NCBI GenBank assembly: GCA_016650015.1
Contig: JAENWV010000006.1
Span: 1 to 34,658 of the forward strand
DNA length: 34,658 bases
Direction: 5' to 3'
DNA from: Thermoleophilia bacterium
Lineage (GTDB): Bacteria > Actinomycetota > Thermoleophilia > BMS3ABIN01
Shown: one piece after another, positions 1-34,658 of the stretch
How positions within the stretch are numbered: the first letter of the stretch is position 1
Layout of the letters: the number at the start of each line of letters is the position of its first letter
Translations under genes and position numbers: made by a program
Notes under the pieces: generated by a model
What the model was told of the DNA's origin: nothing
The model's input: only the letters and a program-made list of their open reading frames with translations
The model's database searches: none

Positions 1-1152
1 GTGATTGAAGTCAATTATCCGCGACAGGAAAGCGGGCTGGAATCAGAATGGCAGCGGGTCATGGAAGCCGTCGAAACCGACCGCGACCGCCTGCTTACCG
101 CCGTGAACGGAGTGTTCGGCGAAACAACCGTCCTGGCGGCGCCCACCGGCACCAGCGCCGAAACCATGGTGCAAGCGGCCGGCGTCGCGGCTGGACGGGC
201 TCTGGCAACCCGGCTGAACCCGGAAATCGCCGGGGAGGAGCAGGCCCTTCTGGTGCATTTCCCCGACCTGACGGATGATGGACGTGATTATTACGCGATC
301 GCGGCGGCGGACCCGCAAACCTTCTCCGCCACCATATTCCCCGAGATGGACTCCCTGATTAAAAAACTGGGCCGGACTGCCCGTTATTTTGAAGAGCAGC
401 GACAGACCATCGTCAGCGAACGGGCTGATGTGGACCGCGAGGTCAGCGCCCTGCTGCACCGGCAGGTCGTAACAGACACAACCGGCGCCATCGGGGCGGC
501 GTTGCTCGAGGATCAGATCGCCAGCCTGTCTCGCATGTTCGGTATGCTGGCGACAGATTCGCTGCTCGTGCGCCAGTCTTCCGATGGCATGTCGCAGTAC
601 ATCAAACAGCTTAATCGAGAGTTGAAGGTGATCACGGCGCCTGGATCATCAGATGAGATCGGCGCCCATTACGTCAACCGCTTCAGCCTCGATCTGGCCG
701 AGACCCACGCCGAAAGTCACAATCTGGATTTTTCACGCCAGAACGCCCAGGCGGCCATCGAAGTAGTCCGTACACAGGTGGAGATCATGCGGGCCGGAGA
801 GGAGGCCGCCATACAGCAGCAGAGTCAGGAGATCCTCTCCCGCAGCCTGGTGCTGCAAAAGGAGCGACTGGCGCTGCAGGTTGCCGCGGGCTTTGTCGAG
901 TTTGTTCTGGTGTTTTACTATGTGCTGAAGTCCTGGGAGGGCGTAGTCGGGCAGGAAATCGTGGAACACATCCCACCTTTGTGGCGGCTGGCCGTAATTG
1001 GCGGCTTCTCGGCGGCGGCGGCCCTGGGGACCCATTTCCTGGCCCAGGCGCTGCAACATCAATCCTGGAAGAACCGGGGTTTATGGTTTTCGGTGTCACT
1101 GCTGGTTTTATCGCTGGCGACTATGGTAATGCTGACAGTAGCCAATGAATAA
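1..1152 (+). CDS. unknown protein, coiled-coil region plus C-terminal membrane segments
   Basis: I do not recognise the family. The 383-residue product is soluble-looking and charged for about 285 residues, with helical, coiled-coil-prone stretches at about 120-155 and 245-290. It then has three hydrophobic segments at about 290-310, 328-350 and 360-380, so a large N-terminal domain would be held at the membrane by a C-terminal anchor. No catalytic motif is visible. The frame is open from the first base, a GTG, and no upstream sequence is available to show a ribosome site, so the true start may lie outside the window. The next gene on the same strand begins 17 bases after its stop and may be co-transcribed. 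The reading frame is long and has plausible composition, so it is real; its function is open. Confidence 0.75.
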   Translation: MIEVNYPRQESGLESEWQRVMEAVETDRDRLLTAVNGVFGETTVLAAPTGTSAETMVQAAGVAAGRALATRLNPEIAGEEQALLVHFPDLTDDGRDYYAIAAADPQTFSATIFPEMDSLIKKLGRTARYFEEQRQTIVSERADVDREVSALLHRQVVTDTTGAIGAALLEDQIASLSRMFGMLATDSLLVRQSSDGMSQYIKQLNRELKVITAPGSSDEIGAHYVNRFSLDLAETHAESHNLDFSRQNAQAAIEVVRTQVEIMRAGEEAAIQQQSQEILSRSLVLQKERLALQVAAGFVEFVLVFYYVLKSWEGVVGQEIVEHIPPLWRLAVIGGFSAAAALGTHFLAQALQHQSWKNRGLWFSVSLLVLSLATMVMLTVANE

Positions 1153-1169
1153 GAAATGGAGGCGCGGAC

Positions 1170-1367
1170 TTGGATGTAATCAAGCTGATGGAAAAGGCGA
1201 TTGAAAACGAGCGTCAGGCTCGGGACATGTACCACGAAGGAGCGGCGGCGGCTGAGGATCCGGAAACGCGTTCGATTTTCGAACAACTCGCCCGGTGGGA
1301 AGAGGATCACGAGCGTATTTTGCGGGAGCGCCTGGCAACGCTCAGGTTGATCAAGGGCCAGCAGTAA
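1170..1367 (+). CDS. rubrerythrin/ferritin-like half-length protein
   Basis: This 65-residue protein resembles one helix pair of a rubrerythrin-type ferritin-like fold. Helix 1 carries ENERQARDMY (an ExxARxxY pattern) and helix 2 carries WEEDHERIL, whose ExxH-type pair would bind iron in full-length proteins. Full rubrerythrin domains have four helices and two such pairs (about 130 residues), so a diiron site would need dimerisation. The start is TTG, supported by GGAGG at 1158-1162 seven bases upstream; no ATG fits. The 3' end overlaps the convergent minus-strand gene by 17 bases. A role in peroxide or iron handling is inferred from the family only. It could instead be a non-metal-binding remnant, but the intact frame and strong ribosome site argue for a functional gene. 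Confidence 0.72.
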   Translation: MDVIKLMEKAIENERQARDMYHEGAAAAEDPETRSIFEQLARWEEDHERILRERLATLRLIKGQQ

Positions 1368-1980
1368 TCAGGGTTGAGGCTGGCGGGGCTGCCTCGATCC
1401 GCGACACAACCAGGCTGCCGGCCTTCCAGACATAAATTGTGCGCTTCGATGCCGAGGGGCAGCAGTCCGGATCGCCGGTATTATAGACCGCTTCTGACTC
1501 CACGAGCATCGGTCGCTGCACAGAAACCTCACCCTGCGCCACCCGGGAGCGCTCAAAAAGAACCGTTGCCGAACTGCCGTTTTGCATTCCGTATAGCCGC
1601 CAGTCGAGCGGCCGGTTTTCGCCTTCACCCCGGATCATCACCAGCGCCTCCTCGGTGCCATCGCTGTTGATATCCAGGTAAAGGACATTCTCCAGAACCT
1701 GTGAACCCGCGAGTTCATCGGTAACCAGCCCCTTGAAATCGACCTGCCTGATTGACGACCCGCCCGACGCGGCGCTACCGTTAGCCGCCGGCAGGCTGCC
1801 GCCTCCGGTCACAGCCTGGCCTGACTGGCCGTGCGCGCCCGCCGGAGGATAGGCGGAGTCGCCAACCGATGGCCCGTTACTGTCCGAGATCAGCCAGAGA
1901 AAAACCACAACCGCTGCGGCGAAAACGATAACGACAACCGTCGCCAGTTTCTGGTGGTTTTGCAGAAAATCAGTCAACAC
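1351..1980 (-). CDS. membrane-anchored hypothetical protein
   Basis: A 209-residue protein with one N-terminal membrane segment (about residues 12-32, LATVVVIVFAAAVVVFLWLI) followed by a low-complexity linker rich in Gly, Ser, Ala and Pro (about 33-75) and an extracytoplasmic domain. The C-terminal domain contains LDINSDGTEEALVMI, the sort of 'DxNxDG' segment seen in secreted proteins that report a numeric quantity, and a CC pair at about 172-173. There is no lipobox cysteine, so it is a signal-anchor protein rather than a lipoprotein. GTG start at 1980 lies directly after the TGA stop of the preceding 74-residue gene, which implies translational coupling. Its function is unknown; similarity to actinobacterial secreted LppP/LprE-like proteins is only an impression. 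Confidence 0.7.
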   Translation of the reverse strand: MLTDFLQNHQKLATVVVIVFAAAVVVFLWLISDSNGPSVGDSAYPPAGAHGQSGQAVTGGGSLPAANGSAASGGSSIRQVDFKGLVTDELAGSQVLENVLYLDINSDGTEEALVMIRGEGENRPLDWRLYGMQNGSSATVLFERSRVAQGEVSVQRPMLVESEAVYNTGDPDCCPSASKRTIYVWKAGSLVVSRIEAAPPASTLITAGP

Positions 1981-2205
1981 TCATCCCTTCCGGCTTAGGC
2001 CACGTATTACCAGGATGACAACTGGCGCCGCCCAGACTATCAACCAGAACAGGGCGGTAACCGCGACAGCCGCAACGCTGTATTGAGGCTCGTCGGTGAT
2101 CCTCGGCCCATATACCTGGAAAAGGAATATCCCCAGCCCCGAGGCACAGGCCACGCTCCAGACGAGGATGATATATTGATAAATTTTTGGCATGGCAATT
2201 TGCAT
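1981..2205 (-). CDS. small two-helix membrane protein
   Basis: A 74-residue protein with two hydrophobic segments (about residues 9-31 and 43-67) and a positively charged C-terminus (RGLSRKG), which predicts a small hairpin-like inner membrane protein with cytoplasmic ends. The start at 2205 is ATG; a second ATG at 2193 would remove four residues and is equally possible. It is immediately followed by the anchored 209-residue protein, with stop and start codons adjacent, so the two probably function together. No family is recognised. It begins right after the terminator hairpin of the upstream PP-loop gene, so transcription must start at a local promoter or read through. Confidence 0.6.
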   Translation of the reverse strand: MQIAMPKIYQYIILVWSVACASGLGIFLFQVYGPRITDEPQYSVAAVAVTALFWLIVWAAPVVILVIRGLSRKG

Positions 2206-2236
2206 GTTTAAAGGGGCGGCCCTGCGGGCCGCCCCT
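2206..2236 (-). terminator. intrinsic terminator after the PP-loop gene
   Basis: Perfect 11-bp inverted repeat: AGGGGCGGCCC at 2212-2222 and GGGCCGCCCCT at 2226-2236 with a 3-base loop. Read on the minus strand, the hairpin is followed by TTTAAAC, a short T tract. It lies 54 bases beyond the stop of the minus-strand gene ending at 2290. The short T tract makes termination efficiency uncertain, but the hairpin itself is unambiguous. Confidence 0.7.
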
Positions 2237-2289
2237 GAATGATACCGGAAAAATGACGCCCCGGGAATCTGCCGGGCTAAACCGCCGCC

Positions 2290-2982
2290 CTAGAAATAAC
2301 CCAGGTCGCGCAGCTGCCCCATGATCTCCTCTTTTTCCTGTGAGCGGCCTTCACGCTCAGGGCCGTCACCGCGGAGGCGGGTGCTCTTCTGGGTACACGG
2401 TTTGCAGCCAAGGCTGCGATAGCCCTGGTCATAGAGTTCGCAATAGGGCAAGTTGTACTTTTCGATGTAGTCCCAGATGTCCAGTTCGCTGAAATGGAGG
2501 ATGGGCTGTACGCGTGTGTGTTCAGGCCGTTCGGAGAAATACTCCTCATTGATCCGGGCCGGCTGTTCGTCCCAACGCACTGCCGTGGCCAGCGCCGTCC
2601 ATCCGTGCTCCTCAACCGCCATGTTGATGGCCTCCGCCTTCATCACCCGGCAACACTGCTCGTGGTCCTCGGCAAGCTTGATGGTCTTGAGACCCTCGGT
2701 GTTAGTGGTAATGATCAGGTCAAGGTCCCAGTCGCGGGCGATGCGATCGCGAAAATCCAGTGCTTCCTTGAATTTTACTGTGGTGTCAAGATTGAGAACC
2801 GGCACCGGCACCTTGCCATCGCCAGCCCTCTTGAACAGGTGCAGCATCACCAGTGAGTCCTTGCCGCCGGTAAAAGTCGTCGCCAGCTTGCCGTCGAAAC
2901 GCTGCAGGGCTTCACCGATGATCTCCAGGCTTTTTTCTTCCTTCTGCTCGAGCGTCCAGTTCTTTGTGTCTTCGCTGCCCAT
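2290..2982 (-). CDS. PP-loop adenylyl-sulfate family protein (CysD/CysH-like)
   Basis: A 230-residue protein of the adenine-nucleotide alpha-hydrolase (PP-loop) superfamily that acts on APS/PAPS. Visible motifs are the PP-loop TFTGGKDS (residues 36-43), VLNLDTTVKFKE (62-73), and YRSLGCKPCT (188-197). The tail EREGR...LRDLGYF resembles the C-terminus of CysD (sulfate adenylyltransferase subunit 2). However, CC at 110-111 and C193/C196 have the spacing of the four [4Fe-4S] ligands of bacterial APS reductases. The C-terminal ECGxH catalytic cysteine of those reductases is absent. It may therefore be an iron-sulfur CysD-like enzyme rather than a reductase. No cysN or other sulfur gene is adjacent. 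The ATG start has AGGGAA just upstream. Assignment to the superfamily is secure; the exact reaction is not. Confidence 0.8.
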   Translation of the reverse strand: MGSEDTKNWTLEQKEEKSLEIIGEALQRFDGKLATTFTGGKDSLVMLHLFKRAGDGKVPVPVLNLDTTVKFKEALDFRDRIARDWDLDLIITTNTEGLKTIKLAEDHEQCCRVMKAEAINMAVEEHGWTALATAVRWDEQPARINEEYFSERPEHTRVQPILHFSELDIWDYIEKYNLPYCELYDQGYRSLGCKPCTQKSTRLRGDGPEREGRSQEKEEIMGQLRDLGYF

Positions 2983-3179
2983 TATTCCCTAGTGATTGTG
3001 GACCAGAGTCGGATCAGGCTGCTTGTCAGCCATGCAAATCGGCCCGGTTTGCATATAAAAGTATTTTACCTTAATTACACCGGTTTTTCCCGGCCCGCTT
3101 TATGCGCAACCGCTACTGCATATTCCGGTCATTATCGGCCTGACGCTTTTTACCTTGACCTGAATTTACCCCTGGATAT

Positions 3180-4312
3180 TCAGGACCTGACAATAAAGCT
3201 GAGCAAGCGGTTGAGCATGGCGGCTAGCTCGAAGCGGCGGGGCAGGGCGTAGTCTCCCGGATGCCGGCCTCCAGCCGCGTCGTCGCCTGTCAGATCCGTG
3301 CATTCAAAGTCTTCGCCACCCTGCCTGTGCGGCGAAATAACATCCAGTCCGCCAGCTCTGACATCCGCAAGCAACCTGTCGAGCACCCGTGTCAGCGTTG
3401 ACTCGCCATCAAAGTAACCCTGTCGCAGGCCGTACCAGACCATGTCGCCAATGGCGCGGGTCTGGCTCCGGTCTATCAGTTGCTCGACGCAGGTCAGGTC
3501 TGCCATCTCCCTGCCGCACAGGATTGTCCTCAGGCCCTTGGCGGCAACCTTGTCCTTACGCCCGCGCCGCGGGTTCAGTCCTCGCGCTAGCGGCACTCTC
3601 GGCCGCAGCGGCCCAAATCGGCCGCCGCCATCACGACGCCCGATACTCTTGCGGGCCGCCGCGATTTCCCGCGCCTGCCCGGTGACTACCCTCGGCTCAT
3701 AATTATCCATGGCTATGACTGTATCAGCGACCTCGAAGTATTCGCCGGATCCGCCCATCACCAGAACCGTTGACACACCATGCTCCCTGTAGAGGTTTCT
3801 CACCTGATCGATGAAGGGGGTGACTGGTTCTTTTTCGCGGGCGATGAGCTGCTGCATCATCTCGTCCCGGATCATGAAATTGGTCGCCGAGGTGTCCTCG
3901 TCGACCAGCAGGAGCCGTGAGCCAGCCTCCAGCGCCTCGGCTATATTTGCGGCCTGCGATGTGCTGCCGCTGGCATTTTCAGTGCAAAATGACACCGTGT
4001 CTGTTCCGAAGGGCAGGTTGTTTATAAAAGGGCTGTGTCCACCTTCTCCACCCGCCGGTCGTCTTCAGCCCTGATTTTGACCGCGTCATCACGGCGGGCC
4101 ACCAGCTCGCGGCCGTCACCGGGAATGTGGCTCTAGACGCCACGCTCCAGAGCTGAAAGCAGTGTGGATTTACCGTGGTAGCCGCCGCCGATCAGGGAGA
4201 CTCCCTCGGGGATGCCCATGCCGCTGACGCGACCGCGATTGGGCAGCTGTAATTCAAGAAGCAACTCCGGCGGTGACTGGAAACTGACCACACTACTTCC
4301 ACTGGCGCAGTC
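3180..4312 (-). pseudogene. decayed ABC-class ATPase gene (PF09818-type)
   Basis: The minus strand encodes pieces of the predicted ABC-class ATPase family (ABC_ATPase, normally about 560 residues). From upstream to downstream these are FQSP...LPNRGRVSGMGIPEG, a Walker A-like GGGYHGKSTLL, SHIPGDGRE, SPFINNLPFG, ASGSTSQAANI, LLLVDEDTSATNFMIRDE, and a C-terminal domain ending FELAAMLNRLL. The gene is broken three ways. The N-terminal ~200 residues are missing upstream of about 4312, where the hydrogenase leader begins. A TAG at 4133-4135 replaces the tyrosine expected before SHIPGDGRE. A one-base loss near 4034-4037 shifts the frame between the VD and SPF parts of the conserved VDISPF segment. 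The downstream reading frame (3180-3995) is intact. Function of the family is not established. I am confident in both the family and the inactivation. Confidence 0.88.
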
Positions 4313-4508
4313 GGTCGCCCGGCAAACATAGCAGGACGCACGGACGGAAAATTCGTCACCCGGTTTCATTCCTCCCCCTGGTGGGGAGAAAGGAAAAATA
4401 TGACATGCATGCAATAGTGTTATAGAGTTTGTCTTGCTCCTGACGGGAGCGCACTGACATAGCCGCCCGAAGAATCGGACGGCGCTAATAGAGGGAGGTC
4501 GAGGAACC
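4313..4508 (+). promoter_or_regulatory. leader and probable promoter region of the hydrogenase operon
   Basis: The 196 bases between the broken ATPase gene and the hydrogenase start must hold the operon promoter. A weak candidate is ATGACA (4400-4405) with TATAGA (4421-4426), but the spacer is only 15 bases. Downstream, GCCG(4462-4465)...CGGC(4480-4483) encloses CCGA-AGAA-TCGG, giving an 8-bp hairpin with one mismatch in the untranslated leader. A second small hairpin, GCTCC with GGAGC, precedes it. GGGAGG at 4493-4498 is the ribosome site. No known regulator site was recognised. Confidence 0.35.
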
Positions 4509-5627
4509 TTGGAACACGAAGAGATGTCCCTATTTCCCGGGTTATCGCGAAGAGATTTCCTCAAGAGCTGTGGCGCGCTGGCCGGCCTGATAGGCCTCAG
4601 CGGACCCATGGCGGCGCCGAGGGTCGCTCGGGCCCTCGAGCAGATGGCCAAACGCCCCTCGGTTGTCTGGTCATGTTTTCAGGAATGTCTGGGCTGCTCG
4701 ATAAATCTCCTGCAATCGCGGAAACCCAATCCGGCCAATCTGATCCTGCAGCAGATTTCCCTCGACTACCACGAAGCGGTCATGGCCGCCGCGGGCTCCC
4801 AGGCGGAAAAGAGCTTCCGGGAGACCGTCGACTCCAAAGATTTCTATTACGTGGTGGAAGGCGGCATCGCCACCGGCATACCCGAAGCCTGCACCATCGG
4901 CGGCAAGACCTCGATGGATATCTGCAAGGATACTTACCAGAAGGCCAAGGCGACCATCGCCATCGGCACCTGCGCCACCTACGGCGGCATCCAGGCGGCG
5001 AAACCCAACCCCACCGGCTCCAAGGGTGTAGCCGACTTCCTCAGGGAAGATGGCGGCATCAAGGATCCCGTGGTCATCAACTCGCCGCGCTGCCCCGGCA
5101 ACGCGGACGACACGGTCGCCATCCTGCTTTACGCCATCGTCAACAAGAAGCTGCCTGAGCTGGACAGTCTGGGCCGACCCAAATTCCTCTTCGGCCAGAC
5201 CGTGCACGACAACTGTGAGCGCCGCGGTCACTTCGACGCCGGCGAGTTCGTGGAACAGTTTGGCGACGAGGGCTCCCAGGAGGGCTGGTGTCTGTATAAG
5301 GTCGGCTGCAAGGGACCGGTGGCCTATGCTCCCTGTCCCAAGACCCGCTGGAACGCCAACACCGCGTGGCCGGTTTCGGCCGGCGGGCCGTGCATCGCTT
5401 GCTCGGAGCCGGACTTCTGGGACAAGCATTCGCCGTTTTATGAAAAAGCGCCGGGCATCATGCTGCCGGGCGATATCACACCCACCCAGATCGGCGTCGG
5501 CCTCGGGGCCCTGACGGCAGCGGGCATCGGCGCCCACTTCGTCGGCCAGGCCGCTACCGGCCGGCTATTCAAAGGGGCGCCGGTAGAAGGCCAAAATGAA
5601 CCAGGCTCCGAAGAAGGAGGTAAGTAG
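4509..5627 (+). CDS. [NiFe]-hydrogenase small subunit, Tat-exported
   Basis: The electron-transfer subunit of a membrane-bound group 1 uptake hydrogenase. An N-terminal Tat signal (SRRDFLK at 13-19, then a hydrophobic stretch) targets the folded dimer outside the cytoplasm. Proximal cluster ligands are C60 and C63 (ECLGCS), C155 (GTCATYGG) and C195 (SPRCPG). The distal cluster has H233, C236, C261 and C267, and the medial cluster C276, C295 and C298. P288 (WPV) is at the position that is proline in standard enzymes with a [3Fe-4S] medial cluster and cysteine in Desulfovibrio [NiFeSe] enzymes. A weakly hydrophobic C-terminal segment (about 325-347) may help anchor it. Start TTG at 4509 has GGGAGG ten bases upstream; ATG at 4524 is an alternative that keeps the Tat motif. 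Its stop abuts the ATG of the large subunit, whose ribosome site lies inside this gene. Confidence 0.96.
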   Translation: MEHEEMSLFPGLSRRDFLKSCGALAGLIGLSGPMAAPRVARALEQMAKRPSVVWSCFQECLGCSINLLQSRKPNPANLILQQISLDYHEAVMAAAGSQAEKSFRETVDSKDFYYVVEGGIATGIPEACTIGGKTSMDICKDTYQKAKATIAIGTCATYGGIQAAKPNPTGSKGVADFLREDGGIKDPVVINSPRCPGNADDTVAILLYAIVNKKLPELDSLGRPKFLFGQTVHDNCERRGHFDAGEFVEQFGDEGSQEGWCLYKVGCKGPVAYAPCPKTRWNANTAWPVSAGGPCIACSEPDFWDKHSPFYEKAPGIMLPGDITPTQIGVGLGALTAAGIGAHFVGQAATGRLFKGAPVEGQNEPGSEEGGK

Positions 5628-7262
5628 ATGACCAAAGTAGTCATCGATCCCATCACCCGGATAGAAGGCCACCTGCGCATCACCTGCGTGGTGGAAAACG
5701 GCAAGGTAACGGACGCCTGGAACACGGCGACCATGTTTCGCGGTTTTGAAATCTTCATGAAGGACCGCGACCCCAAGAGCATCTGGCAATTCGCCCAGCG
5801 GATCTGCGGCGTCTGCCCGACACCGCACGCCTATAATTCGGTGCGGGCGGTGGAAAACGCCGCGGGGATGAAAACGGTGCCTGACAGCGTGCGCCTCATC
5901 CGCAACATGATGGAGACGACACAGCTGGCCTACGATCACATCCTCTGGTTTTATCACCTGAACGGCTTCGACTACGTCAACGTGCCCAACGCGCTCAACG
6001 CCAAGCCGGGCACACCGGGGCTCAAGGCGGTACAGGACCAGGTCAAGGCGGTCGTCGATTCCGGACAGCTCGGCCCCTTCGCCAACATGTACTGGGACCA
6101 CCCCGGCTACAAGCTGCCGGCGGACATGGACTTGGAGATCACGGCCCACTACCTGCAGGCGCTGGACATCCAGCAGAAAGCCTGCGACGCCAGCGCCGTC
6201 CTGGGCGGCCGCTATCCCATGATCAACAACTACGTGCCGGGCGGCGTCACCCAGATGCCCAGCATCGAGGATATCGAGTTCTATATCTCGCAGATGGGGA
6301 TCGTCAAGGACTTCATCGACACCGTCATGGTGCCGGACCTGCTGGCCATCGCGCCCTACTATCTCGACCTGGCCACTTACGGCAAGGGAGTCGGCAATTT
6401 CCTCACCTGGGGCGTGCTGGACGAGAAAAGTCAGGATCCCTATGACCGGCTCTTCCCAAGAGGCGGCATCTTCGACGGCAAGCTGGCGCTGGAGAAGGTC
6501 GACCTCGCCGAGGCCCGCAAATATACCAAGACCTCCTGGTTCCCGGATGACTTGGGCGGCGGCAAGCATCCGCTCGAGGTGGGCCAGATACCGCAGCAGT
6601 TCACCAAGATGCCGGCCATGGACGGCACGGCCGGACCCGCTGCCAACGACAAGTACGACTGGACCCAGGCGCTGCGCTACGGCAAGGAGGTCCGCCCCAT
6701 GGAGGTCGGACCGCTGGCCCAGGTGCTGGTCGCTTACCTGGCCGGCCGGCCCGAAGCCAAGAAGCTAGTGGACGACACCCTGGCCGCGATCGGGCATGCC
6801 GGCGATCCCACGGTGCTGCTTTCCAACCTGGGCCGCGTGGCCGCCCGCGTCCTCAAAGCCAAGATCAATTCCGACAACGCCCTGCGCTGGGCCAATGAAC
6901 TGCTGGCCAACATCGGTAGCGGCGAAACCAAGATCTACGAGGAGCTGGACTTTAGCAAGGACGGCACCGGCGAGAGCGGCTGGGACGCTCCCCGCGGGGC
7001 GCTGGCCCATTACGCCAAGATCAAGGGCGGCAAGATCGACACCTACGCGGCGAATCCGCCGTCCAACTGGAACCTCTCACCCAGAGACGACAACGGCGTG
7101 CGCGGTCCGGTCGAGGAGGCCCTGGTGGGGATACCGGTGGTCGATACCGAGAAACCACTGGAGATCTTGCGAACCGTGCACACATTCGATCCATGAATGG
7201 CTTGCGCGGTTCACGTGATTGAACCGAAATCCAACAAAGTCCTCAAGTTCCAGGTGCGGTAG
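5628..7262 (+). CDS. [NiFeSe]-hydrogenase large subunit with selenocysteine (TGA at 7194-7196)
   Basis: The catalytic subunit, which oxidises H2 at a Ni-Fe centre. It starts MTKVVIDPITRIEGH. The N-terminal nickel motif RICGVCPTPH gives C60, C63 and H67. A naive reading stops at TGA (7194-7196) after FDP, but the frame continues in register as MACAVHVIEPKSNKVLKFQVR to TAG at 7260-7262. This exactly completes the family's DPCxxCxxH ending with selenocysteine 523 in place of the first cysteine (DP-U-MAC-AVH; C526, H529). The full product is 544 residues. Maturation proteases of this family cut after that histidine, so a 15-residue tail (V530-R544) should be removed after nickel insertion. A SECIS-like hairpin lies at 7207-7226. 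The cytochrome gene starts 10 bases after TAG. Loss of the nickel-binding motif by true termination is very unlikely, since the tail is fully conserved. Confidence 0.94.
7194..7226 (+). promoter_or_regulatory. bacterial SECIS-like element of the hydrogenase large subunit
   Basis: Ten bases after the TGA there is a perfect 7-bp hairpin: CGGTTCA (7207-7213), loop CGTGAT (7214-7219), TGAACCG (7220-7226). Numbering the U of UGA as 1, the loop GU is at 22-23; in the E. coli fdhF SECIS the SelB-contacting GU is at 23-24. The hairpin sits inside codons for A527 to P533, so it is compatible with a coding function. Position, size and loop GU all fit a SelB-dependent element; binding itself is inferred. 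Confidence 0.78.
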
Positions 7263-7272
7263 GCGATCTGTT

Positions 7273-7923
7273 ATGGGTCATTTACCGCCAACCAGAGAAG
7301 AGCATCCGCTACCGGCAGTCATCATGCACGCCGTTCATATGGTTTCGCTGGTCCTGCTGGTATTCACCGGGTTTTATATTCACAGCCCGTTCTTCAGCGG
7401 TTTCATGGGATACGCGCGGTCCATCCACCAGGTGGCCATGTGGACCTTCGTCTTCACTACGGTCATCCGGTTGTACTGGGCCTTCTTCGGCGCCGGATCG
7501 GCGCCTTCCGGCAGGCGGACCAAGCGGCGCGATTTTCACTGGTTCAGCCCGATAAGGCACAAGGGTGAAGGTAATTTCAGGGATACGCTCAAGTATTACC
7601 TTTTCCTGCGCAAGACCCATCCCGTGGTCGACAAGTTCAACCCGCTGCAGAAGGGTACCTATCTCTTCTGGGCTTTTGTACTGATACCGTTGACGCTGCT
7701 CACGGGGCTTTGCCTCTGGACGCCGACCCAGTCGTTCTTTGAATCATTCACCTACTGGGCCGGTGGCCTGGCGGCCATGCGCAGTTATCACTACCTGCTG
7801 ATGTGGGTCTTCATCGTCACCGCCGGCATTCACCTCTATCTGGTCGTGGCTGAGGTCGCCAGGAAGCTACCTCTGATGTTCGCCTGGAAAGAGGGCAAGA
7901 ATGCGCCGCCAAAACGAACGTAG
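7273..7923 (+). CDS. hydrogenase b-type cytochrome subunit
   Basis: A 216-residue membrane protein of the HyaC/HupC di-haem cytochrome b family, which anchors the hydrogenase dimer and passes electrons to the quinone pool. Four hydrophobic segments lie at about 16-38, 54-72, 130-150 and 172-195. Histidines positioned as haem-ligand candidates are H19 or H22 in helix 1, H52 before helix 2, and H173 (SYHYLLMW) and H187 in helix 4. The start is ATG at 7273; an earlier in-frame start at 7219 is excluded because that stretch encodes the selenoprotein tail of the large subunit in another frame. The ribosome site is weak, so translation may depend on ribosomes arriving from the large subunit, i.e. 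on TGA read-through. It belongs to the hydrogenase operon. Confidence 0.92.
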   Translation: MGHLPPTREEHPLPAVIMHAVHMVSLVLLVFTGFYIHSPFFSGFMGYARSIHQVAMWTFVFTTVIRLYWAFFGAGSAPSGRRTKRRDFHWFSPIRHKGEGNFRDTLKYYLFLRKTHPVVDKFNPLQKGTYLFWAFVLIPLTLLTGLCLWTPTQSFFESFTYWAGGLAAMRSYHYLLMWVFIVTAGIHLYLVVAEVARKLPLMFAWKEGKNAPPKRT

Positions 7924-7931
7924 TCAGATAA

Positions 7932-8447
7932 TTGGCGGACTTGACTGAAGCTGACGGGGGCGCGGGCGCCGCAGGCGCCCGCGCCCCCTCCATAACCATC
8001 CTCGGCGTCGGCAACACGCTGATGGGCGACGATGGCTTAGGCATCTTCGTTGTCGATGGCCTGGACGCCGAAGCTCTCGGCCCCGGGGTCAGCGTTATCG
8101 CCGGCGACACCGCCGGCATGGCCCTTCTAAAACACTTCCTCGAGTCCGACGTGGTCATCGTCGTCGACGCCATGGCCGCCGAAGCCGAGCCCGGCGCCAT
8201 CTTTCGCTTCGACCCTGACGAGGCCGGTATAATGAACCTGCGCTCCAACAACATCCACGGCATGGGCGTTCCTCACCTGGTGACCAACGCCCGGCTCATG
8301 GGGGCCGACCCCCAGGTCACTGTCTTTGCCGTGCAGGTCGGCAGCGTCCAGCCCCGCAACCTTGAGCTCACCCCGCCAGTGGAGTCTGCAGTTGAGCGGG
8401 TCAGAGAGTTGATAGCGGCCGAAGTTGCTCAGCTGCTCGGGAATTGA
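7932..8447 (+). CDS. hydrogenase maturation protease
   Basis: A 171-residue endopeptidase of the HyaD/HybD/HupD family, which removes the C-terminal tail of the hydrogenase large subunit after nickel insertion. The signature GVGNTLMGDDGLG is at residues 25-37. By comparison with HybD the nickel-sensing residues are D34, D79 (VVDAM) and H109 (NIHGMG). Its likely substrate is the large subunit, cut after H529; here the residue near the site is selenocysteine instead of cysteine. The given start is TTG at 7932, eight bases after the cytochrome stop, with no clear ribosome site; the extra ~20 Gly/Ala-rich residues before GVGN suggest the true start may be slightly later. No hypA-F genes are in the window. 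Confidence 0.92.
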   Translation: MADLTEADGGAGAAGARAPSITILGVGNTLMGDDGLGIFVVDGLDAEALGPGVSVIAGDTAGMALLKHFLESDVVIVVDAMAAEAEPGAIFRFDPDEAGIMNLRSNNIHGMGVPHLVTNARLMGADPQVTVFAVQVGSVQPRNLELTPPVESAVERVRELIAAEVAQLLGN

Positions 8448-8561
8448 AACGGCTCGCCGTCCGGAAATATTTTGCCTTTTCTCTTTTGCCCCTGTATGCA
8501 CTGGCTCACTTCAATGAGTTTCTGTTTGTAATTCTCCCTCTTCCGGGTACAGAATGATGCC

Positions 8562-9056
8562 ATGTTTTTGATCCTGCTCGCCGTTTTTATCATCGTGCCG
8601 CTGGCGGAGCTCATGGTCATTTTTGAGATAGGCTCCCGCCTCGGCTATTTCGAAACAATCCTGACGCTGGTCCTCATCAGCTTCGCCGGCGCGGCGCTGG
8701 CCAAACGGCAGGGTTACGCCGTGGTGGCGCGCATCCAGCAGGACTTCAGTCTGGGAAGAATGCCGGGTGACTCGTTAATCGATGGAGCCCTGATCCTGAC
8801 CGGGGCACTCCTGCTGCTCACTCCCGGCTACATCACCGACACCGCCGGCCTGTTGCTCCTGCTGCCCCCGGTGCGAAAACTGGTTCGCTCGTATGCAAAA
8901 CGCCGCCTGCAGCGAGCGATAGAGCGGCGCACCGTACATGTTTATGGTCCCGGCGGGACCGGCGATCGGGGCAACGGGGCCAGCGGACGCCCCGGCCCCG
9001 GCTACCACGAAACACCGCCGGAGCCCGAGCAGCGCCGCAAGGAGCTGGAAGACTAG
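8562..9056 (+). CDS. fxsA: FxsA family membrane protein
   Basis: A 164-residue protein matching the FxsA family, small cytoplasmic membrane proteins named for suppression of F-exclusion of phage T7. It begins MFLILLAVFIIVPLAELMVIFEIG, with conserved segments GYFETI, AKRQG, ALILTGALLLLTPGYITDTAGLLLLLPP. Hydrophobic segments are at about 2-22, 27-46 and 74-105, followed by a basic stretch and a hydrophilic, Gly/Pro/Glu-rich tail (about 125-164) that the family often lacks or varies. The next gene starts directly after its TAG (ATG at 9057), so the two are one transcription unit. Its cellular role is not known in general. Confidence 0.9.
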   Translation: MFLILLAVFIIVPLAELMVIFEIGSRLGYFETILTLVLISFAGAALAKRQGYAVVARIQQDFSLGRMPGDSLIDGALILTGALLLLTPGYITDTAGLLLLLPPVRKLVRSYAKRRLQRAIERRTVHVYGPGGTGDRGNGASGRPGPGYHETPPEPEQRRKELED

Positions 9057-10544
9057 ATGCCGCGGCCCCTGCTTTACCTCCTGGTTCTCGCCTCCGGCAT
9101 GACGACCATGGCCACGGAGATGAGCGGCTCGAGGTTGATCGCCCCCTACTTCGGCAACTCGTTGTTCATCTGGGCGAACCTCATCGGCCTGATCCTCATC
9201 TACCTAACCGCCGGTTATTACCTCGGCGGACGCCTGGCCGACCGCCGGCCGGAGCCACGCCTGCTCTGCTGGCTGACCATGGTGGCAGCCGCGTCCATCG
9301 CGGCGTTGCCCTTCGTCGCCCGGCCGGTCATGGGGCTCGCCATCAAGGGGCTCGAAACAATTTCAGCCGGCGCCTTCCTCGGATCTTTTGCCGTCACCGT
9401 CCTGCTCTTCGCCGTGCCGGTGACCATACTTGGCATGGTGCCGCCTTTTGCCATCCGCCTGCGCATGACCGGGGTCGAGTCGGCGGGGAACGTCTCCGGC
9501 AGCCTTTACGCCCTCTCCACCCTGGGCAGCATCATCGGCACCTTCTTGCCGGTGCTGGTGCTTATCCCCTGGGTCGGTACCCGTGACACCATGCTGCTCT
9601 TCGCCGGAATGCTTGCCGCGGTTTCAGCGGCCGGGCTCGGCCGGAGGCTCTGGGCGGGGGCGCCGCTGATTATCCTGGTCGGGCTCGCCGTCCCCCAAGG
9701 CGCCATCAAGCCCGATCCCGACAGCATCTTCGAAACCGAATCGCCTTATCAGTACATCCAGGTGGTGGATAATGGCGGCACGAAATACCTGAAGCTGAAC
9801 GAAGGCTGGGCGGTCCACTCCGTCTACAACCCCGACCGCCTGCTCACCGGTGGTTACTGGGATTATTTTTCCATCGCACCCTGGTTCGCCGCTGACGCCG
9901 CTCCGGAAAACGTGTTGGTGATCGGCAACGCCGCCGGCTCCATTCCCCGGCTACTGACCGCTTTCTACCCCAATGTCCAGGTGGACGGTGTCGAAATCGA
10001 CCCCGACGTGGTTGACGCCGGCCGCAAATATTTCGATATGAACGAGCCCAACCTGACCGTCCACGTGGCCGACGGAAGGCCCTTCCTCAAAACCAGCGAT
10101 AAAAGCTGGGACCTGATCGCCGTCGACGCTTTCCGCCAGCCTTACATACCCTTCTACCTGACAACCCGGGAGTTTTTCGAAGAGACCCGGGAGCACCTCA
10201 CCGAGCAGGGTGTGGTCATGATAAACGTGGGCAAGACCCCCGGCGACAGCGCGGTGGCCGACGCCATCGCCGCCACCATGCGCGACGTCTACCCGTCGGT
10301 CTACACTTTCAACACTGGTCAGTTCAACCAGCTGGTTGTTGCCACCAGGCAGCCGGCCAGCTCCAGCGACCTGCGGTCCCGCACGAGCGCCATGCCGCCA
10401 CGAGTGGCGGAGCTGGCGCGAGAGGTGTTGCCCAAACTCCGGGAGGTGCAGCCGGGCGGCACCATCCTCACCGACGACAAGGCGCCCGTGGAGTGGCTCA
10501 CCGACCAGATGATCATTGATTACGCCACGGCAAGACAGGACTAG
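9057..10544 (+). CDS. membrane-fused spermidine synthase-like protein
   Basis: A 495-residue two-part protein. Residues about 1-220 contain roughly seven hydrophobic helices. Residues about 225-495 form a soluble Rossmann-type methyltransferase/aminopropyltransferase domain, with VLVIGNAAGS, DGVEIDPDVVDAGRKYFD (acidic residue that binds the adenosyl ribose), VADGRPFLK, and DLIAVDAFRQPYIPFYLTTREFFE. This is the 'fused MFS/spermidine synthase' architecture seen in many bacteria. The classical GGG(D/E) polyamine-site motif is not obvious, so aminopropyl transfer to putrescine cannot be assumed. No speD or speE partner is adjacent. The gene follows fxsA without a gap. An imperfect direct repeat lies just after its stop. 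Confidence 0.85.
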   Translation: MPRPLLYLLVLASGMTTMATEMSGSRLIAPYFGNSLFIWANLIGLILIYLTAGYYLGGRLADRRPEPRLLCWLTMVAAASIAALPFVARPVMGLAIKGLETISAGAFLGSFAVTVLLFAVPVTILGMVPPFAIRLRMTGVESAGNVSGSLYALSTLGSIIGTFLPVLVLIPWVGTRDTMLLFAGMLAAVSAAGLGRRLWAGAPLIILVGLAVPQGAIKPDPDSIFETESPYQYIQVVDNGGTKYLKLNEGWAVHSVYNPDRLLTGGYWDYFSIAPWFAADAAPENVLVIGNAAGSIPRLLTAFYPNVQVDGVEIDPDVVDAGRKYFDMNEPNLTVHVADGRPFLKTSDKSWDLIAVDAFRQPYIPFYLTTREFFEETREHLTEQGVVMINVGKTPGDSAVADAIAATMRDVYPSVYTFNTGQFNQLVVATRQPASSSDLRSRTSAMPPRVAELAREVLPKLREVQPGGTILTDDKAPVEWLTDQMIIDYATARQD

Positions 10545-10606
10545 GATACTCTTGTCCGGGAACCGCTGCGGGGCAGAACCAGGATTTTCTTGCCCGGGAA
10601 AGCCGC
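10543..10606 (+). repeat. imperfect direct repeat upstream of the fluoride riboswitch
   Basis: AGGATACTCTTGTCCGGGAA (from 10543) recurs as AGGATTTTCTTGCCCGGGAA (from 10581), 38 bases apart, and both copies run on into similar CCGC sequence. The second copy contains the proposed -35 box of the crcB promoter, so it may have arisen by a local duplication that built or copied a promoter. No regulator is recognised. Confidence 0.5.
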
Positions 10607-10618
10607 TATTGCTATCAT
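10590..10618 (+). promoter_or_regulatory. candidate promoter of the fluoride operon
   Basis: TTGCCC at 10590-10595 and TATCAT at 10613-10618 are separated by 17 bases, a good sigma-70 arrangement. Transcription would start near 10625, about 20 bases before the fluoride aptamer, which is where it should be. A TATATA at 10641-10646 lies too close to the aptamer to be a good -10 box. Confidence 0.5.
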
Positions 10619-10647
10619 CCAGGATCAACGATCATTTTTTTATATAT

Positions 10648-10696
10648 GGCGATGAGGCTCGCCTTTAACCGCTCGCTGAGAGCTAATGGCTTCTAC
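10648..10696 (+). promoter_or_regulatory. fluoride riboswitch (crcB motif)
   Basis: The sequence matches the crcB-motif aptamer closely. The first hairpin is GGCGA...TCGCC, with loop TGAGGC, at 10648-10663. TTTAACC links it to a second hairpin GCTC...GAGC at 10671-10683. The conserved TAATGGCTTCTAC follows at 10684-10696. The loop GAGGC can pair with GCTTC to form the pseudoknot known from the Thermotoga petrophila structure. In this class fluoride with Mg2+ stabilises the aptamer and turns expression on. The gene for a CrcB fluoride channel lies directly downstream, and an overlapping terminator supplies the switch. Confidence 0.95.
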
Positions 10697-10718
10697 AGGA
10701 AACTGTGGGAGCTTTTTT
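10689..10718 (+). terminator. riboswitch-controlled intrinsic terminator
   Basis: GCTTCTACAG (10689-10698), loop GAAA, and CTGTGGGAGC (10703-10712) form a 10-bp stem including G-U pairs, followed by six T (10713-10718). The left arm shares GCTTCTAC with the 3' part of the fluoride aptamer, so ligand-bound aptamer and terminator exclude each other. Fluoride would therefore permit read-through into crcB. Confidence 0.93.
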
Positions 10719-10782
10719 AGTTCCGAAACGTCAGTCGGTAACAGGGATCAGGCTACCGAAAGCGCTGAGCCCGGGAGGCAGC

Positions 10783-10809
10783 ATGAGAAAAGCAGCCAGC
10801 ACGTGTTGA
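10783..10809 (+). CDS. eight-codon minigene overlapping the crcB start
   Basis: GGGAGG at 10773-10778 is the only strong ribosome site in the crcB leader, and the ATG at the right distance (10783) opens an eight-codon frame (MRKAASTC, TGA). Its stop overlaps the in-frame GTG (10803) and TTG (10806) candidates for crcB. It may serve translational coupling. It is equally possible that the peptide has no role of its own. Confidence 0.45.
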   Translation: MRKAASTC

Positions 10810-11177
10810 ATTATCTGGTAATCGGGCTGGGCGGTTTCGCCGGCGCCGTCGGCCGGTACATAATCGCCCTCTGGATCGGCGAGCGCTGGGGGAGAAGCTT
10901 CCCGTTGGGTACTCTGACAGTCAACATCAGTGGCTGTTTCCTGATTGGGCTGCTCATGTCGGTGTTCCTGGAAAAAACAATGGTCAGCCCCCAGTGGCGA
11001 TCTTTTCTGGTGGTCGGGTTTCTGGGCGCCTACACCACTTTCTCCGCCTTTGAATACGAAACCGGCGGCCTGGTGAAAGACGGTGAGCTGCTTTTCGCGG
11101 CACTTAATGTCATTCTAAGCGTGGCGGCCGGCTTCGCCGCCCTCAAACTCGGCGAGGTGCTCGCCAGGGGATTCTAG
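10803..11177 (+). CDS. crcB: CrcB/Fluc fluoride channel
   Basis: A small four-helix membrane protein of the Fluc family, which assembles as a dual-topology dimer and exports fluoride. Diagnostic segments are YLVIGLGGFAGAVGRY near the start, GTLTVNISGCFLIGLL, and GFLGAYTTFSAFEYET, the last holding the Thr and Phe residues that line the ion path. The frame is open back to an ATG at 10686, but that lies inside the riboswitch aptamer and upstream of its terminator. The family N-terminus fits a start at GTG 10803 or TTG 10806, giving about 124 residues, the usual length. The gene heads a fluoride-controlled unit with the DUF190 and phosphoesterase genes. Confidence 0.94.
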   Translation: MLNYLVIGLGGFAGAVGRYIIALWIGERWGRSFPLGTLTVNISGCFLIGLLMSVFLEKTMVSPQWRSFLVVGFLGAYTTFSAFEYETGGLVKDGELLFAALNVILSVAAGFAALKLGEVLARGF

Positions 11178-11187
11178 GAGGACAGAC

Positions 11188-11535
11188 ATGCAGAATGGCG
11201 ACATGGTGAAAAAACTCACCGTTTACTTAGATGAAAAGGACAAGTTTCACCACCGTCCGGTTTACGAGGTCCTGCTCGACATTCTCCACCGAAACGGCAT
11301 CGCCGGCGCCAGCGTCTTTCGGGGGGTCAGCGGCTACGGCGCCGACCTGGTTCTGCATTCCTCCAAAATGCTGGACCTGTCCACGAACCTGCCTCTCAAG
11401 ATCGAAGCGGTGGACTCGGAGGCGAAGATAGACTCGGTACTGCCGGAAATCTGCGAGGTGGTGGAGAAAGGGCTGGTGGAAGTCTCCAACACCCTCGTGA
11501 TCAGATGTGATGCAAATCGTCAGGCTGGCCATTGA
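11188..11535 (+). CDS. DUF190 protein, CrcB partner
   Basis: A 115-residue cytoplasmic protein of the DUF190 family, which has a PII-like ferredoxin fold and is often found beside or fused to CrcB. Characteristic segments are LTVYLDEKDKFHHRPVYEVLLDILHRNGIAGASVFRGVSGYG, then a stretch with LPLKIEAVDSEAKIDSVLPEI and a C-terminal strand GLVEVSNTLVI. The ATG at 11188 has AGGAGGA upstream, overlapping the crcB stop region, so it is co-translated with crcB. The family is thought to modulate the channel or sense a small ligand, but this is not established. Its stop TGA overlaps the TTG start of the next gene. Confidence 0.9.
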   Translation: MQNGDMVKKLTVYLDEKDKFHHRPVYEVLLDILHRNGIAGASVFRGVSGYGADLVLHSSKMLDLSTNLPLKIEAVDSEAKIDSVLPEICEVVEKGLVEVSNTLVIRCDANRQAGH

Positions 11536-12281
11536 GAGCCCTGGTCATATCCGACATCCACGCCAACATCGATGCGCTCCGGGCCATTGATGAACCCTGC
11601 GACGCCGTCGTCTGTCTGGGCGACATCGTCGATTACGGTCCCGAGCCGGCTGCCTGCATCGATTACCTCAGGAACCTCACCGTGCCGCTCCTGCGCGTGC
11701 GCGGCAACCATGACAACGCCGTGGCCTTCCGGGTCGACTGCGCCTGCGGCGAGGCTTTCAAGCACCTCTCCATACTGACCCGCGAGTACATGTGGCAGGT
11801 GTTGGACCGGGAGCAGCTGGAATGGATCGGCGAGCCCGAAACCATCCTGAATCTCGAGTCCGGTGGCAGCAGTGCCTATGCCACCCACGGTGCTCCATCC
11901 GACAACCTCTTCCGCTACCTCACTCCGGAAACCGGCCACGAAGACCTCGCGTTAGAGCTGAAAACAGCCGGTGCCGACATTGTCCTCACCGGCCACACTC
12001 ACAAACCGTTCATCCGGAAGATCGACGGCAGGTTGATGGTCAATGTGGGCAGCGTCGGCCAGCCGCGCGATGGCATCGCAAAAGTGAGCTATGCCGTTCT
12101 GGAAGACGGAAAGCTGGAGCTCAAACGCGCCAATTACGACATCGCCGTCGTCGTCGGCAAGCTGAAAGCGCTGCCACTCGATACCGGCGCCATCGGAGAG
12201 CTCGCCTATATTCTCGAGAACGCGGGCACGCCGCCCAGGAACCCGGATGACGAATTCCTTCCGGCCTGCAAATGCCTGTGA
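11532..12281 (+). CDS. calcineurin-like metallophosphoesterase
   Basis: A 249-residue phosphoesterase of the YfcE/MJ0936-like group. Metal-binding motifs are complete: SDIHAN (D8, H10), GDIVDYG (D31), RGNHDN (N59, H60), a mid-protein TTATHG-type strand (YATHGAPS) and GHTHKP with its two histidines near residue 157. Such enzymes hydrolyse phosphodiesters or phosphomonoesters with Mn2+ or similar metals; the substrate is not evident. The start is TTG at 11532, overlapping the DUF190 stop (TTGA), which gives tight translational coupling. It therefore belongs to the fluoride-switched unit. An unusual cysteine-rich touch (DCACGEAF, and CKCL at the C-terminus) is present. The family call is firm; the role in fluoride stress is inference. 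Confidence 0.9.
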   Translation: MRALVISDIHANIDALRAIDEPCDAVVCLGDIVDYGPEPAACIDYLRNLTVPLLRVRGNHDNAVAFRVDCACGEAFKHLSILTREYMWQVLDREQLEWIGEPETILNLESGGSSAYATHGAPSDNLFRYLTPETGHEDLALELKTAGADIVLTGHTHKPFIRKIDGRLMVNVGSVGQPRDGIAKVSYAVLEDGKLELKRANYDIAVVVGKLKALPLDTGAIGELAYILENAGTPPRNPDDEFLPACKCL

Positions 12282-12295
12282 TAAATTCGTGTAAA

Positions 12296-12393
12296 TCCTG
12301 GGGAGTAACTCCCGGGACACCTTCCTTAATAATTATTCAGCGGCCGGTGGACACGAGCATCCCCAGGACAGGAATCGAGTAAGGTGTCCCGGG
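12296..12393. repeat. crossing inverted repeats over the MFS gene start
   Basis: Two inverted repeats interlock. TCCTGGGG (12296-12303) pairs with CCCCAGGA (12361-12368). CCCGGGACACCTT (12311-12323) pairs perfectly with AAGGTGTCCCGGG (12381-12393). The order left1-left2-right1-right2 means they form either alternative long hairpins or a pseudoknot in RNA. The right arm of the 13-bp repeat covers the GTG start codon at 12384. A small local hairpin GGGAG-TAA-CTCCC (12301-12313) competes with the left arms. No known riboswitch class was recognised. Confidence 0.65.
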
Positions 12394-13571
12394 ATAAAGC
12401 AGAGCCCGGCTCACCCGTTCGCGGCATCAGCCGCAACGTCTTCATCCTGGGGATCACCAGCTTCCTCACCGACCTCTCCAGCGAGATCGTCTACCCCCTG
12501 GTACCCCTCTTCCTGACCGGCGTGCTTGGGGCCCCCTTTGCCGTAGTGGGGCTGATCGAGGGCATAGCCGAGAGCACCGCCAGCCTGCTTAAGGTTTTCT
12601 CCGGCTGGCTCTCCGACCGCTGGGGAAAGCGCCGGCCGCTGACCATCCTGGGGTACGGCATCTCATCACTGGCCAAGCCACTGCTGGCGGCCGCCACCGG
12701 CTGGCCCCTGGTGCTGGCCCTGCGCTTCGGTGACCGCCTCGGCAAAGGAATCAGGGTGGCGCCCCGCGACGCCCTGATCGCCGACTCGTCCGAGCCGGCC
12801 AACCGGGGCCGTGTATTCGGCTTCCACCGGGCCGCGGACACTACCGGCGCCACCCTGGGGGCACTGCTGGCGCTGGCGGCTCTCGGGCTGATCGGCGAAC
12901 GCTACCGCGCCATCTTCCTGATCTCGGCTATCCCCGGCCTGTTAGGAGTCGCGACCCTTTTCCTCATCCGCGAGCACGCGCATACCCACTCCCACACCGC
13001 CCGCCCCCGTCTATCCCTGTCACAATTCGACGGTAAATTCAAACTCTTCCTACTGGCCAGCGCTATCTTCGCCGTGGGCAACTCCAGCGACGTCTTCCTC
13101 ATCCTCAGGGCAAAAGACCTGGGGCTGTCCGCCTTTGGCGCCGTGCTGGCCTACGTTATCTTCAATCTCGTCTATGGCGCCTTCTCCATGCCGGCCGGTT
13201 CGCTTTCGGACCGCATCGGCCGCCGGCGCGTCATCGCCGCCGGCTTCGTGGTCTTCTCCCTGGTTTATCTGGGCTTCGCCCTGGCGGGCGGTTCCGCTTC
13301 CGTCTGGCCTCTCTTCGCGGTTTACGGCCTCTACATGGCCATGACCGAAGGGGTAGGCAAAGCCTTCGCGGCTGACATGGCGCCGCCGCATGCCCTGGGC
13401 ACGGCGCTGGGCACTTATAATACGGTGACCGGCTTGCTGACCTTCTTCTCCAGCCTGATCGCCGGACTGCTCTGGGACTCCATCGGCCCGCGCGCGCCCT
13501 TCCTCTTCGGCGCCCTCTCGGGACTCGTCGCGACCGCGGTGTTGCTGTTCGCCATCAGGGATCGGGAGTAA
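12384..13571 (+). CDS. MFS transporter
   Basis: A 395-residue member of the major facilitator superfamily with about 12 membrane helices. It opens NVFILGITSFLTDLSSEIVYPLVPLFL. The A-motif-like SGWLSDRWGKRRPL follows helix 2, GDRLGKGIRVAPRDALIADS lies in the loop to helix 4-5, and SLSDRIGRRRVIAAG repeats the A-motif in the second half. A histidine-rich loop, HAHTHSHTAR, lies in the central linker and could bind metal. The substrate is unknown. The GTG start has AGGAA at 12370-12374, nine bases upstream. Start codon and leader are embedded in crossing inverted repeats, which suggests translational control. It is 102 bases beyond the phosphoesterase, so it may or may not share the fluoride transcript. 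Confidence 0.88.
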   Translation: MSRDKAEPGSPVRGISRNVFILGITSFLTDLSSEIVYPLVPLFLTGVLGAPFAVVGLIEGIAESTASLLKVFSGWLSDRWGKRRPLTILGYGISSLAKPLLAAATGWPLVLALRFGDRLGKGIRVAPRDALIADSSEPANRGRVFGFHRAADTTGATLGALLALAALGLIGERYRAIFLISAIPGLLGVATLFLIREHAHTHSHTARPRLSLSQFDGKFKLFLLASAIFAVGNSSDVFLILRAKDLGLSAFGAVLAYVIFNLVYGAFSMPAGSLSDRIGRRRVIAAGFVVFSLVYLGFALAGGSASVWPLFAVYGLYMAMTEGVGKAFAADMAPPHALGTALGTYNTVTGLLTFFSSLIAGLLWDSIGPRAPFLFGALSGLVATAVLLFAIRDRE

Positions 13572-13641
13572 GCGCCAGCCACCACTCTTCCTGCTCCCGC
13601 GGGCCGACTCAACATTTCCTTCCATATCCGCCCCGGCGTTA

Positions 13642-13647
13642 TATAAT
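13642..13647 (+). promoter_or_regulatory. -10 box upstream of the small protein-galT unit
   Basis: A perfect TATAAT lies 33 bases before the ATG at 13681. No good -35 box occurs 16-18 bases upstream (CTTCCA is the nearest), so an activator may be needed. It lies in the 109-base gap after the MFS gene. Confidence 0.45.
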
Positions 13648-13680
13648 GTTCGCTGACCCCATCAAACAACAAAGACGGAT

Positions 13681-14010
13681 ATGGCTATAGAAAAGAAAAA
13701 ACAAGCGGATCGGATCGGTGAAGCCGGCGGGAGCTCCGGTGAGAAACCGGAAGAAAAAACCGGCAAGCCAATCACCGTCCACTCCTACGCCGGTTTCAAG
13801 CAAGACGAGAAACCACGCGCTTTCGAAGTTGACGGCATGCGTTTCACCGTGCTTTCAGTAAAAAAGACCTGGCAGGAGGAGTCGGAAAAGGGTCGTCATC
13901 GCAAGACCTTTTTCCGCGTTCACGCTCATAACGGCCGCACCTATGACATCGCGCGGGATTCCGGCTCGGGAGAGTGGACATTGGAACCCGGCCTACGCGA
14001 GAACAAATGA
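13681..14010 (+). CDS. small hypothetical protein with a beta-rich C-terminal domain
   Basis: A 109-residue cytoplasmic protein. The first 35 residues are Lys/Glu/Gly-rich and probably disordered. The rest reads SYAGFKQDEKPRAFEVDGMRFTV...TFFRVHAHNGRTYDIARDSGSGEWTLEPG, a compact beta-rich pattern like the DUF6504-type actinobacterial domain (assignment tentative). No catalytic residues are apparent. There is no strong ribosome site; a TATAAT sits 33 bases upstream of the ATG, so the mRNA leader may be short. It is translationally coupled to galT through an ATGA overlap at 14007-14010. Confidence 0.75.
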   Translation: MAIEKKKQADRIGEAGGSSGEKPEEKTGKPITVHSYAGFKQDEKPRAFEVDGMRFTVLSVKKTWQEESEKGRHRKTFFRVHAHNGRTYDIARDSGSGEWTLEPGLRENK

Positions 14011-15038
14011 CCGCGGGAACAGGCCCCGGAGAGACCACCCCACCGGCTGAAGCACCCCAACCCGAGCTGCGGCGGGACCCGATCACGGCCGAATGGGTGA
14101 TCCTGGCCGCGGGGCGAGGTAAGAGGCCACATGCCCCGGGTCCGGCACAGCCTGTAGACCAGCCGGACGAGGACTGTCCATTTTGCCCAGGCCACGAGGA
14201 GCGCACTCCGCCGGAGGTCTGCGCGAACCGCGAGGAAGGCAGCTGCGACAGGCCCGGCTGGAAAGTACGCGTCATCCCCAACCGCTTTCCCCTTCTCGTC
14301 AGCGGCGCTAACCGCGCCGGTGTTGAGCGCGCCGTCTCGCCCGACCGGCGTCCGGCCCTCGGCACCAGCGAGGTGATCGTCGACACTCCCGTCCACAACC
14401 AGCCGCCCTGGGTCGTCGGCCCACACCAGACCCGGGCGATGCTGGAAATGTACCGGGACCGTATTCTGGCTCTTAAGAAAGCGGGGCGCACCACCTACGC
14501 CCACATCATACGCAACCACGGTGCTGCCGCGGCCTCGTCGCTGGAACATCCGCACTCGCAACTCTTCGGTCTGCCCTTCATCCCGCCAACCATCGACGTG
14601 GAGCTGGATGGCTTTGTTTTTGCGCACCCGGGCAAACCGGGTTGCGTGCTCTGCGACATCATCGAGGAAGTGGAAAAGGATGGCGCCCGGGTGATCCTGG
14701 CCAGCGAAAATTTTATCGTCTTCTGCCCGTTCGCCTCACGGCTTCCCTTTGAGACCTGGATCGTCCCCCGCAAGCATTCGCTGCGCTTTGAAAAATGTGA
14801 AGAGCTGCCAGAGCTTGCCGAAGTGATGACGACGGTTCTGAACAGCTTCCGTGAAAAGCTCAACGACCCGCCGTTCAATTACTGGGTTCACACCTACCCG
14901 CTGCATGGCGAGTCGCGCCCCTATCACTGGCACATCGAGATTCTGCCACGCCTGACCCTGGCCGGTGGACTAGAGCTGGGCGCTGGCGTCTGGGTGAACA
15001 CCGTGTCTCCGGAAGAAGCCGCGGCAACGCTCAGATAA
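14007..15038 (+). CDS. galT: galactose-1-phosphate uridylyltransferase family protein
   Basis: A GalT-type HIT-superfamily enzyme, which exchanges UMP between UDP-glucose and hexose-1-phosphate via a uridylyl-histidine intermediate. Visible are LRRDPITAEWVILAAGR, a zinc-site CPFCPGHE, the active-site EHPHSQ (H181-P-H183; most relatives have HPHGQ or similar), a second CVLCD, and a C-terminal YHWHIEILPR. The frame is open from 13974, but the ATG at 14007 overlaps the preceding stop as ATGA and is the better start (343 residues). No galK or galE lies nearby, so the physiological substrate may be another sugar phosphate, as in DUF4931-like or ADP-glucose phosphorylase relatives. Confidence 0.87.
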   Translation: MTAGTGPGETTPPAEAPQPELRRDPITAEWVILAAGRGKRPHAPGPAQPVDQPDEDCPFCPGHEERTPPEVCANREEGSCDRPGWKVRVIPNRFPLLVSGANRAGVERAVSPDRRPALGTSEVIVDTPVHNQPPWVVGPHQTRAMLEMYRDRILALKKAGRTTYAHIIRNHGAAAASSLEHPHSQLFGLPFIPPTIDVELDGFVFAHPGKPGCVLCDIIEEVEKDGARVILASENFIVFCPFASRLPFETWIVPRKHSLRFEKCEELPELAEVMTTVLNSFREKLNDPPFNYWVHTYPLHGESRPYHWHIEILPRLTLAGGLELGAGVWVNTVSPEEAAATLR

Positions 15039-15049
15039 ATACCCTTGAC

Positions 15050-15290
15050 TCACCCCTGCCGGCGCTCATAATGTTTCACCTGCAAAGGATTAAAATCCTG
15101 GGTGTCCACAAGCTTCCAGTCATCATTCAGTGCCTGGTCGATCGCATCAGACGGTGGATAATGCCCGAGCACACCAGTTCCGGCTACCAGCCAGATCCCG
15201 CTAACACCGGCCAGCCGATCGCGCAAGGCTACCTCCAGAGCCGGCCCGGTATAGGCCGGGAAGTTTTCGGCGCCACCGTAGCCGGCAAAG
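15050..15290 (-). pseudogene. 3' remnant of a glycosyltransferase-like membrane protein
   Basis: The minus strand reads ...GPALEVALRDRLAGVSGIWLV..., then ...DWKLVDTQDFNPLQVKHYERR before a stop at 15050. This is the style of the C-terminal soluble end of GT39-like mannosyltransferases, which finish with a strand giving 'xVWLV' and a last 'VxxYER' element. The rest of such proteins (over 400 residues, many helices) is missing: upstream on this strand lies a piece of an unrelated gene in the opposite direction. Family assignment is moderate; truncation is clear if the assignment holds. Confidence 0.55.
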
Positions 15291-15667
15291 TCATCTGGCA
15301 TGGTCCCTGCCACCTCGGTCGCGGGTTGGGCGTTACTCGAGAGCCACGCGAGATTATCGCCGGGCTTCCCGGGGTAGAATACGTCGAAGCGGGGGAGCTT
15401 TCATCTTGTGGCGGAGGTGGTGTTTTCAGCCTGACGCACTACGGGCTCGCGCTCAAGATAGGCGCTTCGCGGGCCAAAGAGTTGGCCGCAAGCGGCGCCA
15501 GCGTTGTTGCGACCGGTTGCCCCAGCTGCCGCATGCACCTGGAGGATATGCTGGGGCGTCTGGGTTCGCCGATCAAAGTGGTGCATACGGTGGAGCTGCT
15601 CGATGGGATCACGCCACCGACTTTCAGGAAAAAAGCTAAAGTTTTTACAGCTAACGCGCTGCCATAA
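15281..15667 (+). pseudogene. 3' remnant of a CCG-domain iron-sulfur oxidoreductase subunit
   Basis: From 15281 the plus strand encodes GKVIWHGPCHLGRGLGVTREPR, SSCGGGGVFSLTHYGLALKIG, and ATGCPSCRMHLEDMLGRLG, followed by VVHTVELL. This is the second CCG (DUF3483/GlcF-HdrB-like) domain of a (Fe-S)-binding oxidoreductase, normally preceded by ferredoxin-type clusters and a first CCG domain totalling over 250 residues. None of that is present. The conserved CCGGGG is reduced to CGGGG, losing one key cysteine. The frame happens to stay open to 15071, but those 70 residues show no family similarity and overlap the opposite-strand remnant. It is interpreted as a truncated, non-functional gene. Confidence 0.8.
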
Positions 15668-15688
15668 ACTTCAAAAACGGGAGGCTCG

Positions 15689-16252
15689 ATGCAAGACTAT
15701 ATTTATGACCAGTTCCAAACAGTAGGCAACGACCTGCTCCGGCTCGGGCTGACCACATCTCACGGTGGCAACATGAGCATCCGCCACCAGGGGAACATGG
15801 TAGTCACCGTTCACTTTGCTATGCTGGGTCGTCTGGATCCCGGCGACCTCGTCGAAGTACCCCGGCAGGAGGAGCCCGACCAGATCACCAGCGACGCCTC
15901 CAAGGATGTGGCCCTGCACCAGCTTATCTACAAGTTCACCCCGGCGGCCGCTGTCATCCATGCCCATCCGGCCCACGCCGTCGCCATGTCGCTGAGTAGC
16001 GATCTTATCGCTCCACGGGATCTCGAAGGTTCGGTGTTCCTGAGAGAAATCCCGGTAGTCGCGCCCGCGGAAGCAGCCGAGCGGATACCGCAGTTGTTAC
16101 AGACCCATGTGGCCGTGATGGTGCGCGGACACGGTTGCTATGCCGTTGGCCGCACCCTTAACGAAGCCCTTGCCTACACCTCCGCTCTCGGGCTATCCTG
16201 CGAGGTGGCGTACCTGGCGCAACAAGCCGGAAGCGAACCGGTCGGTGGTTAG
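15689..16252 (+). CDS. class II aldolase/adducin family protein
   Basis: A 187-residue protein of the FucA/AraD zinc-dependent aldolase-epimerase family, which cleaves or isomerises sugar phosphates such as fuculose-1-phosphate. The phosphate-binding segment TSHGGNMSIR is at 23-32, HAHP zinc histidines are H91 and H93, and RGHG supplies H148. Two departures from the family stand out. The catalytic acid position (E73 of E. coli FucA) appears to be D73 (SKDVALH), and the usual T-x-S-G loop is replaced by TVHFAM. Activity may be altered. The ATG has GGGAGG upstream. It is 21 bases after the iron-sulfur remnant and 27 before the exporter gene. Confidence 0.87.
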   Translation: MQDYIYDQFQTVGNDLLRLGLTTSHGGNMSIRHQGNMVVTVHFAMLGRLDPGDLVEVPRQEEPDQITSDASKDVALHQLIYKFTPAAAVIHAHPAHAVAMSLSSDLIAPRDLEGSVFLREIPVVAPAEAAERIPQLLQTHVAVMVRGHGCYAVGRTLNEALAYTSALGLSCEVAYLAQQAGSEPVGG

Positions 16253-16279
16253 GCACATCCACTTGCCCCGGAGGGCAAA

Positions 16280-17065
16280 ATGACATTGTACCTGGCGCTA
16301 ACGCTGGCGGTGCTCGGTTTAACCGGCGGGGTTTTTTCCGGTTGGCTGGGCATTGGCGGGGGCATCATCATGGCGCCTCTCCTGCTCTATGTGCCGGCGG
16401 CCATCGGCGCCGGAGTCCTGGATATGAAGGTTGTCGCCGGCCTGACCGTTGTGCAAAGCCTTTTCGCAACCGGCTCCGGAGCCCTGGCCCATCGCAAGAC
16501 GCAGCACGTCAGCCGCCCTCTGGTGCTCTGGATGGGAGCCGGAATTACAGTTGGCTCCCTGGCCGGAGCGCTATACTCGAAGTACCTGGATGCAAATGTG
16601 CTACTGGCAATCTTCGCCGGCCTGGCGCTGGTCGCCGCGGCGATGATGTTAATCCCGTACAGGGAGGCCGAGCGGGAACCCCGGGCGATGGATGTGGCCT
16701 TCAACCAGCCCCTCGCCCTGCTGTTGGGGCTGTTTCTCGGTTTTGTCAGTGGCCTCGTCGGCCAGTCCGGTGCTTTCATCATTATCCCGGCGATGCTCTA
16801 CATCCTGAAAATCCCCACCCGTACCACCATCGGCAGCTCGCTGGGCATAGTTTTCCTGGCCGCTCTCTCCGGCTCCATCGGCAAAATGGCTACCAGCCAG
16901 ATCGATTACACCATGGCGCTCTTCTGTGTTAGCGGCGCCATGGCGGGCGCCTTGCTCGGAAGCAGCCTCTCGGCCCACACCAAACGCAAACATCTGCGCC
17001 AGGTGCTGGCCGTGCTGATCGCGGCAACGGCAGCGCGCATGGCCTGGGATGTGGTGATGGGATAA
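16280..17065 (+). CDS. TauE/SafE family anion exporter
   Basis: A 261-residue membrane protein with about eight hydrophobic segments in two repeated halves, each with the family's glycine-rich signature: GGVFSGWLGIGGGIIMAPLLL (starting near residue 12) and GFVSGLVGQSGAFIIIPAML (starting near 155). TauE/SafE proteins move small organic or inorganic anions such as sulfite, sulfoacetate or sulfonates, and some members handle selenite-like oxyanions; specificity cannot be read here. It starts at ATG 16280 with GGAGG eight bases upstream. The gene ends the plus-strand run before selD. Confidence 0.9.
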   Translation: MTLYLALTLAVLGLTGGVFSGWLGIGGGIIMAPLLLYVPAAIGAGVLDMKVVAGLTVVQSLFATGSGALAHRKTQHVSRPLVLWMGAGITVGSLAGALYSKYLDANVLLAIFAGLALVAAAMMLIPYREAEREPRAMDVAFNQPLALLLGLFLGFVSGLVGQSGAFIIIPAMLYILKIPTRTTIGSSLGIVFLAALSGSIGKMATSQIDYTMALFCVSGAMAGALLGSSLSAHTKRKHLRQVLAVLIAATAARMAWDVVMG

Positions 17066-17375
17066 TTCAGGCTTTCCAGCCGGTGACCCAGCCACTACTC
17101 CAGCGCCTGACTCGCACCGGCACTTTGATGGGCGATCCATGCCGCCACACTGGCACATAGCCCAGGCCGCCACACCGTCGAATAACTCAAAAGCGGTGTG
17201 CAGGTGCGCCGGGACTGAAAATCATTGATTAAAGTAGTTGTGGCGGTGATAGACTCTTTTAATCACGTCGTGAAGTTCGCCTACAGGGAGTTTTACTTCA
17301 GATTAAAGAAGTTGCGGCGTTGACAGACTCTTTTTATCCGCAATGAAAAAATGTGTTACAGGGGAGGTGGACAAG
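17066..17375 (+). other. noncoding leader region of selD
   Basis: This 310-base gap has no supported gene. It contains a 7-bp inverted repeat, CACACCG (17171-17177) with CGGTGTG (17194-17200), and the duplicated leader described separately. I looked for tRNA-Sec, which would make sense next to selD, and saw no TTCGA arm or CCA end. A TTGACA at 17320-17325 could be a -35 box, but no good -10 box follows. Confidence 0.5.
17227..17338 (+). repeat. 74-base-period tandem duplication upstream of selD
   Basis: The 38 bases at 17227-17264 recur at 17301-17338 with 33 of 38 identical, i.e. a period of 74. After each copy, similar elements follow at the same distance: CTACAGGGAG in copy 1, TTACAGGGGAG in copy 2, which is the selD ribosome site. 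In copy 1, GATTAAA and TTTAATC can pair to close a stem; in copy 2 that pairing is weakened. It appears to be a duplication of the selD leader with the upstream copy retained or decayed. Confidence 0.75.
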
Positions 17376-18437
17376 ATGGGGGACAAAGAAGAGATACGGC
17401 TTACACAGCTCGCCCATGGCGCCGGCTGAGCCTGCAAGATAAGTCCGTCGGACTTGCAAACAGTGCTCAAGGAGTTGCCACCGGTGACCAACCCGAACGT
17501 GCTGGTGGGCATCAACACCGGCGACGACTGCGCCGTCTACCAGATAACCGAAGAACTCGCCATCATCCAGACGGTGGATTATTTCACGCCCATCGTCGAT
17601 GACCCGTACGACTACGGCGCCATCGCTGTCGCCAACGCCCTCAGCGATGTCTATGCAATGGGAGCGAAGCCGCTGTTCGCGCTCAACGTGGTCGGCTTCC
17701 ATACCCGAGGCATGCCACTGGAGATCCTCATTCGAATGATGAAGGGCGGTGGCGACAAGGCCCGCGAGGCCGGCGTTGACATCGTCGGTGGCCACACCAT
17801 CGACGACAAGGAGCCCAAGTACGGTCTTTCGGTAACTGGCGTGATCAAACCAGGCGAGATCGTTTACAACTCGACCGCCCAGGTGGGTGATGTGCTCTTT
17901 CTGACCAAACCCCTGGGAGTCGGCATCCTGACCACCGGCATCAAGCGGGGAACCGTTTCAGAGGCTGCCATTGCCAGGGGCGTGGAGGTAATGGCCGCAC
18001 TCAACAGGAGCGCATCCGAAGCCATGGTACAGGTTGGCGTCAACGCCTGCACCGACATCACCGGTTATGGGCTGCTGGGCCACCTGGGAGAGATGACCCG
18101 GGGAAGCGGTGTCGGCGCCAGGATACACGCCCGCGCCGTGCCTGTCATGCAGGCAGCACGCGACCTCATAGACGCCGACCTGAACGCGGTCCCAGGTGGC
18201 AGCAAGAACAACCTGGACTTCGTCAGGCAATTTGTGAATTTCGACCCGTCCATCACCGAGGCCGAGAGGTTGATACTGGCGGACGCACAAACGTCGGGAG
18301 GGCTTTTGATCTCCTGTCCGGCCGGGAAAGCCGATCAAATGGAGCAAGCCCTGAAGGACGCGGGAACTATTATCGCGGCGCGCATAGGAGTGATGGAGGC
18401 AGAGGATGATACCGGCCGAATAGACGTGGTGCCCTAG
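17376..18437 (+). CDS. selD: selenide, water dikinase (SelD) with selenocysteine (TGA at 17427-17429)
   Basis: SelD makes selenophosphate from selenide and ATP, the donor for selenocysteine synthesis. The real start is ATG 17376 with GGGGAGG just upstream. The frame passes through TGA at codon 18 in LAHGAG-U-ACKISP, where other SelD proteins have the catalytic Cys or Sec, followed by the essential lysine (K21). It continues to TAG at 18437, giving 353 residues. Further motifs are VGINTGDDCAVY, VDYFTPIVDDPYDYG, ANALSDVYAMGA, VGGHTIDD, and CTDITGYGLLGHL. Without read-through only a truncated form from TTG 17454 would be predicted, lacking the active site. A hairpin with a GU loop follows the TGA. 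The product supplies selenium for itself and for the hydrogenase; selA, selB and selC are not in the window. Confidence 0.96.
17427..17455 (+). promoter_or_regulatory. bacterial SECIS-like element of selD
   Basis: AAGTCC (17441-17446), loop GTC, GGACTT (17450-17455) form a perfect 6-bp hairpin 11 bases after the TGA. Counting U of UGA as 1, loop GU is at 21-22, one base off the hydrogenase element (22-23). An overlapping alternative stem, GCAAG (17434-17438) with CTTGC (17453-17457), would extend or compete with it. Geometry fits SelB recognition; binding is inferred. Confidence 0.72.
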
Positions 18438-18467
18438 TTCCAGATCGGGCTGCCCGTTTGGGCTGCC

Positions 18468-18499
18468 CGCTGGTTTCAGCGCCATTCACTATTTTTTTT
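18468..18499 (+). terminator. weak terminator candidate after selD
   Basis: CGCTG (18468-18472), loop GTTT, CAGCG (18477-18481) form a hairpin, and eight T follow at 18492-18499, but ten bases separate stem and T run, which is more than usual. An upstream duplicated GGGCTGCCCG segment can also fold. It is the only terminator-like structure between the convergent selD and kinase genes. Confidence 0.35.
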
Positions 18500-18511
18500 C
18501 GCAGCTCGCCA

Positions 18512-21500
18512 CTAAGCGCCGCCTTCGGCCACGGCGGCAAGCATCTCCTGCAACGCCTTCTTCAGTGTGTCGATTTCAAACGGTTTGGCCAGCGTGGGAT
18601 TGTCCACGGTTTCGAGGTATGAGCTGGTCTCGGGGCTGACTGTGTCACCAGACATAAAGATGAAGGTGCCGGCGGCCGCGGGGTCGATAGCCCTGATCGC
18701 CTGGTGCAATGTCGGGCCGTCCATGCCCGGCATCTTTACATCGCTTACCACACAGTCATAATGTTTCTGCTTCAGCATGCGCAGTGCCACCTCACCGTTC
18801 CTGGCGGTTTCCACTTCGTGGCCTGCCCGGCGGAGAGACTCCGTGAGCACCTGCCGTATCATATCCTCGTCATCCACCAGCAGGATCTTGCCCAGCCGTC
18901 CTCTGCTGATCGGCTCTTCCCGCTTCTCTTCCGGGGGAGCAATTGCTACCAGGGGCAGTTCGATGACAAAAACCGCGCCCCGGTCCGGGGTCTGTTCCAC
19001 CGAGATGCTACCGCCGTGATCCTCGACGACCCCATAACAGACGCTCAACCCCAAACCGGTGCCCTTGCCGACATCCTTGGTGGTAAAAAACGGTTCAAAG
19101 ATGCGGTCGCGCAATTCCTCGGGAACGCCGGGGCCGCTATCGCTGAAGACTATGCGGATTGAATCACCGATCAGCTGCGAGGAAATCTTCAGAAGCCCGG
19201 AGCCGCGGTCGTCCAGCATCGCCTGCTCGGAGTTGCTTATCAGATTGAGAAATACCTGCTGCAACTGGTGGAGGTCGGCCAGTGTCAGTGGGATCCCGGC
19301 GTCAAGATCCACCTCTATCAGGATATTGTTGACCCTGAGTTCATAGGCTTTCATCTCAATACACTCACGCAAAACAGCATTGACATCCACGGCCTTGCGT
19401 TCGGGATGGTGCTTGCGCGCAAAGGACAACAGGTGCTGGACAATGCGAGTCGCACGCTCGGCCTCGCGGCTGATGCTCTCGGCGTCCCGCCGGGCCTGGT
19501 CGTCAATATCACGGGTTTGCAGTAGCTGGGCAAACCCCAGGACTCCGGTGAGCGGATTGTTGATCTCATGTGCCACTCCCGCTACCAGCTGTCCGACGGC
19601 AACCATCTTTTCCGACTGAATCAGCTGCTGGCGCAGTTTCTTGGCCTCGGTGATATCGCGCAGAAAGTGGACTGCGCCGGTGAATACGCCTTGCTCGTCA
19701 TGGACAGGATCCACGATTATTTCCAGCGTGGAGCCGTCTTCGTTCTCCTGTTCCGCGCTTGAGGTGGTTGAGTCTGCATAGGCCTGCCTCATCAGGCAAG
19801 AGGCGGGAGCTTCGCTGGTCTTGTGCACCACCTCGTAGCAGCGACGGCCTAACAGGTCTTTTGCCTCGCCCCCCAACATTGCCGCGGCGGTACTGTTGAC
19901 GCGCGTGATGCGATGATCCTTGCTCACCATGATAATGCCCTCGCTGGCCGAGTTAAACGTAGTCTCCCACTCCTGTTTGGCGCGCGAGACATCCTCGAAC
20001 AATCGCTGGCTGTCCAGGACCAGTGCCAGTTGATCAGCAATTGGCTGAAGCCTCTTTACTGTGTCTTCATCAAAGGCGCTCTTCCTGACGCTGGTCAGGT
20101 TGAGACTGCCCAAAGCCTTGCCTTTTACTATCAGGGGGATATTTATTTGCGATTTCATGCCTTGTTCCACCAGTTCAGGCTGTTCGTCAAAATCCATTTC
20201 TTTTTCGATATCGTTGGCTATATATGGCTGCCGGTGCTGTTGCACCCAGCCTGCGGCGGTGTTCGGCTTTCCTGACGGGTTGGCTTTTAACGGAATTGTA
20301 AGGGGCTTCATGGAGAGAGGGGTGACGCTTTTCGCATTTTCGCTCGATCCAATAACAACACTTATACGATCGTAATCAACCAACTCTTTCATCGTCTGGG
20401 CAAAATCTTCGAAGTTGGCTTCGACTTTAAAGCCCGAAGCCAGCGTGGCGGCTATGCGGCTCCTTGCCTGATCCTGATTGGCGAATTCTATGGTTTGGGA
20501 GAACAGGTTGGCGTTGTCCATGGCCATGCCTACCTTGATCCCAATTATGCTTAAGAGATGTTTGTCGTCACTGGTGAATGCGTGGGGCTCAACGGCTACC
20601 AGCGAGATGACTCCTACAATTTCCTTTTTTATCAACAACGGCGCCCCGACATATGAATGGAAGCCGGCATCAATCGCCGCCTGAGCCGCGGCGCCAAGTT
20701 GATCCAGGTCATTTTCTAGCACGCTTCCGCCGGACTCGACCACGTGTCCCGGGCATCCGGTCCCTTGCGGTATTTTCGCGAGACCATCCCGGAAGGAGTC
20801 ATCTATTCCTTGCGCGGCGACCAGAACCATTTCAGCGCTGCCTGTTTCTCCGGTATGGATAAAGCCCGCATCAGCCATGGTGCCGCCGATCATGTTGGCA
20901 AGAGAGGCATCTAAAATCGTGTCCAGCTCAAGGGAGCCGGCCGCGGCCCGGCTGACGCTGTTCAACACGGCAAGCCGTGCGGCGCTTTGCTCAGCAGCTT
21001 CTTTGGCCCGCCGCAGATCGGTGACATCGTGAAGTACAATGGTCCTGACTTCCTCCTGACCAAAATCATCGAGAATGGGCACCGCCTGGCCGCTGAAGCG
21101 CCTGGAGCTGACATCAAGTTCAAACTGAATCACCGCGTTCTTGAGAAAGACGTCGCAGCGCTCGCAGGCATCGCGCTTCTGTTTGAAAGTTCCCTGTATC
21201 TGGTTGTAACAGAAAGTGCCGCATTGCAGCCAGCAACGGCGATCCTTGCTGCCGTGCGACGGACAATCGGACTTGGCGCAGCTTTTTGTCTCCCAGCACT
21301 TGACCATTTCCGTACCGCGGATCTTCCGGGTGAAAACTCGCTGCAGCGCTGGGATCCCGGTGTTCGTAGTGCGCTCCAGCTCTTTCGCCGTGATGCCCAG
21401 TGCCCTTTCCGCCGCCGGGTTTACCGAGACGATAACGCCTCCCCGATCCACGACGATGATCCCGTCACCAATGCTCTGGTGTATGGAGCGGATGCGCGCT

Positions 21501-22363
21501 TTTTCATTTACCAGCTGGGTGTTCTGACGCTGCATTGATTCGGCCATGTCATTAAAGATGCGCCCGAACTCGGCCAGCTCATCGCGCCCCTTGACTTCAA
21601 CACGCTGTGAAAGGTCTCCCCAGGCCATCTGCAGAGCGGCGTCCGTTACCCGTTTTACCGGCAGCACCAGCTTGCGGGTGGAATAGACCGCAACTCCCAG
21701 GCCAAGCCCCACAAAAAGGAAAATGCTGGCCCACATCAACTCGGAAGCCTGCTCCCGGGATTCAATCTGGCTCAATAAAATGGCGCCACGACTGACGTCA
21801 AACGATTCGCTGATCTGGGAGCTGAGACCCATCATGCGCTCGTAAATGGCCGAAGCTTCAGCTTCGGCCATTTCGATCGAGGCATTATCGGGCTCCGGCG
21901 ACTGGATGGCCGGGATAATCCTGGCGCTGACGATGTCATGGGTCTGCGCGTGCAGCTCCAGCCACTCATTAATCAGCGTAGTTTCAGCAGCCGGGTTTTC
22001 AAAGGAGTCTTCGGCCGACTCGCTTTCTTCGTTTTTCAATATTTCTACAGCTACTGCTTCCGCGCTTTCATATGGCAACTGATAGTTGGCAACCTTTGTG
22101 GCTATTTGTTCGAAAGCCATTTCGTTGACCGAGATCTGCTCTTCCCGCACATTGATTTCCATCTCGTGCAGGGCATGGGTTGCCCGGTCTTCCTTCTCGA
22201 CTTTTGCCTGGGTCTCGTCGGCCACCGCATCAACACGGAATGCGAAAAACAGAGGGATCGTGAACAGGGCAAGCACGACCATGAGCGGTAGCGCAATCTT
22301 GCGTCCCAACCCGGTGCTGAAAACATTTGTTATCTCAAGAACTGCTTTCTTGACCTTATTCAT
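18512..22363 (-). CDS. hybrid sensor histidine kinase with Cys-rich PAS, two GAF domains and receiver
   Basis: A 1283-residue membrane sensor kinase. Order: membrane helix (about 23-43), extracytoplasmic sensor helices (about 45-208), second helix (210-228), HAMP (230-285), PAS (about 290-450) with a cysteine-rich insert, GAF (about 465-620), GAF (about 630-790), PAS (about 795-905), HisKA with H932 ([12 protein letters not shown]), HATPase (N1040/N1044 box, DSGPG at 1074-1078, GTGLGLSV), then a receiver with D1164/D1165, phospho-acceptor D1208 and K1260. The insert holds C356, C362, C367, C377, C381, C385, C400 and C403 in the 'two-CW' pattern (KCWE..., RCW...). This could bind metal or an iron-sulfur cluster and sense redox state. 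The receiver is fused to the kinase and no output regulator is adjacent. ATG start at 22363. Confidence 0.93.
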
Positions 22364-22594
22364 AAATCAGCAGAACTCCGTGTGAGGGAAAGCCGAGAAG
22401 AAGAATCGTGAAACGCCCCATGCCGGCCGCCCATTAGCCCTTGCCCTTATGGTTTGGTATCGGCCTGCTACAGGGGGGCTTGATAAGCAGCCTTAAGATC
22501 GTCTCGACAGGAGGGGTGCTTCGTCTTTGTGGAGGTTATGCGGTGCGTGCTTTGAAATTCCACTTAAAAAGCGCCGCCGAAGACGCGAGAACCG

Positions 22595-23842
22595 CTAGGA
22601 CCTGACCTGTCCCTTTCCCCTGATTATGTATTTCGAGCCGGTCATCTCTTCGATACCCATTGGCCCACGCGGGTAAACCCGGTCGGTGTTGATGCCACTT
22701 GCCGGTCCGATGCCGAAGGGCAGTCCGTCGGTGAGACGGGTGGAGGCGTTCCAGTAGGTGGCGGCGCTGTCGATGAGCGCCAGGAAGCGTTCGGCAACGG
22801 CCGCGTCTTCTGTGACAATGGCGTCGGCGAGACCGGAGTGGTGGCGGCGGATGTGGCTGATCGCTTCATTAAAATTGCCGACCACCTTGAGCGAGAGGAT
22901 GAGGTCGAGATACTCGGTGTCCCAGTCTTCTTCGGTAGCGGGCAGCCATTCGGGCACGATGGCCCGGGCTTTCTCGTCGGCCCGTACCTCGACGCCGGCT
23001 TCGGCCAGCCGCTCTGCCAGTGCGGGTAGAACCGCGGCGGCAGCCGCTTCGTCCACCAGCGCCGTCTCCGCCGAATTGCAGGTGCTGGGCCGGTTGGCCT
23101 TGGCATTCTCGATGATATCGATGGCCATCCGGGTGTCGGCGCTTTGTTCTACATATATATGGCATAAGCCGCGATAGTGCTTCATTACCGGGATGCGTGA
23201 CTTCTCCGTGACCGCCTCGATCAGGCGATGGCTGCCCCGGGCGATGATCAGGTCGATGAGCCCCGCGAGGCCCAGTAACTCGTCGACAGCGGCGCGGTCT
23301 GTAGTTTCAATGAACTGTATGGCCCCCGGCGGCATTCCCGCCCTGGTCCCGGCTTCGGACATTAGACGGGCAAGCACCCGGTTGGAATGGATCGCCTCCG
23401 TGCCCCCGCGTAGAATGATGCAATTACCTGCCTTGATGCAAAGCCCGGCGGTGTCAGTGGTAACGTTGGGCCTTGCTTCGTAGACTATGCCAATAACACC
23501 TATGGGAGTGCGCACACGCGACATACCCATGCCGTTTGCGGCCGTCCACTCGCTGATTACTGTGCCCACCGGATCGTCGAGGGCGGCGACATCGCGCAAG
23601 TTGCTGGCCATCAGTTCAACCCGGCCGCGGTCAAGCAGCAGCCGGTCCAGCATGGCAGGGCTGAGCCCCTTGGCCTTGCCGGCTCCCAGGTCCTTGGCGT
23701 TGGCCTCTTCGATTTCAGCCAGTCCGGTTTCGAGGGCGTCCGCCATTGCCAGCAGCGCAGCGTTCTTGGCTTCGGTGGGCAGCACCGCGAGCTCATGAGA
23801 GGCGATGCGGGCGGCCTCCGCTTTTTCCTTGATAGACGTCAT
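22595..23842 (-). CDS. proA: gamma-glutamyl phosphate reductase
   Basis: ProA reduces gamma-glutamyl phosphate to glutamate semialdehyde with NADPH, the second step of proline synthesis. The aldehyde-dehydrogenase fold is evident: VRTPIGVIGIVYEARPNVTTD, ILRGGTEAIHSN, VMKHYRGLCHIYV, and the catalytic cysteine in NRPSTCNSAET (C255). The C-terminal GPMGIEEMTGSKYIIRGKGQ is typical. The frame extends upstream to 23914, but ATG 23842 (MTSIKEKAEAAR) has GGGGA just upstream and matches the family; a -10 box at 23915-23920 also places the transcript start below 23914. Length is 415 residues. proB is not in the window. Confidence 0.95.
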   Translation of the reverse strand: MTSIKEKAEAARIASHELAVLPTEAKNAALLAMADALETGLAEIEEANAKDLGAGKAKGLSPAMLDRLLLDRGRVELMASNLRDVAALDDPVGTVISEWTAANGMGMSRVRTPIGVIGIVYEARPNVTTDTAGLCIKAGNCIILRGGTEAIHSNRVLARLMSEAGTRAGMPPGAIQFIETTDRAAVDELLGLAGLIDLIIARGSHRLIEAVTEKSRIPVMKHYRGLCHIYVEQSADTRMAIDIIENAKANRPSTCNSAETALVDEAAAAAVLPALAERLAEAGVEVRADEKARAIVPEWLPATEEDWDTEYLDLILSLKVVGNFNEAISHIRRHHSGLADAIVTEDAAVAERFLALIDSAATYWNASTRLTDGLPFGIGPASGINTDRVYPRGPMGIEEMTGSKYIIRGKGQVRS

Positions 23843-23914
23843 ATTTTCCCCATTCGGCGGCTGTTCCTGGTGGTTCCGCGTCATCGGAGTTTTAATTTCC
23901 CTGCGATCCCGCAT

Positions 23915-23920
23915 ATTATA
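23915..23920 (-). promoter_or_regulatory. -10 box of proA
   Basis: On the minus strand TATAAT occupies 23920-23915, about 70 bases before the proA ATG at 23842. The -35 region 17 bases upstream (GTCTCG) is poor. The divergent aldolase gene starts at 24037, so this 194-base gap should hold promoters for both directions. Confidence 0.4.
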
Positions 23921-24036
23921 TACGATTACAGCGGCAGCGAGACCCGGGCTCGCGCATCACGGAAGTCCATTGGCCGCCGACCGGATGGAAACCGCCCGCC
24001 TGCGGGCGTTCCAGTAAATCAATAAAAGGAGAAGCC

Positions 24037-24996
24037 ATGATCGACACCAACGACGTACAGATTCCACTCGATGTTCCTCCCGGGAAACGGGACGAATACC
24101 TCGAAAACTTCAACATGATGACCAAGGGTACTGGCAGGCTGATGCTCTTCGCCGGAGACCAGAAAGTCGAGCACCTCAACAAGGATTTCGTCGGCAAGTA
24201 CGAGCTGGGTCAAATTCCGGCGGATGACGCCGACCCCGAGCACATGTTCCGCATTGCCAGTCAGGGCACAATCGGTGTCTTCGCAACCCAGATCGGCATG
24301 ATCGCCCGTTATGGCGCTGATTTTGCGGATGTTGCCTATCTGGTCAAACTCAACTCCAAGACCAGCCTGGTGAAAACCGCCACGATGGACCCCCTCAGCA
24401 ATCTCTGGCTCGATGTAGACCGCGTCGTCAAGTTCAAGGAAGATTCCGGCCTCAAGATACCGGTTGTTGGATACACGATCTACCTCGGCAGCACCTACGA
24501 GCCGCAGATGTTGGAGCAGGCCGCCAGGCTGGTTAACGATGCGCATCAACACGGCATGTTGACAGTGCTCTGGATCTATCCCCGTGGCAAGGACGTCGCC
24601 GACGAGATGGACCCGCACCTGATCGCCGGCGCCACCGGCGTGGCGCTGACGCTGGGCTCGGACTTCGTCAAGGTTAATTACCCCAAGGCCGAGGGCCAGG
24701 AGTCCAGCGAGATCTTCAAGGAGGCTGTCACGGCCGCCGGGCGCACCCATGTGGTGGCGGCAGGCGGTTCTTCCACCGACGCGACGACCTTCCTGCAGCG
24801 GCTCCACGACCAGATCCACGTCAGCGGCGCCATCGGCAATGCCACCGGCAGAAACGTCCACCAGAAACCACTTGATGAGGCTGTGCGCATGTGTGACGCG
24901 ATCTCGGCGATCACCCTGGCGGACATGTCCGTGGACGAGGCTGTGCAGGTTTACGAAGGTAACCAGGTATGCGATTTTTCGAAGCTGGGAGTCTGA
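24037..24996 (+). CDS. DhnA-type class I fructose-bisphosphate aldolase family protein
   Basis: A 319-residue TIM-barrel aldolase of the DhnA/FbaB/LacD-related family, which cleaves ketose bisphosphates via a Schiff-base lysine. The barrel carries MLFAGDQKVEHL near the N-terminus (DQK phosphate/substrate strand), VLWIYPRGK (Y181 general-acid region), DFVKVNYP with the likely Schiff-base K212, VAAGGSS and the C-terminal GNATGRNVHQ phosphate site. It would act in glycolysis/gluconeogenesis or in sugar phosphate synthesis. ATG start with AGGAG eight bases upstream. It is divergent from proA and followed 41 bases later by the amidohydrolase. Assignment to the family is strong; substrate is inferred. 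Confidence 0.88.
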   Translation: MIDTNDVQIPLDVPPGKRDEYLENFNMMTKGTGRLMLFAGDQKVEHLNKDFVGKYELGQIPADDADPEHMFRIASQGTIGVFATQIGMIARYGADFADVAYLVKLNSKTSLVKTATMDPLSNLWLDVDRVVKFKEDSGLKIPVVGYTIYLGSTYEPQMLEQAARLVNDAHQHGMLTVLWIYPRGKDVADEMDPHLIAGATGVALTLGSDFVKVNYPKAEGQESSEIFKEAVTAAGRTHVVAAGGSSTDATTFLQRLHDQIHVSGAIGNATGRNVHQKPLDEAVRMCDAISAITLADMSVDEAVQVYEGNQVCDFSKLGV

Positions 24997-25037
24997 CCGC
25001 ATAGCGGCGGCAGGCCTTTCCCTTTATACTTGGGTCC

Positions 25038-25883
25038 GTGATCGTTGACTGTCACACCCATATATTCTCGCCGGAGATAATCGCCGGGCGCGAGGCACAC
25101 CTGCAACAGGAGGAGTGGTTCGCCCACCTCTACGGCTCTACCAACGCCCCCATGGCAGGCGCCAGAGAGCTGGTCGCCGAGATGGATCGCTGCGGCGTCG
25201 ACCGGTCGGTGGTCTGCGGCTTCGCCTGGAACAGCTTCGATCTCTATGTCGAGACCAATTCCTATATTGCCGACGCTGTTCGGCGTTTTCCCGACCGGCT
25301 GGTGGGCTTTGCCAACGTCCTGCCTCTGGATCCGCGAGCGCCGCGGGAGCTGGAGCGCTGCCTGGATCTCGGCCTGCGCGGAATCGGTGAACTCAAACCG
25401 GGCGGGCAGGAATTCGACCTTGCCGACGATGAGGGGCTGAAGCCGCTGGTGGTGATCGCGAAAGAAAATGGCCTGCCGCTGCTGGTCCACCTCAGCGAAC
25501 CGGTTGGACGGCTGTATCCCGGCAAGGGACAGACGAGCCCCCGTAAAGGTTTTGACTTTGCCTCACGGCACCCCGACCTTGATTTGATCTATGCCCATTG
25601 GGGCGGCGGGCTTCCATTTTATGAACTGATGCCGGACGTGCGGGAAGCGCTCGCCAATGTCCGGTATGATTGCTCGGCCAGCCCTTATCTTTACAGCCCG
25701 GAGGTATATCGGGTCACCCTCGATGTCGTGGGGCGTGAAAAGATACTTTTCGGCAGTGACTATCCGCTGATCTCTCCGGAACGCTATATGGAAGAGATGG
25801 ATGGCCTGAGGCTGGCTGACGAAGATCGTGCCGCCATCATGGGCGGAAATGCCGCGGTTCTGCTCGGGCTGGAGACCGGATAG
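25038..25883 (+). CDS. TIM-barrel amidohydrolase (PF04909-type)
   Basis: A 281-residue metal-dependent hydrolase of the amidohydrolase_2/ACMSD-like family. Metal-binding features are the N-terminal DCHTHIF (H6, H8), LLVHLSEP on a central strand, IYAHWGGG, and FGSDYP near the C-terminus with the catalytic aspartate. Family members hydrolyse or decarboxylate ring or carboxylate substrates; this one's substrate is not evident. The start is GTG at 25038, with the frame not extending usefully upstream. It ends 25 bases before the larB start, so the aldolase, amidohydrolase and larB genes probably form one unit. Confidence 0.88.
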   Translation: MIVDCHTHIFSPEIIAGREAHLQQEEWFAHLYGSTNAPMAGARELVAEMDRCGVDRSVVCGFAWNSFDLYVETNSYIADAVRRFPDRLVGFANVLPLDPRAPRELERCLDLGLRGIGELKPGGQEFDLADDEGLKPLVVIAKENGLPLLVHLSEPVGRLYPGKGQTSPRKGFDFASRHPDLDLIYAHWGGGLPFYELMPDVREALANVRYDCSASPYLYSPEVYRVTLDVVGREKILFGSDYPLISPERYMEEMDGLRLADEDRAAIMGGNAAVLLGLETG

Positions 25884-25908
25884 ACCCCAATCAACTACTG
25901 GAGATACC

Positions 25909-26682
25909 TTGAACTCGCGCGAAATTCTGGAAAACCTTGCCGCTGGCGACATCTCAGTCGAAGAGGCACAATCGCGGCTCTCACTGGCGGGAGTCTCCGC
26001 CATCGAAGATTTCGCGCGGCTAGATACCGAACGCCACGCCCGTAAAGGCGTTCCCGAAGTCGTCTATGCTCCCGGGAAAACCGTTGAGCAGCTATTGAAG
26101 ATCTGCGGCGCCATGGTCCAACAGGCCGGGCGGGCAATCGCCAGTGGTCTGGATGAGGAGCAATGGGCGGCGCTCGAAAAAACTTTCCCGGGCCAGCTTG
26201 CCGTAGCCAACCGGGACGCAAAAACAGCGGTCTTGCGCGCGCCTGGGCGAGAGCCTGTGCTCACGGGCGGAAAACTCGGCATCCTTTCCGCGGGCACGGC
26301 CGATATGCCAGCCGCCGAACAGGCGAGGGTCATCGCCGAAGAGATGGGCTGTGAGGTAATCGTGGCATACGATGTGGGCGTCGCCGGCGTTCACCGATTG
26401 GTTGATCCTTTAAGAAACATGATCGATTCCGAGGTCGCCGCCATCATCGTCGCCGCCGGAATGGAGGGCGCCCTGCCTTCCGTCGTGGCCGGACTGGTGC
26501 CAACGCCAGTCATCGGCTTGCCCACTTCGACCGGTTATGGATTGGGAGGCGGCGGCATAGCCGCTCTGCTCACCATGCTCCAAAGCTGTTGCCCCGGTCT
26601 GGTTGTGGTCAACATCGATAACGGCGTCGGCGCCGGCGCCACCGGTGCGCTGATAGCCAACCGCGCGGCGCGGCAAAAGTAG
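25909..26682 (+). CDS. larB: nickel-pincer nucleotide biosynthesis protein LarB
   Basis: LarB carboxylates and hydrolyses nicotinic acid adenine dinucleotide to pyridinium-3,5-dicarboxylate mononucleotide, the first step to the nickel-pincer cofactor of lactate racemase-type enzymes. The N-terminal half has LDTERHARKGVPEVVYAPGKT. The C-terminal PurE-like domain has GILSAGTADMPAAEQA, YDVGVAGVHRL, VAAGMEGALPSVVAGL, and NIDNGVGAGATGA. The open frame reaches 25828, inside the amidohydrolase gene, but TTG at 25909 with GGAG six bases upstream gives the usual 257-residue protein. larA, larC and larE are absent from the window. Confidence 0.92.
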   Translation: MNSREILENLAAGDISVEEAQSRLSLAGVSAIEDFARLDTERHARKGVPEVVYAPGKTVEQLLKICGAMVQQAGRAIASGLDEEQWAALEKTFPGQLAVANRDAKTAVLRAPGREPVLTGGKLGILSAGTADMPAAEQARVIAEEMGCEVIVAYDVGVAGVHRLVDPLRNMIDSEVAAIIVAAGMEGALPSVVAGLVPTPVIGLPTSTGYGLGGGGIAALLTMLQSCCPGLVVVNIDNGVGAGATGALIANRAARQK

Positions 26683-26782
26683 GGTTCTCCCGGAAATATG
26701 GGAATATTATACTGGCGGCGTCAAGTATCACTTTTCAGAGTCCGATACCACTTAAGACCAGGATTTACGATCGGGAGCCCCG

Positions 26783-27265
26783 ATGATTTCAGATACTTTG
26801 GCCAGCCACCTGAGAGAAAACCATGAAGAGGTCATGCGCCGCTGGCTGGAAAACCTGCATGGGCACATAGCCGACGACTTCGAGCAAATGCTGAAAACAC
26901 CCATGGGCAGCGGGGTCGCCAACAAGTTGATTAACTCTTCCATTGAATTCCTTGAGGCGGAAGACTATCACAAGGCCGATGTGCTGCACGGGCTTCGCGA
27001 TATCGCCAGCGATGCTGCCTTCCGGCGGACAGCCGTTGGTTTCGGCCTGCCGGATATCGTTACCACCGCGATCGCCTTCCGCATCGCCTTGCAGGAAACC
27101 CTTCTTGATCACGTTCTTCTTGGAACCATCGAGAACGAGCGTGCCGTCATCGAAGGCATAATGGCCCTCAACCAGCTGGGAGATGTGCTGATCTCCGGTG
27201 AAATCGCCGGGTTCTTCGCCTACAACGATTTTCGCGAAGATGGTCGGGGCGAAGAAGTGGTCTGA
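26783..27265 (+). CDS. RsbRD N-terminal-like regulatory protein
   Basis: A 160-residue, mostly helical protein resembling the RsbRD_N domain (globin-like sensor fold of RsbR/RsbD stress proteins): LRENHEEVMRRWLENL, a central RDIASDAAFRRTAVGFGLPDIVTTAIAFRIALQETLLDH, and a helix ending GEIAGFFAYNDFRE. No STAS or kinase domain is attached, so it would be a stand-alone sensor or adaptor. ATG at 26783 has GGGAG six bases upstream, and a TATACT at 26708-26713 may be its -10 box. It is separated from larB by 100 bases. The family call is moderate. Confidence 0.6.
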   Translation: MISDTLASHLRENHEEVMRRWLENLHGHIADDFEQMLKTPMGSGVANKLINSSIEFLEAEDYHKADVLHGLRDIASDAAFRRTAVGFGLPDIVTTAIAFRIALQETLLDHVLLGTIENERAVIEGIMALNQLGDVLISGEIAGFFAYNDFREDGRGEEVV

Positions 27266-27316
27266 CCGCAGGCCGTCTTTTTTAAGCCGTCATCCGGCCT
27301 GAGTCTCGGTGGTATA

Positions 27317-28315
27317 TCAGAAGAGCGTCAGCCCGTTTTCCTTCCAGACGCCCATCCTCCTGAACTTCTCGAAGCGCTCCTTCTTTCGCAGACGCGGGTT
27401 CATGGTCTCCAGCTCCCGCAGCGCTTCTTCCAGCGCATCCTTGAGAATCCGTGCTGCCGCTGCATGATCGCGGTGAGCGCCACCACGAGGCTCGGGTAAC
27501 ACCTCGTCGATTATTTCCAGCCGGGCGAGGTCCGCGGAGGTCATTCCAAGCGTCTGGGCGGCAAGGTGGGCTTCACCGGAGTCTTTCCAGAGGATGGCCG
27601 CGCAAGCCTCGGGGGTGATGACTGAATACACAGAGTTCTCCAGCATCAAAACCCGGTCGGTGAGGGCCAGGGCCAGGGCGCCACCGCTGCCACCTTCCCC
27701 AATGATCACAGCCACGGTGGGCACGTTCAGCCTGGCCATGCAAAGCAGCGAGTTGGCAATGGCCCCGCCTTGACCGCGCTCTTCCGCGGCGATGCCAGGG
27801 AAGGCGCCGGGGGTATCGATGAGCGTCAACACCGGAATGCCAAATTTATCGGCCAACTCCATGAGCCGCTGGGCCTTGCGATAGCCTTCGGGCCGCGGCA
27901 TGCCGAAGTTGCGCTCGGTGCGCGAGGCGAGGTCGCGGCCTTTCTGATGGCCGATTACCATGAGTGTCCGTCCCTGGTATGCCGCCAGACCGCCGACAAT
28001 GGCGGAATCGTCGCCATAACAACGATCGCCGTGCAGCTCTATGAAGCCGGCAAACATGTTCTCGATATAATCCAGCGTGTACGGTCGCTTGGGATGCCGG
28101 GCCAGTTCGACCTTGTCCCAGACAGCCTTGTCCAGATGACGGCCGCGCCCCAGTTCCTTGAGGCGTTGGCTTATTTTTGTTATCTCATCTTTGAGATGAA
28201 CGCCAGGGAGCGTTGGCAAGCGCTTTAATTCGGTCAAACGCTTGTGCAAACGCCCCTCCTCGTCCTGCAGGGCGTGTCTCTTCCTCCCAAAGGGGTTGGA
28301 GGGCACAGGCGACAC
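27317..28315 (-). CDS. accA: acetyl-CoA carboxylase carboxyltransferase alpha subunit
   Basis: AccA pairs with AccD to transfer CO2 from carboxybiotin to acetyl-CoA, giving malonyl-CoA for fatty acid synthesis. The 332-residue product has the family core: ARHPKRPYTLDYIENMF, DRCYGDDSAIVGGLA, GIPVLTLIDTPGAFPG, GEGGSGGALAL, and NSVYSVITPEACAAILW. The start is uncertain. GTG 28315 gives the length typical of the family, about 72 residues before ARHP, and overlaps accD by 131 bases. TTG 28249 has a stronger ribosome site (GAGGAGGGG) and would drop part of the N-terminal helix. It is the last gene of the fab-acc operon. Confidence 0.95.
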   Translation of the reverse strand: MSPVPSNPFGRKRHALQDEEGRLHKRLTELKRLPTLPGVHLKDEITKISQRLKELGRGRHLDKAVWDKVELARHPKRPYTLDYIENMFAGFIELHGDRCYGDDSAIVGGLAAYQGRTLMVIGHQKGRDLASRTERNFGMPRPEGYRKAQRLMELADKFGIPVLTLIDTPGAFPGIAAEERGQGGAIANSLLCMARLNVPTVAVIIGEGGSGGALALALTDRVLMLENSVYSVITPEACAAILWKDSGEAHLAAQTLGMTSADLARLEIIDEVLPEPRGGAHRDHAAAARILKDALEEALRELETMNPRLRKKERFEKFRRMGVWKENGLTLF

Positions 28316-29144
28316 CCCCTTCCAGCAATCCCAGGATCTGTACGAGGCGGTCCTTCAGCTCGGTGCGGGGCACGATCAGGTCGACCTGCCCATGGTCCAT
28401 GTTCGATTCCGCCAGCCCGAAGTCTTCCGGCAGCTTTTCCTTGATAGTTTGCTCGATCACGCGTGGTCCCGAGAAACACATGAGCGCTCCCGGTTCAGCC
28501 ACTATGACATCGGCCAGGGTGGCAAAGCTCGCCATGACACCGCCGGTTGTCGGATGTGTAAGTACTGTGACAAAGGGAATGGGCACCTCAGCCATAAGCT
28601 CAACGGCACAGGTGGTCTTGGCCATTTGCAGGAGCGACAAAATACCTTCCTGCATGCGGGCGCCTCCTGAAGCGCAGACGACCACCAGGGGGAAGCGCGT
28701 ATCCATCGCCTCTTCGGCTGCGCGCCAGAATCGCTCACCGACAACGCTGCCCATGCTGCCGCCCATGAAACCGAAATCCATCACCGCCAGGATCACGTCC
28801 ATCTTGTTCATCCTGGCCCGCCCGGTGAGCATGGCCTCGGAAAGACCGGTCTCGTACTCCGCCTCTTCGAGGCGGTCCGGGTAGGGACGCAGGTCGAAAA
28901 ACTCCAGGGGGTCAGCCGATCGCAGGTTGCCGGCAATCTCGCTCCAGCTTCCCGGGTCGGCCAGCAGCTCAATGCGCTGGCGGGCAGTCATGCGAAAATG
29001 GTGGCCGCAGTGGGGGCAAACCATGGAGTTGCCACTCAAGTCCCCGGGGCTGAGCAGCTCCTTGCAGCCCGGGCAGCTCTGAGCGCCATCAAGAGAGCTC
29101 CCGCCGCGGCGGCGGCTGATATCTACCGAAACTTTCTGAGCCAA
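28185..29144 (-). CDS. accD: acetyl-CoA carboxylase carboxyltransferase beta subunit
   Basis: AccD, 319 residues, with an N-terminal zinc ribbon (C24, C27, C43, C46: CPGC and CPHC) and the crotonase-like transferase core: FGFMGGSMGSVVGERFWRAAE, CASGGARMQEGILSLLQMAKT, THPTTGGVMASFA, AEPGALMCFSGPRVIEQTI. It forms the alpha2-beta2 carboxyltransferase with AccA, encoded just downstream with overlap, which keeps the two subunits equimolar. The C-terminal tail from about residue 280 (WEEETRPAGRGGAF) runs through the accA overlap. It starts 12 bases after fabF stops. accB and accC (biotin carrier and carboxylase) are not in the window. Confidence 0.96.
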   Translation of the reverse strand: MAQKVSVDISRRRGGSSLDGAQSCPGCKELLSPGDLSGNSMVCPHCGHHFRMTARQRIELLADPGSWSEIAGNLRSADPLEFFDLRPYPDRLEEAEYETGLSEAMLTGRARMNKMDVILAVMDFGFMGGSMGSVVGERFWRAAEEAMDTRFPLVVVCASGGARMQEGILSLLQMAKTTCAVELMAEVPIPFVTVLTHPTTGGVMASFATLADVIVAEPGALMCFSGPRVIEQTIKEKLPEDFGLAESNMDHGQVDLIVPRTELKDRLVQILGLLEGGVACALQPLWEEETRPAGRGGAFAQAFDRIKALANAPWRSSQR

Positions 29145-29156
29145 GACCGCCTCCGC

Positions 29157-30392
29157 TTAAAGGGCCCGGAAAACGAGCGTGACGTTGTGGCCGCCGAAGC
29201 CGAAGGAGTTGGATGCGGCCACGCGGACCTGACGCTCCCGGGCCTGGTTCGGCACATAATCCAGGTCACATTCCGGACAGGGGTTTTCCAGGTTGATTGT
29301 CGGTGGGATCATCCCGCGATCGATTGCCAGGACGCTGGCCGCCGCCTCAAGAGCACCGGAGGCGCCGAGACAATGGCCGATCATCGACTTGGTGGAGCTG
29401 ATAGCCACCTTGTCCGCGTGTTCGCCCAGGGCAATCTTGATAACCCTGGTTTCGATCTCGTCACCGAGTTGGGTCGAGGTCCCGTGTGCATTGATATAAT
29501 CGATTTCAGAGGGCTGTATTTCCGCTTCAGCCAGTGCGGCGGTCATGGCGCGAGCCTGGTTCTCTCCAGAGGGCTCCGGAGCACTGATGTGATAGGCGTC
29601 CGAGCTCATACCGTAGCCGCAAACCTCGGCGTAAATTTTAGCCCCACGGGCACGGGCCCGCTCCAGCTCTTCCAGAATGAGAATGGCCGAGCCCTCGCCC
29701 ATGACGAAACCGTCGCGGTCATGGTCAAAGGGGCGACTGGCGCGCTCCGGTTCATCGTTGCGCTCTGAAAGCGCCCGCATGGCCGCGAAAGAGGATATCC
29801 CGACCGGAGTTATCGTAGCTTCACTGCCGCCGGCGAGCATGACATCGGCGGCGCCCCGCCGGATGATCTCAAAGGCTTCACCGATGGCGTTACTCGCCGC
29901 GGAGCAAGCCGTGCAGACGGTGCTGAGTGGCCCTTTGGCTCCCAGCACGATAGAAACCTGGGCAGCGGCCATGTTTACTATCTGCATGGGAATGAACAGC
30001 GGGCTGATGCGGCTTGGTCCCTTGTTTAGCAGGACCTCGGTTTCTCTCTCAAATGTTTGCAGGCCGCCGATGCCGCTGGCCACCAGTACACCGATATTTT
30101 CCGGATCGGCGGCGACATCCAGCGAGCCGTCCTCAACGGCGAGTTTCGCCGCGGCCACCGCGAACTGGGCAAAACGGTCCATGCGCCGGGCGCTCTTTTT
30201 GTCGGTGTAGGCCGTCGGGTCGAAATCCTTGACCTCAGCGGCGATGTGGACGCGGTAGTCAGTGGTATCAAAATGGGTGATGGTGGCTACACCGGACGTG
30301 CCGGCGACCAGCGCCCGCCAGTAATCCTCGATGCCGGTGCCAATCGACGAGATGACGCCGATTCCGGTTACAGCCACTCGACGCGCTTTCAT
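29157..30392 (-). CDS. fabF: 3-oxoacyl-ACP synthase II
   Basis: FabF condenses malonyl-ACP with growing acyl-ACP chains. The Cys-His-His triad is present: C163 in TVCTACSAASNAIG, H303 in NAHGTSTQLGD and H340 in GHCLGASGALE, plus the C-terminal NSFGFGGHNVTLVF. At 411 residues it is full length. Its ATG overlaps the fabG stop as ATGA (30389-30392), so fabG and fabF are translationally coupled. In many bacteria acpP lies exactly between these genes; here no space exists for it. Confidence 0.96.
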   Translation of the reverse strand: MKARRVAVTGIGVISSIGTGIEDYWRALVAGTSGVATITHFDTTDYRVHIAAEVKDFDPTAYTDKKSARRMDRFAQFAVAAAKLAVEDGSLDVAADPENIGVLVASGIGGLQTFERETEVLLNKGPSRISPLFIPMQIVNMAAAQVSIVLGAKGPLSTVCTACSAASNAIGEAFEIIRRGAADVMLAGGSEATITPVGISSFAAMRALSERNDEPERASRPFDHDRDGFVMGEGSAILILEELERARARGAKIYAEVCGYGMSSDAYHISAPEPSGENQARAMTAALAEAEIQPSEIDYINAHGTSTQLGDEIETRVIKIALGEHADKVAISSTKSMIGHCLGASGALEAAASVLAIDRGMIPPTINLENPCPECDLDYVPNQARERQVRVAASNSFGFGGHNVTLVFRAL

Positions 30393-31156
30393 ATGCCGAG
30401 ACCTCCGTCTACCGGGATAACGGCCCCGGTTATATATGCTGCCGCTGGAGAGGCCAGAAAGGCGATCACTGACGCGATTTCCTCCGGGCTGGCCAGGCGT
30501 CCCAGTGGTGTGCTTTTCAAAATCTGTTCCTTCATGTTTTCGGGAAGCTCCGCGGTCATGTCTGTTACCACGTAGCCGGGCGCGACGGCATTAACCCTGA
30601 CGCCCCGCGGCCCCAGCTCGCGCGCCAGCGATTTGGTGAAACCGATAAGTCCGGCTTTGGCGGCGGCATAGTTGGCCTGGCCGGCGTTGCCCCGGCGGCC
30701 GATGACGCTGGAGACATTAATAATAGCGCCGCCGCGAGCCTTCATCATGCCACGAGCGACCGCCTTGCTGCAAAGAAACGCCCCCCTCAGGCTGGTGGCT
30801 ATGACCTCGTCAAAATCTTCCACGCTCATCCGCATGGCCAGACCGTCGCGGGTGATGCCGGCATTGTTGACCAGGATAGTGATTGGCCCCAGGGCTTCTT
30901 CGGCCACTCCAACCATTGTTTTCACCTGATCAGCGTCGGCGACGTCTCCCTGGACCACGACGGTTCTTACGCCACGAGAGCCAAGGTCCCTGGCGAGAGA
31001 CTCGGAGGCCTCGCGACTGCTTTGGTAGTTTATGGCAACATCGGCCCCGGCCAGTGCCAGCGCCTCGGCAGTCGCCTTGCCGATACCGCGCGCCGCGCCC
31101 GTGACCAGTGCCACCTGGCCACTTAATCTATGGATATTATTGGTTTCTGTTTCCAT
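30389..31156 (-). CDS. fabG: 3-oxoacyl-ACP reductase
   Basis: FabG reduces 3-oxoacyl-ACP with NADPH. This 255-residue short-chain dehydrogenase has the cofactor motif TGAARGIGKA (19-28), NNAG at 97-100, and catalytic S150, Y163 and K167 in VSSVIGRRGNAGQANYAAAK. Its C-terminus PVDGGLGI is typical. It lies 54 bases after fabD, a gap too short for an ACP gene (about 75 codons), and overlaps fabF by four bases. ATG start with no strong ribosome site seen; the operon context leaves little doubt about the role. Confidence 0.95.
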   Translation of the reverse strand: METETNNIHRLSGQVALVTGAARGIGKATAEALALAGADVAINYQSSREASESLARDLGSRGVRTVVVQGDVADADQVKTMVGVAEEALGPITILVNNAGITRDGLAMRMSVEDFDEVIATSLRGAFLCSKAVARGMMKARGGAIINVSSVIGRRGNAGQANYAAAKAGLIGFTKSLARELGPRGVRVNAVAPGYVVTDMTAELPENMKEQILKSTPLGRLASPEEIASVIAFLASPAAAYITGAVIPVDGGLGI

Positions 31157-31210
31157 CTGTTTTCCGATTAAGATCGATGATTGCTCTTTTCTTCTTCTGC
31201 CCTTAACCCC

Positions 31211-32143
31211 TCAGTCCTGATTCGGCTGCAGGGCGCCCAGCGCATTTTCCAGACCCTGCGGGTCGGAAGTGCTGGCCGTAGCCGCGTCGCGGTTAATCCT
31301 GCGGATCAGGCCGCAGAGAACTTTCCCGTTTCCAACCTCCAGGTACCGGTCGGCTCCGTCTGCGACAAGCTTCTCAACAGCCTGCCTCCAGCGTACAGGT
31401 GAAACAATCTGGCGCACCAGCAGATCCGGTAAGCCAGATGCGCTTTCGTAATCACAGGTGATTGAGGAGAGATATGGCGGCTCGGGATCCTGAAATTCAA
31501 CTTGTGCCAACTCCTCTTTCATCACTCCCGCCGCGGACCTCATCAGGGGGCTGTGAAATGAGCCACTGACTTTCAGGCGAACTGTTTTTTTCGCCCCCGC
31601 AGCCTCCGCCTGGAAAATGGCCCGCTCTACTGAAGCAGTTTCGCCGCTAATCACCAGTTGTCCCGGGCTGTTGTAATTCACCGGCCAGACTTCACCGGAG
31701 GATGCGCAGATCTCTTCCACCTTACCGTCCTCCAGGCCAAGGATGGCTGCCATGGCCCCCGGCCGCTCGGCCGCCGCTTCACTCATGGCTTTACCTCGGC
31801 TGGCAACCAGGCTCAGGCCGGTTTCAAAGCTAATTGCGCCACAGGCCGCCAGAGCGCTATATTCTCCGAGGCTGTGGCCCGCGACCATGTCGGCGGTCAA
31901 GCCCTTCTTGTCCAATACCGCCATTATCGCCATACTGTTTACATAAAGAGCCACCTGGGCGTTCTCAGTGCGGGCCAGCTCCTCCTCCGGGCCTGCGAAG
32001 CTGAGCGTGCTGATGTCCCGGCCCAGCAAATCGCCGGCACGGCGATATACGTCCGCCGCGACACCGAAAGACTCTGTCAGCCCCCGACCCATTCCGACCG
32101 ACTGTGATCCCTGTCCCGGGAAGACGAAGGCGAGCTTACCCAT
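31211..32143 (-). CDS. fabD: malonyl-CoA:ACP transacylase
   Basis: FabD moves malonyl groups from CoA to ACP. From ATG 32143 it reads MGKLAFVFPGQGSQSVGMG, the classical N-terminus. The nucleophile is S91 in AGHSLGEYSAL, and H197 in GSFHSPLM completes the dyad; R116 in VASRGKAM is the malonate-binding arginine region. A GTG at 32152 directly following the fabK stop would add three residues, but the ATG matches the family. Length is 310 residues. Confidence 0.95.
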   Translation of the reverse strand: MGKLAFVFPGQGSQSVGMGRGLTESFGVAADVYRRAGDLLGRDISTLSFAGPEEELARTENAQVALYVNSMAIMAVLDKKGLTADMVAGHSLGEYSALAACGAISFETGLSLVASRGKAMSEAAAERPGAMAAILGLEDGKVEEICASSGEVWPVNYNSPGQLVISGETASVERAIFQAEAAGAKKTVRLKVSGSFHSPLMRSAAGVMKEELAQVEFQDPEPPYLSSITCDYESASGLPDLLVRQIVSPVRWRQAVEKLVADGADRYLEVGNGKVLCGLIRRINRDAATASTSDPQGLENALGALQPNQD

Positions 32144-32152
32144 GGCTGGCAC

Positions 32153-33115
32153 TCACCGCCTCAGCGACAGCCTCGTTGACAATTCGGCGGTGATAGCCTC
32201 GGCTTCGGCAATGATCTCGGCAATGATCTCGGCGGCTGGCTGAACCCTGTCCACCAGGGCGACACCCTGACCGGCCATCATCGATCCATCCCTGACGTTT
32301 CCTTCTCTCATGGCTTCGCGCAGTTTTCCGAGGCCCAGTCTCTCTATTTCCTCGGCCGAGCGCTTGCCCAGCAGAAAATCCTTTTCCAGGTCGATATATA
32401 GACCCGCCAGCTTGTTCTTGATGGCCCGTACGGGGTAACCGATGGTTCGGGCGGTGACCACGGTTGCGCGGTCGCCCGCCTTGACGAACTTTTCCTTGAC
32501 AGCCTCGCTGACCGTGCACTCCTCGGCGCAGACAAAACGGGTGCCCATCTGAACGCCCTCTGCCCCAAGGGCAAACGCGGCCACCATTGTGGCGCCGTCG
32601 ACGATACCGCCGGCGGCAAGCACCGGGACCTCGACCGCCTTCGAGACCAGCCTGGTCAGGACCATGGTGGTGGTCTCGCCGATATGGCCTCCGGCCTCAC
32701 AGCCCTCGGCGACGATGGCGTCTGCTCCATGTTGCTCTGCTCGCCGCGCTATCGCGACTGCCGCCACCACCGGCAGGACCTTGATGCCCTTCGCCTTGAT
32801 ATCCGGTATCACCTTGGTACTCTGCACCGCGCCCAGTGTCACGACTGCCGGTTTTTCTTTCAGGACAACTTCAAGCTGGTCTTCAAACTCGGGGTTGATC
32901 ATGACCATGTTGACACCGAATGGCCGATCGGTGAGCTCGCGGGTCCTGGCGATTTCATCGCGCAGGATTTCCGGCGGCATGGCACCGGCGCCGATGACAC
33001 CCAGACCGCCGCCGTTGGAAACCGCAGCGGCAAGGCTGGCGTCGCTTACCCAGGACATGCCGCCCTGAATTATCGGGTGATCTATCTCCAGCAGATCGCA
33101 AATGCGGTTTGACAT
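32153..33115 (-). CDS. fabK: enoyl-ACP reductase II (FMN-dependent)
   Basis: FabK is the flavin-dependent enoyl-ACP reductase that substitutes for FabI in many Firmicutes and some anaerobic Gram-positive bacteria. This 320-residue protein has HPIIQGGMSWVSDASLAAAVSNGGGLGVIGAG, DRPFGVNMVMI, AEGCEAGGHIGE with the catalytic histidine near 144, VLAAGGIVDGATM, and GAEGVQMGTRFVCAEEC. It starts 3 bases after the fabH stop, with AGGAG inside the end of fabH. The C-terminus holds a short internal repeat (AEIIAEIIAEAEAI) from a tandem base repeat at 32206-32235. A nitronate monooxygenase is possible from sequence alone, but the position in the fab operon settles the role. Confidence 0.94.
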   Translation of the reverse strand: MSNRICDLLEIDHPIIQGGMSWVSDASLAAAVSNGGGLGVIGAGAMPPEILRDEIARTRELTDRPFGVNMVMINPEFEDQLEVVLKEKPAVVTLGAVQSTKVIPDIKAKGIKVLPVVAAVAIARRAEQHGADAIVAEGCEAGGHIGETTTMVLTRLVSKAVEVPVLAAGGIVDGATMVAAFALGAEGVQMGTRFVCAEECTVSEAVKEKFVKAGDRATVVTARTIGYPVRAIKNKLAGLYIDLEKDFLLGKRSAEEIERLGLGKLREAMREGNVRDGSMMAGQGVALVDRVQPAAEIIAEIIAEAEAITAELSTRLSLRR

Positions 33116-33118
33116 TTC

Positions 33119-34132
33119 TTACTCCTGAATTCTTTTAAGTTCGCCCATTCGTGCCAGGCATGAACCCCAGGTCAGACCAGCTCCAAAGCCGACCATCAGT
33201 ACCAGCTCACCGCCAGCGATGCGTCCGGCCGCCGCCGCCTCATCAAGACAAAGTGGAATAGAGGCACACGACGTATTGCCATATCGCTCGAGGTTGGAAA
33301 AAACCCGCTCCGGCGGCACTCCCAGCTTGCGGGCGGCCGCGTCGATAATGCGAATGTTAGCCTGATGCGGTATGAAAAGGTCCACGTCCTCGATCCGGCG
33401 GCCATGACGGGCCAGCACCTCCCGGCCCGATTTCACTATGACCCTGGTGGCGAACTTGAAGACCTCGCTACCGTTCATCTTGATAAAATGCTGCCCGGTC
33501 GCCAGTGTTTCCGGAGAGGCCGGGTTTCGCGATCCCCCCGCAGGCAGATTAAGCAGCTCCACACCGGCGGGATCATTCCCCAGATCGAACCCGACGATTG
33601 CCTCGTCCTCCGACTCCGCCGGCTCCAGCAGAACAGCGCCGGCGCCGTCTCCAAAAAGCACCGCAGTGCCGCGATCAGTCCAGTCTATCATCTTGGAGAC
33701 GACCTCGGCACCTATAACGAGCACCTTTTCAGCCTGGCCTGAGGCCACAAAAGAAGCACCGGTGGCCAATGCGTATATAAATCCGGTGCATGCAGCTGAT
33801 AGATCGAATGCCGGCGTGCCGTCAGCACCTATCTTGCCGGAGATAAAAGAAGCGGTCGAAGGGAACAACATGTCAGGAGAAAGGCTGGCGACGATGATAA
33901 GGTCGAGATCAGCCGGGCGGACGGCTGCGGCCTCCAGGGCGCGGCTTGCGGCAACGGCCCCCAGGTCGGACGCGGCCTCGCCCTCGGCGGCAATGCGCCG
34001 CTCGCGGATGCCGCTACGGCTGGAAATCCACTCGTCAGAAGTGTCCAGCGTGCGCGAGAGATCATCATTGGTAACCACGCGCTCGGGTACGTGAGTTCCC
34101 ACGGCGGAGATTTTAACCGGCCTGGCGTTCAC
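33119..34132 (-). CDS. fabH: 3-oxoacyl-ACP synthase III
   Basis: FabH starts chain synthesis by condensing an acyl-CoA primer with malonyl-ACP. This 337-residue thiolase-fold enzyme has the catalytic triad C115 (SAACTGFIYAL), H256 (IPHQANIRI) and N286 (RYGNTSCASIPL). The primer specificity (acetyl versus branched chain) cannot be read from these residues. The start is GTG 34132, with weak ribosome-site complementarity. It lies 55 bases after fabZ and 3 before fabK. Confidence 0.95.
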   Translation of the reverse strand: MNARPVKISAVGTHVPERVVTNDDLSRTLDTSDEWISSRSGIRERRIAAEGEAASDLGAVAASRALEAAAVRPADLDLIIVASLSPDMLFPSTASFISGKIGADGTPAFDLSAACTGFIYALATGASFVASGQAEKVLVIGAEVVSKMIDWTDRGTAVLFGDGAGAVLLEPAESEDEAIVGFDLGNDPAGVELLNLPAGGSRNPASPETLATGQHFIKMNGSEVFKFATRVIVKSGREVLARHGRRIEDVDLFIPHQANIRIIDAAARKLGVPPERVFSNLERYGNTSCASIPLCLDEAAAAGRIAGGELVLMVGFGAGLTWGSCLARMGELKRIQE

Positions 34133-34187
34133 TTGGTCCGGAGTGTCGGCGCCATATTCGAGTCTGATGGAGCTAAGGCCAGGGGGG

Positions 34188-34628
34188 TCATTCCTGGCGT
34201 TCCCCGATGGCGAAGGTCAGCTCCGCCTTACAGGCCAGACTTCCATCTACTGTAGCCCTGGCTTCAGCTTTTCCGATGGCGCCCCGCATCCTGGTCATCT
34301 CGACCTCCAGCCTCAGGGTGTCGCCGGGAACAACCTGGCGCTTGAAACGTACGCCATCAATTCCGGCGAACAATACCAGCTTTCCCTGGTTTTCAGGGAG
34401 TGAGAGCGCCGCCACGGCGCCAGCCTGGGCCAGCGCTTCGACTATCAGCACCCCGGGCATGATCGGCTGCCCGGGAAAGTGGCCCTGGAAATGGGGCTCC
34501 TCGGGACGCACTTCCTTGATAGCCACGGCTCGCTGGCCAGGCACCAGCTCCACGATCTCATCCAGAAAAAGGAATGGGTCGCGATGGGGAATGATCTGCT
34601 TGATTTGTTCGCGGGTAAGACCGGTCAT
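34188..34628 (-). CDS. fabZ: 3-hydroxyacyl-ACP dehydratase
   Basis: FabZ removes water from 3-hydroxyacyl-ACP. The 146-residue hot-dog protein has [13 protein letters not shown] and the active-site [20 protein letters not shown], with H50 and E64 as catalytic residues. A TTG at 34637 would add three residues, but ATG 34628 ([16 protein letters not shown]) has GAGGGA at a better distance. It is the first fab gene in the window; the remaining 30 bases to the window end are not enough to show whether more genes precede it. Confidence 0.95.
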
Positions 34629-34658
34629 GGATTCCAATCCCTCGTTATGGCGCCACGA

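Follow-up and report, generated by a model that had tools for sequence, protein, structure and literature searches.

The window, a 34,658-nucleotide stretch of DNA from a Thermoleophilia bacterium, encodes a predicted selenocysteine (Sec)-containing group 1 [NiFe] hydrogenase, in which proline occupies the place of the fourth medial-cluster ligand, cysteine in the sister Sec enzymes. The best explanation overall, to which a probability of about 0.83 is assigned, is that of a non-HysAB Sec enzyme that exchanged this cysteine for proline, with a medial cluster predicted to be [3Fe-4S] and a role in H2 uptake. It is a Sec group 1 hydrogenase that has secondarily regained an ordinary-type medial site, and does not constitute a new enzyme class.

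In reviews, a medial [4Fe-4S] cluster is given as a feature of [NiFeSe] enzymes, whose strong H2 production and behaviour towards O2 are tied to Sec; in the characterised [NiFeSe] enzymes the medial cluster is a second difference accompanying Sec. The clade described here and its Cys-type sisters form a natural pair in which the medial ligand differs and Sec is constant, so that the contributions of Sec and of the medial cluster become separable, and it is this that should interest hydrogenase specialists.

Table 1. Features of the window; positions are counted from its first nucleotide.
Feature	Position	Strand	Evidence
[NiFe] hydrogenase small subunit, 372 aa, TTG start	4509..5627	+	TIGR00391 hydA 340 bits (cut-off 179.5); PF14720 and PF01058
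Tat signal region, SRRDFLK	4509..4638	+	TIGR01409 23.2 bits (cut-off 16.7)
C276, medial-cluster ligand	5334..5336	+	numbering from TTG 4509; alignment
P288, codon CCG, place of fourth medial ligand; Cys in sister Sec enzymes	5370..5372	+	numbering, alignment, codons
C295, medial-cluster ligand	5391..5393	+	numbering, alignment
C298, medial-cluster ligand	5400..5402	+	numbering, alignment
Small-subunit C-terminal hydrophobic anchor helix	5481..5558	+	tail hydropathy; also in Cys-type Sec relatives
Hydrogenase large subunit, 544 aa with Sec523	5628..7262	+	PF00374 482 bits; in-frame TGA read through
TGA, Sec523 in DPUMACAVH, first Cys position of C-terminal Ni-binding motif	7194..7196	+	translation, alignment
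SECIS apical hairpin CGGTTCA-CGTGAT-TGAACCG	7207..7226	+	third-base invariance; 13 nt from first base of TGA
Cytochrome b subunit (Ni_hydr_CYTB)	7273..7923	+	PF01292 93 bits; TIGR02125 107 bits, under cut-off 121.5
Hydrogenase maturation protease, HycI/HupD type	7932..8447	+	PF01750 63 bits; TIGR00072 115.6 bits, over cut-off
Fluoride riboswitch	10639..10702	+	RF01734 56.4 bits
crcB, fluoride channel	10686..11177	+	
selD, selenophosphate synthetase	17454..18437	+	TIGR00476 345.8 bits (cut-off 125)
larB, nickel-pincer cofactor biosynthesis	25828..26682	+	NF033503 239 bits

The selenocysteine codon

As is expected of a Sec-containing group 1 [NiFe] hydrogenase, the in-frame TGA of the large subunit replaces the codon for the first Cys of DPxxxC, and a SECIS hairpin lies just 3′ of it. 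Across 27 Sec genes, third-base identity at codons +4 to +9 after the TGA is 100% wherever rows encode the same residue; upstream, the mean share is 0.62. The conserved positions form the hairpin given in Table 1; the pattern is absent from 14 Cys genes. Folding of the window SECIS alone was not significant against shuffled sequences (z -0.85). The frame runs on past the TGA with a conserved MACAVH and VIEP extension, and the same genome contains selA (511.6 bits), followed, where the contig breaks off, by the start of selB, in addition to selD. The tRNA-Sec gene (selC) was not among the eight best candidates in this 85% complete genome, these being Ser, Leu, Cys and other ordinary tRNAs, an absence that the incompleteness can explain.

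That the TGA is a true stop, leaving a truncated large subunit and no Sec enzyme, is scarcely credible: nothing speaks for it but the codon itself and the selC gene missing from an incomplete genome, whereas the open frame beyond it, the third bases invariant in Sec but not in Cys genes, and the presence of selA, selD and the selB start all speak against it. The stop was rejected on the conservation of the SECIS and of the reading frame, and the Sec catalysis predicted by an earlier, sequence-only reading is upheld at this level.

Residues at the medial site

The sequence-only reading had named C276, C295 and C298 as ligands of the medial cluster and placed P288 within a WPV motif; numbering from the TTG at 4509 reproduces all four exactly, with P288, C295 and C298 inside positions 5369–5404 and C276 slightly upstream. 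HMMER matches this motif to the identical WPV of an ordinary [NiFe] hydrogenase, that of D. vulgaris Miyazaki F (1h2a), whereas WCV stands at the aligned place in the HysB proteins of D. vulgaris and Dm. baculatum; the sequence-only reading, too, gave Desulfovibrio [NiFeSe] enzymes Cys there. The alignment leaves no ambiguity at this site. The same Pro is shared by 10 more distinct sequences, taken from other genomes; with 11 in all, chance or an assembly error in a single genome is ruled out. Elsewhere in the small subunit, the proximal ligands C60, C63, C155 and C195 and the distal ligands H233, C236, C261 and C267 are conserved. Residues 62 and 160 are Gly, where three reference [NiFe] rows have Cys; the extra Cys of the six-Cys proximal site of O2-tolerant group 1d are absent from the window alignment.

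With the fourth ligand changed from Cys to Pro and three Cys remaining, the medial cluster should be [3Fe-4S], as had been predicted. In other proteins, [4Fe-4S] clusters with a non-Cys fourth ligand exist, and the window enzyme could in principle hold one here, completed by a non-cysteine or solvent ligand. This is improbable, as uptake [NiFe] enzymes have Pro at this site together with [3Fe-4S], [NiFeSe] enzymes having Cys (PMC3701524).

The premise that ordinary [NiFe] enzymes have Pro at this place proved too simple, holding in L025 and L026 but not in the other non-Sec enzymes of the L023–L033 group, which have Cys. Those with Cys (L023, L024, L027, L028, L030–L033) are probably coriobacterial hydrogenases, and judging by them, medial-site Cys is not tied to Sec. 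A third state, Val (WVI), is found in the Cys-type enzymes L093 and L094, near the HysAB clade. In two HysAB-like Sec enzymes (L059 and L075) the first medial Cys lies two residues away from its place in HysB (SCDAWKR and YCDTWKR, compared with ADCFERK).

Phylogeny of both subunits

The small-subunit tree, from which column 288 was excluded, unites the 11 Sec enzymes with Pro in one clade (support 96/96), itself within a 17-row Sec clade (100/100) whose remaining six rows have Cys. The large-subunit tree agrees (12 rows, 99, inside 18 rows, 100), as does the tree of the joined subunits, where the Pro-Sec clade is supported at 99. Three changes of medial state fall on the tree: in the Pro-Sec clade, in the ordinary Pro-type enzymes, and to Val in L093 and L094. 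The polarity of Cys and Pro was taken from parsimony with no root inferred, so the order of Sec gain and loss cannot be set.

Neither subunit falls within the Desulfovibrio HysAB clade in the small, large or joined trees, and a union of the Pro-Sec and HysB clades is rejected (p-AU 2e-26); membership in HysAB was dismissed on these grounds, and the suggestion of a Sec lineage independent of HysAB is borne out. A further suggestion, that the proline had been kept, did not survive. According to it, an ordinary [NiFe] enzyme with ancestral Pro either acquired Sec or retained it, which would suit both the resemblance of the WPV and SEPDF loop to ordinary [NiFe] enzymes and the phmmer matches of the small subunit, which place [NiFe] structures ahead of [NiFeSe]. 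Such a history is nonetheless very improbable. Cys stands at the site in the closest Sec relatives (L008–L011, L013 and L084) and in every deeper Sec row, and keeping Pro would call for repeated changes from Pro to Cys. A single clade of all Pro enzymes, imposed as a constraint, is rejected (p-AU 1.6e-5), with which membership in the Pro-type [NiFe] lineage of D. vulgaris MF, Hyd-1, Hyd-2 and MBH falls too. Since the nearest Sec relatives and the deeper Sec branches are all of Cys type, the best reading of the sequences is that Pro arose secondarily from Cys in an enzyme that already contained Sec; Sec would then have been inherited from Cys-type ancestors, and not gained in a Pro-type enzyme.

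From cysteine to proline

The Pro codons (CCG/CCC, CCN) are at least two substitutions away from the sister codons (TGC/TGT, TGY); the single-step intermediates between TGY and CCY encode Ser or Arg. Ten differences are fixed between the sister and the Pro clade, and three of these (C288P, N291A and A299S) fall in one 12-residue stretch at the medial loop, all agreeing with the [NiFe] consensus; the probability of three changes in a given stretch of 12 residues is 0.007, for a stretch picked after the data had been seen. These three changes speak for a recombination event, in place of point substitutions, in which the small-subunit gene of a Pro-type [NiFe] enzyme donated the loop segment. The flanking residues, however, stay sister-like (RWNG.ISW.V..GPCIGC) with no foreign block visible, genera g2 and g3 retain a one-residue gap of the sister that is absent in g1, and the non-Sec Pro-type loci of the phylum (L025 and L026) are distant, making import unlikely.

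As to why the change was fixed, it is tentatively proposed that selection in this Sec lineage exchanged the medial [4Fe-4S] for a high-potential [3Fe-4S] cluster through Cys-to-Pro together with N291A and A299S, shifting the Sec enzyme toward one-way H2 oxidation; if so, two traits that are paired in the characterised [NiFeSe] enzymes would have been separated in evolution. Published observations bear on this in different ways. In D. fructosovorans, P238C made uptake about 30% lower and evolution almost twice as high (PMC3701524). In Alteromonas, the P-to-C change by itself brought no gain in evolution activity (PMC3701524), from which the functional effect may be small, and A. vinosum is a fast proton reducer although its medial [3Fe-4S] lies over 0.3 V above equilibrium (PMC13111528). 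The latter two observations favour near-neutral drift with little catalytic effect, which competes with the explanation in its functional part only, and whose chances lie somewhat below even. Against drift stand the need for at least two base changes, the fixation of Pro in the sampled clade members across three genera, and the two further changes in the same loop that accompany it toward the [NiFe] consensus.

Comparison with known enzymes

The HysAB [NiFeSe] enzymes of Desulfovibrio and Desulfomicrobium (PDB 2wpn, 5jsh, 1cc1 and 4kl8) resemble the window enzyme in having Sec at the same Ni ligand, a Tat-type small subunit with His/3Cys distal and 4-Cys proximal sites, and an anaerobic, sulfur-cycle host. 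They differ in forming a separate clade in both subunit trees, and in HysB, which has the medial-site Cys giving [4Fe-4S] where the window has P288, and which ends right after the core without a membrane-anchor tail (L075 and PDB chain). The window scores under the cut-offs of NF045518, NF045520 and NF033181. HydDB places the [NiFeSe] variants of group 1 under 1a (PMC5037454).

Closer are the uncharacterised Aquicultor-type Sec hydrogenases (L008–L011, L013 and L057), which are about 67–74% identical in the large subunit and share Sec, SECIS, anchor tail and cytochrome b, but have WCV, with Cys at 288, and are thus expected to hold a [4Fe-4S] cluster. The Tat signal, the C-terminal anchor tail and cytochrome b are common to the Cys-type Sec relatives as well. 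The sequence-only reading had called the joining of Sec, a [3Fe-4S] wire, a Tat signal and a cytochrome b anchor unusual; this stands for Sec with Pro, found here in one clade only, but not for the Tat signal and cytochrome b, which are ordinary in such relatives. Since the Cys-type sisters have the same type of cytochrome b, a new partner does not explain the switch from Cys to Pro.

A counterpart has also been made in the laboratory. In the E. coli Hyd-2 variant C546U, Sec replaces the same Ni ligand (DPCMACAVH in HybC compared with DPUMACAVH), and the medial site of HybO has Pro, although HybA/HybB take the place of cytochrome b (PMC11212049). The substitution erased the oxidation bias and relieved H2 inhibition (PMC11212049), and the window enzyme, as judged from sequence, is a natural analogue of this engineered combination. 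The D. fructosovorans variant P238C (Rousset 1998, cited in PMC3701524) concerns the same position and the same [3Fe-4S]/[4Fe-4S] change, but in the opposite direction and without Sec, the window representing a natural change of Cys to Pro in a Sec enzyme. No report of a natural combination of Sec and Pro was found in a literature search whose reach mostly excluded subscription papers.

Predicted electron path and role

The enzyme would be a membrane-anchored, Tat-exported group 1 H2-uptake hydrogenase, in which Sec serves as the terminal Ni ligand and accepts protons. According to the trees, it belongs to an actinobacterial and deltaproteobacterial Sec lineage apart from HysAB, whose ancestors had medial-site Cys and in which one clade of uncultured Actinomycetota changed the fourth ligand to Pro. 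The medial cluster would thereby have passed from [4Fe-4S] to high-potential [3Fe-4S], and electrons would run from the NiFe(Se) site through the proximal [4Fe-4S], medial [3Fe-4S] and distal His/Cys [4Fe-4S] clusters to cytochrome b and menaquinone, in what would be a menaquinone-linked uptake hydrogenase. From there they would probably feed sulfate or sulfite reduction, as suggested by the operon and by dsrA in the same genome (493 bits, cut-off 393); a complete Dsr pathway is known from other Thermoleophilia (PMC10591310). Going by the published mutants, the expected effect of the change is that a bias toward H2 oxidation is restored where Sec favours H2 production.

Distribution of the Sec lineage

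The survey covered 397 genomes of the phylum, 199 of the class, 19 of the family, and 36 of the class of the Aquicultor-like relatives, together with a Sec-motif pattern scan over 84,980 species genomes and 10 further divergent hydrogenase loci fetched from the phylum. The pattern required Ala before the second Cys and missed HysA of the LGC kind; HysAB rows were added from the PDB. Sixteen of the 19 family genomes have a Sec enzyme, of the Pro type in 11 and of a separate Cys type in five, and across the sampled Sec enzymes, 11 distinct sequences with Pro, in a single clade, compare with about 37 with Cys. In the data searched, the Pro-Sec clade is confined to one family, in which it spans three genera (g1, g2 and g3), and its records bear the names of uncultured Thermoleophilia or Actinomycetes. 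Among named records, ‘Thermoleophilia bacterium DeMMO3_11’ (L068) and ‘Actinomycetes bacterium DBS2-5.bin27’ (L036) come closest. Every divergent locus of the phylum with Sec and a readable small subunit has Cys at the site.

A 2026 review pictures [NiFeSe] hydrogenases as present only in sulfate reducers and methanogens (PMC13188914). A sizeable actinobacterial Sec lineage extends this picture, yet the window's own genome has dsrA.

Several members of the wider sample merit mention in their own right. A broad Sec, cytochrome b-linked group 1 lineage (L045, L055, L064, L054, L017–L018, L089–L092, L015, L049 and L086) from uncultured Actinomycetota and Deltaproteobacteria, apart from HysAB, seems to be little described. 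One relative of the Sec lineage (L016, G003:C15:6251-7837) has Cys in DPCLACTVH, with several bases of the SECIS hairpin changed; its branch may have lost Sec or may never have carried it. A divergent Sec type (L125 and L127–L132, from G049, G224, G073, G343, G005, G106 and G192), about 35–40% identical to the window, occurs in small-genome Actinomycetota and has medial-site Cys in all members.

In the window's genome, one open frame elsewhere (G000:C256:4303-5445) has two weak matches to the hydrogenase large-subunit family, and may be another [NiFe] hydrogenase or a relative. Within the window itself, larB is a second nickel-related gene, and a fluoride riboswitch overlaps the listed start of crcB, which is followed by a DUF190 gene.
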